NCBI RefSeq assembly: GCF_002836255.1
Contig: NZ_PJAU01000061.1
Span: 62,001-126,000 of the forward strand
Length of the DNA: 64,000 nt
Source of the DNA: Colwellia sp. 75C3
GTDB lineage: Bacteria > Pseudomonadota > Gammaproteobacteria > Enterobacterales > Alteromonadaceae
Direction: 5' to 3'
The translations under genes were made by a program, and so were the position numbers. Below, in pieces: positions 1-64,000 of this stretch. The notes beneath the pieces are model-generated. The model had not been told where the DNA came from. It worked only from the letters and a program-made list of their open reading frames with translations, and ran no database searches. Positions within the stretch are counted from its first letter, which is position 1. Each line of letters begins with the position of its first letter.

Positions 1-1
1 T

Positions 2-139
2 TGTGTCGCTGTTTTCATTCTTACCGCTTGCTCTCCTACCATCGGGAGCGAAGAATGGTGTGCTGTTATGAAAGAAAAACCTAAAGGGGACTGGACTGCA
101 ACAGAAGCTAAAGATTTTACTAAGCACTGTATTTTTTAA
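2..139 (+). CDS. DUF3012-type small lipoprotein, 5' end outside window
   Basis: Reading frame 2 is open from the window edge to TAA at 137-139. It carries a lipobox-like LTAC followed by SPTIGSEEWCAVMKEKPKGD and a C-terminal DFTKHCIF, a pattern I recognise from the short DUF3012 family of gammaproteobacterial lipoproteins. The Cys of LTAC would be lipidated, leaving a mature peptide of about 35 residues with two further Cys. The first residues of the signal peptide are missing. Function of the family is unknown to me. Confidence 0.75.
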   Translation, partial: CVAVFILTACSPTIGSEEWCAVMKEKPKGDWTATEAKDFTKHCIF

Positions 140-286
140 AGTAAAGTTAGCTGTCTTCGTATAGAATCCGCTATACAGATTTTCTGAGTAAAATTTTTGA
201 AATAGAAAAATAAAAACAGAAAAGTCAAAACAGTGAATTTACACTAGTAACACCTTCTTATCCCTTTCTAAAATGACCCAAAATAA

Positions 287-1159
287 ATGACTAATATAAC
301 GATAGCAACTCACAACGGTAACTTTCATGCAGATGATGTATTCAGTATCGCTGCACTTAAAAACATTTTTCCGTCTATTGAACTCATACGTACACGTAAT
401 TTAGAGCTTATCGCAAAAGCCGATATTGTCATCGATGTAGGTGGTGAATATGATTCCGATGCCGGTCGTTTTGATCATCATCAACGTGGTGGTGCTGGTG
501 AGCGTGAAAATGGTATTCCTTATTCATCATTTGGTTTAATTTGGCAGAAATATGGTTTAGAAATCTGTCAGGGTAATCAAGAGGTAGCAAATTCCGTAGA
601 TACTGGATTAGTATCTACCATTGATGCAATTGATTGCGGTCATGTCGAGGGTGTTTCACAAGGTATTAGCCTTAGCCAAACCATTTCAATGTTTAACCCA
701 ACGTGGCAAGAAGATAGTCACTTTGATACTTGTTTTGATGAAGCGGTTGAATTTGCATCACGCGTTTTAACACGTTTTATTGCCTCTGCTAACGGCGGCA
801 TTAGTGCAAAAGATATCGTGGCTAAAGCTATCGACAATGCTAAAGATCCTCGAGTGATCGTTTTAGAACAATATACGCCATGGAAAAGAACCGTTCACGC
901 GTTGTCTGAAGTAGCTTTGTACATGGTTTACCCATCAAATTCTGGCCAATGGCGAATTCAAACAGTACCTGTTGAACCGGGTTCATTTGAAGACAGAAAA
1001 CCATTACCTAACGGTTGGGCTGGTTTATCTGATCAAGCGCTTAAAGACGTAACGGGTATTGATGACGCAATGTTTTGCCATAATGGTTTGTTTATTGCGG
1101 GCGCAGAATCATTTGAAAGCACCATGAAAATGGCAGACATGGCACTTGAAGCAGAGTAG
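287..1159 (+). CDS. MYG1/UPF0160 family metal-dependent hydrolase
   Basis: A 290-residue protein with THNGNFHADDVFS near the N-terminus and FDHHQRGGAG near residue 65, the metal-binding signatures of the MYG1 (UPF0160) branch of the DHH phosphoesterase superfamily. Eukaryotic MYG1 is a 3'-5' RNA exonuclease; the bacterial members are less studied, so a phosphoesterase or exonuclease role is family inference. Length matches bacterial homologues. No clear ribosome binding site precedes the ATG, but the conserved N-terminus begins here. It appears monocistronic or loosely linked to the small zinc protein downstream. Confidence 0.88.
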   Translation: MTNITIATHNGNFHADDVFSIAALKNIFPSIELIRTRNLELIAKADIVIDVGGEYDSDAGRFDHHQRGGAGERENGIPYSSFGLIWQKYGLEICQGNQEVANSVDTGLVSTIDAIDCGHVEGVSQGISLSQTISMFNPTWQEDSHFDTCFDEAVEFASRVLTRFIASANGGISAKDIVAKAIDNAKDPRVIVLEQYTPWKRTVHALSEVALYMVYPSNSGQWRIQTVPVEPGSFEDRKPLPNGWAGLSDQALKDVTGIDDAMFCHNGLFIAGAESFESTMKMADMALEAE

Positions 1160-1250
1160 AAGTCACTTATCCGTTATAAAATACTAAAAGCATAACAATT
1201 CAATGTTCAGTTCTTGAGTTGTTATGTGTTTTGGAAAGTCGAGAGAAAAA

Positions 1251-1448
1251 ATGCATCAATTAACTAAGAAGTCTATAGACTGTCCTTACTGTGGTGAAAC
1301 GATTAAGGTGCTAATTGATTCAACTGACGTCGCACAGCAGTATATTGAAGATTGCCAAGTATGTTGTAAGCCAATAAATTTCTTAGTGTTTGAAAGTGAT
1401 GAGGGTGAACTTACCGTCAGTGTTTTCAGTGAAGATGAAGCGTTTTAA
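1251..1448 (+). CDS. CPXCG-motif cysteine-rich small protein
   Basis: About 65 residues with CPYCGE and a second EDCQVCCKP pair, then an acidic tail, matching the CPXCG-type zinc-ribbon family common in marine gammaproteobacteria. An upstream in-frame ATG at 1224 exists, but ATG 1251 has GAGAG a few bases before it and gives the usual family length, so I chose it. Likely binds one zinc ion; cellular role unknown. Confidence 0.85.
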   Translation: MHQLTKKSIDCPYCGETIKVLIDSTDVAQQYIEDCQVCCKPINFLVFESDEGELTVSVFSEDEAF

Positions 1449-1484
1449 TAAAACCAAAAGTAACTGAAACGACATTGATTAAAG

Positions 1485-1537
1485 AAGGGATTAAGTTGCT
1501 GTATTGCCTTAGCATACAAAAACTTAATCCCTTTTTT
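1485..1537 (+). terminator. Rho-independent terminator after the CPXCG gene
   Basis: A 13-bp perfect inverted repeat (arms 1485-1497 and 1521-1533) is followed by a T run to 1537. It lies between convergent genes and may serve both strands. Confidence 0.8.
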
Positions 1538-1585
1538 CATCTGTTAACTTATAACGCTACTTTTCAACGTTATAAGTTAAGCTAA

Positions 1586-3934
1586 CTAGAAGTTATAATC
1601 TACTTGTATGCCATAAGTCGCTGGTCGGTCGACAAAACCATAAAAAGTATCGGTACCAAAAGTACTACCCGATAATGGATTATTACCCACATAGGTTAAT
1701 ACTTCTTCATTAGTCATGTTTTTACCAAACAGCGCAATATTCCAATTTTCGCTTTCAAGGGCAATACGCATATCAACTTTGTTGTAAGCATCTTCTTCAT
1801 AAAGCGGGTTTAAGTTAACATCAACATTTTGTTTTGCTGAATGATACAGACCGAGTGTCGTTCTGAAGTATTCAAAACCTAAAAATGAAATATCAGTGAA
1901 GTAATCAAAACCAATACTTGCGGTAAACTTCGGGGTATATTGCCCAGATTTACCCGTGTAGTCACATAGTTGATTGCCATCAGCGCCCATATCACCATCA
2001 GGAACTTGTCTGCTGTGACAGTTACCATTGGTGAAATCTTTGTATTCATGATCTAAATAAGCCATACCATATTGCATTGATAAACCATCGAGTATTATCC
2101 AACGGCCATCTACTTCAACACCTTGAACAACCGTTTCTTTGGCATTACCCACATTAAAACCGAGTATGCCATCAAACTGGCTAACCTGTAAGTTATCGTA
2201 TTCAGTGCGATAAAAAGATAAGTTTACTTCTAAAGTATCATCAAGTAATAAAGACTTTATTCCTAGTTCATAAGCGGTTGCTTCTTCTTCTTCAAACTCC
2301 CATGAATTCACGTTATTTGCTCGCGCATCAAAACCACCCGCTTTAAAGCCTGTGGTAGCAGAAGCATAAACCATAATATCTTGGTCAAGCTTGTAACTTA
2401 CATTAATCAGTGGCGTAAAAGAGGTTTCATTACGTTCACCTTGAAGATTATGACCTTCAGGTGAGTAGGGGCTCTGTTCACTTTGAATACCAAAGGCAAG
2501 ATCAAATATAGCCGGTGCATATGGATTTGTAGTAATGTCGCCTGTACTGATATCAGTAATATTCATTACACGTGATGACGTTTTGTCTTCACTGGTATAA
2601 CGTGCTCCTAAGGTCAGTGTTAACGCATCTGTAAAGTGATAACGACCTTGGAAAAAGGCTGAATACATATCAGTATCTAATTGGTAGTTACGACCTGCTG
2701 CTTGTCCATGAATAGGTAATAACATAGGCTTACCTAAACCTAGAATACTGTTTGTTGGTATTATGATGTTGTCATCAAAGGCAAGTTCGCTGGTTTGGTA
2801 AAACAAGCCACCTAACCAATCAAATTTTTCGCCTACGGGGGAAACTAATCGAATCTCTTGACTGAACTGCTCGTATTCTTCATCAATAAATACTGAAAAA
2901 ATAGGCGCTGCGGTATAATCACAATCACAGGTTTCAACAAAGTCGTATGAAACTAAACCTGATACAGTAGTAAGGGTGTAGTCACCAAATTTGAAGTTAG
3001 CCGTTAACGTGGCATTATTTAAGCTGTTACTATTACTCTCTTCAGCGTCAGCTTGGCGCTCATAATTTAACACACTATCACTAATTGCATTAGGATGCCC
3101 TAAAGCCCCTAATATCTGACTAAATGTTGCGCCAGGCATAGGAGAGCCGGCAAGCGCTGGTTCATCTTTTATTACTTCAATTTGTCGACCAGTACCATCA
3201 AAATCATCTTGTTCGATTTTGAATAAGAAGTTCATGGTATCACTTGGCTCCCACAATAAACTCAAACGAACGGCACTTTCTTCACGAATTGTTTCATCAC
3301 GATTTTTAAAGGTATTTTCAATATAGCCATCTTCTGAATAATCTCTAACCGCTAATCTCGCTGACAAAGTCTCAGTTAATGCACCCGTTACCATACCGGT
3401 AAATTCAGTAGCACCATTGGTAGGTTGATACTGTACGCCAAGATGTATTTCAGTATCTTGTGTTGGTTTTGCTGAGGATAAGTTTAACGCACCTGCAACC
3501 GAGTTTTTACCAAACATAATGGATTGCGGCCCTTTTAGGACTTCAATTCTTTCTAAATCGAGAAATGGCATACGTAATAACTGTTGACGACCATAATGTA
3601 CACCATCGATATACTGACCAACAGATTGCTCAAAACCTTGGTTATTACCCGTACCTATACCGCGGATAAACATTTGAGTACTAATACCTGTTTCTGTCAT
3701 ATGCAAGTTAGGCACGGAATATTGTAAGTCATCAATTTTTTCAATGCTTTTTTCTTTTAAGTCTTCAGCACTTAGTACGTTCATTGATATCGGCGTTTCT
3801 TGCGCATTTTCCGATCTTTTTTGTGCCGTTACTTGAATTACTTCTAAAGTTGCTTGCTCTTGTGCTATTGCAGCATTAATTGCAAAAGCACAGGCACTTA
3901 GGGTGAATATGCTTTTTATTGCCTTGTTTTTCAT
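1586..3934 (-). CDS. TonB-dependent outer-membrane receptor
   Basis: A 782-residue protein with a signal peptide (ending AINAAIA), a TonB-box-like LEVIQVTAQKR, a plug domain with RGIGTGNNQGFEQSVGQYIDGV and RIEVLKGPQSIMFGKNSVAGAL, and a C-terminal beta-barrel ending in an aromatic (VDYNF). This is the architecture of a TonB-dependent transporter that imports a large or scarce ligand with energy from ExbBD-TonB. Sequence style fits the broad marine receptor group annotated for carbohydrates or other organics; the ligand cannot be read from sequence. It is divergent from an AraC regulator that may control it. Confidence 0.93.
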   Translation of the reverse strand: MKNKAIKSIFTLSACAFAINAAIAQEQATLEVIQVTAQKRSENAQETPISMNVLSAEDLKEKSIEKIDDLQYSVPNLHMTETGISTQMFIRGIGTGNNQGFEQSVGQYIDGVHYGRQQLLRMPFLDLERIEVLKGPQSIMFGKNSVAGALNLSSAKPTQDTEIHLGVQYQPTNGATEFTGMVTGALTETLSARLAVRDYSEDGYIENTFKNRDETIREESAVRLSLLWEPSDTMNFLFKIEQDDFDGTGRQIEVIKDEPALAGSPMPGATFSQILGALGHPNAISDSVLNYERQADAEESNSNSLNNATLTANFKFGDYTLTTVSGLVSYDFVETCDCDYTAAPIFSVFIDEEYEQFSQEIRLVSPVGEKFDWLGGLFYQTSELAFDDNIIIPTNSILGLGKPMLLPIHGQAAGRNYQLDTDMYSAFFQGRYHFTDALTLTLGARYTSEDKTSSRVMNITDISTGDITTNPYAPAIFDLAFGIQSEQSPYSPEGHNLQGERNETSFTPLINVSYKLDQDIMVYASATTGFKAGGFDARANNVNSWEFEEEEATAYELGIKSLLLDDTLEVNLSFYRTEYDNLQVSQFDGILGFNVGNAKETVVQGVEVDGRWIILDGLSMQYGMAYLDHEYKDFTNGNCHSRQVPDGDMGADGNQLCDYTGKSGQYTPKFTASIGFDYFTDISFLGFEYFRTTLGLYHSAKQNVDVNLNPLYEEDAYNKVDMRIALESENWNIALFGKNMTNEEVLTYVGNNPLSGSTFGTDTFYGFVDRPATYGIQVDYNF

Positions 3935-4090
3935 GTTATCTGACTCTCTTATTATAATTATAATTTTTGGTAACCTTAATAATATAAAGACGAGTGATAG
4001 TGAAGATAAGGTGATAAACGGTCAACTTTAAGTGAAAAGCGGTCAATTTGTGGTTAACTGGTGCTAAATAATAAAAAGAGAAGTCATGAT

Positions 4091-5119
4091 ATGGTTCCAC
4101 AAAATAGTTTACCCGCTAATTTTACCGGCCAAGTTTTTGCGCATAAACTTAACTTTATTTCGACTACCTTAGCTAACAGCGGTATTGATTTATCACGCTT
4201 GTTAAAGGACACCGATATTGAGTCCGACGGATTAAATGACCGTGAATATAAAATTAATAAGGAACAAATAGTCACCTTTTACCGCAATATTTTAGCTTTA
4301 GAAATTCCTGGTGTGAGTTTACTGTTGGGGGCCTCTATAAAGCCTAAAGATTACGGCTTATATGGCTGTACGTTATTATGCTGCAAAGACTTACGTTCAT
4401 TACTGGAATTTTCTCTTCAATATCATAATTTGGTCACAAAAACGGTTAATATGTCACTGCATCTTGATGATGAATCTGAACAATCGTGCTTTCGTTTTGA
4501 GGATCTATTGTTTGCCAGTGATTTAGCCGAATTTAATATAGAGCTACAGTGCGTCATTGTTTTATCTTTGGTTAGAGATTTTTTAGACAAAGACGATTTC
4601 GCTTTTGACGCTTTACGGTTTAGTTTTGATAAACCAAAACATCACCAAGATTATGAAGACTTTTTTGGTTGCCCAATTAGTTATGGTAATCAGTACAGTG
4701 AATTTGTTTTTAGTGACGATAAATGGTCATTAAATACGCCTAAAAGTAATCCTTTCGCAATGCCGTTATTGCTTAATCAATGTGATTCAGTACTAGATTC
4801 AGTACGATCTAAAAACGAGTTTTTGATCACCATCAATCAATGGATAGCCGCAAATATGCATAAAGAGCTTTGTGCTGAGAATTTAGCAAGCGACTTATAC
4901 CTAACACCGAGAACGCTGCGCAGAAAGCTTTCAGAGCAGGGCACCAGCTTTAGAGACATAGTTAAAGAGTTACGCTGTAGTGCAGCTAAAAAATTAATAA
5001 CAGAGACACAATTGACCATTGAAGATATTGGCTGCTCTATTGGATTTAATGATGCGTCTAACTTCAGAGCTGCTTTTAAAAAATGGACAGGACAAACGCC
5101 ATCAAACCTTAGAATGTGA
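4091..5119 (+). CDS. AraC-family transcriptional regulator (arabinose_bd-type sensor)
   Basis: About 342 residues: an N-terminal ligand-binding domain (roughly 10-200) of the type found in OruR/ArgR-like AraC proteins, then a C-terminal double helix-turn-helix including LASDLYLTPRTLRRKLSEQGTSF and GFNDASNFRAAFKKWTGQTPS, the AraC signature. A GTG at 4061 would add ten residues; ATG 4091 is preferred because AGAGAAG lies about eight bases upstream. It is divergent from the TonB receptor across a short gap, suggesting local control of it. Ligand unknown. Confidence 0.88.
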   Translation: MVPQNSLPANFTGQVFAHKLNFISTTLANSGIDLSRLLKDTDIESDGLNDREYKINKEQIVTFYRNILALEIPGVSLLLGASIKPKDYGLYGCTLLCCKDLRSLLEFSLQYHNLVTKTVNMSLHLDDESEQSCFRFEDLLFASDLAEFNIELQCVIVLSLVRDFLDKDDFAFDALRFSFDKPKHHQDYEDFFGCPISYGNQYSEFVFSDDKWSLNTPKSNPFAMPLLLNQCDSVLDSVRSKNEFLITINQWIAANMHKELCAENLASDLYLTPRTLRRKLSEQGTSFRDIVKELRCSAAKKLITETQLTIEDIGCSIGFNDASNFRAAFKKWTGQTPSNLRM

Positions 5120-5339
5120 CTACGGAAAATGATTGGATTATTATAATTAACGGTTGTTCATTTGTTGAAAGGATACCGGCAAGTTCATTTTATAGAGCAA
5201 GCAATGCTTTGATCCCATTGATTTACTAGAGTAACTTACTTTTATTTGTATATAATCGAAAGTTCAGTTAATTCATCTTTGTTTTTCTCTGAGAGTTCAG
5301 TAAAATAGTTAGTCTTTAACAATTATGTAAAGGTTAGTG

Positions 5340-5570
5340 ATGAAACGCGTTGTTTTATATATTTCAGATAAATGCCCCCATTGCCGTGAAGCTAAAAAAT
5401 ACTTGGATGATAATGGCATTAAATACAGATTAACAAATGCGAAAATGCAGCGCGGAAGAAAAGAGCTTGACGCTATAGGTGTTAGCTCTGTACCAGCCCT
5501 TAAAATTGGTACTGAATTAATGATTGGCTGGAATATCAAAGATTTCCAGAAACTCTATGCCGCTGATTAA
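5340..5570 (+). CDS. Glutaredoxin-family thiol-disulfide protein
   Basis: A 76-residue thioredoxin-fold protein with CPHC at the start of helix 1 (YISDKCPHCREAKKYLDD), the cis-Pro region SSVPALKIG, and a final helix. This is a dithiol glutaredoxin-like protein, probably cytosolic because no signal peptide is seen. GTG at 5337 and ATG at 5340 are both possible; AAAGG at about 5329-5333 sits well for ATG 5340. Partner unknown. Confidence 0.85.
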   Translation: MKRVVLYISDKCPHCREAKKYLDDNGIKYRLTNAKMQRGRKELDAIGVSSVPALKIGTELMIGWNIKDFQKLYAAD

Positions 5571-5826
5571 TAAACAGAACTTGCTAACTTAGTCATTGAT
5601 CACACTATTTCGAGTTGATAGAAAAATATAGAGGGGCAGAGCATCATATAATCCGGCCATTAACATTATATTGGTGACATCAACGCCTGTTATACTAAGG
5701 TTCTATGGGATTATTAATATCCGATGGTAATTAAACTATCCCATTAGTTAAAATATCTCATGTCCGAAAAGTGGTGAATTTGGCAATTATAATAAGCTCC
5801 TTTTGATGAAAGTATAGGGATTTTAG

Positions 5827-6720
5827 TTACATATCCTCCAGACCAATAACTCCTAAGCTTAAGTGTTCTAAAAATACTTTTACTTTCTCAAGTGGGTATT
5901 TCTTTCCTGAGTAAAACGCATATAACACAAGATCTTCAGGTTCGTAGTTAAGATCAATGTTAATAAGAGAGCCATTGTCTATCTCTGCTTGGCATGCATG
6001 AGTGGGCAAAATGGCAAAGCCGAGACCTTTCATTGCACCGGCCTTGGCAATGTTACCGCTATTAACTTTATAGCTGGATTGCAGTTGAATGGTTTGGTTT
6101 TCCTTAAATCGCCAAGGTATCCCCTTGAGTACAGATAGAGTGGTGATACAGGGGGCTTTACTCATCTCATCTAATGAACGTGGCAATGGATGCTTTTTAA
6201 GCAGTTCTGGTGCGGCAACTACAGAGCTTGGCCAACGTAGGATTTCCTTAGCGACCCAGCCTGAATCTTCTAATACCCCACGGCCAAAACGCAATACTAA
6301 ATCAAAGCCATCTAACAAGCCTTCTTTTGGATTTAATTGGGTGTCACAACTTAGTTGTATTCGAGGATGCTCGAAGCAAAAGTTTGCGATTATTTCAGCC
6401 ATGAAGGGGAGGTCTGGCAAGACAATTTTAAGCTGTCCAGACAGTGAGTTTCCAGACAATGTGACTTCCTCAAGGGCATCATTCACTGCTTGTGTCAGTG
6501 GTGAAATAGACTGATATAACTTTTTTCCTGATGCGGTAGGAATCATCTTACGCGTAGTGCGTTCCAATAATCGTAAATCAAGTTGTTGCTCCAATAAAGC
6601 GACATGACGACTAATATTCGATGTTGGCAATTGAAGCTGCTCTGCTGCCAGCTTAAAACTCAAGTTTTCATATACGGACTGAAAGCTAAGTAACCACTGA
6701 AGTTCAATTTTCTCAATCAT
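5827..6720 (-). CDS. LysR-family transcriptional regulator
   Basis: A 297-residue LysR protein: winged HTH in residues 5-65 (LSFKLAAEQLQLPTSNISRHVALLEQQLDLRLLERT), then a periplasmic-binding-protein-like effector domain (WVAKEILRWPSSVVAAP, GLGFAILPTHACQ). It belongs to the AaeR/DsdC-like subgroup by the TPTSNISRHV style. It is divergent from the flavin monooxygenase 105 bp away, so control of that gene is the simple inference. Confidence 0.92.
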   Translation of the reverse strand: MIEKIELQWLLSFQSVYENLSFKLAAEQLQLPTSNISRHVALLEQQLDLRLLERTTRKMIPTASGKKLYQSISPLTQAVNDALEEVTLSGNSLSGQLKIVLPDLPFMAEIIANFCFEHPRIQLSCDTQLNPKEGLLDGFDLVLRFGRGVLEDSGWVAKEILRWPSSVVAAPELLKKHPLPRSLDEMSKAPCITTLSVLKGIPWRFKENQTIQLQSSYKVNSGNIAKAGAMKGLGFAILPTHACQAEIDNGSLINIDLNYEPEDLVLYAFYSGKKYPLEKVKVFLEHLSLGVIGLEDM

Positions 6721-6824
6721 TTATTCACTCATAAAATGGGATTAATAAAGTGATAATAGCTTATTTATCCTAAATTGTGGATTTGTAATAATGGCTAGAT
6801 AATTTTATTAACGAGGTAGGTTAG

Positions 6825-7934
6825 ATGAAAAATAACAATAGAATTGCGATTGTCGGTGCAGGCGTTGCAGGATTAGCACTGGCGATACTTGCAACACAAA
6901 AGGGCTATCAGGTGAGTATATATGAGCGTGATAGTAAGATCTCGTCTATTGGCGCAGGTGTAACCCTATGGCCTAATGCCATTTTTGTTCTGCAACAGAT
7001 GGGCTTGGAAAAAGAGATAAAACATATGGGCGGGATGCCTAGTGATATGCGTCAATTTGATCAATATGGTGTTCAGCAAGGCGAGCTTAATATTGAAGAA
7101 GCTAATACATTGAGTGGTTTCTCCAGTGTGACAATATTACGTCGTGATCTTATGAACATACTGGCTAGAGCGTTATACAACCTGGGTGTTGAAATACATT
7201 TTAATTGTTCGATAACAGAACAAGATATTGAGGGATTAAAACAAGAGTGCATTCTGGTGGTAGGTGCCGATGGAAGAATGAACTCAGTCGTACGTCAGAC
7301 ATTATACCCACAGAAGGTGCAACCTTGTTATCAGGGTTTCATAAATATTCTTGGTATTAGTCAGCTTAATGAAAATATTTTAGAGGGTACCATTCATGAT
7401 TATCGTAGTTCAGGCGAGCGATTTGGCATTGTGCCAATTAAGGACGGATTATGTTTTTGGGCTGGCGGATGGAGTAGTGGTATTGATAAAGAGCGGCCCT
7501 TATCTGCCTGGTACAACGAGATGCATCAGCGTTTTATGAACTGGCCAGCACCAGTAAAAAATGTACTTAATTGTTATGAAAAATCGTCGCTAAATCGTAT
7601 TTTTGTACATGATATTGAACCTTTGCCCTATTGGCATCAAGGCAATGTTTTAATTATTGGAGATGCAGCCCATGCACCTTTACCCACTTCTGGGCAGGGA
7701 GCGTGCCAAGCATTGGAAGATGCTTGGCATCTTGTCCGAAATTTTGAAATAAAAGGTGAGTTAGATAACATGCTTACAGATTTTTATCATCAGCGTATTG
7801 TGAAAACTTCGATGACTCAAGTTGCTGGACGACAGTTAGCAAAGAGAATTTTTGGAGACTATTCTGAGCCTCATCCCTCTGTTTTAAGAATTTCCGCTGA
7901 ACAGTTAAGCCAGTTCTGGATGAAGGGATTATAA
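6825..7934 (+). CDS. FAD-dependent monooxygenase (aromatic hydroxylase type)
   Basis: A 369-residue class A flavoprotein monooxygenase: N-terminal Rossmann GAGVAGLALA, GAGVTLWPNA, central VGADGRMNSVVR (DG motif) and GDAAHAPLPTSGQGACQALEDAWHL (GD motif) binding FAD and NAD(P)H. Such enzymes hydroxylate aromatic or related substrates (salicylate, 6-hydroxynicotinate, urate, zeaxanthin types); the substrate here is not readable. GAGGT precedes the ATG. The divergent LysR gene suggests induction by substrate. Confidence 0.9.
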   Translation: MKNNNRIAIVGAGVAGLALAILATQKGYQVSIYERDSKISSIGAGVTLWPNAIFVLQQMGLEKEIKHMGGMPSDMRQFDQYGVQQGELNIEEANTLSGFSSVTILRRDLMNILARALYNLGVEIHFNCSITEQDIEGLKQECILVVGADGRMNSVVRQTLYPQKVQPCYQGFINILGISQLNENILEGTIHDYRSSGERFGIVPIKDGLCFWAGGWSSGIDKERPLSAWYNEMHQRFMNWPAPVKNVLNCYEKSSLNRIFVHDIEPLPYWHQGNVLIIGDAAHAPLPTSGQGACQALEDAWHLVRNFEIKGELDNMLTDFYHQRIVKTSMTQVAGRQLAKRIFGDYSEPHPSVLRISAEQLSQFWMKGL

Positions 7935-8286
7935 ATGAAATCAACATAAACTGAGTACCCTATATTTCTGTCGAATATTAAGGTACTTAACTCAAATGTT
8001 TATCCGAAAGTTATACCTAAACCACGTTCACGAAGTAGACGGTGCGCCACAACAACTCACGGTTACCGTTGGCTCACCGCGAACTTATGGATTAAGACTT
8101 ACCTATCATTTATGAGCTAAACAATAAGTTCAAACATACCTAGTGACAGACCAGTCAATTATTACCAATTTCATTGTTTATAATTATTTGATACTGTGGG
8201 ATATTAACAATAGTTAATATCCCACAGTATCATGGAACAGACATTACTAAGTGTGATCGGTAATTTGTTGTTAAGAGTACTCAATC
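7935..8286. other. Intergenic region with perfect hairpin and possible remnant
   Basis: No gene with a start is supported here. Positions about 8024-8100 are visibly richer in G+C than the surroundings and stay open in one frame, so they could be a decayed fragment of an unidentified gene. The 15-mer TGTTTATCCGAAAGT at 7997-8011 recurs at 23033-23047. A long hairpin occupies 8189-8232. Confidence 0.4.
8189..8232. repeat. 20-bp perfect inverted repeat, 4-nt loop, no T tract
   Basis: Arms 8189-8208 and 8213-8232 are exactly complementary around a four-base loop (AATA). There is no T run after either arm, so it does not look like a standard intrinsic terminator. It could be a protein-binding palindrome, an RNA processing site or a mobile-element end. 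Confidence 0.85.
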
Positions 8287-8592
8287 ATGAAGATGTTTTA
8301 TAGCAACGAAAGTCACTTTCTTGTCAACAATGTAAAAAATATCATTGAGGCACAAGACATAAAGGTATTTATTAAAAATGAATTCGCACAGGGAGCTATA
8401 GGAGAAATATCTGCTTTTGATTCCTGGCCTGAGCTTTGGGTTTTCGACGATTCAGACTTTGATCACGCAGTAGAAATAGTTAAATCATCTCAAGCAGTTA
8501 TTCAAGCGGTGGATTGGACATGCAAAAATTGTTCAGAGACAAATGACGCATCTTTTGAAATATGCTGGAATTGTCAGCGTGGAAATTCATAA
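8287..8592 (+). CDS. DUF2007-like domain plus C-terminal zinc ribbon
   Basis: A 101-residue protein. Residues 1-75 resemble the DUF2007 'putative signal transducing protein' fold (MKMFYSNESHFLVNNVKNIIEAQDIKVFIKNE, then PELWVFDDSDFDHAVEIV). Residues 79-97 form a small zinc ribbon, WTCKNCSETNDASFEICWNCQ, with two CxxC pairs. DUF2007 domains often occur with such ribbons. Cytosolic; function unknown. Confidence 0.8.
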   Translation: MKMFYSNESHFLVNNVKNIIEAQDIKVFIKNEFAQGAIGEISAFDSWPELWVFDDSDFDHAVEIVKSSQAVIQAVDWTCKNCSETNDASFEICWNCQRGNS

Positions 8593-8647
8593 CAGGGTCA
8601 ATAGTGACGAGTATAAATAACAAATATAAATAATCAAGGAGTTGGTG

Positions 8648-8905
8648 ATGCCGACAAATAAGCACAAAAGAAAAGCCTCTTCACATGTTAAATCTAAATC
8701 AGTAAAGAGTATTCAGTCATCTGGGCTGATAACATCACATCCAAAAGTCTTTGTTCTTGGTGGTTTGAGCTTTGTTGCCTTAGGTATTTATCTTTTAGCG
8801 TTTGAATCTCAAAATAATGCCATGTTTGGTGTTGCTATGCTGTCTCTTATTGCAGGGGTAGTGACAACCATTTATGCGAACTTTGCGGTACCTAAAAAGA
8901 AATAG
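8648..8905 (+). CDS. Small two-TM membrane protein, unknown function
   Basis: About 85 residues: a basic N-terminal stretch (KHKRKASSHVKSKSVK), then two hydrophobic segments (VFVLGGLSFVALGIYLLAF and AMFGVAMLSLIAGVVTTIYA) and a basic end. AAGGAG at 8637-8642 is correctly spaced for ATG 8648 rather than the TTG at 8642. I do not recognise a family. It is closely followed by another small membrane gene. Confidence 0.7.
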   Translation: MPTNKHKRKASSHVKSKSVKSIQSSGLITSHPKVFVLGGLSFVALGIYLLAFESQNNAMFGVAMLSLIAGVVTTIYANFAVPKKK

Positions 8906-8927
8906 CTTAAAACAGGAGGATGTCTAA

Positions 8928-9134
8928 ATGGATAGTGCATCAATAATGGTTTGGAGTGTTTTATTTGGTGGTATAGGCATGGGCTATTTTGTCTATGGAA
9001 GAAAACAAAAAGCGATCGTACCTTTTTGTATAGGGCTCTTACTTTTTGTATTCCCATATTTTATGTCTAGCGTAGCGATCTTACTTATTGTTGGTGTTAT
9101 TTTAGTAGCAATACCGTATTTCATAAAGATTTAG
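8928..9134 (+). CDS. Small membrane protein with two to three TM segments
   Basis: A 68-residue hydrophobic protein (SVLFGGIGMGYFVYGRKQKAIVPF, then IGLLLFVFPYF and AILLIVGVILVAIPYF). It matches a widespread family of tiny proteins in gammaproteobacteria often labelled 'amino acid transport protein', a label that sequence does not justify. AGGAGG lies 8-13 bases before the ATG. Twenty-two bases separate it from the preceding small membrane gene, so the two are likely co-transcribed. Confidence 0.8.
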   Translation: MDSASIMVWSVLFGGIGMGYFVYGRKQKAIVPFCIGLLLFVFPYFMSSVAILLIVGVILVAIPYFIKI

Positions 9135-9339
9135 CCCATTTTATCTTTTTCATAAGGTTTAATTTTAATTGGTTAATTTTTAACATAAAAGTGCGTTTTT
9201 TGAACTTTATTGTCAAATCCTTTCTGTCGTTGCTAATTGTTACATAAATTACGACGATAATCGTACTAAATAGTAGCATTCTGTCTCACTTTAGATTAAA
9301 TTTGCGCCTTAAATTTACTACAGTTAAAAAGAGCGCCTT

Positions 9340-9570
9340 ATGTTAGAAAATACTCTCCCTCAACTCGAACAACTGATTGAAGATATCATTGCAAAAAATA
9401 ACCAGCTTAAAAGTCAAGTTGTAGAACTTGAGCAACAAAAATCATTGCTTATTGATGAAAATGAAACGTTGCAACTTGAAGCACTTGACGGTGAAGAAAA
9501 GCAAAAACAAACGAACAATGTATTAACCAGCCTTTTAGGCAAATTACAAAGTGTAGAAGAGGTTAATTAA
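9340..9570 (+). CDS. TIGR02449-type ZapB-like coiled-coil protein
   Basis: A 76-residue coiled coil (QLEQLIEDIIAKNNQLKSQVVELEQQKSLLIDENETLQ) of the small family found directly before zapA in many gammaproteobacteria. By position and structure it resembles ZapB, which bridges ZapA-FtsZ to the nucleoid; that role is inferred. Its stop overlaps the zapA start by one base (TAATG), implying translational coupling. Confidence 0.8.
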   Translation: MLENTLPQLEQLIEDIIAKNNQLKSQVVELEQQKSLLIDENETLQLEALDGEEKQKQTNNVLTSLLGKLQSVEEVN

Positions 9571-9866
9571 TGATTGCTGAAGACTCTAAAGGTATCAGCA
9601 TTGAAATTATGGGCAAGCAACATCAGTTTTCTTGCTCAGCTGAACAAGCAGAGGATTTAAATCAAGCAGCTAACAGCCTCGCCGTTATGTGTGCTGACAT
9701 TAAGAAACAAAAAGGTGCCGTTAACAGTGAGCGTGCTTTATTGGTTGCATCAATTAATTTGAGTTATTCACTATTAATGGCAAACAATAAACTTAAGCAC
9801 TCTCAGCACGGGCAAAATGCTTTAATTTCGACATTAAAAAGCGCCTTATACCATACGGAACAATAA
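9570..9866 (+). CDS. zapA: Cell division protein ZapA
   Basis: A 98-residue protein with the ZapA fold: short beta sheet (ISIEIMGKQHQFSCSAEQAEDLNQAANSLAVMCADIKKQKG) followed by a long helix (SERALLVASINLSYSLLMANNKL). ZapA forms tetramers that crosslink FtsZ filaments at midcell. Translationally coupled to the ZapB-like gene; the min operon follows 266 bp later, making a compact cell-division block. Confidence 0.9.
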   Translation: MIAEDSKGISIEIMGKQHQFSCSAEQAEDLNQAANSLAVMCADIKKQKGAVNSERALLVASINLSYSLLMANNKLKHSQHGQNALISTLKSALYHTEQ

Positions 9867-9893
9867 ATTTGTTCGTTTGGTTTTATAGCCGTT

Positions 9894-9925
9894 CCACTTG
9901 CTGAGTAAATATTCAGCTGGAGTGG
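9894..9925 (+). terminator. Possible terminator hairpin after zapA
   Basis: CCACT (9894-9898) pairs with AGTGG (9921-9925) and GCTGA (9900-9904) with TCAGC (9913-9917). The nearest T tract begins about 20 bases later, so termination is uncertain. Confidence 0.35.
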
Positions 9926-9992
9926 TTATATAAACGCATTTATTTTTTCAGTATTATTATTGTCCGTTAATAAGATATGAGTAATACTGGAA

Positions 9993-10084
9993 ATTTTATG
10001 TCTAAGTGCATTATTTTTAGGTATATTATGTTTCAGTCGATTATTTTTAGGTAGATCAGCTTTTAGCTAGATCATCTTTAGGTA
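9993..10084 (+). repeat. Three imperfect 30-31 bp tandem units before minC
   Basis: Units 9993-10023, 10024-10053 and 10054-10084 each end in TTTAGGTA; the first two share ATTATTTTTAGGTA at 10010 and 10040. The array lies 50 bases upstream of minC and so overlaps its probable promoter or leader. Confidence 0.6.
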
Positions 10085-10132
10085 AATTATAGCTAGATAC
10101 ATTGCGTTGTCTTATTTAGGAAAATCTTCATT

Positions 10133-10852
10133 ATGGCTGATGCCAGCATTGAATTTAAAGGTACAAGCTTTACCCTATCTGTTTTACATTTGAAAACATC
10201 AGACTTGGCAGATATCCGTGCCGATCTAGTAAACAAAGTAGCTCAAGCTCCCGACTTTTTTTACCTTGTTCCTATCGTGGTTAATATTGAAAAACTCGAT
10301 TGCTCAATTGATTATCAAGCGATAAAGACATTAATTGAAGAACTTAATTTCACCTTCGTTGGTTTTACCGGCTCTGTGACTAAAGAACAACGCAAGCTTA
10401 TTCGCGATCTCGGTTTTTCTTTTGTAAATACAACGAAAGTTAATACCTCACAAAAAGCGGCCATAGTAGAAGAGGTCGTAACAGCAAAGACTGAAAAAAT
10501 AGTCGAAGCACCTCAAAGTCCCTTATACACAGATAAAGTCCACCGAGGACAAATTCGCTCTGGTCAGCAAGTTTATGCTAAAGATCAAAATCTAGTGATA
10601 ATCGGCTCAGTTTCAGCAGGTGCTGAAGTCATTGCTGATGGAAATATTCATGTCTATGGCTCTTTACGTGGTAGAGCGATAGCAGGCGCACAAGGTCATC
10701 ATAAAGCACAAATATATTGTCAAAAATTAGAGGCTGAATTGGTCTCTATTAATGGTAATTATTGGCTAAGTGAGTCAATGGAACAACACTGGGGCTCACC
10801 TGTATATATTCATTTGACTGACAGTGAACTAACGTCATCAAAACTCATTTAA
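10133..10852 (+). CDS. minC: Septum site-determining protein MinC
   Basis: A 239-residue division inhibitor. The N-terminal domain (1-110) inhibits FtsZ assembly; the C-terminal beta-helix (about 140-235) shows RSGQQVYAKDQNLVIIGSVSAGAEVIADGNIHVYGSLRGRAIAGAQG, the conserved dimerisation and MinD-binding surface. First gene of minC-minD-minE, all on the plus strand with short gaps. Confidence 0.96.
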   Translation: MADASIEFKGTSFTLSVLHLKTSDLADIRADLVNKVAQAPDFFYLVPIVVNIEKLDCSIDYQAIKTLIEELNFTFVGFTGSVTKEQRKLIRDLGFSFVNTTKVNTSQKAAIVEEVVTAKTEKIVEAPQSPLYTDKVHRGQIRSGQQVYAKDQNLVIIGSVSAGAEVIADGNIHVYGSLRGRAIAGAQGHHKAQIYCQKLEAELVSINGNYWLSESMEQHWGSPVYIHLTDSELTSSKLI

Positions 10853-10880
10853 TTATTAACATATAAAGGATATTCGGTCT

Positions 10881-11690
10881 ATGGCACGGATAATAGTGGT
10901 TACATCAGGCAAGGGTGGTGTGGGTAAAACGACATCAAGTGCTGCGATTGGTCTTGGTTTGGCGTTAAAGGGTAATAAAGTTGTCTTAATTGACTTTGAT
11001 ATAGGCCTACGTAATCTGGATTTAATCATGGGTTGTGAACGACGCGTTGTTTACGATTTCGTAAATGTAATCAATGGTGAAGCAACCTTGAATCAAGCGC
11101 TCATTAAAGATAAACGTGTTAGCAGTTTATCTATTTTACCCGCTTCTCAAACACGTGATAAAGATGCGTTAAATAAAGAGAATGTAGGTAAAGTGCTAGA
11201 AGATCTTGGCAAACTTTATGACTATATTATTTGTGATTCTCCTGCAGGTATTGAAGCGGGCGCTATGATGGCTCTTTATTACGCTGATGAAGCAATAGTA
11301 ACGACCAATCCAGAAGTATCATCAGTCCGTGATTCTGATCGAATTTTAGGTATGTTAGCAAGTCGCTCACGTAGAGCTGAACTTGGTCTAGATCCAATCA
11401 AAGAACATTTACTATTAACCCGTTATTCACCTAAACGTGTTGAAGAAGGTGAAATGCTTAGTGTTGAAGATGTTGAAGATATTCTTTCTATACCTTTATT
11501 AGGTGTTATTCCTGAATCACAAGCCGTGCTTAAAGCATCTAATGCCGGTGAACCCGTCATTTTAGATACTGAAAGTGATGCAGGTAAAGCCTACCAAGAT
11601 GTGGTTGACCGCCTTTTAGGTGAAACGGTTGATTTTAGATTCTTAGTTGCCGAGAAAAAAGGCATTTTCAGTCGTATGTTTGGAGGATAA
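10881..11690 (+). CDS. minD: Septum site-determining ATPase MinD
   Basis: A 269-residue deviant Walker-A ATPase: SGKGGVGKTTSSAAIG at residues 8-23, switch II region YIICDSPAGIEAGAM, and a C-terminal amphipathic membrane-targeting helix (FLVAEKKGIFSRMFGG). ATP-bound MinD dimerises on the membrane and recruits MinC; MinE stimulates hydrolysis. Lies 28 bp after minC; its stop immediately precedes minE. Confidence 0.97.
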   Translation: MARIIVVTSGKGGVGKTTSSAAIGLGLALKGNKVVLIDFDIGLRNLDLIMGCERRVVYDFVNVINGEATLNQALIKDKRVSSLSILPASQTRDKDALNKENVGKVLEDLGKLYDYIICDSPAGIEAGAMMALYYADEAIVTTNPEVSSVRDSDRILGMLASRSRRAELGLDPIKEHLLLTRYSPKRVEEGEMLSVEDVEDILSIPLLGVIPESQAVLKASNAGEPVILDTESDAGKAYQDVVDRLLGETVDFRFLVAEKKGIFSRMFGG

Positions 11691-11691
11691 C

Positions 11692-11970
11692 ATGGCACTA
11701 TTAGATTATTTTACCCGTAAAAAAGAAAAGCAAGTAACAACGGCATCTAAGGCCAAAGAACGTCTGCAAATTATCGTTGCCCATGAGCGTAACAGTAGAA
11801 ATAAACAGCCTGATTATTTACCGCAACTTACTGAAGATATTCTTCAGGTATTGCGTAAATACATTAAAGTCTCTGATGAAAGTTTTTCGATAAATCTTGA
11901 TAAGAAAGATGGTGACTTAAACGTGTTAGAGCTTAATATTGAATTACACGACGAGCACAGCACTGACTAG
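11692..11970 (+). CDS. minE: Cell division topological specificity factor MinE
   Basis: A 92-residue MinE: N-terminal membrane-binding segment MALLDYFTRKKEKQ, the MinD-stimulating helix AKERLQIIVAHERNSR, and the topological domain (LPQLTEDILQVLRKYIKVSDESFSINLDK). I placed the start at ATG 11692, one base after the minD stop, because GGAGG (11682-11686) precedes it; an upstream TTG would read into minD in another frame. Confidence 0.96.
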   Translation: MALLDYFTRKKEKQVTTASKAKERLQIIVAHERNSRNKQPDYLPQLTEDILQVLRKYIKVSDESFSINLDKKDGDLNVLELNIELHDEHSTD

Positions 11971-12020
11971 GGTTTTTCTCTATCAATCGCTTTTAAATAC
12001 TAGAAAGTAAATTCAAATAT

Positions 12021-12060
12021 AACGACGTATGTAAACAGCTGTTTTCATACGTCGTTTTGT
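12021..12060 (+). terminator. Terminator after minCDE
   Basis: An 11-bp inverted repeat (12021-12031 with 12046-12056) ends in TTTTGTT. It lies between convergent minE and ansA and may act on both. Confidence 0.8.
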
Positions 12061-12089
12061 TATTTACTTAGCTACAATCAAATGAATGC

Positions 12090-13103
12090 TTAGGTAAGTT
12101 CGCCACGTAAGCTTATATCCATTTGTTGGCACATTTCATCATAGCTCAAGTTTTTACTTAACAAGTAATGTAGCTTTGTTAATGCCGCTTCTAAGGTCAT
12201 ATCATGGCCACTGATCACACCCGTTTCACTTAACGCATTGCCTGTAGCATAACCAGACATGTTAACGGTGCCTTTAATACATTGACTACAGTTGACCACC
12301 ACAATACCTTGTTCTTTTGCTTTTCGTAAACAAGAGAGTAATGCCTCATCTTGTGGCGCATTACCAACGCCATAGCTGCGTAGAATAAGTGCTTTTACAG
12401 GTTGTTTGATGACATTCTCAATAACGTCACTGCTGATACCTGGGTATAGGTGAACCACGCCAACAGGCTGCGGAGTAATAGTTGAGAGTTGTAACGGTTC
12501 AACCTCATCTTCTGAGTTTGCGAGCGTACCTGCCACTAACTGAATATTGATACCCGCTTCAAGTAATACCGGCATATTAGGTGAGTCAAAAGCATTAAAA
12601 CCATCGGCATAAGCTTTAATACAACGGTTACCACGATAGAGTTTGTTATTGAAAAATAAACTTACTTCACTTATTGGATAATTAGCTGCAATGTATAAAG
12701 CGTTGAGTACATTCACTTGGCCATCAGAGCGTAGTTGACTCAAGGGAATTTGTGAACCCGTTACAATGACAGGTTTACTTAAATTTTCGAACATAAAAGA
12801 TAATGCTGAGCTGGTATACGCCATGGTATCGGTACCATGCAAAACGACAAAGCCATCATAGTCATCGTAATTAGCTTTAATATCATCAGCGATGCGCTGC
12901 CAATCACTGGGTGTCATGTTTGATGAATCTATTAAAGGCTGATACTCACTGATGGTGAAGTCAGGCATTTCACTACGATGAAATTCAGGTAGGGCATTGA
13001 TAGATTCAGTCAAGTGGCCTTTAGCGGGTACAAAGCCTTGAGTGCTTTGCATCATACCAATGGTACCGCCAGTGTAAGCAACGTAAATTCTTTTTTTCAA
13101 CAT
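12090..13103 (-). CDS. ansA: Cytoplasmic L-asparaginase (type I)
   Basis: A 337-residue asparaginase/glutaminase-superfamily enzyme that hydrolyses asparagine to aspartate and ammonia. The catalytic motifs are VAYTGGTIGMM at the N-terminus and VLHGTDTMAYTSSALSF near residue 88. There is no signal peptide, and length fits AnsA rather than periplasmic AnsB. The sppA-ansA order is shared with enterobacteria, but a terminator-like hairpin separates them here. Confidence 0.93.
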   Translation of the reverse strand: MLKKRIYVAYTGGTIGMMQSTQGFVPAKGHLTESINALPEFHRSEMPDFTISEYQPLIDSSNMTPSDWQRIADDIKANYDDYDGFVVLHGTDTMAYTSSALSFMFENLSKPVIVTGSQIPLSQLRSDGQVNVLNALYIAANYPISEVSLFFNNKLYRGNRCIKAYADGFNAFDSPNMPVLLEAGINIQLVAGTLANSEDEVEPLQLSTITPQPVGVVHLYPGISSDVIENVIKQPVKALILRSYGVGNAPQDEALLSCLRKAKEQGIVVVNCSQCIKGTVNMSGYATGNALSETGVISGHDMTLEAALTKLHYLLSKNLSYDEMCQQMDISLRGELT

Positions 13104-13276
13104 AACTTTAACTACTTATTTATTTCGAAAGGTATTCGGTAATATATATGAACGGCATTATATCTCAGCAAGCAGGAAAGTTGCTATAGCACTAGTGGAT
13201 GAATTCGCTAAACGGTGATAAATATTTGAGGTGAGGGCTAGGAGCAATAAGAATCACAATATAGTTATGTTTTATA

Positions 13277-13313
13277 TAAAAAAAGAGGCAGTTAATTTCT
13301 TAACTACCCCTTT
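13277..13313 (-). terminator. Minus-strand terminator between sppA and ansA
   Basis: Read on the minus strand, an AGTTAA / TTAACT stem with flanking pairing is followed by a run of seven T. It lies about 60 bases past the sppA stop, so sppA may end here and ansA may use its own promoter. Confidence 0.65.
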
Positions 13314-13375
13314 ATATTAACACTATGTAATAGTGAACTTAGTGTCGTACTTTTTAGTTGAACCTAACGTTGGTG

Positions 13376-15283
13376 TTAGTTACCGCAAGCAACACATAAT
13401 GTATAACGGCCTTGAGGGTCATTAAACTGGTTCATTTGATCTAATTCAGCTTTCATCAGGGTAAGGAACTGTGATAACGGTTTGTTATTTACCGCATTAG
13501 TGGCTAAATCAATACCTAGATGTTCTGGACTAGTGGTGAATAAGCTTACCAATGACGATGTCTTACCAAGTAATTGCTGCATTATTTTATTGCGTGAAGA
13601 CTGCTCTTTTTCAATCAGTAAAGTGTCGTAGTGATCTAGTTTTGCTAACTCTGCTGCGGCTACTACTGCATCCGTTAAATTACCTAGCTCATCAACTAAA
13701 CCCAGCTCTTTTGCTTTTTTACCTGACCATACACGTCCTTGAGCTATTGCATCAACTTGCTCTAGGGTCATATTACGATTACTAGCCACTAATTGAATAA
13801 ACTCTTGGTAACCTCTGTTTATCGATAATTGGAACAGATTCGCCATACCAGGGGTAAGCGCTTGAGTTGGACCAAAACCAGCAATATCGGTCGTACCAAC
13901 ACCATCAGTATATACACCCATTTTGCTTAATGAATCTTCAAAAGTCATCATCATACCAAAAATACCGATTGAACCTGTGATGGTAGATGGTGCAGCGTAT
14001 ATTTTATCTGCTGGGGCGGAAATCCAATAACCACCTGACGCAGCATAAGTGCCCATTGAAGCAACAACCGGTTTACCTGCTTTTTTCAGTAATTCAACTT
14101 CTTGACGAATTATTTCTGAGGCGTAGGCGCTGCCACCAGGGCTATCAACACGTAATACTACCGCTTTAACATCATCATTATTTCGTGCTTTACGCAGTAA
14201 ATTAGCCGTACTGTCACCACCAATAGTACCAGGCTTCTGCGTACCATCTAAAATAGTACCTTTAGCTACAATAATGGCAACTTTATCACTAGTGCTGTTC
14301 GATATTTCAGTCGTTTCATCTAAAGCTGAGCTGGTTGCAGCGATGTAATCTTGGTAACCAATATGACTATAGCTATTACCTTTTTTATTCTTTCCTACTA
14401 AATCAATCAATTCAGCACGCATTTCTTGGCGTGATTTTAATTGGTCAACCCAGTTATTGTTCAGTGCATATTTAGCAAAGCTACTCTCAGCTGCGCTAAA
14501 CTTAGTCACTAACACATCAATATTCTCATCAAAATTCTCTACGCCAAAACCGCGACGTTGAGCCACGTCTTCTTTATATTGCATCCATAAGTCTGCTAAC
14601 CAAAGTGCGTTAGCTTCTTTAGCGGCATCAGACATGTCATCACGAATAAACGGTTCAACCGCAGACTTAAATGTACCGACACGGAAAATATGCTGATTGA
14701 TGGATAATTTTTCTAGTGCTGACTTGAAGTACATTTGATAACGGCCATAACCATCAAGTAACATAAACCCTTGTGGGTTTAACCAAATATTGTTGGCTGT
14801 ACTTGCTAAGTAATATTGGTCTTGGGAAAATTGGTCACCAAGGGCAATAACTTGTTTGCCCGACGCTTTAAAGTCTTCTATCGCAGCGGCAATATCTTGC
14901 AACTTAGTTAAGCCTGTTTTATTCAAGCCTTGTAGTTGTAGAACTAATATTTCTACCCGATCATCATTTTTGGCTTTTCCAATAACATCAACAATTTCGG
15001 TAAGTAAAACTTCCGGCTTATCATCTCGTTGTTCCATCGCTTCTGATAAAAAAGCCTGCATAGGGTCAACTTCACGTTTTTGTTCTACAACGTCACCAAC
15101 AAGGTTTAATATTAAGGCTGTTTTATCGGGAACTTGTAATTGCTCTTCACTACTTGATAAGACGCCAATGAATGCGAATAACAGTATAAAAAATACTAGG
15201 TTTACCACTAATGAGCGGGTAAAATTTAATACACGCCATAGTGAGGAAAAGAACCGTTTTATAATGCCTGGATTATTATTCAT
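13376..15283 (-). CDS. sppA: Signal peptide peptidase SppA, 67 kDa type
   Basis: A 635-residue membrane-bound serine protease with two tandem S49 domains. One N-terminal membrane segment (SLVVNLVFFILLFAFIGVLSS) anchors it with the bulk in the periplasm. The C-terminal half has VLRVDSPGGSAYASEIIRQE and PVVASMGTYAASGGYWISAPADKIYA, holding the nucleophilic Ser; the general-base Lys is expected in the N-terminal domain. It degrades cleaved signal peptides. Length matches the E. coli type. Confidence 0.94.
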   Translation of the reverse strand: MNNNPGIIKRFFSSLWRVLNFTRSLVVNLVFFILLFAFIGVLSSSEEQLQVPDKTALILNLVGDVVEQKREVDPMQAFLSEAMEQRDDKPEVLLTEIVDVIGKAKNDDRVEILVLQLQGLNKTGLTKLQDIAAAIEDFKASGKQVIALGDQFSQDQYYLASTANNIWLNPQGFMLLDGYGRYQMYFKSALEKLSINQHIFRVGTFKSAVEPFIRDDMSDAAKEANALWLADLWMQYKEDVAQRRGFGVENFDENIDVLVTKFSAAESSFAKYALNNNWVDQLKSRQEMRAELIDLVGKNKKGNSYSHIGYQDYIAATSSALDETTEISNSTSDKVAIIVAKGTILDGTQKPGTIGGDSTANLLRKARNNDDVKAVVLRVDSPGGSAYASEIIRQEVELLKKAGKPVVASMGTYAASGGYWISAPADKIYAAPSTITGSIGIFGMMMTFEDSLSKMGVYTDGVGTTDIAGFGPTQALTPGMANLFQLSINRGYQEFIQLVASNRNMTLEQVDAIAQGRVWSGKKAKELGLVDELGNLTDAVVAAAELAKLDHYDTLLIEKEQSSRNKIMQQLLGKTSSLVSLFTTSPEHLGIDLATNAVNNKPLSQFLTLMKAELDQMNQFNDPQGRYTLCVACGN

Positions 15284-15509
15284 AGTTTTATCTTAAATAG
15301 GTTTAATTAAAAAATCTCAGGTCTATACTACCTTAATGTTTACCAAAACTTAACATCAGCCTTAGCTAGATTGTAACTATTTATGGCAGGAGGATTTTTT
15401 AAGACAATCTCTAATACTTTCACTATTATTTTAATGATGTTTTGAAATAATATTGAGCTTTAGACGTTCTTATTATTAATCGTATTATTTATTTCATAAG
15501 ACAACCACT

Positions 15510-16208
15510 ATGCAAACACTACAGCATTACTACCAATGCTTTTTAGCACAGCTTAAAAACTATGACGGAATTCCCGCCTTATTATTAAGACTATACCTTG
15601 CGCCAGTATTTATTATGGCTGGTTTTAGTAAAACCCAATTACTCAATGAAGACGTTACCGGTTTTAGTGCCATAATGGCGGATCCTAATATCATTGCTTG
15701 GTTTGGTAATAGTGATTGGGGCTTAGGTTTACCATTTCCAGCATTACTGGCTAACTTAGTTATTCTGGTTGAATTCTTCGGCGGTTGGTTATTATTAGTT
15801 GGCGCACTTACTCGCTTAATTAGTATCCCACTTATGTTTACTATGGTCATTGCCGCTACATCGGTTCACGCGGATAATGGCTGGTTTGCGATCACGCCAA
15901 CGAATAGTGATATTAGCGCAGCTAAAGTTGCTACTTGGGTAGGTATTGATAGTGCACAAGCGAGTTTAGAGAACAGCAAAGCAACTGCAATACGACTTGA
16001 AAAAATGCGCGAGATATTAGCAGAGAATGGTGATACCGAATGGCTTTATGAAAAGGGTAATATTGTGGTGTTAAACAACGGTATAGAATTTTCAACAACC
16101 TACTTTATTATGTTACTCGCGCTATTCTTTATTGGAGCAGGGCGATTTACTAGTGTTGACTATTTTATAGCAAGGCGATTTTTAATCGTAAAGAAACGAT
16201 TTAGTTAA
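15510..16208 (+). CDS. DoxX-family integral membrane protein
   Basis: A 232-residue membrane protein with four hydrophobic segments. The beginning (GIPALLLRLYLAPVFIMAGFSKTQ) and LVILVEFFGGWLLLVGALTRLISIPLMFTMVIAATSVH are typical of DoxX/HvfX-type proteins. A soluble insertion of about 60 residues (around 130-190) precedes the last TM. Members are linked to redox or small-molecule oxidation; no specific partner is visible nearby. Confidence 0.82.
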   Translation: MQTLQHYYQCFLAQLKNYDGIPALLLRLYLAPVFIMAGFSKTQLLNEDVTGFSAIMADPNIIAWFGNSDWGLGLPFPALLANLVILVEFFGGWLLLVGALTRLISIPLMFTMVIAATSVHADNGWFAITPTNSDISAAKVATWVGIDSAQASLENSKATAIRLEKMREILAENGDTEWLYEKGNIVVLNNGIEFSTTYFIMLLALFFIGAGRFTSVDYFIARRFLIVKKRFS

Positions 16209-16239
16209 TTCTATATTATCTTTTTTAGACTAAACAACT

Positions 16240-16276
16240 AAAAAGCTGAACAGAAATTTAATCTGTTCAGCTTTTT
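16240..16276. terminator. Bidirectional terminator between DoxX and EamA genes
   Basis: A 14-bp perfect inverted repeat (16240-16253 with 16263-16276) with A and T tracts at its outer ends separates the convergent genes and can serve both. Confidence 0.88.
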
Positions 16277-16284
16277 TAATACTA

Positions 16285-17181
16285 TTAATTTGTCATATGT
16301 TTCTTTTTTAATCGCGGAAGTAAATGACCAAAATGATAAATACTCAAGCCTAGCAACACCATAAACGCACCTATTATCAGTTTGTCATTAATTACCTCAC
16401 CATTTAACACCGCACCCAACGTCAGGGCAATAACCGGAGTAATCAAAGTAATCAAGGTAACATTGCTCGCTGATAATTTTTGCAATACGGTAAAGTAGGC
16501 ATAAAAACCAATCAAAGAACCAAAGACACCTAAATAGAGTGTTGCCCAAAGAGACTTTGCTTGCCACGTATCAACCGGTAAAGTGCCATCTAGTATTAAC
16601 CAGCTCATTAAAAATAAAGGTGTCGCAACGGTTAAAGCACCCACTGTTGTCGCTAACGGATGAATAGCTAATGAAATACTTTTAACCAATACGCCGCTCA
16701 AGCTAAAGAAGAATACCGCCAACAAGATAAATACTATCCCGTAAATACCATCATCCGCCAAGCTAAAATTATCAGAACAGACTACGGCTAAACCAACCAG
16801 TGATATAGCCATTGAAACTTTACGAATGCTGCTGATGTTGGGCTCTGCTAATATTCGCTTTGCTAACAGCGCTGAAATCACCGGTGATAAACCAAATACC
16901 AGTGAAATAATACCCGATGACAAATATGTCGCCGCGAGATAAGAGCAAAGCATGCCACCAAAAATTCCTAATGCTGAATAGGTGTACAAGGTTAATGCCT
17001 GCTTGTGCCATGGAATATTTATCTTTCGTAGTTTAATCACGAGTGCCCCCAAGACTAGGGCAATAAGCATTCTAAGTAATACTGCTAAACTCGGGTTAAT
17101 TGATTCGCTACTCCACACTATACCCAATGGGGTGGTAGACCATATTAATAGTACCGCCAAATAGGCAATTGACACTGACAT
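16285..17181 (-). CDS. EamA-family (DMT superfamily) transporter
   Basis: A 298-residue protein with about ten hydrophobic segments arranged as two EamA repeats (for example YLAVLLIWSTTPLGIVWSS and YGIVFILLAVFFFSLSGVLVK). Drug/metabolite transporters of this type export metabolites or amino acids; substrate unknown. GGAG precedes the ATG. Confidence 0.88.
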   Translation of the reverse strand: MSVSIAYLAVLLIWSTTPLGIVWSSESINPSLAVLLRMLIALVLGALVIKLRKINIPWHKQALTLYTYSALGIFGGMLCSYLAATYLSSGIISLVFGLSPVISALLAKRILAEPNISSIRKVSMAISLVGLAVVCSDNFSLADDGIYGIVFILLAVFFFSLSGVLVKSISLAIHPLATTVGALTVATPLFLMSWLILDGTLPVDTWQAKSLWATLYLGVFGSLIGFYAYFTVLQKLSASNVTLITLITPVIALTLGAVLNGEVINDKLIIGAFMVLLGLSIYHFGHLLPRLKKKHMTN

Positions 17182-17289
17182 TTTACTCTCCTTGTTTACG
17201 TTTAAAATTTATGTGTAATTTTCAGTTTTAAAGTCATTTTAAAGTAAGGCAGATAGTTGCAGTTTTTTGTCAGGTAATAATGGGAACAA

Positions 17290-17320
17290 AAAAGCCGCAA
17301 GAGGTGATTTCTGCGGCTTT
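17290..17320 (-). terminator. Intrinsic terminator oriented to the minus strand
   Basis: AAAGCCGCA (17291-17299) pairs with TGCGGCTTT (17312-17320). Only the minus-strand reading is followed by a T run (TTTTTTG), yet no minus-strand gene lies immediately upstream of it in that direction. Confidence 0.7.
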
Positions 17321-17700
17321 AGAATTTAACTAATTAATCATTAGATTAACTGTACTGTTTTCAATGCTCCGCATACGGTGGCCAATTTATCAGGCGCTTA
17401 ACTAGCCACAGTCGATTGACCACAACTTGATAGCTATTAACTACCGTGTTTAGGTTTCGAATATTAATTATGGTCAGTAAGGTGCTTTGCATTGTTTATA
17501 TGTTCTTTATAGTTTTTGTATAAATAGATTGTACAGTTTAGTTACGTTTTATATTGGCGGTTGATCAAAATGAAGTCAAGTAGTTATAGACATCCTCTTA
17601 ACAATAAATTTTAATTTTTTAAATATTATATTGAGATAAGCGTGTACAAAAGTTACCTTAATGCTAAAAATTAGTGATTACCACTTGTTAGGAGTCTTTT
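17321..17700. other. Gene-free region, possible minus-strand small RNA
   Basis: No open frame is supported. The minus-strand terminator at 17290-17320 needs a transcript from this side, so a short non-coding RNA reading leftward is possible. I could not match it to a known small RNA family. The right end carries the promoter and AGGAG site of the nitroreductase gene. Confidence 0.3.
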
Positions 17701-18297
17701 ATGGACGCTATTGAATTATTATTACAACGACAGTCAACGCCAGTTTTAACTGATCCCGCGCCTAATACTGAAGACCTTAGTACTTTATTATCCGCAGGCA
17801 TGCGAGTTCCCGATCATGGCGGTTTAAAACCATGGCATTTCCATGTTATCACAGGACAAGGCTTACAGCGTTTAAGTGATCTGTATGTTGAGGCGACTAC
17901 TGAGGATTTATCCAGTATGGCTGGGTTGATAGAAGGTATGAGTATAGATGAGCATGCCTTAAATGAAAAAATTGCTAAAGTGGCTAAAATGCCATTTAGA
18001 GCGCCGATGATTATCGTCATTTCATCCGATTATGTTGAACATAATAAAGTACCACAGCAAGAACAACTTGTTGCTGCAGCTTGTTGTGCACAGGCAATGC
18101 AAATGGCTGCATTTTCATTAGGCTATGGCGCTATGTGGCGTACGGGTACTTTGGCGTACAATGAAACGGTTAAACTTGGTTTGGGTATCGGAGAGGGTAA
18201 TGATATCGCCGGGTTTTTGTATATAGGCACGCCGACGAAAGTTATCAATATTAAACCAGCGAAAGATTATCAAGATAAAGTTACTTATTGGAAATGA
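17701..18297 (+). CDS. Nitroreductase-family protein, YdjA-like
   Basis: A 198-residue FMN-dependent nitroreductase-fold protein with RQSTPVLTDPAPN, GMRVPDHGGLKPWHFHVITG and GYGAMWRTGTLAYNETVKLGLG, the pattern of the compact YdjA group (about 180-200 residues). Such proteins use NAD(P)H to reduce nitro or related compounds; native substrate unknown. AGGAG lies upstream of the ATG. Confidence 0.9.
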   Translation: MDAIELLLQRQSTPVLTDPAPNTEDLSTLLSAGMRVPDHGGLKPWHFHVITGQGLQRLSDLYVEATTEDLSSMAGLIEGMSIDEHALNEKIAKVAKMPFRAPMIIVISSDYVEHNKVPQQEQLVAAACCAQAMQMAAFSLGYGAMWRTGTLAYNETVKLGLGIGEGNDIAGFLYIGTPTKVINIKPAKDYQDKVTYWK

Positions 18298-18332
18298 TAA
18301 TATCGTGGTGTAAGTGTTAAATCACAGGCAAT

Positions 18333-18361
18333 AAAAAAGGCGATATAACATCGCCTTTTTT
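18333..18361. terminator. Bidirectional terminator between nitroreductase and asnS
   Basis: A 12-bp perfect stem (18333-18344 with 18350-18361) has A and T tracts built into its arms and lies between convergent genes. Confidence 0.88.
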
Positions 18362-18391
18362 GTGTCTAACCTTTTAGCAATACATGCTTAA

Positions 18392-19810
18392 TTAGAACGC
18401 TGCGTTATTTGGAGTTCTTGGGAATGGTATTACGTCACGTACGTTTTGCATGCCTGTTGCATACGCTACTAAACGTTCAAAACCTAAACCGAAACCAGAA
18501 TGAGGCACTGTGCCATAGCGACGTAAATCTCTATACCAACCGTAATCTGCAATATCTAAGCCCATTTCTTCTAAGCGGCTGTCTAATACGTCAAGACGTT
18601 CTTCACGTTGGCTACCACCAATAATCTCACCAATACCTGGTGCTAAAATATCCATAGCTGCAACAGTTTTACCGTCGTCATTTAAACGCATGTAGAAAGA
18701 CTTAATATCTTTAGGGTAGTTTTGTAAAACTACTGGACCGTTAAAATGCTCTTCAGCTAAATAACGTTCATGCTCAGAGTTTAAATCTACACCCCAAGAA
18801 ACTTGGTTTTCAAATTTCTTGCCGCAGTTTTCTAAAATTGTAATAGCGTCAGTGTAATCAAGGCGAACGAAGTCAGTCTCAATTACTGAGTTCAAACGGT
18901 CGATTACTGTTTTATCTACGCGTTGTTGGAAGAAAGCCATATCATCAGCACGTTCGTCTAAAACAGCTTTAAAGACATACTTAAGCATCTCTTCGGCTAA
19001 GTCAGCTGCATCTGATAAGTCAGCAAAAGCGATTTCAGGCTCTACCATCCAAAATTCAGCTAAGTGACGAGTAGTATTAGAATTTTCTGCTCTAAAAGTC
19101 GGTCCGAAAGTATAAACTTTAGATAACGCGTTACAATAAGTCTCTACGTTTAACTGGCCTGATACGGTTAGGAAGGTCTCTTTACCAAAGAAGTCTTGGT
19201 TGTAATCAACTTTGCCTTCATCGTTACGTGGTAAGTTTTCCATATCTAAGGTACTAACACGGAACATCTCGCCAGCGCCTTCACAATCACTACCTGTAAT
19301 AAGTGGTGTGGCGATCCAGAAATAACCTTTACTGTGTAGGAATCTGTGTACTGCTTGCGCTAAACAGTTACGAACACGAGTTACTGCACCACCAATATTG
19401 GTACGTGGACGTAGATGTGCTTGCTCGCGTAAAAATTCTATACTGTGACGCTTAGCAGCCATTGGGTAAGTATCAGGGTCTTCAACAAAGCCTAAAACTT
19501 CTACTTCAGTTGCTTGCACTTCAAATGCTTGACCTTTACCAGGAGATTCAACTAAAACACCTGTTACTTTTACTGAACAGCCAGTGGTCAGTTTAAGCAC
19601 ATCGCTTTCATAATTTTCTAATTCACTAGGCACAATGGCTTGAATAGCATCAAAACATGAACCGTCATGTAATGCTAAAAATGAAATGCCAGCTTTCGAA
19701 TCACGACGTGTTCTGATCCAACCGTGGATGGTAATGCTCTCATTAACAGGGAAGTTACCTGCTAATACATCAGTGATTGATGGCTTACTACCTAAATCTT
19801 TTGTTGTCAT
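18392..19810 (-). CDS. asnS: Asparaginyl-tRNA synthetase
   Basis: A 472-residue class IIb synthetase that charges tRNA-Asn. It shows an N-terminal OB anticodon-binding domain ([26 protein letters not shown]), motif 2 ([26 protein letters not shown]) and C-terminal motif 3 ([34 protein letters not shown]). Length fits the bacterial enzyme. Its start codon lies 28 bp from the decayed recombinase at 19839, so the normal upstream region appears to have been displaced by an inserted element. Confidence 0.97.
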
Positions 19811-19814
19811 ATTC

Positions 19815-19841
19815 TTATATTTTCCAAAGGTGTTAGTTATG
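19815..19841. other. att-like sequence at asnS start (left end of element)
   Basis: The string TTATATTTTCCAAA followed closely by TGTTAGTT and ATG lies between asnS and the decayed recombinase. Closely similar strings occur at 22214-22243 (TTATATATCCAAA then TGTTAGTT and GATG), and TTATATTTCCCAA at 20983-20995 lies just before the intact recombinase. The placement suggests attachment-site copies of the serine-recombinase element. Confidence 0.5.
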
Positions 19842-19981
19842 AAAAAGCCTATTTATATTCGAGGGGTAGTTCTGTAATACAGACAGAACAAAGCGAGGGG
19901 ATTACTCGACAAATCGAAAACGTAAAGACATTCTTAAAAAGTTGTTCGGAGTATATCATTGCTTATGATGTATTTACAGAT
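19839..19981 (+). pseudogene. Truncated, frameshifted copy of the serine recombinase gene
   Basis: The first 140-odd bases align to the 5' end of the intact recombinase at 21007 by eye, for example GAGGGGATTACTCG, AAGACATTCTTAAAAA and GATGTATTTACAGAT. An A is missing from the start-proximal A run, shifting the frame, and similarity stops after 19981. This is the remnant of a related element at the same location. Confidence 0.85.
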
Positions 19982-20085
19982 AGTAAAAACTATTTTGAGG
20001 GGGGAAATTAGTATAAAACTATATTCTAAGTTGGTAATAGATATTTTCGTTTACTGACGCGGAGTTTTTCAAATGGGAGTCAGGA

Positions 20086-20132
20086 CAGTCATAAATTTAT
20101 TACAGTGTTAACACTGTTGACGCTGTCCTTTT
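20086..20132. repeat. Nested inverted repeats inside the element
   Basis: An outer AGGACAG / CTGTCCT pair encloses a palindrome ACAGTGTTAACACTGT, followed by TTTT. It could be a terminator or a recombinase- or regulator-binding site. Confidence 0.5.
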
Positions 20133-20250
20133 AAAACATCTTTACACATAGTTCTTACAATTTGGAACATCATCTAATGTTGATACGCTTACAATACAAA
20201 ATTCACTTATAAAAAGTGTAAATGAAGATTTTGATATACATGAAATTAAT

Positions 20251-20547
20251 ATGTTGACCAGATCAATTATGTTACTAGATGAGTTAGAACACTTCTCTAT
20301 TAGAAGTGGTAGCAATGGAATAGTTAATTTGTTTAATGTTGAGCATAGTGAGCTTGGTGTAGTTTTCAGGGTCGACTTAGGGAATGATACTCTCGTGTTT
20401 TTTTCAGGTAAAACCAATTCCGATTTTAAAGTTGAGTTGTACAACCATGTGGCTAAGAAAACAATTATTCAGCGTAGATTTAATTCAGCAGAAGCTACAA
20501 TAAAAGATGCCTTAACTATTCTTACTAATAGCATCTTATCTGATTAA
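20251..20547 (+). CDS. Unknown 98-aa protein, possibly 5'-truncated
   Basis: The sequence looks protein-like (SIMLLDELEHFSIRSGSNGIVNLFNVEHSELGVVFRVDLG) but I recognise no family. The frame stays open for another 99 bases upstream, to a stop at 20149, and reads plausibly (NSLIKSVNEDFDIHEIN), yet contains no ATG, GTG or TTG before 20251 and no ribosome binding site at 20251. Either translation begins at 20251 or the gene lost its true start. It is followed 41 bp later by the candidate nuclease. Confidence 0.5.
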   Translation: MLTRSIMLLDELEHFSIRSGSNGIVNLFNVEHSELGVVFRVDLGNDTLVFFSGKTNSDFKVELYNHVAKKTIIQRRFNSAEATIKDALTILTNSILSD

Positions 20548-20588
20548 GTTATTGTATTACCGAAAGTAATAAACGATAGGAAGTCCAA

Positions 20589-20963
20589 ATGTTTAATGAA
20601 GTCAGTTACAGCGACATGAACAGTAAGCAAAAAGAGAATTACAACTTCGCTCAAATTAACGCTAGGTTGGTAGGTTTTGGTTTCGAGTGTAGTTGGTTAA
20701 ACAATGACTACTTAGGAGCTGACTTCATTGCAGTTGGTTCTCAGGGAGTGCTACAAGTTCAACTTAAAAGTAGGGTCACATGTGAGCAAAAGTATAGTAA
20801 AGAATTGATCATCACTTGGATTGAATCAGATGGAACTATCTACTTTGTTCCTCATGGTATCTTATGGGACTTAATGGCTAGTAGATATGATTTTACAAAA
20901 GGATGGTCAATTGCGAACACCCCTAAATGGTTACGTGATGCATTAGCTGAATATAGGCTTTAA
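20589..20963 (+). CDS. Candidate PD-(D/E)XK nuclease-like protein
   Basis: A 124-residue protein. An N-terminal helix (KQKENYNFAQINARLVGFGFE) is followed by YLGADFIAVGSQGVLQVQLKSR, which fits a restriction-endonuclease core with Asp in GAD and a Q-x-K in the ExK position. The C-terminal part is rich in Trp and aromatic residues. AGGAAG is well spaced before the ATG. It sits between the unknown 98-aa gene and the serine recombinase as cargo of the small element. Assignment rests on motif pattern only. Confidence 0.55.
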   Translation: MFNEVSYSDMNSKQKENYNFAQINARLVGFGFECSWLNNDYLGADFIAVGSQGVLQVQLKSRVTCEQKYSKELIITWIESDGTIYFVPHGILWDLMASRYDFTKGWSIANTPKWLRDALAEYRL

Positions 20964-20977
20964 ACATCAATATTCGT

Positions 20978-21002
20978 ATTATTATATTTCCCAATAAGTA
21001 CC
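20978..21002. other. Second att-like sequence, before intact recombinase
   Basis: ATTATTATATTTCCCAA at 20979-20995 matches ATTCTTATATTTTCCAA at 19811-19827 in 15 of 17 bases by eye, ending 11 bases before the recombinase start. The recombinase-proximal location is the usual place for a phage-type attachment site. Confidence 0.4.
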
Positions 21003-21006
21003 CTTT

Positions 21007-22053
21007 ATGAAAAAAGCCTATCTTTATTCGAGAGTAAGTACCGTAACTCAGTCAGAACAAGGTGAGGGGATTACTCGGCAAATCGACAATGCTAAGACAT
21101 TCTTAAAAAATTACCCTGAATACATCATTGCTAATGATGTATTTACAGATGCCGCAAGTGGTTTTTCCGGTGCTAATTTAGAAGAAAATGCGGGACTTGG
21201 GAGCTTTATTAAAGCGGCAGAGCGAGGTGATATACCTAAAGGGTCATTACTTGTGATTGAGAGTCCCGATCGCTTATCTAGGTTAGGTATCAAGAAAGGT
21301 CAGAGAATATTTGATCGAATAATGGAATGCGGTATTGATATTGCTTTAGTTCGCTTCGGAATAATTCTAAAACATGATGATGAAAATGACTCCACTGGTT
21401 CTTTAATCGTAGCGGTTGGTCTTTATCTTGGTAACTTGGAGAGTCAACAGAAAAGCGAACGCATCAATTTTTCATTACAAAAGAAGAAAGTTGTCGCTGC
21501 TGGTGGCGAGAAATACTCAGGTAGATCGCCAGCTTGGTTAAAGCTATCTAAAGATAGAATGAACTTCGAACTAGTACCAGATAACGTCGAAGCAGTGCGT
21601 CTAATGTTCAATCTGAGAGCCACTGGTTCATCATTCGGACAAATAGAAGCTGAATTAAACAAGCGCAAGATAAAGCCATTCACGAGTAAGGCTTTAAGAT
21701 GGTACGAGGCTAGTATAAGTAAAATACTTCATTACAGGCAGGTACTTGGAGAGCAGCAATTCTATAAGATTGATAAAGATGCTGACATGATATTAACAAC
21801 ACTAGCAGCCGTTGCAACGATGCAGCGTGAGCAGCTGTTAGAAAAGCAACAAATTGGTATAGCCACAGCTAAAGCAGAAGGTAAATATAAAGGTCGTGTA
21901 CGGTCCCAGAAGACTATTGATAAGTGTATTAAGGCACTTGAGTATATCGATAAGGATTTGTCAAAAGAAGCCGCTGAAAAGGCTGCTTGCGTTGGTGTAG
22001 CAACACTATACAGGTACATTAATGAACAAGCTGCTGCAGTGGTTGTGAATTAA
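21007..22053 (+). CDS. Serine site-specific recombinase
   Basis: A 348-residue recombinase. The N-terminal resolvase domain (1-150) has AYLYSRVSTVTQSEQGEGITRQ with the nucleophilic Ser in YSRVST, and LLVIESPDRLSRLG. A middle 'recombinase' domain (about 155-250) follows, ending ASISKILHYRQVLGEQQF. Unusually, the C-terminus (about 270-345: REQLLEKQQIGIATAKAEGKYKGR, then VGVATLYRYINEQ) resembles the E-helix plus HTH tail of small Tn3/Hin-type resolvases rather than a zinc-ribbon domain. It probably mobilises the local element. Confidence 0.88.
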   Translation: MKKAYLYSRVSTVTQSEQGEGITRQIDNAKTFLKNYPEYIIANDVFTDAASGFSGANLEENAGLGSFIKAAERGDIPKGSLLVIESPDRLSRLGIKKGQRIFDRIMECGIDIALVRFGIILKHDDENDSTGSLIVAVGLYLGNLESQQKSERINFSLQKKKVVAAGGEKYSGRSPAWLKLSKDRMNFELVPDNVEAVRLMFNLRATGSSFGQIEAELNKRKIKPFTSKALRWYEASISKILHYRQVLGEQQFYKIDKDADMILTTLAAVATMQREQLLEKQQIGIATAKAEGKYKGRVRSQKTIDKCIKALEYIDKDLSKEAAEKAACVGVATLYRYINEQAAAVVVN

Positions 22054-22213
22054 AGTTACTTCAGGCCTTATAACTATATGAATACATCGTATTCGGCATA
22101 TACATCATTAGACCAAGCAATGATTAGTTTAAGTAAAATATAATAGATAATATAGCTTTGAAGCGCTATATATATAATGGATAGGTGAATGTCTAGTGTG
22201 GAATTCGATTCGG

Positions 22214-22243
22214 TTATATATCCAAAAAAACTGTTAGTTGATG
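22214..22243. other. att-like sequence (right end of element)
   Basis: TTATATATCCAAA, seven bases, TGTTAGTTGATG: the same order of blocks as the asnS-proximal sequence at 19815-19841. It lies 160 bp after the recombinase and would bound an element of about 2.4 kb. Confidence 0.5.
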
Positions 22244-22335
22244 TCGTCATGATATAGCCAAAGCTAACGACGACTATTCATGAGAAGACCCATCATGCCA
22301 GTATTATGAAACTAAATATTTAATAACTACAAAGT

Positions 22336-22797
22336 CTATCTATTAGCTAGTTTCAATACAGTTCTACCTAGCAATATCTCTAAGTCTTGGTATGCATCAT
22401 CACCAAGTTTAGAAGTGATCAAAGCAATTAACCTATTAAGTCCTGCTACGGCTAAAGGGCTTACTTTAGTATCATCGGTAGCTGTTCGTATTAACATTGT
22501 TATTATGTACCTGAATTTATCATCATCTATCGATGTATCCCATGACTTAACGAACTCTGCTCTACTATCTAACGACAACTTGCTTAGTATGTACGGAAAT
22601 ACTTTGCCAGCCAGTGCTTTAGAAAAATCATTACTTGTCTTGAAGTAACCTTGTATAGTTGAACGTCTAAAACCTGATGCCTCCGCTATAGTACCGTAAG
22701 TCAAATAGTCCCAGCCTTTATCAAAAAACATTTGAAGTATTATATCGTTCAATACTTCTCTTCGTTCCTCATATTCTTTATTTGTAATTCTTGGCAT
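22336..22797 (-). CDS. TetR-like transcriptional regulator
   Basis: A 153-residue protein with an N-terminal TetR HTH (EVLNDIILQMFFDKGWDYLTYGTIAEASGFRRSTIQGYF) and a short helical C-terminal domain, smaller than the usual 190-220 residues. AGGAG lies five bases before the ATG. It stands alone between the recombinase element and csrA. Target genes cannot be read from sequence. Confidence 0.75.
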   Translation of the reverse strand: MPRITNKEYEERREVLNDIILQMFFDKGWDYLTYGTIAEASGFRRSTIQGYFKTSNDFSKALAGKVFPYILSKLSLDSRAEFVKSWDTSIDDDKFRYIITMLIRTATDDTKVSPLAVAGLNRLIALITSKLGDDAYQDLEILLGRTVLKLANR

Positions 22798-23245
22798 TTA
22801 TACTCCTGTTGAAGCCTATTATACACAATTTTAATGAACCTTAAAAACAAGAAAAAATTTTAAAAACAATACTAAAAAGCACTTAAGCTCTTTATGTAAC
22901 ATAGCACTATAACAGCATATTGTTAGCATAAGTTTAAGCGTTGACAATTTGAAACACAGATATTAAAAAACTGTTCAAATACAATTTACATGACCAACTT
23001 GTAGTGCTAAAGCAAGATATATAATTAGTTGATGTTTATCCGAAAGTGTTTGTGTTTACGCAATATGCTATTAACTATTTGGCAAGATAATGGCGAGTGT
23101 AATAGCTAATGAATTTAACGGAGTTTATTTGATACTTATTCTGCAAGAATATGAATGATGAGCTTGTTAGTAAAGTGAAGGAGTGTAGAAATACTAGAGA
23201 TTGGAAGAAGGGATAAATACTGAGTGCGACTATTGCAGCGCTAAA
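22798..23245. other. AT-rich gene-free region
   Basis: No coding frame is supported. It contains the TetR-like gene's upstream region at the left and the 15-mer at 23033-23047 that also occurs at 7997-8011. Nothing else recognised. Confidence 0.5.
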
Positions 23246-23446
23246 TTAGCCATCACCCTCAACATTATCACTTGATTTATTAAGCTCTGTCTGAATTTTA
23301 TTAAATATCTCTTCACGATGGACAGCTATATCGTTAGGTGCGTTTATACCTATACGAACTTGGCTACCTTTTACACCTAACACAGTAATGGTGACATCAT
23401 CACCAATCATTAATGTTTCGCCTACTTTTCTAGTTAAGATAAGCAT
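23246..23446 (-). CDS. csrA: CsrA-family carbon storage regulator (accessory copy)
   Basis: A 66-residue RNA-binding dimer protein: [52 protein letters not shown]. The RNA-contacting Leu4/Arg6 start and VAVHREEI-type motif (here IAVHREEI, Arg44 region) are intact. CsrA binds GGA-containing hairpins in leaders and represses or activates translation. The ribosome binding site AAGGAAG itself contains GGA, as in autoregulated csrA genes. It is not next to alaS as the usual chromosomal copy is, but downstream of an adhesin gene, so it is probably a second copy. Confidence 0.92.
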
Positions 23447-23485
23447 GAGACTTCCTTAAGTTTTTCTAGGTATTTAAAATGTGTC

Positions 23486-23509
23486 GGTGGTGAACGAATG
23501 TCCACCACC
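23486..23509. promoter_or_regulatory. Hairpin in adhesin-csrA intergenic leader
   Basis: GGTGGTG (23486-23492) pairs with CACCACC (23503-23509). On the plus strand a T run follows; on the minus strand, where the genes lie, there is none, and the loop start forms GGA with the closing G. It could be a CsrA-binding hairpin or an RNA processing site in the csrA leader. Confidence 0.45.
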
Positions 23510-23510
23510 T

Positions 23511-23535
23511 TTTTACTTTTACTTTTACTTTTACT
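23511..23535. repeat. Hexamer TTTTAC repeat, about four copies
   Basis: A TTTTAC tandem run abuts the adhesin stop codon (minus strand) and the adjacent hairpin. Length variation here would change only the intergenic spacing. Confidence 0.7.
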
Positions 23536-24489
23536 TAGAACTGGAACTGAACACCAGCACCTGAAGATACTTCAGAGTGATCACCAGTAGTTACGTTCAT
23601 TGTCATTGATGCTGACCAGCTTTCAGTAAAGGCGTGTGCAATACCTACAGCTACAGCGCCTTCATCACCAGCGTAACCCATACCTAAACCAATAGACGTT
23701 TTACCAGCACCTGATAAGAATGGACGAGCATTGTTAATAGCATGTGTAGAAGCCATTACAGAGTCCATTTTAGTGTCTAACTCTTCAATCTCAGCAGTTA
23801 GCATATCTTGGTACTGGTCGTTGAAGTTAAACTCAGGAGCAGGAATTACTGGGTTAGTATCTTTCTGGTTACTGTTTTTAGCTTCTTCAATACGTGCAGC
23901 TAACTTAGCTGAGCCTTGGTTTTTGAACTCAGCCATACGTTCTTTAGCTGTATCACCGTTATCATGACGTGGTTCAGTTGGGATGTTGCTTGCGAACTTG
24001 TCACGTATTTCAGCTTTCTTTTCAGCAATCCAGTCAGGAGCGCCAACAACAGGAGGTAAACCACCAGTAGGAGGAGTAGGTAATTTATTACCTAATTTCT
24101 CTTTTATTTCTGCTTTCTTTTCAGCTACCCATTGACCACGAGTAGGAACTTCAGGAGCTGGTTCCGCAGGTGGTAATACCACCTCAATTGGGTCAATACC
24201 AAAGCCTGGGTCGATAGGACTAACGTTAGGTAGTTTAGACTTTATTTGATTCGCTATATTCGCTTTACGTTCATTAACCTCAGACTCAGTTAGTTGACGT
24301 GCATGCTCATTACCTTGGCCATCTTTAAATGTAATGATGTAATCACCGTTAGCATTCTCGTATATTTCAGCATCTTTACCTTGGCGTGCCATGAATGAAT
24401 TAAAAGCTGCTGCTTTCTGATCATTAGTTGCATCTGGAACTGGCTTAACAATCACATCAATTGGGTCAATACCAAAGCCTGGGTCGATA

Positions 24490-24746
24490 GGGTTAACGCT
24501 GTGTTCACGGTTATCATTGATAGCTTTACCTAGTGCATCTTTAAATTGCTTTTGGTTGCCTTCATTTAACTCAACTGGAGCTGTACCTTCTTGATATAAT
24601 GTCCATTCACCAGACATAGGGTCTTTCTGAATGAATGAATTACTGCCATTATTTTCCATTGCTTTGTTAAAAGCCGATACTTTAACGTCAGTAGAGAACT
24701 TAAGACGCTCACCTGGTTCAAGGATTGGAGTAGGTATTCCATCTTC
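24490..24746 (-). repeat. Intragenic adhesin repeat, in-frame copy
   Basis: Nearly identical to 24811-25063 (one substitution seen) except for one extra GAAT unit. The near identity implies a recent duplication and gives a template for repair of the frameshift by recombination. Confidence 0.9.
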
Positions 24747-24810
24747 CCCAAGAATTGGGTCAATACCAAAGCCAGGGTCGATAGGGTCAATACCAAAGCC
24801 TGGATCAATA

Positions 24811-25063
24811 GGGTTAACGCTGTGTTCGCGGTTATCATTGATAGCTTTACCTAGTGCATCTTTAAATTGCTTTTGGTTGCCTTCATTTAACTCAACTGGA
24901 GCTGTACCTTCTTGATATAATGTCCATTCACCAGACATAGGGTCTTTCTGAATGAATTACTGCCATTATTTTCCATTGCTTTGTTAAAAGCCGATACTTT
25001 AACGTCAGTAGAGAACTTAAGACGCTCACCTGGTTCAAGGATTGGAGTAGGTATTCCATCTTC
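24811..25063 (-). repeat. Intragenic adhesin repeat, frameshifted copy
   Basis: First copy in transcription order, shorter than its partner by four bases at 24950-24957, which closes the adhesin frame. Confidence 0.9.
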
Positions 25064-25153
25064 TGCCGCTACGTTTAAAGAAGCTAATACAGTTAATGCT
25101 ACGATTGATTTTCTAAAGTTCATTGGGATATTTCCTAATTAATTAAATTTTAT

Positions 25154-25165
25154 GTACGATGTACG
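25154..25165 (-). promoter_or_regulatory. 12-mer operator-like site before adhesin
   Basis: GTACGATGTACG, 31 bases from the adhesin ATG. On the minus strand it is followed directly by ATAAAAT, a -10-like element. A half site CGTACG lies at 25175-25180. An identical 12-mer precedes the neighbouring small gene. Confidence 0.6.
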
Positions 25166-25169
25166 ATAT

Positions 25170-25364
25170 CTAGACGTACGAAATTTTTTCTGAATAGACC
25201 TTGACGATTCTTTGTATCCTAGTGGATGATGAGAATCGTATGCCCTTTCTGATTTTTATCTGCGCGGCTTGAAACAAGTCCGTCTTACTGAAATCAGATA
25301 ACTGGATAAACTCGCTACCATCTAGGCTTAAAGTTGTAGCTCCCTTGTTTTTCTCAATGCTCAA
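25170..25364 (-). CDS. Small hypothetical protein upstream of adhesin
   Basis: A 64-residue basic protein (SIEKNKGATTLSLDGSEFIQLSDFSKTDLFQAAQIKIRKGIRF) starting at TTG 25364 with AGGGGG six bases before it. No family recognised. A DNA-binding regulator is possible given its basic C-terminal half and the matched 12-mers before it and before the adhesin, but no helix-turn-helix is clear. Confidence 0.5.
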   Translation of the reverse strand: MSIEKNKGATTLSLDGSEFIQLSDFSKTDLFQAAQIKIRKGIRFSSSTRIQRIVKVYSEKISYV

Positions 25365-25397
25365 GATAACCCCCTGAATTTCAATGAGACTATTATC

Positions 25398-25409
25398 GTA
25401 CGATGTACG
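25398..25409 (-). promoter_or_regulatory. 12-mer operator-like site before 64-aa gene
   Basis: An exact copy of GTACGATGTACG, 34 bases from the TTG start of the small gene; on the minus strand it abuts GATAAT, a good -10 match. Same geometry as the copy before the adhesin. Confidence 0.6.
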
Positions 25410-26015
25410 GTATTAATCTATGGTGTTTTGGTAATGATTAGTAAGGTTTTGTAATAATTTGTTGATCAGGAATGTTCGTTCAAGGGAAGAGGTTTGAGCT
25501 ACTCTAGTGGAGTTCATTCTCTTAGCTAATTAGCAGCTTTGTTTTTATCAATCTAGCTCAGGTATCTTCACCCCATGAAATGTAGACCCCATAGAAGCTC
25601 ACATAATTAGATTGAATATAAGCTTGAAATACCCAGTACTTAGCGATGGTATTGCAGTATTTTAACTTGTAGGGGAGGTACTAGGACAATACAATGGGGT
25701 ATAGAAATAGAGTTTTTAGCTTACAGGAAATAGTGTGAATAATGAATTAGCATCATTTATGTTAGGTACTAACTAATCAATAACATCAGTAATTGATATA
25801 ACCGACATTTAATGACCTCTTATTCTTATGAAATTGATTGAAAATTGCTTTATAGCCAGTGAAAAATTCGATCCCATTCACGTAAAACGTGCAGATAAAT
25901 TTAATCTCACCACTAATATGCTAAAAATGGATGATATGTTACCGTGACAAGGCGTAAATGCAATGCTTAATTGCACTGAAAAATGACAAATAGCGTCCAA
26001 TAGCAATAAATAACC
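25410..26015. other. Gene-poor region with a 39-codon open frame
   Basis: The only protein-like frame is 25828-25947, which begins MKLIENCFIASEKFDPIHVK. It may be a truncated gene start; I cannot name its family. The rest holds nothing I can support. Confidence 0.4.
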
Positions 26016-26039
26016 TTGAAATGGATGAAAACGACGGTA

Positions 26040-26429
26040 ATGACACAACAGAGTGAACAACATAATAAGGGACAGCGAAGAGTCGAGCGGAGAAAAACTA
26101 GTGATGTTTGGCGTTATATTCAAACATCACTGGCTGTAACGAGTTGGTTGCTTTTTTTAATCGCGCTAGTGATGTCTTATTATGCTGCGCCTGATAAAGA
26201 TTATGGGGTGTTACGGTATTATGACGTTGAAATTCGCCAATTTTGGTTAACCCCATTAACTGGGTATCTCTATATTCTGTTATGGCTAAGTGCATTGGGC
26301 AGTTATTTAGCTCTCATTACAGACAAATACCGCAGTCGCCGCCGTAATGATAATCCCCACTTTAATTTGATGTTCTTATTGGGCGTTAATCTGTTTTGGC
26401 TAGTGTATATACTAGTCAAGGCACAATAA
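26040..26429 (+). CDS. Three-TM membrane protein, unknown function
   Basis: About 129 residues from ATG 26040 (ATG 26025 and TTG 26016 are also in frame; none has a strong ribosome binding site). A charged N-terminus (RRVERRKTSDVWRYIQ) precedes three hydrophobic segments: LAVTSWLLFLIALVMSYYA, LTGYLYILLWLSALGSYLALI and FNLMFLLGVNLFWLVYILV. I recognise it only as a conserved hypothetical type in this group of bacteria. Confidence 0.7.
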   Translation: MTQQSEQHNKGQRRVERRKTSDVWRYIQTSLAVTSWLLFLIALVMSYYAAPDKDYGVLRYYDVEIRQFWLTPLTGYLYILLWLSALGSYLALITDKYRSRRRNDNPHFNLMFLLGVNLFWLVYILVKAQ

Positions 26430-26505
26430 GCGACATTTAGATCCATGACCGTAAGTTATATTAGAGCAGCTATCACACAATCAACCAACGTATTTAGCAA
26501 GTCGA

Positions 26506-27843
26506 TTAGCTAAAGCACTCATCTTCATCTAATACTGTTGCAATCGCATTTACTAAGGTGGTTAATTGCTTAGTATTAATGATCAGTGGTGGAATGATAT
26601 AGATTAACTGGCCAAAGGGTCTGATCCAAACACCTAATTCAACGAAACGTTTTTGTATCTGCGCGACGTTGACACTTTCTTTACACTCAATTGCACCAAT
26701 GCTACCCAGCACACGTGCATCTTTAACCCTGGTATGTATTGTTAAAGGTTTAAGTAGCGTATTAAGAGTGCTCTCAATGCCTTGTACTTGGCTTTGCCAA
26801 TCATTTTCAAATAATAAATCAATGCTCGCATTTGCTACAGCGCAGGCGAGGGCATTTCCCATAAATGTTGGCCCATGCATAAAACACCCGGCGGCGCCTT
26901 CACTAATAGTTTGTGCAATGTGTGTGGTACATAAGGTTGCCGCTAGCGTGATATAACCACCTGTTAGGGTTTTACCTAAACACATTATGTCGGGATTAAT
27001 ACCAGCCCATTCGCAGGCGAAGAGTTTACCAGTACGTCCAAAACCTGTCGCAATTTCATCAACTATCAGTAATACATCATATTTATCACAGAGTAACCGA
27101 CAAGCTTTTAAATACTCAGGGTGATAAAAGCGCATACCACCAGTACCTTGTACTATAGGCTCAATAATAAACGCAGCAATTTCATTATGATGCGCTGCAA
27201 ATAAAGCAGATAGCTCGGTAACATCATTACTTGACCATGTTTCACCAAACTTAATTGTCGGCGCAGGAGCAAAGAAGTGCTGCATTAATACTTGTTCAAA
27301 TATTTGATGCATACCCGTAACAGGATCGCAAACCGACATCGCAGCGAAAGTATCACCGTGATAACCATTTTTAACGGTAAGAAGCTTAGTTTTGGTTAGC
27401 GTGACCTTGTTTTTTTCAGCAACAGCATGCTGATACTGCAATGCCATTTTCATTGCTACTTCGACACTGACAGAGCCAGAATCAGACAAAAATACTTTAT
27501 CTAAACCTTCAGGTGTTAAACGAACCAGTTTTTCACATAAGGTAATTGCACTTTGATGGGTTAAGCCGCCAAACATCACATGGGACATTTTTAATGCTTG
27601 CGCTTGCAGTGCAGCATTTAACTTAGGGTGATTATAGCCATGTAAAACAGACCACCATGAAGACATACCATCAATGAGCTGTTCACCGCTGGCTAAATTG
27701 ATTGTTACCCCTTGGGCACTGTCAACTAAATAGCTTGGTAGAGGATCTGACATTGAGGTATAAGGATGCCAAACGTTTTCTTTATCAAAACGAAGGAGTG
27801 AATTTTGTTCAGATGGGGTCATGGTTGTATGTTTATCGTTCAT
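26506..27843 (-). CDS. bioA: Adenosylmethionine-8-amino-7-oxononanoate aminotransferase
   Basis: A 445-residue class III PLP aminotransferase converting KAPA to DAPA with SAM as amino donor. It shows VWHPYTSM, MSSWWSVLHGYNHP, FLSDSGSVSVEVAMKMALQY, LLIVDEIATGFGRTGKLFACE and the PLP lysine in MCLGKTLTGGYITLAATL. Divergent from bioB across 72 bp, the same arrangement as in E. coli, implying a shared regulated promoter region. Confidence 0.96.
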   Translation of the reverse strand: MNDKHTTMTPSEQNSLLRFDKENVWHPYTSMSDPLPSYLVDSAQGVTINLASGEQLIDGMSSWWSVLHGYNHPKLNAALQAQALKMSHVMFGGLTHQSAITLCEKLVRLTPEGLDKVFLSDSGSVSVEVAMKMALQYQHAVAEKNKVTLTKTKLLTVKNGYHGDTFAAMSVCDPVTGMHQIFEQVLMQHFFAPAPTIKFGETWSSNDVTELSALFAAHHNEIAAFIIEPIVQGTGGMRFYHPEYLKACRLLCDKYDVLLIVDEIATGFGRTGKLFACEWAGINPDIMCLGKTLTGGYITLAATLCTTHIAQTISEGAAGCFMHGPTFMGNALACAVANASIDLLFENDWQSQVQGIESTLNTLLKPLTIHTRVKDARVLGSIGAIECKESVNVAQIQKRFVELGVWIRPFGQLIYIIPPLIINTKQLTTLVNAIATVLDEDECFS

Positions 27844-27882
27844 TTGTTAACTAAAGTGCTCATTAATCGTTGACATCATGCT

Positions 27883-27898
27883 TAGTCTGGCTAGACTA
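27883..27898. promoter_or_regulatory. Palindrome in the bioA-bioB divergent promoter region
   Basis: TAGTCTGGCTAGACTA has perfect 6-bp arms around GGCT. It does not match the enterobacterial BirA operator I know, so its role as a bio operator is conjecture based on position. Confidence 0.35.
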
Positions 27899-27915
27899 CC
27901 CGTTAAGTTAACTAG

Positions 27916-29019
27916 ATGCAATTGGGTTTTATGTCAGATTTAAGTAGTACCGCAGCCGAGCAGTCACAGGCACAATCGTTAAATTCTATCCTTCGTCACA
28001 ATTGGAATTTGAAGGAAGTAAATGCACTATTTGCTATGCCTTTTAGTGATCTAATGTTTAAAGCACAAACAATACATAGAGAAAACTTTAATCCTAATGA
28101 AGTACAAGTCAGTACCTTATTATCGATTAAAACCGGTGCTTGCCCAGAAGATTGCAAATACTGTTCTCAAAGTGCACGAAATAAAACTGACTTAGAAAAA
28201 GAAAGTTTATTAGCGGTTGAAAAAGTACTTGAAGCGGCGCAAAGAGCCAAAGAAATGGGTTCAACCCGTTTTTGTATGGGCGCTGCTTGGCGTAATCCTA
28301 AAGAACGCGATATGCCTTATGTTCTTGATATGGTGAAAAGTGTTAAAGCACTTGGTATGGAAACATGCATGACCTTAGGTATGTTATCGGAAGAGCAAGC
28401 GGACAGATTAAATGGTGCTGGCTTAGATTATTATAACCATAACCTAGATACCTCTCCTGAGCATTATAATCAAATCATTACGACGCGTACCTTTCAAGAT
28501 AGACTTGATACCTTGACCAATGTTCGCAGCTCTGGCATGAAAGTTTGTAGTGGTGGTATCGTTGGTTTAGGTGAGAAAGCCGTTGATCGCGCATCACTAT
28601 TAATACAACTTGCTAATTTAAACCCACAACCTGAAAGTGTGCCAATTAACATGTTAGTTAAAGTTGAAGGTACCCCTTTAGCGAATATTGATGATTTAGA
28701 AAGTTTTGACTTTATCCGCTGTATTGCTGTAGCCCGTATTATGATGCCACATAGTCATGTGAGATTATCAGCAGGTCGTACTGCGATGAACGAGCAGATG
28801 CAAGCTATGTGTTTCCTTGCTGGCGCAAACTCAATATTCTATGGTTGTAAACTACTTACCGCTGAAAACCCTGAAACCAATCAAGATATTGCTTTGTTTG
28901 AAAAGTTGGGTATAAATACTGAAACCGTTGCTGGCGATACTGAACGCTCAGACAATATAGTAAAAACAGCTATTGCTGACCAGCAACACAGTGATTTATT
29001 TTACAACGCATCAGCGTAA
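27916..29019 (+). CDS. bioB: Biotin synthase
   Basis: A 367-residue radical-SAM enzyme inserting sulfur into dethiobiotin. The 4Fe-4S cluster cysteines are in [16 protein letters not shown] (CxxxCxxC), with [11 protein letters not shown] and the cluster-proximal [31 protein letters not shown] 27916 or 27931 may start translation; no strong ribosome binding site separates them. First gene of bioB-bioF-bioC-bioD. Confidence 0.97.
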
Positions 29020-29044
29020 ATCATTATAAATTCAAACTTGCTAG

Positions 29045-29075
29045 CTAGCGGTTTAAACCGCTAGTCGCTTTTTTG
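29045..29075 (+). terminator. Terminator-like palindrome between bioB and bioF
   Basis: A perfect 20-bp palindrome (29045-29064) is followed within a few bases by TTTTTT. It may attenuate transcription from bioB into bioFCD. Confidence 0.65.
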
Positions 29076-29104
29076 ACATTAAAGGTTAAGGTATAACTTC
29101 ACTT

Positions 29105-30277
29105 ATGAACTTTGATTTTATTCGACATGATGTCAAAGAACAAAAAGCTAAGTCTCGATACCGTCAATTAGTGTGTAATAGTACCGCTAGCCAAGGTAAA
29201 GAAATCGTTGTCAATGGAAAATCCTACCTTAATTTTTCTTCAAATGATTATTTAGGCTTAAATAATCATGTTGAAATAAATAAAGCATTACAAGAAGGTG
29301 CAGACAAGTTTGGTGTTTGTGCCAGTAGCTCTAGTTTGGTTACCGGCTACCATTATGCTCATCAAGCTTTGGAAGATGACATTTGTCAGTGGTTAAACAA
29401 ACCAAAATGTTTACTTTTCTCGAGTGGTTTCGCTGCTAACTTAGCATTATTTCAAGCGCTAGGTAAGAATGAAGAAAGTCATTTTTACCTAGATAAGTTG
29501 AGTCATGCGTCAATGATTGATGGCGCTTATCATAGCAAAGCAAGAGTTAAACGTTTTAACCATAATAATATTGACCACTTAACAAAATTACTTAACAATT
29601 CTGATGAGGGCGCAACTGACTCTCCAAGTAAACCTCCAAGTAAGTTAATTGCTTCTGAAGGTGTATTTAGTATGGATGGTTGCCAAGCTAAAGTGCTAGA
29701 GTTAGCGCAAGTGGCAAAATCCCATCAGGCCTGGCTTTATTTAGATGATGCACACAGTATTGGTGTTATTGGTAATGAAGGACAGGGTAGTAATTACTTT
29801 GCAGAGATAGATATTACTATGGCAACAATGGGTAAAGCCATTGGTACCAGTGGCGCATTTTTGACATGTGATGAAGACCTACATGAATACTTGGTCAACT
29901 TTTCTCGTCATTACATTTACTCTACCGCCATATCTCCTGCAATCGCTTGGGCCACCAGAAAAAGCATCGCGCTTATTCAAAAAGAACATTGGCGCCGAGA
30001 AAAAATCAGTGAATTAAGTGCATTATTTAGTGAGTTACTCAACCCAGAAATCGAGTTAGTTATCACTCAATCTTCAATTCATGCCATAATCATTGGCGAT
30101 GAGAAAAAAGCACTTAACATCAGTGACGAACTCAAAAAACAAGGTATTTGGTTAACAGCAATAAGGCCGCCAACGGTTGCCACTAACAGCTCAAGATTAC
30201 GCGTTACCATTTGCGCAAACCATAATACTAAAGATATTAAATACTTAGCAGAATGTATCAATAAGGCTATAGCTTAA
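29105..30277 (+). CDS. bioF: 8-amino-7-oxononanoate synthase
   Basis: A 390-residue PLP enzyme condensing pimeloyl-ACP/CoA with alanine to KAPA. Motifs include NFSSNDYLGLNNH, SSSLVTGYH, LYLDDAHSIGVIG and the PLP-lysine segment TMGKAIGTSGAFL. The stop overlaps bioC by one base (TAATG). Confidence 0.96.
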   Translation: MNFDFIRHDVKEQKAKSRYRQLVCNSTASQGKEIVVNGKSYLNFSSNDYLGLNNHVEINKALQEGADKFGVCASSSSLVTGYHYAHQALEDDICQWLNKPKCLLFSSGFAANLALFQALGKNEESHFYLDKLSHASMIDGAYHSKARVKRFNHNNIDHLTKLLNNSDEGATDSPSKPPSKLIASEGVFSMDGCQAKVLELAQVAKSHQAWLYLDDAHSIGVIGNEGQGSNYFAEIDITMATMGKAIGTSGAFLTCDEDLHEYLVNFSRHYIYSTAISPAIAWATRKSIALIQKEHWRREKISELSALFSELLNPEIELVITQSSIHAIIIGDEKKALNISDELKKQGIWLTAIRPPTVATNSSRLRVTICANHNTKDIKYLAECINKAIA

Positions 30278-31074
30278 TGGTTCAAACAGAACAAGAAAAG
30301 ACAAACCGAGTAAATATTGCTAAAAGTTTTGGTTCGGCCACTACTTCTTATGACGTATCAGCAAGGTTACAACGTTTTTCAGGTAAACATTTAATGCCTT
30401 GGTTACCGAACCGTAACGATCTAACCGTTTTGGATTTGGGCTCTGGCACGGGTTTTTTCACCGACTTATTAGCAGGCACTTATAACCAAGTTATAGGTTT
30501 AGATATTTCGCATGAAATGCTTCACTTTGCTAAAGAGCACCGAAATGAAAAAATATTATGGCTAGAAGGCGATGCCCATAAAATACCACTGCAAGATAAC
30601 AGTATTGACTTTATTTATTCCAATTTAGTGATTCAATGGTTTGACCCACTCGGTGATGCGATAGCTGAAATGTTAAGAGTGTTAAAACCGGGTGGCTTAC
30701 TTATATTTACCACCTTAGTTGATGGAACATTAAACGAGTTGAAATCTTCTTGGAAACAAGTAGATGATGATCAACATGTGATAGATTTTAAAAGCGTTAC
30801 TGAGCTCAATACCTTATTCAATAATGAAAATGGTAAGTTGATCGAACAAAAGTGCCAAGATATTGTCTTGGAATATCAAAACGTAATCCATTTAGCGCGC
30901 GAGTTAAAAGGCTTGGGTGCTAATCATTTGGCACAGAAGCAAAATAGAGGCCTGTCAGGAAAAGATAAGTGGTTCAAAATGACAGAGCATTACCAAGATT
31001 TTCTAGAGCCTAGTGGTATTTACCCAGCAACTTATCGTTTGTTTTCTGGTTTAGTGGTTAAGTTAAATAACTAG
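30277..31074 (+). CDS. bioC: Malonyl-ACP O-methyltransferase BioC
   Basis: A 265-residue class I SAM methyltransferase that caps malonyl-ACP to start pimelate synthesis. N-terminus NRVNIAKSFGSATTSYDVSARLQR and SAM motif VLDLGSGTGFFTDLLA are diagnostic, with VLKPGGLLIFTTL. Translationally coupled to bioF. No bioH-like esterase is in the window. Confidence 0.93.
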   Translation: MVQTEQEKTNRVNIAKSFGSATTSYDVSARLQRFSGKHLMPWLPNRNDLTVLDLGSGTGFFTDLLAGTYNQVIGLDISHEMLHFAKEHRNEKILWLEGDAHKIPLQDNSIDFIYSNLVIQWFDPLGDAIAEMLRVLKPGGLLIFTTLVDGTLNELKSSWKQVDDDQHVIDFKSVTELNTLFNNENGKLIEQKCQDIVLEYQNVIHLARELKGLGANHLAQKQNRGLSGKDKWFKMTEHYQDFLEPSGIYPATYRLFSGLVVKLNN

Positions 31075-31139
31075 TCACTTATGTTACAACTAATACCAAT
31101 TACATAAGTGAAACTGCACCGCATACTCTATTTTTATTA

Positions 31140-31175
31140 GCCTTAGTTTTTATGATAAATAACTAAGGCCTTTAT
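31140..31175 (+). terminator. Possible terminator after bioC
   Basis: GCCTTAGTT (31140-31148) pairs with AACTAAGGC (31161-31169), followed by a weak T-rich stretch. It lies in the 187-bp gap before bioD, so bioD may have its own promoter. Confidence 0.45.
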
Positions 31176-31261
31176 TCTCCGCAATGTGATTTTCCAACTA
31201 TTATTCCAGGTAATCTTTTTACTAAGCCTTGCTTAAATAACTCATTAATTAAGAAATAAAT

Positions 31262-32044
31262 ATGAAACAATTTTTTATTACGGCTACAGATACCGACGCT
31301 GGTAAAACGTTTGTCAGTTGCGCTTTAATTCATGCGTTCACACAACGCAATAATACTTCGATAAAGCCGGCGTTAAAAGTTGCAGCGTTTAAGCCCATTG
31401 CAGCAGGTTGTGAATTAGTTGATGGTCAGCTTATTAATGAGGACGCAAAATTACTCAGTGAATTTGCTAACTGTGCTCAAAGCATTGCTCATATCAACCC
31501 AATTGCCTTTAAACAACCCATTGCACCACACATAGCAGCAAAAAAACTAAACCAGCACATTACGGTTGCAGATATAAATTTTCATTATCAACAAGTGAAA
31601 TCACTTAACGCGGATATTACTGTAGTGGAGGGTGCGGGTGGATGGCGCTTACCATTAGGTCCTGTAACCATTGAATCAACAGTAACTGGCATCGATAACA
31701 AAAAAACGACTTATCAATTTCTATCCGACTTTGTTAAAACTACAAACCTCGAAGTTATTTTAATCGTCAATATGAAGTTAGGTTGTTTAAATCATGCGTT
31801 GTTAACGTATGAAACAATTAAAGCCGATGGACTAGAGTGTATTGCTTGGATTGCAAATTGTGCATCGAGTGATTCTATGGATAACTTGTCTGAAAATATT
31901 ACTGAGCTAGAACAACTTTTGCCGATACCTAAAATTGCACAGTTTGATTTTATTGCTGATGTAGATGAAGAGGGCAACGACGTTTCTTTTTCAGAAAAAA
32001 TTAATATAGCGGCAAACAAAATTATTTTATCTGTATTGATATAA
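31262..32044 (+). CDS. bioD: Dethiobiotin synthetase
   Basis: A 260-residue P-loop carboxylase closing the ureido ring of DAPA with CO2 and ATP. ITATDTDAGKTFVSCALI is the Walker A, with AAFKPIAAGCE and VVEGAGGWRLPLG. It is longer than the roughly 225-residue E. coli enzyme. Last gene of the biotin cluster, separated from bioC by 187 bp. Confidence 0.95.
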   Translation: MKQFFITATDTDAGKTFVSCALIHAFTQRNNTSIKPALKVAAFKPIAAGCELVDGQLINEDAKLLSEFANCAQSIAHINPIAFKQPIAPHIAAKKLNQHITVADINFHYQQVKSLNADITVVEGAGGWRLPLGPVTIESTVTGIDNKKTTYQFLSDFVKTTNLEVILIVNMKLGCLNHALLTYETIKADGLECIAWIANCASSDSMDNLSENITELEQLLPIPKIAQFDFIADVDEEGNDVSFSEKINIAANKIILSVLI

Positions 32045-32132
32045 TCACGCTTCACCAAAATTTAAAGTACAGCTATAAGATAAATTAGCATCCATGGCTG
32101 AAGTTTAATTGAATGCTATTATAAAAATAAAA

Positions 32133-32555
32133 CTACTTTTCTAATTCAGCAAAGCAAGCGCTTGCGATAAATCCTGAGCGCGTTTTGTAATCTGAAGATT
32201 TACTCACTTTATCATCAATTTGTGCAATAAGTAACTCGGGTAAAGTTACGTTTATTTTATGGCTCTTGCCTAAGTAGGGCGTAATATCAATGCTTATTAT
32301 CGCCCAAAAAGCTTGCGAAAAGGTATGTGGGTTTTCTAATATATAGTTTTTTCTATGGCTATCTAGTCCCTTTGCATTAGGTACTTTTTCACCATATTCT
32401 GCCAAAATTGCGAGATGTGATTTTATGGCTTTAGTGACTTCCTCCATACCAATATCAATTGTTTTTGCGCTAATTGCACAACCAGGAAGATCAGGTACTG
32501 ACACTTGATAATCACTGTTTTTTTCGCCTTGAGTAAACACTACAGCGTACTTCAT
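32133..32555 (-). CDS. HicB-family antitoxin without adjacent HicA
   Basis: A 140-residue protein: N-terminal HicB partial RNase-H fold (YAVVFTQGEKNSDYQVSVPDLPGCAISAKTIDIGMEEVTKAIKSHLAILAEYG) and a C-terminal ribbon-helix-helix DNA-binding segment (KINVTLPELLIAQIDDKV, SGFIASACFAEL). HicB normally neutralises and represses with HicA, a small dsRBD-like mRNase. I find no HicA frame on either side, so this is an orphan or solitary regulator. AGGAG precedes the ATG. Confidence 0.88.
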   Translation of the reverse strand: MKYAVVFTQGEKNSDYQVSVPDLPGCAISAKTIDIGMEEVTKAIKSHLAILAEYGEKVPNAKGLDSHRKNYILENPHTFSQAFWAIISIDITPYLGKSHKINVTLPELLIAQIDDKVSKSSDYKTRSGFIASACFAELEK

Positions 32556-32594
32556 TTTTAACTCCTAACATCACTAAAACCCTATTTAGTTATG

Positions 32595-32709
32595 GTAACT
32601 CCAATAACTCGAAATAGCAACAATCACATAACCCTAATAACTCCTTGCATTGCCCATAAATAACCCCAGCAACCCTATAGTCACCGCACCACGGTAACTC
32701 CAGCAACCC
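32595..32709. repeat. Four ~16-bp repeats at 32-34 bp spacing upstream of hicB-like gene
   Basis: GTAACTCCAATAACTC (32595), ATAACCCTAATAACTC (32628), ATAACCCCAGCAACCC (32660) and GTAACTCCAGCAACCC (32694) recur with about three helical turns between them. Each contains two TAACYC/AACYC half sites nine bases apart. The array starts 40 bases before the HicB start and could be its operator or an unrelated iteron-like array. Confidence 0.75.
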
Positions 32710-32850
32710 TTGTATCGTTGTGTAGGTAAACGTTTACTATTACTTAGAGGATTTAAAGGCGGCAGATAAAAGTAGTGAGACAGAAAAATTGCTATTATAA
32801 TTAAGTTGCTTTAGAAGTCATTTCTTTTTTCACTTGGTGATCATTTAATT

Positions 32851-32910
32851 ATGTGGCCAGAGTTATATTTTGGTGTGGATCATCAAGAATTAGATCTCTA
32901 TAATAAATAA
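32851..32910 (+). pseudogene. Hemerythrin-domain remnant
   Basis: A 19-codon frame MWPELYFGVDHQELDLYNK then stop. The W-x-x-x-Y/L-x-x-G-V-x-x-x-x-x-E/L opening is characteristic of bacterial hemerythrins, which are about 130 residues; the rest is absent. Probably a deletion remnant. Confidence 0.5.
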
Positions 32911-33041
32911 GAAAACACAGTGGAATTCGTCAGAAATACGACCTAATACTAGCCATAAACTTTTTGGCTATTCCTCCCAAGGTTATGTGACAACTAGGGA
33001 GCATATCAGGCTATTGTTTTATTGATTGAATAAGGAATACT

Positions 33042-34181
33042 ATGAAAGAACTTCTTAACGGAAACCCGGAATTATTGATTACCGTTGTAGGCATAGGTGG
33101 ATGTGGTTGTAATACAGTTAACATGCTTCATGAAAATAATTTATCTGGGCAAGTTAACCTTGTTGCGGTCAATACAGATCTTGCTGCTTTAAATAGCATT
33201 AATGTAGAAAACAAAATTCTAATAGGTGAAAACTTAACAAATGGATATGGTGCAGGTGCCGATCCTATTATTGGTTATCAAGCAGCCCAAGAAAGCGAAG
33301 AGTTACTTCGTAGTGCCATAATGGACAGTGACATTGTAATCATCACCGCAGGTTTTGGTGGTGGCACAGGAACAGGTGCAAGCCCTTTAGTTGCTAAAAT
33401 AGCACGTGAACTCAATATCAACTGTTTAGCCATCGTGACCTTACCGTTTGAGTCAGAAGGGCAAATGCGAATGGATTATGCCCTACAGGGTATAGATGAT
33501 ATTAAAGAGCCAATACATGCTTATATTACGCTTTCAAACGATCTGTTACTTGCCGGCTTAGGTGAAAGCGTTGGATTATTCTCGGCCTTTAATCAAAGTA
33601 ATGAAGTACTTAAAAATCTCTTGATTGCTCTAGTGCAGATGCTTAATGAAACAGGTTATGTCAATGTCGATAAAAATGATTTCTCAACCATTCTATCATT
33701 TGAAGGTGAGTCTATTTTAGGTGTTGGCAAAGCAGACTCTGAAGAAGGAGCGTTCGACGCTCTCGACCAAGCGCTAAATAACCCACTGGTTTCCATCGCT
33801 AACATCGATACAGCCAAAGGTATTATCTTTCAATTGTTTTGTAAATCTGAACCAAAATTATCGACTTACAATGGCTTAATTGATCATATCCGCACCAAGG
33901 TCACTAATCGCTCTGTACTTATTGTACCGGGTGTAAGTCTTGATCCTAATTTGTCTTCAGAAATAGAAATACTGATAATAGGATCTGGTATCAGTAGTGA
34001 TGCAACAAAGTCTGTTAAACCATCAATTGTCATTGACGAAGAGAGCGAGTTGGTTAAACAATCGTTAGAGCCATCTGAGCCGGTATACATTGATGACGAG
34101 CTTAGTTTTATCAATCAAGGTGAGAGTATCAGTGATATACCCGCAATAACGCGTAAATTAATGGCAATCAACCGTAATTAA
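33042..34181 (+). CDS. Divergent FtsZ paralog
   Basis: A 379-residue FtsZ/tubulin-family GTPase. The signature GGGTGTG is at residues 106-112, the T1 loop is GIGGCGCN, and the T7 synergy loop NVDKND keeps both acidic residues (about 210 and 213), so polymer-dependent GTP hydrolysis is plausible. After a linker of about 50 residues the C-terminus has DIPAITRK, matching the DIPAFLRK peptide that canonical FtsZ uses to bind FtsA and ZipA. Body sequence differs clearly from housekeeping gammaproteobacterial FtsZ and the gene is outside the dcw cluster, so this is a second FtsZ. An EAL gene follows. Confidence 0.9.
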   Translation: MKELLNGNPELLITVVGIGGCGCNTVNMLHENNLSGQVNLVAVNTDLAALNSINVENKILIGENLTNGYGAGADPIIGYQAAQESEELLRSAIMDSDIVIITAGFGGGTGTGASPLVAKIARELNINCLAIVTLPFESEGQMRMDYALQGIDDIKEPIHAYITLSNDLLLAGLGESVGLFSAFNQSNEVLKNLLIALVQMLNETGYVNVDKNDFSTILSFEGESILGVGKADSEEGAFDALDQALNNPLVSIANIDTAKGIIFQLFCKSEPKLSTYNGLIDHIRTKVTNRSVLIVPGVSLDPNLSSEIEILIIGSGISSDATKSVKPSIVIDEESELVKQSLEPSEPVYIDDELSFINQGESISDIPAITRKLMAINRN

Positions 34182-34277
34182 CGAAACAATACTTTACATG
34201 ATAATCATTCTTGTTTACATTTGGCGTTCCATCTATGTATTAGGAACGGTCGGCTAAGAAATTGTCGGCTGAAGTCA

Positions 34278-35012
34278 ATGAAAGATAAGAAATTACTCAG
34301 CCCTAAATGTTTAATCGATCTCATCGAAAACAAGCGTTTTGGTGTTGAATATCAGCCCATAATTAGCACTAACAGCCAAGAGATTTTTGCCTATGAATCC
34401 TTGGCTAGATTCTATTCTATCGATAACGAACTCATCCGACCGGACTTAGTTTATGAGTCATTGCATAATAGCCCGTTAACTTTGTTTCAAGTTGAATACC
34501 AACAAAAGCAATTACAGTTATCTTATGCCGTTAATGATCATGATATTTTTGTTAACTTAGACCAAGACTCTTACTTTGCGAGTGGTGTTATTGATCAAAG
34601 CAATCCTTTCTTAAAATTGTTTAAATCACATTCAAAGTCGAATGTTGTGGTTGAGCTCATTGAAAACTCAGAAATAAACGATGCCATAATGAGTCTTGCC
34701 ATGATTGATAATCTAGCTAAAAGCAATATCCAAACTGCAATAGACGATGTATGTAATCCTCAATCAATGATTTCTACCTCTGTTATACAGTTAGTTAATT
34801 ACATCAAGCTTGATAAGTTTGTGATAAAAAATAAAAGCAATCGTAATTTTATGCTGCTGGTTAAATCTATTATTGATTATGCGCACAGTACTGATAAAAA
34901 AGTGATCCTCGAAGGTGTAGAAACGTATGAAGATTTAACCTTAGCAAAACAGCTTACCTGTGATTTTGTACAAGGCTTTTATTACCGTGATCGTTTTAAG
35001 AACGTTAGTTAA
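34278..35012 (+). CDS. EAL-domain cyclic-di-GMP phosphodiesterase
   Basis: A stand-alone EAL domain of about 244 residues. The EAL motif reads ESL (FAYESLARF); the metal and substrate residues appear kept: FVNLDQDS (Asn), VVELIENS (Glu), IDDVC (Asp pair), YIKLDKF (Lys), LEGVETYED (Glu), VQGFYY (Gln). Hydrolysis of c-di-GMP to pGpG is therefore likely. ATG 34278 is chosen over an upstream in-frame ATG at 34221 because domain homology begins just after it. It lies 96 bp after the FtsZ paralog, same strand, probably one transcript. Confidence 0.85.
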   Translation: MKDKKLLSPKCLIDLIENKRFGVEYQPIISTNSQEIFAYESLARFYSIDNELIRPDLVYESLHNSPLTLFQVEYQQKQLQLSYAVNDHDIFVNLDQDSYFASGVIDQSNPFLKLFKSHSKSNVVVELIENSEINDAIMSLAMIDNLAKSNIQTAIDDVCNPQSMISTSVIQLVNYIKLDKFVIKNKSNRNFMLLVKSIIDYAHSTDKKVILEGVETYEDLTLAKQLTCDFVQGFYYRDRFKNVS

Positions 35013-35088
35013 TAACTTTAAATCAACTAACGAACACCATACACTGTATCTATATCTCGTATCATCTAATTTAAATAAAGAGACCTAT

Positions 35089-35649
35089 ATGAAAATTAAC
35101 ATCACCCCTAAGCTTAAAAGCAGCTTAAAAAAATCGATAAAAATTGTTTGTAGTCTGGTTAGCATTGTTGGTTTCTCCGCTTTTGCCACGGATCTTAAAG
35201 TAGGAGATGACGCACCAAATTTCAAATTACAAGCAACCACAGGTGATTATTACCAGCTGAGTGACTATAAAGGTAAACAAGCCGTGGTATTAGCTTGGTA
35301 TCCGATGGCAAACACGCGTGGTTGTACTATTGAATGTAAGTCATTAACAGAGCAGGGACATCTGATAAGAGAATATGATGTTAGTTATGTTATGGCCAGT
35401 GTTGACCCACTTGATGACAATCGTGATTTTGCAGAAAAAACCGGGGCTGATTTTCCGATGTTAAGTGATCCAACAAAAGCAGCAGCAAAAGCGTATCAAG
35501 TATTGAATATGTTTAGAGTTGCTAGTCGGGTCACTTTTTATATATCGAAGCAAGGTAAGATAATTAAAATTGATGATGATATTACACCAAAATCTGCCGC
35601 TCAAGATATGGCAAATAATTTAGGTGCTTTAGGTATTACTAAGAAGTAG
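35089..35649 (+). CDS. Exported BCP-type peroxiredoxin
   Basis: A 186-residue protein with a signal peptide (IVCSLVSIVGFSAFA) and a peroxiredoxin domain: KVGDDAPNFKLQATTGDYYQLSDYKGKQAVVLAWYPMANTRGCTIECKSL. CTIEC holds the peroxidatic Cys and, five residues on, a resolving Cys as in BCP/PrxQ. The usual TPGC is TRGC here. It likely reduces peroxides in the periplasm, which is less common than the cytosolic BCP. The ATG at 35089 places the signal peptide correctly. Confidence 0.88.
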   Translation: MKINITPKLKSSLKKSIKIVCSLVSIVGFSAFATDLKVGDDAPNFKLQATTGDYYQLSDYKGKQAVVLAWYPMANTRGCTIECKSLTEQGHLIREYDVSYVMASVDPLDDNRDFAEKTGADFPMLSDPTKAAAKAYQVLNMFRVASRVTFYISKQGKIIKIDDDITPKSAAQDMANNLGALGITKK

Positions 35650-35651
35650 CC

Positions 35652-35903
35652 ATGTCAAAACCCAATAAAAAAGGCCCAAGTAAAACTGTTGATATTTATT
35701 GTAAAGGCTGTAATTTCTTACTGTTCAAATACCGTAAAGGGGGCAAGGGCGCTTTACTCAAATGTTTTAAAGAGCGAATCAGTCAAGACTTTACAGAAAC
35801 CCCTTGTACTTGCCCAAAATGTCATAAGGTATTTGCGCGAGATTGCTTAATTAGAGGTACACCGGCCTTTAAAATGATTGGTGGTAAAGTTTGGTGTAAA
35901 TAA
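35652..35903 (+). CDS. Cysteine-rich zinc-ribbon protein
   Basis: An 83-residue protein with CKGCNFLLFKYRKGGKGALLKCF and CTCPKCHKVFARDCLIRG, giving two CxxC pairs plus extra Cys. It belongs to a conserved hypothetical family in marine gammaproteobacteria. It starts two bases after the peroxiredoxin stop, so the two are co-transcribed and perhaps linked in thiol or metal stress. Confidence 0.78.
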   Translation: MSKPNKKGPSKTVDIYCKGCNFLLFKYRKGGKGALLKCFKERISQDFTETPCTCPKCHKVFARDCLIRGTPAFKMIGGKVWCK

Positions 35904-36040
35904 CTTGTTATCTCTTTGTTGTCACTATGATTTAATTTTTGTCTGGAAACAATTAAACACAGTTTTAGTACAACTTAGAGCAGTTATAAATTTTGTGGTA
36001 GTTATCATACGCATAAATAACTTCTCTTAGGATTTGAGCA

Positions 36041-36256
36041 TTGGATATCGAACAAGCAAGAATAAAAGCCATATGTCATCACATGACTACTATCAGTATT
36101 GATAACAAACCTTTTGTGCCTTTAATTAAGGTTAAACGCAGCGATGCATTGCTTGCGGGAAATATTAGGGTGATGTTATCGAAAAGGCGTTCTAATCGTA
36201 TTCATTATTTTTTGCAAACGTATTCTAATAAAATAACCATGGTTAATGATGATTAA
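36041..36256 (+). CDS. Small basic hypothetical protein
   Basis: A 71-residue frame with TTG start at 36041 and AGGA about eight bases earlier. Sequence (RIKAICHHMTTISIDNKPFVPLIKVKRSDALLAGNIRVMLSKRRSNRIHYF) is basic and not recognised. A terminator follows, supporting a real transcript. Confidence 0.5.
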   Translation: MDIEQARIKAICHHMTTISIDNKPFVPLIKVKRSDALLAGNIRVMLSKRRSNRIHYFLQTYSNKITMVNDD

Positions 36257-36286
36257 CGCTAGAAAATCTTATCAATAAAATCACAT

Positions 36287-36323
36287 AAAAATCCCGTCGT
36301 TTATCACAAGCAACGGGTTTTTT
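36287..36323 (+). terminator. Rho-independent terminator
   Basis: A stem of ACCCGT/ACGGGT type with A tract before and TTTTTT after follows the 71-aa gene by about 30 bases. Confidence 0.75.
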
Positions 36324-36774
36324 ATGTCGACTACTTTTATTCAAAACTGACAATTAATACGTTATGGCATGCGTGATTATCTTTCCATTAATTACGTTAA
36401 CCATTTACTATTTAAGCACCCAATTAATGTTTTTAGTCTTTTTTTGAGCAAATAACCGTTACCTAATGTGTTTACAATATTGAAATGTTTTTTATTTGTA
36501 TTGAATAAAGGTATTTTGACTAAGTTAACAAGAACAATGCCTTATGCGGTTCCGCGTTACGTTAGTATTGGTTTGGTTGAGTGTGTGTTAATCAAAATAA
36601 GTTAATTATTCATCATTTAAAAAATGCATTTATTGTTTTTAGTCTAAATATTTATCAATACTTTTTCGAATACGTTATTATCTCTTTCTTATAAAATATA
36701 TCCTTACAAGCTTGCTAACCTTGCACGGTCAACGTCAATAATCACTTAACCCTCTAGAGTTATAAACCAATATC
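36324..36774. other. AT-rich leader region before the Rho paralog
   Basis: No coding frame seen in about 450 bases. It is strongly AT-rich and probably holds the promoter and a long leader for the Rho-like gene. No repeat or hairpin stands out. Confidence 0.45.
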
Positions 36775-37719
36775 ATGACAAGAAAAATATTAACATTGAA
36801 CGTGAAAAGAAAAGTAGTGCCAAAACCGGTAGAAGAAGTGGTTAAGGCCGTAGTTCATGAAGATCCACAAAAGCGTTTTATGAATGGCGTAGCTATCAAT
36901 CCTGATCAACGTATTCAACTTGAATTAGGCTCTAAACAACACTCCATGCGAGCTATGGATTTGTTAACGCCAATAGGAATGGGGCAGAGAGGTTTGATTG
37001 TTGCTCCGCCAGGTTCTGGCAAAACGACCATTTTAAAACATATTTGCCAAGCTGTTGGGGAAGCTTATCCCGAGATAAAACTTTATGCGTTACTCATTGA
37101 TGAGCGTCCGGAAGAAGTAACCGATTTTAAGCGTAGCGTGCCCGCGCAAGTATTCGCCTCATCCACAGATGAAAATTACGATCATCATCTACGTGTAACC
37201 AATGATCTGCTTAAAATCGCCCGTAAAGAAGCTGGCGAAGGTCACAATGTAATGATTGTTATTGATTCTCTGACAAGATTGACACGAGTATATAACGCCA
37301 ATCAAAAGAGCAGCGGTCGTACCATGTCAGGGGGAATTGACGCTAGAGCCATGGAAATACCACGAAAACTGTTTGGCACCGCTAGAAACATAGAAAATGG
37401 CGGATCTATTACCATCCTAGCGACCATACTTGTTGATACCGGAAGCCGAATGGATCAAGTGATATTTGAAGAATTCAAAGGTACAGGTAATATGGAAATC
37501 GTTTTATCACGTGAGGCGGCCGAACGACGTATTTTTCCTGCGTTTGATATTGCTAAAAGTAGCACCCGCCGTGAAGAGCTTCTTCTTAATTCAAAAGAAA
37601 TCGACAATGTACGCTTAATAAGAAGAGGGCTTACTAGTCTAAAACCTGTTGATGGCGCTAGAAAACTTGTTGAATTACTCGAAAGTTACCCAACGAATGC
37701 TGAGTTGCTGAATCATTAG
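36775..37719 (+). CDS. Rho-like helicase lacking the N-terminal RNA-binding domain
   Basis: A 314-residue Rho-family hexameric ATPase. The ATPase core is complete: Walker A APPGSGKTT (77-85), LLIDERPEEVT (107-116), Walker B VMIVIDSLTRL (159-169), a Q-loop region SSGRTMSGGIDARAME, EEFKGTGNMEIVLSR and R-loop RIFPAFDIAKSSTRREELLL. Housekeeping Rho is about 420 residues, with a helix bundle plus an OB fold (primary RNA site) before the core; here only about 35 basic residues (TRKILTLNVKRKVVPKPVE) precede it. It is a paralog, not a frameshifted rho, since the N-terminus is continuous and the body is divergent. Confidence 0.88.
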   Translation: MTRKILTLNVKRKVVPKPVEEVVKAVVHEDPQKRFMNGVAINPDQRIQLELGSKQHSMRAMDLLTPIGMGQRGLIVAPPGSGKTTILKHICQAVGEAYPEIKLYALLIDERPEEVTDFKRSVPAQVFASSTDENYDHHLRVTNDLLKIARKEAGEGHNVMIVIDSLTRLTRVYNANQKSSGRTMSGGIDARAMEIPRKLFGTARNIENGGSITILATILVDTGSRMDQVIFEEFKGTGNMEIVLSREAAERRIFPAFDIAKSSTRREELLLNSKEIDNVRLIRRGLTSLKPVDGARKLVELLESYPTNAELLNH

Positions 37720-37819
37720 ATGCTGACTAACAATGGTGTTTTTCTATGTATACTACTTAAGGTAGTCGCTATTCTCAGGTGACAATGCCGGATATTAGTA
37801 ACGATACGTTTACTGAACT

Positions 37820-38596
37820 CTACTGCGATAAAATAGAGAATTTGGACGTATCGGTATTGTTTTTAATTTTAATTAATACTTCAGAATAACTTGATGATTG
37901 TGAGACGGTTTTTGCAGCTAGTTGTAATCTATCGACTAAATGTTTATCGGTCTTCTTATTTATAGCAATAAATATATCTCTTTGTGCTTCTGGTACCAGG
38001 GTTATATTTACTATTTTGTTACTGTTTTTACCCATATCATTATAATGATTCTTAATGGCCTTTGGGTCTGTATAGATAAGATCGACCTTTCCTTTTTTAA
38101 ATAAAATCATGGCATCATCGATGTTTGAAACGATATATAGATTTTTACTTTCGGTAAAGCCTTTATCTATAAGTGATTTATAACTATAACTATCTCTTGT
38201 TACAGCAACTAACTTACCTTTTGCTTGAACAAGTGTAGTAACAAAGTGCTCAGGTTTAGATTTTAGTGAAATGAAGGCTCTTCTTGATTCGTTTACTTTA
38301 ATGAGCCAAATAAAGTTATCTTCTCTTTGCTTTGTTCGAGTTAAGCTCAATATAAGTGTATTTGGCTGAGTTAATACTTTATTAAGAGCTCTTGCCCAAG
38401 GATAAAACGCTACGGTCGGTTTCAGACTAGTTTCTTCCATTAACATGTTAAATATTTCAGCAGAAGGACCTTTAACTTGTCCATCTTCAAAATATTGAAA
38501 CATCTTGTGAGATGAAGCTACCGCTTTTAATTCATATGCAGTTTGTGCGTTTAGATTAAAACTTATAACCAAAAGACAAATAAAAGTATATCTCAC
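37820..38596 (-). CDS. Periplasmic substrate-binding-like protein (SBP_bac_3 type)
   Basis: A 258-residue protein with a signal peptide (FICLLVISFNLNA, GTG start) and a type II periplasmic binding fold: GQVKGPSAEIFNMLMEETSLKPTVAFYPWARALNKV and LVAVTRDSYSYKSLIDKG. Such stand-alone proteins in Colwellia-like bacteria are not linked to ABC permeases and may bind amino acids or act in sensing. No transporter genes adjoin it. Confidence 0.85.
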   Translation of the reverse strand: MRYTFICLLVISFNLNAQTAYELKAVASSHKMFQYFEDGQVKGPSAEIFNMLMEETSLKPTVAFYPWARALNKVLTQPNTLILSLTRTKQREDNFIWLIKVNESRRAFISLKSKPEHFVTTLVQAKGKLVAVTRDSYSYKSLIDKGFTESKNLYIVSNIDDAMILFKKGKVDLIYTDPKAIKNHYNDMGKNSNKIVNITLVPEAQRDIFIAINKKTDKHLVDRLQLAAKTVSQSSSYSEVLIKIKNNTDTSKFSILSQ

Positions 38597-38810
38597 TTCT
38601 TTGCTCTCAAATTTAGAAACTACCGTATTGATTTACCATAACTTAATACGATGTATAGGAGAACTAAATAGTTTTACTAAAGGGATAAATATGACACCCT
38701 GTGATTAATGTGAGTAATTTCTGCAAGCGGAATGAACTGCTCATCTATATAGTCACTTTATAACCCGTGATTTACGGAATTAAATTTAAAATACAAAAAG
38801 GGAAACTTGT

Positions 38811-40292
38811 ATGTTCGTTAAAAAAAGTAAACTAAGCCTTTGTGTGGCTATGGTAGCTACTCTTGCTGGTTGTGGGGGAAGTTCATCTCCCGAAGAACCA
38901 GAGGTAATCGATCCTGTTTTGACAACACCGACTCCAATAGTTGCCGAAACGGTATCACTTACGGGTAAAGTTATTGATGGTTATGTCTCTGGTGCTACCG
39001 TTTGGTTGGATTTAGATGGCGATAATAAATTTGATAAGCAAACTGAGCCGTCAGTAGTTTCTACTGAGTCTGGTGACTATATTTTTGAATTTACTGAAGA
39101 GCAAGCGTCTTGCGTCCCATACTCTACCATGTACGTTGATGTGCCTGTTGGTGCAATAGATGAAGACTTAGGTGTGGTGACAGAAGCGTACCAAATGTCA
39201 TTTCCGCCATCAATAGAGCCTTTGTCAGATGACGAGATTCGTAACATATCACCTTTAACTTCTGTGATGTGGGGGCAATTACGACGTCAACTCCAAGGTA
39301 GTGGTAAAGGGAACTTAAGTTGTGCTGAACTTAAGGCGGATACTGAGTTACGTCTTGAGCTTAAAGGTGACATAGAAGACGTAATGCTAAATCTGGTTGC
39401 TCATTACAATTTATCGGCAGATCAAATCTATTCAGATTTTATTGCTAATAATGACAGTGCTGCTTATGACAAAGCTCAGTCTATTGTTACTGGCTTGAAA
39501 GCGGCTTATAAACATAAAAAAGCGTTGGAGATTGAATATCCAAACGCCGCTGAAATTCGAGTAGTCATCTATCAAGATAAGGTTAAAGATGAAGAATACA
39601 GCTTTAATGATGCTTGGTATCGCGATGAAATTATCTTTATGGGTACTGAAGACTTTATCGAGTTTGTCAAACTTACAGATACCGGTTCATTAAACAAAGT
39701 TGACGTCGTTTTAACTAAACTGCATGAGTTGGGTGAGACATGGGGAGATCAGTCACTAAAAGGTTGGTTGAGCATTCGTGAAGATGTATATATCAATGAA
39801 GACCATACCTACCGCTGTGGCAATATTGAGCGCGTGAGTTTTGAAAAAGATGGTATTCATTATGAACTTGGCAATACCATACCTACTGTTAACTTTCCAA
39901 CGCTTAATGAATGCATCAATACCAGTTTAGAGAATCCTGATGAGCGAAGTTTTAGCTTACGTTACGCTGAAACTGATTATGAGTATGGTGCTGAATTTAA
40001 CTTTAGAGATATGAACGCAGACTTTCAAACATTATCTAATTGGATAGACGTAAAAGGCAAAGCAGCAGACTTAAACCCTGAAGAGTTGTTTACTGCTTTT
40101 GATGTTATGCCTTATCGGTTTGATGATGAAGTTGCTATTGATGTGAGTTACTGGCGTAAAAGTAAGGCCACAGGCGATGTAGTAATCCACAAAAATAATG
40201 AAGGTAAATGGCGCAAAGAAACTAAGCAAGATGACGGTACAACTGTCTATGAGTGTGGTATCGATGGTACTAATTGGGGGCTGTGCTCTTAA
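38811..40292 (+). CDS. Large lipoprotein with calcium-loop-like repeat domain
   Basis: A 493-residue lipoprotein: lipobox LAGCG, then a Pro/Glu/Thr linker, then LTGKVIDGYVSGATVWLDLDGDNKFDKQTEPSVVSTESGDYIFEF, a domain repeated in surface proteins of marine gammaproteobacteria with a DxDGDN calcium-type loop. The rest is acidic with scattered Cys and no recognised enzyme motif. AAGGG precedes the ATG. A strong terminator follows. Outer-membrane location is inferred from the lipobox. Confidence 0.8.
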   Translation: MFVKKSKLSLCVAMVATLAGCGGSSSPEEPEVIDPVLTTPTPIVAETVSLTGKVIDGYVSGATVWLDLDGDNKFDKQTEPSVVSTESGDYIFEFTEEQASCVPYSTMYVDVPVGAIDEDLGVVTEAYQMSFPPSIEPLSDDEIRNISPLTSVMWGQLRRQLQGSGKGNLSCAELKADTELRLELKGDIEDVMLNLVAHYNLSADQIYSDFIANNDSAAYDKAQSIVTGLKAAYKHKKALEIEYPNAAEIRVVIYQDKVKDEEYSFNDAWYRDEIIFMGTEDFIEFVKLTDTGSLNKVDVVLTKLHELGETWGDQSLKGWLSIREDVYINEDHTYRCGNIERVSFEKDGIHYELGNTIPTVNFPTLNECINTSLENPDERSFSLRYAETDYEYGAEFNFRDMNADFQTLSNWIDVKGKAADLNPEELFTAFDVMPYRFDDEVAIDVSYWRKSKATGDVVIHKNNEGKWRKETKQDDGTTVYECGIDGTNWGLCS

Positions 40293-40320
40293 AGGATATC
40301 CATTTAAAACGCTTTAATTA

Positions 40321-40347
40321 AATACCAGCTATATGCTGGTATTTTTT
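40321..40347 (+). terminator. Terminator after the large lipoprotein
   Basis: AATACCAGC (40321-40329) pairs with GCTGGTATT (40335-40343), continuing into a six-base T run. Confidence 0.88.
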
Positions 40348-40507
40348 ATGCAGTTAACTTCAGTAAAACATAATTTGGCTACCTGCATAATTAATTCACT
40401 TCATTTACTTAGAGAAACAACCTATATAAAAGTATAAATAGATTGAAATAACTTTCAACACTCTGTAGGTTTATTGACCTACTATCAGGCAAAGACAAAG
40501 GAAAGTT

Positions 40508-40648
40508 ATGATCGACTATTATAAAAAGAAAAGTGCCGAGTATTCTGAAAAAGCCCGTGTTGCCCAGGAAAATAAAGAAGATTATGAGCAATATAAAAGT
40601 GAAGCAGAAGCTTACGATAAGCGTATTGCGGAACTAGAATCTTGTTAA
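40508..40648 (+). CDS. 46-aa charged small protein
   Basis: ATG 40508 with AAAGGAAAG just upstream encodes a hydrophilic helical peptide beginning MIDYYKKKSAEYSEKARVAQ and ending ELESC. A terminator follows immediately. The strong ribosome binding site and its own terminator argue for a real gene; no family recognised. Its heptad-like charged pattern suggests a short coiled coil. Confidence 0.65.
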   Translation: MIDYYKKKSAEYSEKARVAQENKEDYEQYKSEAEAYDKRIAELESC

Positions 40649-40657
40649 ATTGAATTT

Positions 40658-40679
40658 AAGGCGTTACCTACGCCTTTTG
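40658..40679 (+). terminator. Terminator after the 46-aa gene
   Basis: AAGGCGT (40658-40664) pairs with ACGCCTT (40670-40676) and runs into TTTT. Confidence 0.75.
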
Positions 40680-41245
40680 TATGAAGCTTAAATTGATAAT
40701 GAAAGCCAAGTAATAGCTACAGATGAGTTGAAGCTGACTTTAATTGCTATTGCTCGGCGTTTAATATGTATTTTCATTCCAGAACAACTACTGACAATAC
40801 ACCTACCCACAAGATTTTATTCTTCAATTGAGTGATCTGTGTATAGCATTGCATTGCTGATAACTTCAAACTAATTGCCTCAAGATGCTTTCTTTTGGTT
40901 AAACCCATGTTGCTCAACATACACATAAGCTAATTCAATCAAGCCAAAATAATAACAAAGTATATGCGAACGCTCGATAACAGTGTCATTAGGCATATTT
41001 CATCGTGTATGACGTTGAGAAAAGTAGCGATGCGTGCTGGTGGTTGGTGTTGTTGTTGTTGAGGCAATTTATTCAATCCTTTAAAGTGATTTGCTACTAA
41101 TCAACTTTAGCTCACGAAAGATAATATTCATGGCTATAATAAGATATTCAAACGGACAATATATCGTTGTCTTTGTTCGTTAATCACAATAATAACCAAC
41201 TTATATTAGTCGCTTAATATAGCGTTAACCATTTTCAGGTGAATT
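40680..41245. other. Gene-poor region with one weak minus-strand frame
   Basis: A minus-strand frame 40880-40996 (39 codons, ending YVEQHGFNQKKAS) looks protein-like but lacks a ribosome binding site; it may be a remnant. The rest shows no supported gene. The right end carries the AGGTG site of the GIY-YIG gene. Confidence 0.35.
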
Positions 41246-41689
41246 ATGAAATTTTCTAAACACTTTAAGTTTTCTGACTGGCCTAACAAAGATATACCGA
41301 GTGTGGCTGCAGGTATTTATGCTATTTGGAATGATGATGAGCTTTTTTATTGCGGAATGTCTGGGAGTGAAATCGAGAAAAACCAGCACAAGAAACAGTA
41401 CGGACTCGTTACAACACTGAACAGTCATGCTATAGGCCGTTTAAGTGGTGATCAGTTTTGTGTCTATGTCGCCAATAGACTGGTTATACCAACGCTTACG
41501 CAAGGCGACTTACCTTTATTTGCCAATGGTCAATTAAAGTTAGATACACTGACCAAGCGATACATTCATGAGCATTTAGAGTATCAATATGTTTTAGTCG
41601 ACAGCAGCGCTGAAGCATATTCGGTTGAAACAGAGGCAAGAAACGGTAAGTTGTTTGGTCAAAAACCAATGCTTAATCCAATTAACTAA
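41246..41689 (+). CDS. GIY-YIG nuclease-superfamily protein
   Basis: A 147-residue protein. GIY at residues 23-25 (AAGIYAIWNDDELFYCGMSG) and YCG at 35-37 replace the GIY...YIG pair, followed by an Arg-containing helix (AIGRLSGDQFCVYVANR) and a Glu-rich C-terminal helix (AYSVETEARNG). This is the minimal nuclease fold; Cys in place of Ile need not abolish activity. It stands alone near tRNA-Pro. Target unknown. Confidence 0.75.
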   Translation: MKFSKHFKFSDWPNKDIPSVAAGIYAIWNDDELFYCGMSGSEIEKNQHKKQYGLVTTLNSHAIGRLSGDQFCVYVANRLVIPTLTQGDLPLFANGQLKLDTLTKRYIHEHLEYQYVLVDSSAEAYSVETEARNGKLFGQKPMLNPIN

Positions 41690-41842
41690 ATCTTATGGCT
41701 TACTTAGCTTAATTCTTTCTTTAGCCGCTTGTTTTACCCAAACAGTATATGCAAGCTTTGATAGGTGAATGCCATCTTTCGCTAACAACTCAGGCTAAAA
41801 GATAAGTAAAATAATTCCGGTTAGCTATGAGTTAGACAGACA

Positions 41843-41888
41843 CAAAAAAGCCACTTAAAACAGTTCGTTGAACTATCACTAAGCGGCT
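41843..41888 (-). terminator. Terminator of tRNA-Pro transcript
   Basis: On the minus strand an extended hairpin (41850-41888, interrupted stem with AGTTC/GAACT core) is followed by TTTTTTG, just past the tRNA 3' end. Confidence 0.75.
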
Positions 41889-41906
41889 GATTTGTTTTAC
41901 TTAATA

Positions 41907-41983
41907 TGGTCGGAGTAGACAGATTCGAACTGTCGACCTCACGCCCCCCAGGCGCGCGCGCTACCAAGCTGCGCTATACCCCG
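41907..41983 (-). tRNA. tRNA-Pro (anticodon GGG)
   Basis: A complete cloverleaf on the minus strand: acceptor CGGGGTA / TACTCCG, D arm GCGC...GCGC, anticodon stem CGCGC/GCGTG with loop CTGGGGG giving anticodon GGG, T arm GACAG-TTCGAAT-CTGTC, discriminator A and encoded CCA. Reads CCC (and possibly CCU) codons. Its position next to an accessory region fits tRNA genes as integration hotspots. Confidence 0.95.
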
Positions 41984-42126
41984 ACAATGTAAACTAAATA
42001 AGTTTACCGCTTGTATCTTAATGATTTATCGAGGTAATGCAATGATAATCAGATGAATAGTTAGCCTAGATGAATTAAACGGCTAACTATTACTCGATAT
42101 GACCCCAAATACATCAATAACGGAGT

Positions 42127-43887
42127 TCACTTGTTCTCTTGTTGAGTGAACTGCTTAATGAAATGCACACCATCAATCATCAGTGGGAAATCAGCATTAA
42201 CCGTTATTGGCGAAGAAAATTGACGCGAGTAACTTTGAAAATTACCATTTTGATCGACAAAAACAGATTTATCTTTATCAAAGATAATAATGCCTTTATC
42301 TGTGGTATTGGCAATAACCCTATCTTTATTCAAACTTGGTAAGTCATTGCCATTACTGTAGGTAGTAACGTTACATGTTAGCCATTGACGCATTAACGTT
42401 GGCTGCAAGTCCATATTACTGGTATTAAACGTTACATCCTTATGGGTAGCCTTAGCTTGCTCAGGATAGATGAATAACGCGGGTTTAGTATTTAATCGCG
42501 TATCATTACTTTGATTACCAATAGAGCTAATCCAAATAATATCTTTTTCCGATTTTTGTTTCTGAGCCAATAGTAAAGCATCAACAAATAACTCAAATTG
42601 ATATTGGTTATTATTCTGTACTGCTTTATTTGCATCAATAGCATGGCTATTTTTAAAGTAGATAATATGCAGACCCGGTGCTTTATTATTTAGGGTCTTA
42701 GCAAATAATAAACTTGAAACATTCTCTAATTCAGTTTTTTCACTGAATAACGCTTCGAACCAGCGAGGTTCAACAACAGCCACATTATTTTCACTCGTAT
42801 CATCTTGTAGGGATGTCACTGAAAACTCATCAGAGATAACCGTTAAGCTTGTTGCAAGGGCCTGCTGGTCTACACGTTGAAACAATAGCGGCTTAATACC
42901 TTGCTTTAAAATATCTTGTTGATAAATACTCGGTAAAGAATAAAGCAAGTTAAACCATGCATCATCATTAAGCCCAGTATCAATATTGTTGGTTAAATGT
43001 AAGCTAGTTGCACTAGCGCGACGCATGAATTGATTAAGCTGAGTCGTTGATATTTGTTGCTCGGTTAGAATCAAAAAGGTCGAGTTTGTCGGCGCGGTAA
43101 CGGCTGATTCATCAGGGCAAATGCCTGAATCTATTGTCGGGTAATTAGGAATAGCATGACTAAATGAAAGAGGGCTATTTTTACGCTCTATATAATCTTC
43201 AATATTAAATAGACCATATTTGGTTAAAAGTGTTTTTGCTGTTGCGGGATAAGACAAAGGTAAAGCGGTGTCTTGACGCAAAATATCATAATCAAGGTTA
43301 GCATCAGCCCAGATATGACTTACATGGCTAAAGAAGAAGGATAAAACTAAAGCAAAAATAACAAAACGAGCAAAGACTGTTTTTTGTAATTGCTTTAAGT
43401 GTTTCCAGGCATAATTACTTACAATGAACTCAAAACCTAAAATGACAATAATCAGTGAGCCACTGATTGTGTAAAATAGACTGTTATCTTTAGCTATATC
43501 TTGTAGCAAACTTATAATTTGTCCACTAGAAGAAGCGTTTAAGTGATAACCCAAACGACTATAGATAAAACCGTCTAAAACCAGTAGTAATAAACCAATG
43601 GTAAAAATGATAGAGCCACTCGTTCTAATAAACTTTGTGTGCGGTAGGATCAGTGTTAATGGAAATAACACCAAAACAAAACTCATAAAGGTTAGAAAAG
43701 CAATATGACTCACCCAGGTAGTGACTAAGTAAACCTGGCCAAAGAGTGTTGTTGGCGCCGCTTCGCTAAATAAATAGTAAGAGGAGAGCGCAATTGCTGC
43801 TAAAATATTGAAAAATGTGAACCAATGGCTCCAACTGATCAAATGTAATAGTTTTTTGCTGTAACTTTTTGTATCAAATGAAACCAT
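42127..43887 (-). CDS. yejM: YejM/PbgA/LapC-like inner-membrane DUF3413 protein
   Basis: A 586-residue protein with five N-terminal TM segments (DUF3413) then a periplasmic alkaline-phosphatase-superfamily domain. In enterobacteria YejM senses periplasmic LPS and, with LapB, tunes LpxC degradation. Length equals the E. coli protein. Conserved order with yejL, and divergent yejK, supports orthology. The periplasmic domain is rather divergent (for example STFLILTEQQIS, WISSIGNQSND). Confidence 0.9.
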   Translation of the reverse strand: MVSFDTKSYSKKLLHLISWSHWFTFFNILAAIALSSYYLFSEAAPTTLFGQVYLVTTWVSHIAFLTFMSFVLVLFPLTLILPHTKFIRTSGSIIFTIGLLLLVLDGFIYSRLGYHLNASSSGQIISLLQDIAKDNSLFYTISGSLIIVILGFEFIVSNYAWKHLKQLQKTVFARFVIFALVLSFFFSHVSHIWADANLDYDILRQDTALPLSYPATAKTLLTKYGLFNIEDYIERKNSPLSFSHAIPNYPTIDSGICPDESAVTAPTNSTFLILTEQQISTTQLNQFMRRASATSLHLTNNIDTGLNDDAWFNLLYSLPSIYQQDILKQGIKPLLFQRVDQQALATSLTVISDEFSVTSLQDDTSENNVAVVEPRWFEALFSEKTELENVSSLLFAKTLNNKAPGLHIIYFKNSHAIDANKAVQNNNQYQFELFVDALLLAQKQKSEKDIIWISSIGNQSNDTRLNTKPALFIYPEQAKATHKDVTFNTSNMDLQPTLMRQWLTCNVTTYSNGNDLPSLNKDRVIANTTDKGIIIFDKDKSVFVDQNGNFQSYSRQFSSPITVNADFPLMIDGVHFIKQFTQQENK

Positions 43888-43930
43888 TGATAATAATTCT
43901 TCTTTTTGCGGATAAAATTAAATTAAGAGT

Positions 43931-44137
43931 TTAAACCGATTTTTTTAATGCTTTAGTGAAGTTTTCTGTAACAGCAACACGTTTACTTTCAGGTACTTGC
44001 GCAATAATGTTAGTAACAGCATTACCTAAACACATTAAGGCTAAATCCGGTGTTACTTCTTCTTTTACAAGAACATCTAACAAGTCTTGGATAATTTTTT
44101 CTACACGTTCGTTCGAATATTTAGATACAATAGGCAT
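43931..44137 (-). CDS. yejL: YejL, DUF1414 small protein
   Basis: A 68-residue helical protein, [27 protein letters not shown], the same opening as E. coli YejL (MPQISRYSDEQVEQLL). A GTG at 44194 would extend it by 19 residues, but homology starts at ATG 44137. Function unknown; linked with yejM. Confidence 0.9.
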
Positions 44138-44272
44138 AATAATAGTTTTCGTTAATGATAAATTTAATTTCTCTAGTTTATCAAATGCCTGCACACTTTA
44201 ATATATACCTGATATAAAAAGTATATAAGTAGCGCTACATAATTAACATCAGCAACAAAACATAAGAGTCAT

Positions 44273-45343
44273 ATGAGCTTAATAATTAAAAACATTGCAC
44301 TACATTTTTTGTCTAAAAAAGAAGATACCGGCGAAGTTGTTTTACGCCTTGGACCGGAAAATGCTGACTTCGCACAAGAAAATGCGAAAACAACTAACTT
44401 TGTTGATGGTTTACATGCCATTTATAATACCAAGGGTAATAAAGCCTACGGCAGTTTTTCAGCTATGCCAGGTGAAGGTGATTCAGCTCGCTTTGTTGAT
44501 TTAATGGAAAGCTATTTAACAGAACAACAAAATTTTTATGATTTTAGTACGCAAGCGGGCAATGTATTAAAAAATGAAATCGAAAAGTATGACATTGAAG
44601 AGACAGGCTATTTTGTTATATGTCATTATGAATACATGGGCGGTCGCTACTTATTCGTCGCAGTTATCCCGGTATCAGAGCATTACAGTGTTGACGGAGA
44701 ATTAAATATTTCAGCAGCTCAGCATTTAGATACATCTAAAATGCAACTTGCTGCACGTATTGATTTATTCGATTATAAAGAAAACTCTCATGGCAATCGT
44801 TATATCTCTTTTGTAAAAGGTAGAGCTGGTCGTAAAGTGTCAGACTTCTTTTTAGACTTTTTAGGTTGTGAAGAAGGTTTAAACTCGAAAGAGCAAACAC
44901 AAACGTTAGTACAAGCGGTTGAAGATTATGTTTCAGTTAATCAACTAGACCCTGCAGAAAAACAAAAAACACGTAAAGATTTACTCAGCTACTGCAAAGA
45001 GCAGAAAGCGAGTTCTCAAGATGTGTCACTGCAAGAAGTGGGTAACGTTATTGAAAGTGCAGGGGCAGAACAAGACTTCTATCAGTTTTGCCAAACTCAA
45101 TCTTACCCTATTGAAGAATCATTTCCCCATGAGCAAGCAGTGGTTAACAAAATCACAAAATATTCAGGGTATGGTAATGGCATAAGCTTAAGTTTCGAAC
45201 GTAGCCATTTTGGTGAAGACGTCGTTTATAATCCTCATAATGACTCGTTAGTTATCTATAAAGTGCCACCAAATTTGAAAGAACAATTAATGGCGCTTCT
45301 CGATAGTCAGAACGTTGATAATGAAAAAAGCCCTGAAGAGTAA
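44273..45343 (+). CDS. yejK: Nucleoid-associated protein YejK/NdpA
   Basis: A 356-residue nucleoid-associated protein (N-terminus LIIKNIALHFLSKKEDTGEVVLRLGPE, internal HGNRYISFVKGRAGRKVSDFFLDFLGCEEG). Divergent from yejL-yejM as in E. coli. Binds DNA and interacts with topoisomerase IV in E. coli. Confidence 0.94.
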   Translation: MSLIIKNIALHFLSKKEDTGEVVLRLGPENADFAQENAKTTNFVDGLHAIYNTKGNKAYGSFSAMPGEGDSARFVDLMESYLTEQQNFYDFSTQAGNVLKNEIEKYDIEETGYFVICHYEYMGGRYLFVAVIPVSEHYSVDGELNISAAQHLDTSKMQLAARIDLFDYKENSHGNRYISFVKGRAGRKVSDFFLDFLGCEEGLNSKEQTQTLVQAVEDYVSVNQLDPAEKQKTRKDLLSYCKEQKASSQDVSLQEVGNVIESAGAEQDFYQFCQTQSYPIEESFPHEQAVVNKITKYSGYGNGISLSFERSHFGEDVVYNPHNDSLVIYKVPPNLKEQLMALLDSQNVDNEKSPEE

Positions 45344-45361
45344 TAATACCAGCAATAATTT

Positions 45362-45400
45362 AGGTAACACGTTACTTTAAAGTATCGCGTTACCTTTTTT
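45362..45400 (+). terminator. Terminator after yejK
   Basis: AGGTAAC...GTTACCT stem (45362-45394) ending in TTTTTT. Confidence 0.8.
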
Positions 45401-45498
45401 GATTACTCAAAAAACTAAGATTAAAGTTAATTAAAACAGTGACGTAGACTAAGTAAATAGTCAGTTAGCTGTAATCATACAAAATTGGAAAGACGAAC

Positions 45499-46554
45499 AT
45501 GACAAATGAAAGCAATATCTCAAATGACACAATTACTATCGCTCGACCTGATGATTGGCACGTACATTTACGTGATGGCGCGGTATTAAAAAACACGGTA
45601 GCTGATATTAGTCGTTATTTTGGTAGAGCCATTGTTATGCCAAATTTAGTACCTCCAGTAACGAATGCTGCCTTAGCAAAAAGTTACTATGAGCGAATTA
45701 TGGCAGTAGCACCAAGTGTGCATTTTAAGCCATTAATGGTGTTATATTTAACAGATAAAACTAGCGCAGAAGATATTATTGAAGCGAAAGATTCTGGTTT
45801 AGTTTATGCGGCAAAATTATATCCAGCCGGTGCAACAACAAATTCATCATCGGGTGTAACGGATGTTGCCAACTTAACTGACGTATTTGCAGCAATGCAA
45901 TCAGTGGGTATGCCACTATTAATTCACGGTGAAGTTACTGCTGCTGATATTGATATTTTCGATAGAGAGCAAGTATTCATCGATACAATTTTACAGCCGT
46001 TAGTTGCTAGCTACCCGAATCTTAAAATTGTTTTAGAACATATCACCACTAAAAATGCAGTAGATTTTGTTAAAGCAGCGGGTGACAATGTTGGCGCTAC
46101 AATTACTGTCCATCATTTATTGTATAACCGTAACGACATGTTAGTTGGCGGTATTCGTCCGCATTACTTCTGCTTACCTATTTTAAAACGCAATACACAT
46201 CAACAGGCGTTAATAGAAGCAGCAACCAGTGGCGATAAAAAATTCTTCTTAGGTACTGATTCAGCACCACATGCCCAACAAGCAAAAGAGTCAGCTTGCG
46301 GTTGTGCTGGTGTTTATTCTGCGCATGCAGCTGTTGAGTTATATGCTGAAGTGTTTGAACAAGAAAACGCTCTTGATAAATTAGAAGCCTTTGCCAGCCT
46401 TAATGGAGCAAACTTTTATCAATTACCCGTAAATACTGATAAAATTACGTTAGTTAAGAAAGCATGGCAAGTACCAGCAACAATGACCTTTGGTGATGAT
46501 GTTGTTGTACCTGTTCGTGCCAATGAAGAAATTTTGTGGCAAGTCGAAGGTTAA
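45499..46554 (+). CDS. pyrC: Dihydroorotase
   Basis: A 351-residue class II dihydroorotase of pyrimidine synthesis. Metal ligands appear in [10 protein letters not shown], the carbamylated Lys in [14 protein letters not shown], and [23 protein letters not shown] and [15 protein letters not shown]. Length and motifs match E. coli PyrC. GGAAAG precedes the ATG. Confidence 0.96.
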
Positions 46555-46692
46555 TTATTACTGTCTCTGAGCTTTAGCGTTAATTTTACTCAAAATAAAC
46601 CTAAAGCTTGGTTAGTAAATAAATTATACCTTTATTTGTAAAGAACAAAGACAAACGTAAAGCTAAGTTTAAATTAAGGAAAAAGTAAAAAA

Positions 46693-47583
46693 ATGCAATT
46701 ATTTGTAGATGATCTTACCGTTATTGATTTCTCATACCTGTGTAAACAGCGCGGTATTGTCGGTGAGAGCTGGATTGTTGACGTATTACTCGACGGTTCG
46801 TTGAATGAAATGAGCATGGTGCTTGATTTTGCCGTGGTAAAAAAGCAGATCAAAGCCATTATAGATGATGCCGTTGACCATAAACTGTTATTGCCGATTC
46901 AAGAGCAAGCGGTAAGCCTGGCTAACTCACCGCATAATGACGGTCATCAAACGCTCGATTTTATCAGTGATATTGCCAGTTACTATTTACAATCTCCCGC
47001 ATGTGCTTTTGCTTCAATCGATTGTTTAACAATCACGGTGCCTGCAGTGACTAAGCACCTAACGGCTATTATTTTGTCGCATTTGCCTGATAATGTAGAA
47101 GGTTTGACCCTAGTGTTGCGCCCTGAAAATATCCCAACCGATTTTTATCATTATACCCATGGCTTAAAGTTACATGATGGCAATTGCCAACGTATCGCCC
47201 ATGGACATAGATCTAAAATTCAAATTTTAGTTGATGATAAAAGAGACGCTAAATTAGAAGCTGCTTGGTGTAAGCGCTGGCAGGATATTTACATTGCTAG
47301 TGAAGCAGATAGAATTCCTGCCGACGACATTCAGCTTTCTGCTCAAGCAATAAACAATTTAACACCCGATCACCAGTATTTTAGTTACCATGCACCGCAA
47401 GGTCGCTTTGATATTGCTGTTGACAGTAAAGTACTTGATGTTGTTGATTGTGATTCAACGGTAGAATTATTAGCTGACTTTATTTTAAGACAAGTAAAAG
47501 CAGAACATCCAGAACTAACCGATAACGTAGTTAAAGTTGTTGCTTATGAAGGTGTCGCGAAAGGGGCAATTGTTCATGCGTAA
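46693..47583 (+). CDS. Tandem PTPS/QueD-like protein
   Basis: A 296-residue protein resembling two 6-pyruvoyltetrahydropterin synthase/QueD domains in tandem. The first half has LTVIDFSYLCKQRGIVGESWIVDVLLDGSLNEMSMVLDFAVVKKQIKAIIDDAVDHKLLLP; the second repeats the pattern less well. In the first half the usual zinc His triad is not obvious beyond DHK, so activity on 7,8-dihydroneopterin triphosphate is uncertain. Overlaps the next gene's start by eight bases. Confidence 0.78.
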   Translation: MQLFVDDLTVIDFSYLCKQRGIVGESWIVDVLLDGSLNEMSMVLDFAVVKKQIKAIIDDAVDHKLLLPIQEQAVSLANSPHNDGHQTLDFISDIASYYLQSPACAFASIDCLTITVPAVTKHLTAIILSHLPDNVEGLTLVLRPENIPTDFYHYTHGLKLHDGNCQRIAHGHRSKIQILVDDKRDAKLEAAWCKRWQDIYIASEADRIPADDIQLSAQAINNLTPDHQYFSYHAPQGRFDIAVDSKVLDVVDCDSTVELLADFILRQVKAEHPELTDNVVKVVAYEGVAKGAIVHA

Positions 47584-48430
47584 TACGTTGTCTCATACTT
47601 TACGTAAAACCTTAATCGCTTTAGCGCTGGTAACAAGTTTTGCTGCCAGTGCTCAAGTCTTAGCAGCACAAGAAAAAATAGCGCTAAGTGGTGAAGTTAA
47701 GCAAGGCGGATTAATGGTAGGTAAAACTCTGCCACAAAATACCGTCACCTTAAATGGTAAAGAAATTACTGTTTCTAACAGCGGTAATTTCACCTTTGGT
47801 TTTTCTCGTGATGACATACAAAGTTATCAATTAGCTGTCACGTCAGTTAATGGTGATCGGGTAGAGAAAACATTAACGCCTCAAAAACGCAGTTATAATA
47901 TCCAGCGTATTGAAGGTATTAAAAAAAGCATAATGCAGCCCAACCCTAAAGCGGTAGCTAGATCACAAGCAGACAATAAAAAGATAAAAACAGCACGTAA
48001 AGTTTCGAGTCCACTTAACTATTTTGCTCACGGTTTTGTTGCACCTATTGAAGGTACAATCACAGGTGTTTATGGCAGTCAGCGTGTTTATAACGGTGTT
48101 CCAAAACGTCCACACTTTGGTTTAGATTACGCAGGTAAAACTGGCGATCCGGTAAAAGCTCCTGCATCGGGAACGGTATTACTTTGGGTACCCGATATGT
48201 TTTACTCAGGCGGAACCATGATTATTGACCATGGGCAAGGCGTAAGCTCTACCTTTTTACATCTAAGCAATTCGTATGTAAAACAAGGTGATGAGGTTAA
48301 ACAAGGACAGGTAGTTGCAGCAGTTGGTAAAAGCGGCAGGGCGACCGGACCACATTTAGACTGGCGTATTAACTGGTTCAATGTAAAAATCGATCCTGCG
48401 CTTGTACTAAAAATAAATCCTCTTCATTAA
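47576..48430 (+). CDS. M23-family peptidoglycan endopeptidase
   Basis: A 284-residue exported protein: signal peptide (LIALALVTSFAASAQVLA), a beta-rich N-terminal domain, then a LytM/M23 domain. Zinc motifs are HFGLDYAGKTGDPV and GPHLDWRINWF, with HLSNSYVKQGDEVKQGQ. The last motif has HLD instead of HLH, a variant common in proteobacterial members in which Asp may replace the zinc-binding His. ATG 47576 overlaps the preceding stop. Likely trims peptidoglycan crosslinks. Confidence 0.9.
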   Translation: MRNTLSHTLRKTLIALALVTSFAASAQVLAAQEKIALSGEVKQGGLMVGKTLPQNTVTLNGKEITVSNSGNFTFGFSRDDIQSYQLAVTSVNGDRVEKTLTPQKRSYNIQRIEGIKKSIMQPNPKAVARSQADNKKIKTARKVSSPLNYFAHGFVAPIEGTITGVYGSQRVYNGVPKRPHFGLDYAGKTGDPVKAPASGTVLLWVPDMFYSGGTMIIDHGQGVSSTFLHLSNSYVKQGDEVKQGQVVAAVGKSGRATGPHLDWRINWFNVKIDPALVLKINPLH

Positions 48431-48458
48431 CATCACTAAACTCTCCTAAGGTCACACT

Positions 48459-51400
48459 ATGGCAGAACATGGCTATTCGCTGCTACGCATTATTATTATC
48501 GACAGTTTTTGGCAAGGACAAGTAAACGAACTTGACCTAACGGGCCACACTCAACTTGAAGGGACAAACGGCGCAGGTAAAACCTCGTTAATGCGTTTGT
48601 TACCACTTTTTTATGGCATGAGACCTAGCGACATTGTTAGCAAGGTGGATCAAGCAAAAAACTTTGCCGACTTTTATTTACCGCGCGAATCCAGTATTTT
48701 AGTGTATGAATACGCAAGACCCTTCGGACAAAAATGCCAAGTATTAGCCACCAGTGATGGTAGAGGTGTGCACTTTAAATTCATTGATGCCGCTTACGAC
48801 AGTCAATATTTCATTGCCAGTACTGCAGGTAGCAAAGCTAAACCTTTTACCATTAATGAAATAGAAAAAAATTATCGTAACATTGGTAAAGAAAGCTCAA
48901 AGTTTTTAGGTATAGATAAATACCGTCAAGTGATTCAAAATTTACGCAGTGGTCGTAAACATAAAGAAATAAGATTACTACAAAATCGTTTCTCGTTTAG
49001 TGAGCAAGCATGCCCACATATAGATAAAGTGATTAACGGTACTATAGAAAAAAATCTAGATTTTGAAGCGGTTAAACGTATGTTAGTTGCTATTGCCAGC
49101 GATCATCTTGCCCGTGATACTAACGATGAAAAAGAACAACTCAGTTTAAATAAAGCAGATATTACTAACTGGCTTGCAGATATTCAGGCCAGTCGCGCTA
49201 TTAAAAAAGTAGCAGATAAAATTTCTGTTTGGCAAAACGATTTTAGCGCCTTTGCTAGTTTAGTCAATAAGTTACAACATCTACACGCGGAAGTGATAGG
49301 ACATCAAGCTCGTCTTGAAATCAAACAGCAAGAAAGAGATGAACTTAAAAAAAGCAGCATTGAAACACGTAGCAAACTTGAGAGTGAATTAGCAAAAACT
49401 ACAGAGCAATATCAAAAAGCCTTATTCGATCTCATTGCTAAAATTGAAGCTGATTTAAGTAAAATCGATTTACTTGACGAAGATAAGTTTAACTTTGATG
49501 ACGATGATGCCAGTAGTTATCAAATAAAAGCCGAGCAAGCTCCCCAAATTCAAGCTGAACTTAATGAAGTGATAGCTGTTATTGACGCCTTTGAAGGCAA
49601 TATAAGTAAAATTGGGCAAAAATTCGATAAGCTTATTCAGCAAATGGAAGTAGAAAAGCTAAAAGGTATCAACAGTAATAAAGAAAAATCAGCGTTGATT
49701 GCTACTCAATCTAATGAACAATTAGCACATATTAATGAAGTATTTCATCAGCAAGAGCACGCGCTTAATGCCCAATTGCATAAAGAAGAGCTTAAACTGC
49801 AAAAAGATCAGCAAAAAATACAACATCAATTAGAGTCGGCTAACCAACAACTTGCTCAGCCAATAATACCGCAAGAATTAACAGCGGATATAGAAGCGAA
49901 TGTTCATGCGTTAACGCATGCTCAGCAAAATACTAATCAGCTGGTACAACAAGCCTCAGAATTACAAAAACAGCAATATCAATTAGAAAAACAGCAAAAC
50001 CAACAACTTACACAGCGTAGTGAAGTTAACCGTTATCTTGAACAGTTGAAACAAGATTACCACCAGGTTGAATTACAGCTGTTACCTCAAGCTGACTCTT
50101 TACATCATTATCTTATTAATGAACCTCAAGCGGCTAATTGGCAAGACACTATTGGTCGTTTGCTTACCACTGAACAATTATCTCGCTCTGATTTAAATCC
50201 GCAGTGGTTAGACAATAGCAACACCAACGTACCGGTTAGTCTTTATGGTTTGTCGATAGATTTACAACAATTGCCTTGTGACGATTCTTTATTTTTAGAC
50301 GAAGCTCAATTGCGAGAAAAGCGCCAAGTCATTGAAACGAAATTACAAACACAAACAGATAAAATTTCTCAGCTTGATGAGCAGTTAAAATTTATTGCCA
50401 AAGAAATTAGTCAGCTAAAAGTTACCGTATCAGAGCAAGCGCAAAGCTTGAATCAACAACAGCTAACGTTAGGGCAATTGAAAACCCAGCAAGAAAGCTT
50501 AGTGGTAAAAAAACAGCTTGCTATAAAAGCACATCGCCAAACGATAGAAACGCAATTACAAACATTTACTCAACAATTAAAAGCGCTTGAGAAAAAGCAA
50601 CTCAGCTTTGAAGAAAATAAAACTGAGCAACTGCATGAACTCACTAACGATAAGTTAGAAAAAAGTATGGTGGTTGAAAGTGACCGAGACAATCAGTTAA
50701 CACTATTGTCTGAGCAACTATCAACATTAATAAGTAATACCAAACAACGTTTAACGGATCTTAAGAAACAACAAGCCATTGATATTGAAAAACTTGATCC
50801 TGAAGGTGAAGTAGATAAACGTATTGCCAAGCGCGTGATCTTAGAGAAAGACTTACAGCAATGTTCAGTGTTTGCCCAAAAGGCTCGCGACTATAACAGC
50901 TTTATGAATGAGCGTTATTGTCATCGTGATGCCTTAGCTGAAGAAAATCAAAACAGAAAAATTATCAAACGTAATATAGAAACAAATTATGAAGATAGTC
51001 GTATTGAGTTAACGACTAAAATTAACGATCTAAAACAGTTAATTAGAAAGAATAATCAAGAAAAACAAGCGACTGATGATTTGTTAGTACAACTCAATGA
51101 TAATAAACGCTTATCTGAAATGTCAGCGATTAACAGTGAACTTTGTGAAGAAGAGCCAGCAAACCAAGCAGATTTAACCGTTAGTTTTTTCCATGATTAT
51201 TATCAGCAGTTTAAAACGATTGAAAAACGACTGGCGAGTCAGCTAAATACTTTTAGTGAACGCTTTAGAAAAGATCACTCGGGTAGTGAGCTTTTCGAAA
51301 ACTGGCAAAAACTATTACATGACAACGATAACTACTCAGGTGCAACAGCACTGTTTAAATATCGAGAGCCAATTAGCGAGTTATTAAATAGCGCTGACCA

Positions 51401-52214
51401 AAAACAGCAAAGTACTTATCAATTGGTAACGGTCAATGCCACCATGATCAACGAGTTTTATCAGCATATTGAAAACTTTGGTCGTAATATAAAACGCATT
51501 GGTAAATTGTTATCAACTAAAGTTACAGCATTGGCTCATTTTGAGGCCTTAGCTGATATCAATGTCACTACGGTAATGAAGCAAGAAGAGCTAGATTATT
51601 GGGGTCCACTGCAAAAGTTCGCCGAAGTTTTTGAGCTGTATAAAGATCAATTACGTGATGGCCTTGGCGAAGTGCCCGATGATTTAGTGTTCGCTATGCA
51701 AAAGTTGGCGAGTTATTTACCCAATGAAGGTTTTGTTTTAGCGCACAATAATTTATTTGATTTAGAATTTACTATTGTCGAGAAAGGCCAAGTAAAACAT
51801 GCGCGTAATGCCAAACAACTTAAAAAGGTAAGCTCAACTGGCTTATCCTATTTAGCTATGTTGTCTTTATTTGCTGGTTTGTTAGCCATGTTACGTGGTG
51901 ACAGTAAATACGCTAGCCAAATAATTCTACCGGTAGATGAATTAGGTGAACTGGCAGCTGAAAATATAGACCTTTTATTAAAAATGTTTAATGACAACCA
52001 TATCAGTATGTTATCTGCTTCACCATCGACTGATCGTCACATTTTATCCTTATATAACCGTCATTATAAATTGAAAGATAATAAAATTTACCACGCAGAC
52101 ATTCCGCAATCTCGTTTAGATGAATTATTAGCGCAGCGTAATAAAGCCGCAAACATTGCTCCGCAAGAGCCAGGACAAGATCCTGAAAAAGAGACAGTAG
52201 GGGAGTTAAGTTAA
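48459..52214 (+). CDS. SMC-type ATPase (MksB/JetC-like), Wadjet-like operon
   Basis: A 1251-residue SMC-like protein. Walker A GTNGAGKTS is at residues 35-43; two long Gln/Lys/Glu-rich coiled-coil arms (about 280-530 and 640-1000) flank a small middle domain (about 540-610: PQAANWQDTIGRLLTTEQ, VSLYGLSIDL) that replaces a classical hinge. The head closes with a signature-like KVSSTGLSYLAMLSLFAGLLAML and Walker B QIILPVDELGELA, then LSASPSTDRHIL. This matches MukB/MksB/JetC-type ATPases. TAAGG precedes the ATG, 28 bp after the M23 gene. The stop overlaps the next start (TAATG). Confidence 0.85.
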   Translation: MAEHGYSLLRIIIIDSFWQGQVNELDLTGHTQLEGTNGAGKTSLMRLLPLFYGMRPSDIVSKVDQAKNFADFYLPRESSILVYEYARPFGQKCQVLATSDGRGVHFKFIDAAYDSQYFIASTAGSKAKPFTINEIEKNYRNIGKESSKFLGIDKYRQVIQNLRSGRKHKEIRLLQNRFSFSEQACPHIDKVINGTIEKNLDFEAVKRMLVAIASDHLARDTNDEKEQLSLNKADITNWLADIQASRAIKKVADKISVWQNDFSAFASLVNKLQHLHAEVIGHQARLEIKQQERDELKKSSIETRSKLESELAKTTEQYQKALFDLIAKIEADLSKIDLLDEDKFNFDDDDASSYQIKAEQAPQIQAELNEVIAVIDAFEGNISKIGQKFDKLIQQMEVEKLKGINSNKEKSALIATQSNEQLAHINEVFHQQEHALNAQLHKEELKLQKDQQKIQHQLESANQQLAQPIIPQELTADIEANVHALTHAQQNTNQLVQQASELQKQQYQLEKQQNQQLTQRSEVNRYLEQLKQDYHQVELQLLPQADSLHHYLINEPQAANWQDTIGRLLTTEQLSRSDLNPQWLDNSNTNVPVSLYGLSIDLQQLPCDDSLFLDEAQLREKRQVIETKLQTQTDKISQLDEQLKFIAKEISQLKVTVSEQAQSLNQQQLTLGQLKTQQESLVVKKQLAIKAHRQTIETQLQTFTQQLKALEKKQLSFEENKTEQLHELTNDKLEKSMVVESDRDNQLTLLSEQLSTLISNTKQRLTDLKKQQAIDIEKLDPEGEVDKRIAKRVILEKDLQQCSVFAQKARDYNSFMNERYCHRDALAEENQNRKIIKRNIETNYEDSRIELTTKINDLKQLIRKNNQEKQATDDLLVQLNDNKRLSEMSAINSELCEEEPANQADLTVSFFHDYYQQFKTIEKRLASQLNTFSERFRKDHSGSELFENWQKLLHDNDNYSGATALFKYREPISELLNSADQKQQSTYQLVTVNATMINEFYQHIENFGRNIKRIGKLLSTKVTALAHFEALADINVTTVMKQEELDYWGPLQKFAEVFELYKDQLRDGLGEVPDDLVFAMQKLASYLPNEGFVLAHNNLFDLEFTIVEKGQVKHARNAKQLKKVSSTGLSYLAMLSLFAGLLAMLRGDSKYASQIILPVDELGELAAENIDLLLKMFNDNHISMLSASPSTDRHILSLYNRHYKLKDNKIYHADIPQSRLDELLAQRNKAANIAPQEPGQDPEKETVGELS

Positions 52215-52837
52215 TGTTTAAACAAAGTATTCAAAAGCTCCTTTGTGGCGCTGTTATTTGTCAAACGGCTTATGAAGCCGAATATTTGTACTTAAAAGCC
52301 GAAAGTCATAACGATAAAGTGAATGATTTTCTCTCTAATTTAGATAGAAAACTCACTTATCTTGATAGCGCCGATGCTTATTATTGTACTTTCAATCAAG
52401 TGGATGACAACAATCACCACGAGCTCAGTACTTTATTTAGTGAAATGCGTAATACCTTTAGACCTTTAGTTGAATTTTTAGATCTACTGTTAACGGCGAC
52501 TCAAGCTGATTTACCTATTCGTGCTAAATCAGTACTAAATATCAATGAGCTATTCGAACCGTTTGAACACGATCAAACATTAAGTGAACAGTTACGACGA
52601 TTAACATCGATAAAACCTTTCAAAACGAATAAAACAGAAACACGCGAACAATTAGTTATGGTATTTCAAAAGCTTGAAGAGATGCATTACTTTGTTCGTA
52701 AAAATCAAGGCAGCAGTAGATATTATGCTACGGCACGTTTTGACTTAATTTACTTACTTATTGAATTTTTGAACGATGCAGAATTAGTCAGTTTACCTGA
52801 ACAAGAGAAAAGCCAACAAGATGAGTTATTATTTTAA
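52214..52837 (+). CDS. MksE/JetB-like winged-helix subunit
   Basis: A 207-residue mainly helical protein (MFKQSIQKLLCGAVICQTAYEAEYLYL; EQLVMVFQKLEEMHYFVRKNQGSSRYYATARFDLIYLLIEFL). Size, position directly after the SMC gene and the C-terminal wHTH-like end fit the MksE/JetB (DUF4194-like) KITE subunit, though direct similarity is not strong enough to name it. One-base overlap with the SMC gene implies matched stoichiometry. Confidence 0.65.
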   Translation: MFKQSIQKLLCGAVICQTAYEAEYLYLKAESHNDKVNDFLSNLDRKLTYLDSADAYYCTFNQVDDNNHHELSTLFSEMRNTFRPLVEFLDLLLTATQADLPIRAKSVLNINELFEPFEHDQTLSEQLRRLTSIKPFKTNKTETREQLVMVFQKLEEMHYFVRKNQGSSRYYATARFDLIYLLIEFLNDAELVSLPEQEKSQQDELLF

Positions 52838-52849
52838 TGGAGAGTTTTA

Positions 52850-54124
52850 ATGGCTGGCTTTGATTCCTCTCAAGTTGCAACACTACTCAGACAGATTGGC
52901 GCATACAATGACTTACTCGCTAGTGCCTATGTTTTTGGCTCGATAGCGAGTGACGAGCAAGATGCAAACACCATCAGTTTGTTACATAAATCAGGCTTGA
53001 TCAGACCGGATGAATCTCCAGGTGAATACCGGGTAACTACCGATCTTAAGCGCATGTTAAATAGACTGATGCGTAAACAATCAAGCTATCGACAACTTAC
53101 CGATATGGGTAAAGTGATTGAAGCGATTGATGAAGTAGCGAAAGATTACCAATTAGCGACGTTAGCCAAAGAACAAGAAGATGCGGAATATTATTTAGAT
53201 CAACTTGATGATTTACTTTACGAAACTAAAGATAGTTTAAACAATAACTTAGACACAATGCATTTTGCTATTGTTAGTCAGTTTGGTTTCGTTAACAGTT
53301 TGTCTAATAAAATACGTCAAAACGAACGTTATCTATCTCATGCACAAAAACTGCTAAATGAACTACAACAAATTGACCCGCAAGACTGTTACGAGTGGTT
53401 AGATTGGGCTTGTCCAAACGAATTTGCTCGTAAAATTTCAAGCTTTGTTTACTGGTATAATCAAATATTACCTAAACTGCGTTTGATTATCGATAACATG
53501 CGTATTAGTTTATTTCGCTTACGTCGAGATGAAAAACAGGCCAGTCAATTACGAAACATGGCGCGATTTTTACGTAAACACCCTGAATTTGATCTTGATG
53601 AAAACCTCTTTGAGTTGCCAAATTTACCTGAAACACTAAGATATTCGCCGCCGATGCCGTTGCGAAGTTATGTCGATACTAAGCAAACAGATATTGAACA
53701 ACCTTTACTTTTATTGGTGCAGTCATTACGTAAGCAAGCTGTTGTAACTCCGCTTAAAGCCAGAGAAACAAGTGAAGTTAGTTTTAAACCGATTGAAAAA
53801 ATTGCCGCTGAAGAAGATTTCTTTGAACAACAAACTGAATTATTGTTCGAGCGCGTGATCATAAATAACAGCGCGGTATCAGCATTAAGTTTTTATCAAG
53901 AGTTTCAAAATTCTTGGCTTGCACAATCACAAAGCATTGCACCAAAATCTTGGATAGAGTTAGTCTTTAGTTGTTACTGCAAGTTAACTAGCGCACAACA
54001 AAGTGCTTTGAATATAAAAATGAAAGGCGTTGCGGTTAAAGGCACAACGGATAATTATGGTTATAGTGATGTAGTTATCGAGCTGAGACCCGAGTTAAAG
54101 GCTGAGCTGAAAGTTAGTGCTTAA
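52850..54124 (+). CDS. Kleisin-like MksF/JetA-type subunit
   Basis: A 424-residue largely helical protein beginning MAGFDSSQVATLLRQIGAYNDLLASAYVFGSIASDEQD with a winged-helix-like N-terminus (SLLHKSGLIRPDESPGEYRVTTDLKRML), a central helical region (ENARKISSFVYWYNQ type) and a C-terminal wing-like domain. Kleisins of Mks/Wadjet complexes have this size. It follows the MksE-like gene by 12 bases. Identification is by operon context and architecture. Confidence 0.65.
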   Translation: MAGFDSSQVATLLRQIGAYNDLLASAYVFGSIASDEQDANTISLLHKSGLIRPDESPGEYRVTTDLKRMLNRLMRKQSSYRQLTDMGKVIEAIDEVAKDYQLATLAKEQEDAEYYLDQLDDLLYETKDSLNNNLDTMHFAIVSQFGFVNSLSNKIRQNERYLSHAQKLLNELQQIDPQDCYEWLDWACPNEFARKISSFVYWYNQILPKLRLIIDNMRISLFRLRRDEKQASQLRNMARFLRKHPEFDLDENLFELPNLPETLRYSPPMPLRSYVDTKQTDIEQPLLLLVQSLRKQAVVTPLKARETSEVSFKPIEKIAAEEDFFEQQTELLFERVIINNSAVSALSFYQEFQNSWLAQSQSIAPKSWIELVFSCYCKLTSAQQSALNIKMKGVAVKGTTDNYGYSDVVIELRPELKAELKVSA

Positions 54125-54178
54125 TATTAATTTTTAAATCGAAGTGAGTTCTACTGAACTATTGCAAAGGAATGCCAG

Positions 54179-55096
54179 ATGAAAACAGTAATGAACAAAC
54201 AACTGTATAATTTTACCCAAGATAAATTACAAAAACATAGGCAGGGCGGTCAGATAAAAAATTCAGCCTTAGCAACAAGGCTTTATGAAGAATATAATTT
54301 TGGTCAGCTGGATTTTAACAAACAATCATTAACGTTTACCCTTCAAGATATTTTAGCACTAAGCGAAGAAATTCAAAGGTCGGTTAACCTTGATATAAGA
54401 CAAGACCCTTATCCGACTAAAAAAGATCGACTCAGTACAGCAGAAAAATGTCGAAATGAAAAAGATAATAGTTATGCTGTGAGCAAAGATTTTATATTAA
54501 TTAATAGCCTTTCAACACTTAAAGTTAATCAAACAAACCACGAGCTCTCGCCATTAAATTCATTAGGTATCTATATCAAAGCCGATGATATTATATCTAT
54601 CGAGCATAAAACTATTATCTTTGTAGAAAATCTTGCTGTGATGGCAAACTTAGCATTACTTAATTTATTATCATGCAGTGCAGACTTAACAGATGCTTTG
54701 TGGATATACCGAGGCGATATAAAAAAACAACAAAGCACAGGAACTGCTTATGAATTTTTCCGTCGTTTTAAGAACCATCAACGAATATGTTTTAGTGATG
54801 TAGATCCTAAAGGAATCGAAATTTCGTTAACCAGCCACGCTGATTATTGGTTAACAATTAAAGATATAGATAGCTATATAAAGACCGTACAGTCATTGCA
54901 AGGAAATGAACAAGAATGGTTTAAGCAAAGTGATTCTATAAAGTACTTACAAAAAATACTGTTTAAACAAGATAAGACTGACCAAAAGAAATACGCTTGG
55001 GAACCAATATTTTCAATAAGTGCCAAGATGCAAAAAACATTAAAACAAGAACACATACTCAAACATAATCTAGCGTTAACTTTATTAAGCGTTTAA
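54179..55096 (+). CDS. TOPRIM-domain protein, small JetD/MksG-like nuclease
   Basis: A 305-residue protein. The C-terminal half shows a TOPRIM pattern: Glu150 in TIIFVENLAVM and the DxD of ICFSDVDPKGIEIS (Asp207, Asp209), as in the Topo VI-like domain of JetD/MksG that cleaves plasmid DNA. JetD proteins are usually near 380-400 residues with a DUF3322-type arm; here the N-terminal part is short (about 140 residues). AAAGGAAT precedes the ATG 14 bases out. Last gene of the operon; overlap with SMC, KITE and kleisin genes supports a nuclease effector. Confidence 0.7.
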   Translation: MKTVMNKQLYNFTQDKLQKHRQGGQIKNSALATRLYEEYNFGQLDFNKQSLTFTLQDILALSEEIQRSVNLDIRQDPYPTKKDRLSTAEKCRNEKDNSYAVSKDFILINSLSTLKVNQTNHELSPLNSLGIYIKADDIISIEHKTIIFVENLAVMANLALLNLLSCSADLTDALWIYRGDIKKQQSTGTAYEFFRRFKNHQRICFSDVDPKGIEISLTSHADYWLTIKDIDSYIKTVQSLQGNEQEWFKQSDSIKYLQKILFKQDKTDQKKYAWEPIFSISAKMQKTLKQEHILKHNLALTLLSV

Positions 55097-55503
55097 TAAC
55101 ACTCGATGCTACGTAAAAATAACGAGGTAAGTTACACAAAAATTTATTTCAAGCACGTAGCGCACGATTTAAAGATTGGCTAATTATTGCTAAGAAGAGC
55201 AGATAACTAAATAGCGCTAGTGCAAAGTAGACGTAGCGATTAACTTTAAAGAAATTGTTCAAAAGTAATTTTACAAAACACAAACTGATATGCAGACCAT
55301 TAAAAGTAAGTGTCTAAGTTAATATGCTGGGTTGAAGGAATCCAGCGATTTGTTGGTAATAACAATAGCAGGGATAACTGCTCTACAGATATACAAGCCC
55401 ACTATGTCCGATACTCTTCAGTATTGGACATAGTGGGTATAGTAGTTTAAACTAGCTTCATACGTACATTCCCTCACAGAATCCAAAATTTGGTATTTAA
55501 TAA
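55097..55503. other. Intergenic region with repeated ACGTAGC motifs and hairpin
   Basis: No gene seen. GCTACGT at 55108, ACGTAGC at 55155 and 55231, and a strong hairpin at 55398-55437 lie between the TOPRIM gene and the integrase. The same 7-mers recur beyond the integrase at 56816 and 56864. Confidence 0.55.
55398..55437. repeat. 18-bp hairpin upstream of the integrase
   Basis: Arms 55398-55415 and 55420-55437 pair with one G-T position around CTTC; no T tract follows. It ends 66 bases before the integrase ATG. Confidence 0.85.
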
Positions 55504-56745
55504 ATGTCACTAAATACACCTGTTCCGTTATATCCTCCATACATTGATTTATGTGAATTTGATCTCGAAGATTATCCTCAGTTAGATAAAATATTTTCGG
55601 CCAATGAACCCTGGTGGCTTGAGCAATTTAATTGGGGAAAAATATTTCTCACCTACATCGGTAGAAATAAATCAGCACATACTTATGACCGATTTAGAAA
55701 TGACGTTGAACGTTTTCTTCTATGGGCATTTATTGAAAAGAAAAAACCAATCGATCAATTACGTAAATCAGACTTACTCGAGTACGCTGACTTTTGTTGG
55801 CAGCCACCAGTCACTTGGATCGGCACATCAAATCAAGAACGTTTTAAATTAGCCAATGGTTATTCAACAGCTAATGAGCTTTGGTTTCCATATAAGATTC
55901 AAGCACCCAAAAGTCAAAAATCTCAGTATGTACTAGATAAGAAAAAATATCGGCCATCACAACAAACGCTTTCATCTATGTTCACAGCCATTATTGTTTT
56001 CTATAACTACTTAATGGCCGAGGATTTTTGCATTGGTAACCCTGCACAAATTGCTAAAAAGGATTGTCGTCACTTTATAATTGATTCACAAGTTAAAGAA
56101 ATCAAGCGTTTAACTGCTAGCCAATGGCAATATGTTTTAGATACCGCCGTTCAAATGGCTGATGAAAACCCTATGTGTGAACGTAACCTATTTGTCATTG
56201 CTTCATTAAAAACCCTATTTTTGCGAATTTCAGAATTATCTGAACGTGAAAATTGGTCACCAACAATGGGACACTTTTGGCAAGATGATGATGAAAACTG
56301 GTGGCTTAAAGTTTTTGGTAAAAGCCGCAAGTTACGTGACATTACTGTGCCTATTGATTTTTTACCTTTTTTAGAGCGCTATCGGTCTTCCCGTGGTTTG
56401 TTAGGTTTACCATCAAGTAATGAAAATTCAATTCTAGTAGAAAAAGTACGTGGCCAAGGCGGTATGACATCTCGGCATTTACGACGTTTAGTTCAGAGCG
56501 TTTTTGATCAAGCACATGACAATATGCGTAGATCGGAAGGTGAAAATAAAGCGTTGAAACTCAAAGAAGCTTCTGCCCATTGGTTAAGACATACCGGTGC
56601 GAGTATGGAAATTGAACGTGGGCGCCCTCTTAAAGATATTTCAGAAGATCTTGGCCATGCGAGTATGGCAACAACTGATACCGTTTATGTTCAAAGTGAA
56701 AACAAGAAACGTGCAGAAAGTGGTAAAAGAAGAAAAGTAGATTAA
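55504..56745 (+). CDS. Tyrosine recombinase (phage-type integrase)
   Basis: A 413-residue integrase. N-terminal SAM-like core-binding domain (TYDRFRNDVERFLLWAFIEKKKPIDQLRKSDLLEYADFCW), then the catalytic domain with Arg in LFLRISELSER, Lys in KVFGKSRKLRDITVP, HWLRHTGAS (HxxR), LGHASMATTDTVYV holding His/Tyr. All catalytic residues seem present, so it is probably active. Orientation follows the SMC operon; flanking repeats may be its binding or attachment sites. Confidence 0.92.
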   Translation: MSLNTPVPLYPPYIDLCEFDLEDYPQLDKIFSANEPWWLEQFNWGKIFLTYIGRNKSAHTYDRFRNDVERFLLWAFIEKKKPIDQLRKSDLLEYADFCWQPPVTWIGTSNQERFKLANGYSTANELWFPYKIQAPKSQKSQYVLDKKKYRPSQQTLSSMFTAIIVFYNYLMAEDFCIGNPAQIAKKDCRHFIIDSQVKEIKRLTASQWQYVLDTAVQMADENPMCERNLFVIASLKTLFLRISELSERENWSPTMGHFWQDDDENWWLKVFGKSRKLRDITVPIDFLPFLERYRSSRGLLGLPSSNENSILVEKVRGQGGMTSRHLRRLVQSVFDQAHDNMRRSEGENKALKLKEASAHWLRHTGASMEIERGRPLKDISEDLGHASMATTDTVYVQSENKKRAESGKRRKVD

Positions 56746-57226
56746 GTAAAAGCTAATTAAGCACCCTACTTCTTATATTATATACAGTAGCTAACATTTC
56801 CAGCGAAAACAGTTTGCTACGTGATAATGTTCCGGTGATAACAGGCAAAACATTATAAAAATCACGTAGCATCAAGCTATTATTTAAACAAAAGTGCTAC
56901 AAGCCTTTGTAATAAAGGGATGTAGCAATAAAGTCTTGTTTTAAGTGATATGTATTTAGAGCTAAACAACTGATTAACCTAGTAAATAGATTCTCACAGC
57001 ACTATTTCTGTTTAAAGTATGCTCGTTTTTTAGAAGAATTATGACCACACTGATAATTAAAAATCAGGGTGTCTATTTAACATTCAACTACAAGTTTTTT
57101 AGTTCATAAAATAGACATAAGTGCCCTTTTAACCCAGCCTTTAAGTACCTTGTTATATAAACTCACTGCTATATAGCCTCGTAATACTTGATGTATTTTA
57201 CCTATCTACCGATAATTACTATTACT
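56746..57226. other. Gene-free region with two nested hairpins after the integrase
   Basis: GCTACGTGAT (56816-56825) pairs with ATCACGTAGC (56861-56870), with an inner AATGT/ACATT stem. A second hairpin pairs GCTACA (56896-56901) with TGTAGC (56921-56926) plus CCTTT/AAAGG. They are recombination-site-like, not terminator-like. Remaining sequence to the hydrolase gene shows nothing. Confidence 0.55.
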
Positions 57227-58177
57227 CTATACTTTCTGCTTGTTATACATTTCATGAACCTGTTGCTTGATAGCCTCATCGAAATTTTTATATAAATGTT
57301 TATATTTTTGCTCTAACGTTGTGCTAATTTGTGTGAGAATTTCTTCTTTATTTTTACCTGCTTTATATCCCTCTTTTACTCGATCCCAAACAACACTTAA
57401 TAAATCCGCATCTCGTATTACCGAGTTAACCGTAGTCGGTACTCCGTGTCCAGGAAGAACAATAGTTGGATTCAGTCCTGCCACGGCCTGAAGAGTATTA
57501 ATTAAGTTATCTACATTTCCATGATCAATAATGATAGGCATCCAATCAGAATTTAATACATCACCGCCAAATATGATTTTTTGTTTTGGCAACCACATCA
57601 AAATATCTCCTGGAGAATGTGCATCATTAGCAAAGATGAATTCAACATCAACTCCATCTATATTACGTTTTTCGCTTTGAGTTAATAACCAAGTTGGATG
57701 TCTAATACGAGTAGATCCGGTTGCGCCTTTAGTGATGCGGGAAAAAAAATCTATTGCTCCAGGTCCATCTTGTTTCATTATAATTTTCGCTGAAGCTGAT
57801 GCAATAATCTCAGCACCGCTATCCGAAAATTCGGCATTACCTAGCCAGTGATCGGCATGGCTATGGGAATTAACTACCCAGCGAACAGGTTTGTCGGTGA
57901 CTGTTTTAATTGCCTGCTTAATATTTTTAGCAATTAATTCTGAAGAGCCGCTATCAAATACAAGTACGCCTTTGTCAGTAACAACAAAATGGCTGTTAGA
58001 ATTCCAACCTTTATTCTCAGGACTCGGTAAACCGTATGATGGTGCAATGATGCTATACACATTTTTTGTTACGGGTGTCACTGTAAAATTATGATCTTTC
58101 TTTTCTGCCAACACGCTGTTAGTTAGTAAGACAATTAGGCTAAATGAAATTAGGAGTTTCTTAAATATTTTTAACAT
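57227..58177 (-). CDS. Secreted MBL-fold metallo-hydrolase
   Basis: A 316-residue exported metallo-beta-lactamase-fold enzyme: signal peptide (LLISFSLIVLLTNSVLA), zinc motif NSHSHADHWLGN (HxHxDH), FANDAHSPGDILMWL, FGGDVLNSDW and VLPGHGVPT. The start is ATG 58177, which has AAGGAAA nearby; an earlier ATG would spoil the signal peptide. Could be a hydrolase in quinoprotein or sulfatase-like pathways; beta-lactamase activity cannot be claimed. Confidence 0.88.
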   Translation of the reverse strand: MLKIFKKLLISFSLIVLLTNSVLAEKKDHNFTVTPVTKNVYSIIAPSYGLPSPENKGWNSNSHFVVTDKGVLVFDSGSSELIAKNIKQAIKTVTDKPVRWVVNSHSHADHWLGNAEFSDSGAEIIASASAKIIMKQDGPGAIDFFSRITKGATGSTRIRHPTWLLTQSEKRNIDGVDVEFIFANDAHSPGDILMWLPKQKIIFGGDVLNSDWMPIIIDHGNVDNLINTLQAVAGLNPTIVLPGHGVPTTVNSVIRDADLLSVVWDRVKEGYKAGKNKEEILTQISTTLEQKYKHLYKNFDEAIKQQVHEMYNKQKV

Positions 58178-58355
58178 TATTTTCCTTAATTTTTTGTTTT
58201 GCAAACCATCAATTTATTACATATTGATGTACTCCCGTATTTATAACAAATCTTAATTTAAAAAGAACAAATTTACGGTGGAATAGTGATTTTTTACGTT
58301 GAAAGTTATTAACTTTATCTCAGTTATACTTACTTTAATTCTTATTATGAACGTA

Positions 58356-58395
58356 AAAACGGACTGTTCTTATGGGAACAATCCGTTTTAATTTT
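58356..58395 (-). terminator. Terminator between the methyltransferase and hydrolase genes
   Basis: A 14-bp stem with one mismatch (58356-58369 with 58376-58389) and a minus-strand T run ends transcription of the exported methyltransferase gene; it may also act on the plus strand. Confidence 0.75.
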
Positions 58396-58445
58396 TATAC
58401 CACCGACTGTCTACTTTTGCTAACTTTTCATTTTGAATCTAGATT

Positions 58446-59189
58446 TTATTTCATTGGTTTTTTGAACAAAAATGTAAATCTATCTGAATTACCGGTCACT
58501 GATTTACGCCCTACTTCGTAACGCAATTCGTCATCAGCTTTATAATGGATGGTTGAATAATCAACAAACTCAAAACCAGCGGATTGAACTTCTTTTATAA
58601 CTAATACAGGATCTATTCTACGGCCATTTTCGTCATTTTCTTTTTGCATATGACGACGAGTATGGTCAACAATACCGTAAATCCCACCAGGCTTTAATGC
58701 CTTTATTGCTTCTTCATTCACTTTAGTACGTGTAGCTAGTGATAAGTTATGGTAATTACGGAATGTTAAAACGGCATCTATATTTTTTACATCAAAATCA
58801 ACATTTGATATATCGTAACGTTTTTCTTCTACGTTACGTTCAAACTTCGACTTTTCACTCAATCTTTTTACTTTACTAAACCCGTCCTTACTTAATAGAT
58901 CTTCTGCTCCAATCGCAACATAAAGTTGGCCTTTATCTTTTAAAGCGGGAGCAAGTAAAGTGGTATACCAACCGCCACCTGGAATTAATTCAAGTACCGT
59001 CATGTCTGATTGTATACCTAAAAATTCAAGCGTTTGCACTGGTTTACGATTACGATCACGTTCTTTATCTTTGTCAGAACGTTGTTCTGACTTCATTGCG
59101 GCTTTAATATCTTCACTAAAATTTTCAGCTTGTACAAATCCAGCTGAAAAACTACAGCTAATAAGTAAAGGAACTAATATTTTACGCAT
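58446..59189 (-). CDS. Exported class I methyltransferase-like protein
   Basis: A 247-residue protein with a signal peptide (ILVPLLISCSFSAGFVQA) and a SAM-methyltransferase fold: VLELIPGGGWYTTLLAPALKDKGQLYVAIG, LTFRNYHNLS and LKPGGIYGIVDHTRR. The family is known as predicted periplasmic methyltransferases; SAM supply in the periplasm is unexplained, so activity is uncertain. ATG 59189 gives the signal peptide; a longer upstream frame is less likely. Confidence 0.82.
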   Translation of the reverse strand: MRKILVPLLISCSFSAGFVQAENFSEDIKAAMKSEQRSDKDKERDRNRKPVQTLEFLGIQSDMTVLELIPGGGWYTTLLAPALKDKGQLYVAIGAEDLLSKDGFSKVKRLSEKSKFERNVEEKRYDISNVDFDVKNIDAVLTFRNYHNLSLATRTKVNEEAIKALKPGGIYGIVDHTRRHMQKENDENGRRIDPVLVIKEVQSAGFEFVDYSTIHYKADDELRYEVGRKSVTGNSDRFTFLFKKPMK

Positions 59190-59404
59190 TTTTCGTCCAC
59201 TCCAAATGGTTATAATTGTTTTTATCATAAGATAATAAGTAAATTCCCCCCTTACTTTACCAGTAAATTGAGCTGAAATTATCACAAATAGTCGCGAAAT
59301 GTATGACAAGTGGTAACAATTTATGTCTGTCTAAGTTACAACAACATCAGTTTTTATAACATTAAATTATAACTAGTTTCTCTATATATTCATTATCAGA
59401 AATA

Positions 59405-59430
59405 AAAAAAGCCCTAAAAGGGCTTTAATA
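59405..59430 (-). terminator. Terminator after recX
   Basis: AAAGCCCT / AGGGCTTT stem with a minus-strand T7 run, about 50 bases past the recX stop. Confidence 0.85.
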
Positions 59431-59478
59431 TGATTATCGCTGAGCGAGTAAATACTTCAGATGCAGGAACGTGATGAG

Positions 59479-59985
59479 CTACCAATCTTCATTTTCACAA
59501 TGGCTAACTGCTTGATTTGCTATGGAATATGAAAAACCCTTGCTGATTAAATGGCGTAATGCTTTTTGTTTTAACTTTAATTCCTCAATTGGCTCTTCAC
59601 CAAATTTTCTTACCTTTAGCATCAGCGCTTTATCAAAATAGTCTTCTTCTGTTGTCTCTATGGCACTGACGCATTCATTGATTGTTTGCGATGAAAAACC
59701 TTTTGCATACAGTTTTTCTTTTATTTTATTAGGGCCGATATTCTTCTCGGTTAGACTCTCTGTTAATCGTTTTGCATAACGAAGATCATTGACTATGTCT
59801 CGCTCAATTAAATAATCTAGTGCTGGTTCATTGAATTGTTTATCGTCCTTAAAGAGTAAATTCGCTTTTTGCATTAATGCTTTAGCTGAGTAATCTCCGT
59901 ATCGTTCAATCATCCATTGCATGTATGATTTGACACGATCATAAGTAATCACTTGTGGTTTGGCATCTTGCTTTTTTTTATACAT
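59479..59985 (-). CDS. recX: RecX family regulatory protein
   Basis: A 168-residue helical RecX protein with repeats such as LDYLIERDIVNDLRYAKRLTESLTEKNIGPNKIKEKLYAKGFS and LRHLISKGFSYSIANQAVS. RecX caps RecA filaments and limits recombination. It is not adjacent to recA here, unlike in E. coli. Start at ATG 59985 (internal Met of a slightly longer frame). Confidence 0.88.
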   Translation of the reverse strand: MYKKKQDAKPQVITYDRVKSYMQWMIERYGDYSAKALMQKANLLFKDDKQFNEPALDYLIERDIVNDLRYAKRLTESLTEKNIGPNKIKEKLYAKGFSSQTINECVSAIETTEEDYFDKALMLKVRKFGEEPIEELKLKQKALRHLISKGFSYSIANQAVSHCENEDW

Positions 59986-60030
59986 GGTAATGTTAAATCC
60001 TATCACTCTGTATCAGTTACACCCTAATAT

Positions 60031-61248
60031 TTAGCTATTTAATTCTAATGCTTGGCACCACTGACATGCATCAAGAAACTCTTGTTGCAGTATTTCATTA
60101 CTAATACCATGGAGGTTCATAAGTTGGTGAGTGTTTTCATTCTTATCTGAAATAAATGCCGTTGTTAACTTCAGTAAATCACCTAATACACCATCATACG
60201 ATATTAGTGCTTTTTCAATAGGTTTAGCGAGTGGCATGGTTTTGATGATTTCAATAACAGGCATGGATAAGATCACTTCGATTGAACTCAGTAAACCTGT
60301 GATAAAAGAAAATTCCTGTACACAAGAAAAGTTGTTTTGAATGCTAAGGCATTGCATCATCCTAGCTGTAATCAACGCCTGTTTACAGACTTCATCTGGT
60401 TTGTCTGACGTTAGGTTTGATAAGGCTAAAATAGAGATTAACTCTCTTAATTTTTCTTCACCTAAATAAGTCGAGGCTTGTTTTAAACACTTTATTTCAA
60501 CATTAGTGCCTGTTGAAACATTGTTAACCATTTTTAATAACCCTATGGTCAAGTTAACGTCATGACTAATAATGTGTGATATTTTTTCAAAATCAAGGGT
60601 GTTGTTCGCCGTTTCTGTCAGCAACTGTAACATCATCGTTTTTAATGTTGTTAACGTTTGCCCTTCAATCATTTCTGTTTGGTGATAAAAATATCCCTGA
60701 AAATAATTGAAACCAACTTCGGCAAGTGTTTGTTGTTGATTTCTTGTTTCCACTCGTTCAGCAATAATTCTGATGTTAAAGGCTCTCATTCGAATGACCG
60801 CGGGTTTCAAACGTTTGGTATTAATCTCTTCTATATTTACTTTAACTATAACAATATAGGGAAATAACACATCCCAATGACTAGCCAAATCATATTCTGT
60901 CAGCGCTATTTTATAGCCATGTTCATGATAATATTTAACAATTTTAACTAAATTGGTTGACGGCTTTTTATGACCAACAAGTTCAATAACAATTAACTCT
61001 TTATCAAACATTAATGGAAATTTATGTATTAAATTACTTTCGGTAAAATTGATAAAAGCCAATTTACCCATACACAAGGTTTGAATATCACTTTGAATAT
61101 GGTTTTGAATAATGAGCTTAGAGCTGGCAATATCTTGATCAACTTCGGGGAACTTGTTTTCGGCACTATCTCTAAAAAACAGTTCATAGCCAATGGTGTT
61201 TAAATTCCTGTCAAGAACCGCTTGTCGAGCAATGTAAGTTTTCTTCAT
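60031..61248 (-). CDS. Degenerate EAL-HDOD signalling protein
   Basis: A 405-residue protein: N-terminal EAL-like domain (1-200) with GYELFFRD for EAL, FINFTES, VIELVGHKKP and ALTEYDLAS instead of the DDFG site, AERVET and FQGYFYH; then an HDOD domain (about 210-400: LLKMVNNVSTGTNVEIKCLKQASTYLGEEKLRELISILAL). Key metal ligands are lost, so it likely senses or scaffolds rather than hydrolysing c-di-GMP. This pair is the YuxH-type architecture. Confidence 0.88.
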   Translation of the reverse strand: MKKTYIARQAVLDRNLNTIGYELFFRDSAENKFPEVDQDIASSKLIIQNHIQSDIQTLCMGKLAFINFTESNLIHKFPLMFDKELIVIELVGHKKPSTNLVKIVKYYHEHGYKIALTEYDLASHWDVLFPYIVIVKVNIEEINTKRLKPAVIRMRAFNIRIIAERVETRNQQQTLAEVGFNYFQGYFYHQTEMIEGQTLTTLKTMMLQLLTETANNTLDFEKISHIISHDVNLTIGLLKMVNNVSTGTNVEIKCLKQASTYLGEEKLRELISILALSNLTSDKPDEVCKQALITARMMQCLSIQNNFSCVQEFSFITGLLSSIEVILSMPVIEIIKTMPLAKPIEKALISYDGVLGDLLKLTTAFISDKNENTHQLMNLHGISNEILQQEFLDACQWCQALELNS

Positions 61249-61336
61249 CTCTAAGCCTAGTTACCTTTGCTTATTTAATTATATCGTTATGTGGCTTATT
61301 TGTTGATATAAAATTTACTTATTTTACAAATATTAT

Positions 61337-61723
61337 TTACCGTATATTGTGTTTCGCAGCGAGCTCATCCACTGATTTTTTAACAAAATCGTATTGGTAG
61401 TAATCTTCATCAACAATTTCGTTGTCTATTTTCACTATGTCTAAATCAATAGTGCGTGGGCCATTTTTATTCTTGGTTCGTACTCGCCCTAATTGATTTT
61501 CTATGCTTTTCAAATGGGCTTTCAAGTCAGCTGAATTTAGGTTACAAGTGAATGAAAAGGCAGTATTAATAAAGTCTGCCTGTTCGGTAAAACCTACGGG
61601 TTTGGTGCGTAGTAATGTCGCACTATTTATCTGGTCGTCAATTTGTTTAAGTTGCTCAAACGCTTGCTGAATATGTCTTTCAGCATCAATGTTTGAGCCA
61701 ACACCAACAATGTAAAAAGGCAT
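61337..61723 (-). CDS. folK: Short FolK-like hydroxymethyldihydropterin pyrophosphokinase
   Basis: A 128-residue HPPK: VGVGSNIDAERHIQQAFEQL, DFINTAFSF and GRVRTKNKNGPRTIDLDIV carry the ATP/pterin-binding signature. It is about 30 residues shorter than E. coli FolK. Overlaps folX by one base (TAATG), part of the pterin operon. Confidence 0.88.
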   Translation of the reverse strand: MPFYIVGVGSNIDAERHIQQAFEQLKQIDDQINSATLLRTKPVGFTEQADFINTAFSFTCNLNSADLKAHLKSIENQLGRVRTKNKNGPRTIDLDIVKIDNEIVDEDYYQYDFVKKSVDELAAKHNIR

Positions 61724-62073
61724 TAAGCAAAACGCTCTGCAGTGATTGAAACACTTTTTGCGTAACGTAAAGCGCCGGGTTTAGCGACTTTTAACTTCGC
61801 GTGTAAGACACCATCAAACGACAGGATCAAGTCGAGTAATATGCCGAGTAATCGTTCAATGGTGTTATAACTTGAGTCGAGCACGATCGCTAAAATTTCT
61901 TTATTAATCGTACGGTAGTTAACGCAATCTTCGATTTCATCAGACAACATAGCCTTAGATATATCTGCGTCAATCCAATAATCGATAATGAGTTTTTGTT
62001 TGTTCTTGCGCTCTTCTTCGGTGATGCCAAGAATGGTATAAATCTCTAATTTTTCAACATATATGGTGGACAT
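61723..62073 (-). CDS. folX: Dihydroneopterin triphosphate 2'-epimerase / aldolase family
   Basis: A 116-residue FolB/FolX protein: YVEKLEIYTILGITEEERKNKQKLIIDYWIDADIS and DCVNYRTINKEILAIVLDSSYNTIERLLG, ending AKPGALRYAKSVSITAERF. In the folE-folM-folX setting it is read as FolX, epimerising dihydroneopterin phosphates toward dihydromonapterin; FolB aldolase activity is an alternative. Overlaps folM by 28 bases. Confidence 0.85.
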   Translation of the reverse strand: MSTIYVEKLEIYTILGITEEERKNKQKLIIDYWIDADISKAMLSDEIEDCVNYRTINKEILAIVLDSSYNTIERLLGILLDLILSFDGVLHAKLKVAKPGALRYAKSVSITAERFA

Positions 62074-62783
62074 TTTAGGTGACTCCCTCCGTCTATTTTT
62101 AATGTTTGTCCCGTAACTGAATTGTTTTTATATAAAAATTCAATGGCTGAATATAAATCAGCTAACGGAACTTTACGCTGTAAAATATTGATGTCTTTAC
62201 TGTCTATTTGAGCAGCTGCATCCGTCGCATCTAAGACAAAACCTGGTGCTATGGCATTTACGCGTACATTCGGTGCACATTCTATTGCCGCTAATTCAGT
62301 TAAGGTTTCTTGAGCTTTCTTTGAAATGAAATAAGCCGATTTACTGGTGTAACGATGTGACAAATTGGCATCTGAAATATTAATAATTTGGCATGACTTA
62401 TTCTGTTTTACTAGTGCCTGAATCAGTAACCAGGGACTGGTAAGATGAATATTAAGGTTGCTTTGAATTTGCTCTAACGTTGAATCAAGCAATGAGGCTT
62501 GTTCAAACACTGAGGCATTATTTATTAATAATTCAATATGAGGAACCTGCATGAGTAGTGCTGCAAAGCGTTGCTCAATGGTCGCAGGATCATTTAAATT
62601 TGCCTGCCATAAGACAACCTTGATATTCAATGCTTCTAATTGCACTTTTAATGCTAGTGCCGCTGTTTCAGATTGATTGTAATGTAGGACAATATTCTTG
62701 CCGCTTTTGGCAAACTCTTGATTGAGGAACGCGCCGATGCGCTTTGCTCCCCCTGTTACTAATACCCACGCGGTACTGTTCAT
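62046..62783 (-). CDS. folM: Dihydromonapterin reductase, FolM-like SDR
   Basis: A 245-residue short-chain dehydrogenase: VTGGAKRIGAFLNQEFAKSG (cofactor loop TGGxxRIG), LLINNASVF, active-site YFISKKAQETL, NAIAPGFVLD. This TGGxxRIG/YFISK form is FolM/PTR1-like. It reduces dihydromonapterin to the tetrahydro form. Coupled to folE by TAATG. Confidence 0.87.
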   Translation of the reverse strand: MNSTAWVLVTGGAKRIGAFLNQEFAKSGKNIVLHYNQSETAALALKVQLEALNIKVVLWQANLNDPATIEQRFAALLMQVPHIELLINNASVFEQASLLDSTLEQIQSNLNIHLTSPWLLIQALVKQNKSCQIINISDANLSHRYTSKSAYFISKKAQETLTELAAIECAPNVRVNAIAPGFVLDATDAAAQIDSKDINILQRKVPLADLYSAIEFLYKNNSVTGQTLKIDGGSHLKCPPYMLKN

Positions 62784-63325
62784 TAATCTCTTATCAACTG
62801 TAAAAATTCAGCACGGGTATCTTTGCATTTCAAGAATGAACCGAGCATGCAAGACGTTTTCATTTCGGAGTTTTGCTTTTCAACACCACGCATACGCATA
62901 CATAAATGTGATGCAGACATAACAACACCAACACCTTTAGCACCGGTAACGTCCATAATGGCATTGGCTATTTCTTGTGTTAGATTCTCTTGAATTTGCA
63001 AACGACGCGCGAACATATCAACGATACGAGCTAGTTTAGATAAACCGAGTACTTTGCCGTTAGGAATATAACCAATGTGACAGAGGCCAGTAAAAGGTAA
63101 CATGTGGTGTTCGCATAACGAATACAATTCTATGTTGTTAACCACTACCATTGAATCACAATCTGAGCTGAATAATGCGCCGTTGATAACAGTATCTAAA
63201 TCTTGCTCATAACCCTGGGTTAGAAATTTCAACGCTTTAGCAGCACGTTTGGGCGTATCAACCAATCCTTCACGGTTCGAATCTTCACCTATTTGTTCAA
63301 TAATCGATTTAAAATCTTGTTCCAC
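62783..63325 (-). CDS. folE: GTP cyclohydrolase I
   Basis: A 180-residue enzyme converting GTP to dihydroneopterin triphosphate, the first step of pterin and folate synthesis. [35 protein letters not shown] holds the zinc Cys-His and catalytic His; [19 protein letters not shown] completes the site. First gene of folE-folM-folX-folK on the minus strand. Confidence 0.95.
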
Positions 63326-63581
63326 TTTTAACTACCTGTTTATTATTAACTTGATATGCCTTTAACACATACGAGCTATTAGGATTAATCCGTTTAGTAT
63401 AATGACCAAACGAATCGTTTATAGTTAATAACTTACCCTAAAGCCCTTAAATTTCAAGTTCTTATTTTGTAGTTTGAACTATTTAGCGCGATCGGTGCTG
63501 TGCTGGCGTTTGAAACGGTGTAGTGAAGCGGAATTGAGTAATAGCGACATCGCTAGTATTTTAGTCATGTGATCGGCCATC

Positions 63582-63893
63582 TTAATGGAAAATAGCTAAC
63601 CACACGGTGATTTCATCCATTGATGTTTCTATTACTCTATGTTTTTCATGGGCTTTAATATGCAGATAATCACCTTGTTTGAGCGTGATCTTATCACCAT
63701 TAATATATTCGATTACACCGTAACCTGATAACACTATCACCCATTCATTTTCAGTTTGGTCATACCACTGGGTATCTGGAGACACATGCCCCTTTGACAC
63801 TATTCGCTCAATTCTGAGACTTGGTGTCGTGATAATATCTTCAAATATTTCATCGGGTATTTCTGCTGGAATATTACTAAATATATTGGCCAA
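63582..63893 (-). CDS. Cupin-domain protein
   Basis: A 103-residue cupin: LRIERIVSKGHVSPDTQWYDQTENEWVIVLSGYGVIEYINGDKITLKQGDYLHIKAHEKHRVIET, with cupin motif 1 and 2 residues and His in HEKHRV. Start TTG at 63893. Metal-binding is likely; ligand and role unknown. Confidence 0.78.
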   Translation of the reverse strand: MANIFSNIPAEIPDEIFEDIITTPSLRIERIVSKGHVSPDTQWYDQTENEWVIVLSGYGVIEYINGDKITLKQGDYLHIKAHEKHRVIETSMDEITVWLAIFH

Positions 63894-63924
63894 TAACGCA
63901 TCCTCTCCATGACACCATTAAAAT

Positions 63925-63944
63925 TGCTGAACTATGCTTCAGCA
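63925..63944 (-). terminator. Possible terminator overlapping upstream gene's stop
   Basis: TGCTGAA (63925-63931) pairs with TTCAGCA (63938-63944); read on the minus strand ATTTTAAT follows. Covers the stop of the partial gene. Confidence 0.4.
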
Positions 63945-64000
63945 GGCTTTTGATATCCTAGTTTTTTACTTAGAAATATTTCTACAGCTATAAAAGCAAA
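63932..64000 (-). CDS. C-terminal end of a minus-strand gene
   Basis: The frame ends ...VEIFLSKKLGYQKPAEA then TAG at 63932-63934 and runs to the window edge. A hydrophobic-then-basic tail suggests a membrane protein, but 22 residues are too few to name it. Confidence 0.5.
   Translation of the reverse strand, partial: FAFIAVEIFLSKKLGYQKPAEA

Follow-up and report, generated by a model that had tools for sequence, protein, structure and literature searches.

Does a difference of one tetranucleotide unit between two copies of a repeated segment make a gene phase-variable, or is it an ordinary recent mutation? The question is raised by a putative adhesin gene of Colwellia sp. 75C3, which an earlier note described as a contingency locus in the OFF state. 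The window analysed here is a stretch of 64,000 nucleotides (NZ_PJAU01000061.1, positions 62,001 to 126,000), and all coordinates refer to it unless a locus is named. The comparison covers one genome of the species, a draft of 60 contigs.

The gene lies on the minus strand at 23535–25123. From start codon to stop codon it measures 1589 bp, which is not divisible by three, and it is interrupted by a frameshift. The 5′ open reading frame (24887–25123, minus strand) has a signal-peptide-like start, preceded by a plausible ribosome-binding site (AGGA), and encodes 78 residues, of which 58 are native and 20 are out of frame before the stop. The downstream ORF (23535–24938, minus strand) encodes 467 residues; its frame stays open up to 24956, giving 473 stop-free codons (23535–24956) that comprise the second copy of a duplicated module, the stalk and the complete C-terminal YadA anchor. 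The two frames overlap by 70 bp (24887–24956). Scans around the gene for sigma-70 promoters and terminators gave nothing above shuffled sequence. A hexanucleotide repeat, TTTTAC × 4.3 at 23511–23536, falls on the stop codon and runs toward the neighboring csrA-like gene.

Read directly from the window, GAAT occurs three times at 24629–24640 and twice at 24950–24957. The earlier note had placed this one-unit difference between two near-identical segments correctly. The tract is inside the adhesin reading frame, so that a change of one unit shifts the frame. The note was also right that translation ends after 78 residues in the ×2 copy, and since that copy throws the adhesin out of frame, the assembled allele is predicted to be OFF. 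The in-frame product, given there as 540 residues, would be about 530 (58 + 472).

Pfam family PF03895 occupies residues 409–467 of the 467-residue product, at its extreme C-terminus, with an E value of 5.7e-9 and a score above the gathering threshold. A phmmer search also matched the solved YadA anchor structure 2lme (E 0.0068). Based on these two matches, the assignment of the C-terminus to a trimeric autotransporter-type adhesin is well supported. The passenger matched no Pfam family, and no YadA-type head or stalk was recognised in it. The N-terminus, MNFRKSIVALTVLASLNVAA, resembles a signal peptide as judged by eye. It is out of frame with the anchor owing to the 4-bp difference, and the assembled gene has no signal peptide in the anchor's frame. 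In three homologues (L062, L018 and L063) the signal-like N-terminus and the anchor share one frame.

The two GAAT tracts belong to a module that is present in tandem. With approximate ends, copy 1 spans 24820–25063 and contains GAAT × 2, and copy 2 spans 24499–24746 and contains GAAT × 3 in frame. Apart from the 4-bp indel, 235 bp match exactly between the copies: 121 bp on one side of the tract, the 8 bp of tract that they share, and 106 bp on the other side. The wider match extends over 290 bp at 97% identity (E 2e-139), with five further mismatches near one end, and the copies sit in distinct flanks. The duplication certainly exceeds chance. With no other difference across the 235 bp, either the unit was lost recently or homogenisation has recently made the copies alike. 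A diverged third module carries GAAT × 2 at 24393–24400, where AAT TCA TTC ATG (Asn-Ser-Phe-Met) is ordinary coding sequence and keeps the frame.

Whether the tract is special can be judged from its expected frequency. The window contains one tetranucleotide ×3 tract, and its dinucleotide shuffles average 1.55 ± 0.92 such tracts; for ×2 tracts the counts are 212 observed and 216 in shuffles. The genome-wide count, which rests on 464 kb, with 400 kb of the 5.4-Mb genome taken by stretches, gave 11 tracts of three or more units where 9.4 ± 2.2 were expected. Thus a tract of this length is what genome composition leads one to expect, both in the window and in the 464 kb. Across all 5.4 Mb of the genome there are two occurrences of GAATGAATGAAT and six of its reversed control. 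On the coding strand, the GAAT × 3 string reads AAT TCA TTC ATT CAG, that is, Asn-Ser-Phe-Ile-Gln. None of seven homologous genes has a tetranucleotide ×3 tract, and the aligned site in L062 is free of the repeat.

Published thresholds lie higher. PhasomeIt uses a cut-off of at least 5 units for tetranucleotide phase variation (PMC6321876). In Haemophilus influenzae the maximum expected by chance is three units (PMC2651432, Table 2), and the YadA-domain genes tabulated in that study have 13–31 tetranucleotide units. The description of the locus as a classic contingency-locus layout could therefore not be upheld: two and three units are at background frequency and below the published cut-off, and the aligned relative is tract-free. 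The adhesin gene showed nothing resembling a tract dedicated to phase variation. Switching is still conceivable with few units, since hsdM of H. influenzae has a pentanucleotide tract of only four units that is reported to switch at a high rate (PMC2651432).

Long tetranucleotide tracts are present elsewhere in the genome. ACTA × 11 (L079:13850–13893) lies between fabF-like and fabG-like genes, and TTAG × 5 (L078:18852–18871; G000 contig C58) immediately precedes a gene for a secreted glycoside-hydrolase-like protein. They are the two longest tracts seen in the genome sample, and both are intergenic; no tract of four or more units is expected by chance in the sampled 464 kb.

No copy of the adhesin gene was found in the 38 congeners searched or in the 294 family members sampled. 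Genome contigs, viral contigs and phages gave no same-species or close homologue beyond the window's own gene, and the plasmid search gave one, on a plasmid of Vibrio sp. THAF190c (L018). With this Vibrio homologue as query, matches were found in 30 of 394 order-level genomes, and the listed matched stretches of those 30 contain no internal stops. Each of the seven homologous genes examined over its whole length is one continuous ORF. The module that is duplicated in the window is present once in L062, written in other codons, and the repeat tract is missing at the aligned point. L064 has an independent tandem module duplication of 227 bp (L064:3673–4647), 98.7% identical, gap-free and in frame, so module duplication recurs in the YadA-anchor gene family.

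The gene rides on an insertion that separates asnS from its native upstream region. The left end is the direct repeat ACATCAGTGATTGAT at 19767–19781, within the asnS codons for (S)ITDV, where synteny with eight congeners breaks; the right end is the direct repeat ACATCAGTAATTGAT at 25783–25797, which contains the displaced native asnS start. The two 15-bp repeats, ACATCAGT(G/A)ATTGAT, differ by one mismatch. In the eight congeners the site is empty, and the homologue of 19779–19781 joins directly to the sequence from 25783 onward. Since asnS runs straight into that sequence in all eight, the approximately 6.0 kb in between (19782–25782) is a clean insertion, a genomic island with direct repeats at its ends. 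Both the island and the adhesin gene were missing from the congeners searched. The island sits in the first codons of asnS and replaces its start and promoter region. The asnS start is now supplied by the island end; what remains of the native start, at the right end, is an 11-codon stub, MSVISITDVID*.

Besides the adhesin gene and small further ORFs, the island encodes a serine recombinase, a TetR-family regulator and a CsrA-like protein. The recombinase (21007–22053, plus strand) is probably the integrase of the island. The N-terminal ~250 residues resemble integrases (phrog_95) of the large-serine-recombinase type and share 33% identity with a further recombinase encoded by the genome; the C-terminal 88 residues show 73% identity to the end of a 189-residue resolvase (G214, L035). 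These matches suggest that an integrase-type N-terminus and a small-resolvase C-terminus have been fused in frame. A recombinase with such a rearranged look would fit an element in decay. The search for its relatives in genome contigs returned none.

The TetR-family regulator (22336–22797, minus strand) has a LuxT_C domain. Here it shares the island with the adhesin gene, and a LuxT_C-like TetR gene adjoins the adhesin homologue at L018:1541–2005, L063:2555–3106 and L064:4825–5316; the pairing of such a regulator with a YadA-anchor gene, found in four loci of different genomes, is recurrent and unannotated. The CsrA-like gene (23246–23446, minus strand) lies directly 3′ of the adhesin gene on the same strand and is an extra gene of its kind. 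No CsrA match was found beside the homologues in L018, L062, L063, L064 and L065, and asnS was seen beside none of these five.

The most likely model for the present state of the gene is a module duplication on a strain-specific island followed by a very recent 4-bp loss, giving an ordinary fresh null allele; we assign it a probability of roughly 0.6. A serine-recombinase island of about 6.0 kb would have brought the YadA-type adhesin gene into the 5′ end of asnS, and one module of about 107 codons would have been duplicated in tandem and in frame. A single 4-bp unit would then have dropped out of the first copy, the most likely cause being slippage during replication between neighboring ATTC words, which on this model exist only as codons for Asn-Ser-Phe-Ile-Gln. 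As translation stops after 78 residues, no anchored adhesin is expected. The order of these events, slippage as the mechanism and the lack of function are what we infer from the sequence. In principle the null allele can revert, whether by slippage, by gene conversion or by a deletion that joins the two copies. Decay beyond the indel is absent, and a switchable gene would therefore look the same today.

The indel may instead be an artefact of assembly or consensus calling: both copies could be truly alike, or the population mixed, with the 235-bp exact repeat collapsed or mis-phased so that copy 1 came out one unit short. The draft state of the assembly (60 contigs) and the intactness of the remainder of the gene are in keeping with this, as is the fact that the indel is the lone difference between otherwise identical 235-bp stretches. 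However, the distinct flanks and the five mismatches near one end indicate that the assembler did separate the copies. Sequencing errors rarely take the form of a 4-bp indel away from homopolymers, and the neighboring asnS and bioA genes align nearly full length to those of congeners with no frame breaks. We regard an artefact as unlikely, while giving it appreciable weight. A contribution from translation is barely credible. The 70-bp overlap would allow a programmed −1 ribosomal frameshift to rejoin the frames, but it contains no in-frame X_XXY_YYZ heptamer, and the intact homologues need no shift. Internal initiation at 24938 could yield the 467-residue ORF product, which would lack a signal peptide and thus not be exportable as an autotransporter.

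That the gene is a real low-copy contingency locus, switched ON and OFF by GAAT slippage or by recombination or gene conversion between the modules, is improbable in our judgment. Trimeric autotransporters are known targets of simple-sequence-repeat phase variation, as in the H. influenzae YadA-domain genes (PMC2651432), and a four-unit pentanucleotide tract is reported in the same study to switch fast. The downstream frame is intact, the 235-bp direct repeats are long enough for homologous recombination, and the genome does contain long tetranucleotide tracts (ACTA × 11, TTAG × 5). Yet two or three units are at background level where the published YadA-domain genes have 13–31. The tract is accounted for by codons and is not conserved in the aligned relative, and the two longest tracts seen in the genome are intergenic. 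A minimal device driven by recombination, in which gene conversion or deletion between two modules differing by one 4-bp unit switches the island adhesin with no long tract, is very doubtful. The earlier note's proposal that slippage or recombination between the copies would restore the full adhesin holds in part: the frame is regainable in principle, but deletion between the copies would give a one-module protein and not one of about 530 residues. Exchange between the copies can equally fix the ×2 form. Revertibility holds for any short direct repeat and therefore confers no contingency-locus status.

A recent null allele thus remains our preferred reading, and the locus serves as a worked case against calling small repeat-number differences contingency loci without strain data; the label is unwarranted here because the tract is at chance level and codon-derived. 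The locus also draws attention to a group of small YadA-anchored proteins, little described so far, whose genes are repeatedly found next to those of LuxT-like regulators in Vibrio and further genomes. In the present genome such a gene is carried on a 6-kb island, and the island has captured the start of asnS, an essential gene for a tRNA synthetase.

Like the trimeric autotransporter adhesins (YadA, type Vc, PF03895), the protein has an anchor that reaches the last residue, a signal-peptide-like N-terminus and a modular, repetitive passenger. It departs from them in that the passenger has no recognised Pfam head or stalk and the gene is frameshifted as assembled. Its intact homologues (L018, L062, L063, L064 and L065) share the anchor, with the module in L062 and the TetR neighbor in L018, L063 and L064, but each is one uninterrupted ORF.

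SXT in prfC is a known example of an island that inserts into the beginning of a conserved gene and supplies it with a new start. The islands with a dusA integrase do likewise and have direct repeats at their ends (PMC4482086). The present island differs in targeting asnS and in carrying a serine-type recombinase that is apparently chimeric. The literature search found no asnS-targeted islands.

The badA island of Bartonella henselae combines a trimeric adhesin, duplicated near-identical modules and an island setting; frameshift alleles of badA abolish expression in some strains, and modules are duplicated within BadA (PMC8859334). That gene is 8.7–13.2 kb long, with pseudogene partners and strain-to-strain data, whereas the present one is a 1.6-kb gene with one duplicated module in one genome. 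The YadA-domain genes with simple sequence repeats in H. influenzae biogroup aegyptius resemble it in having a tetranucleotide unit and a YadA-domain product (PMC2651432). They carry 13–31 CAAG or CAAA units, in contrast to the two or three chance-level units found here in copies of a coding module.
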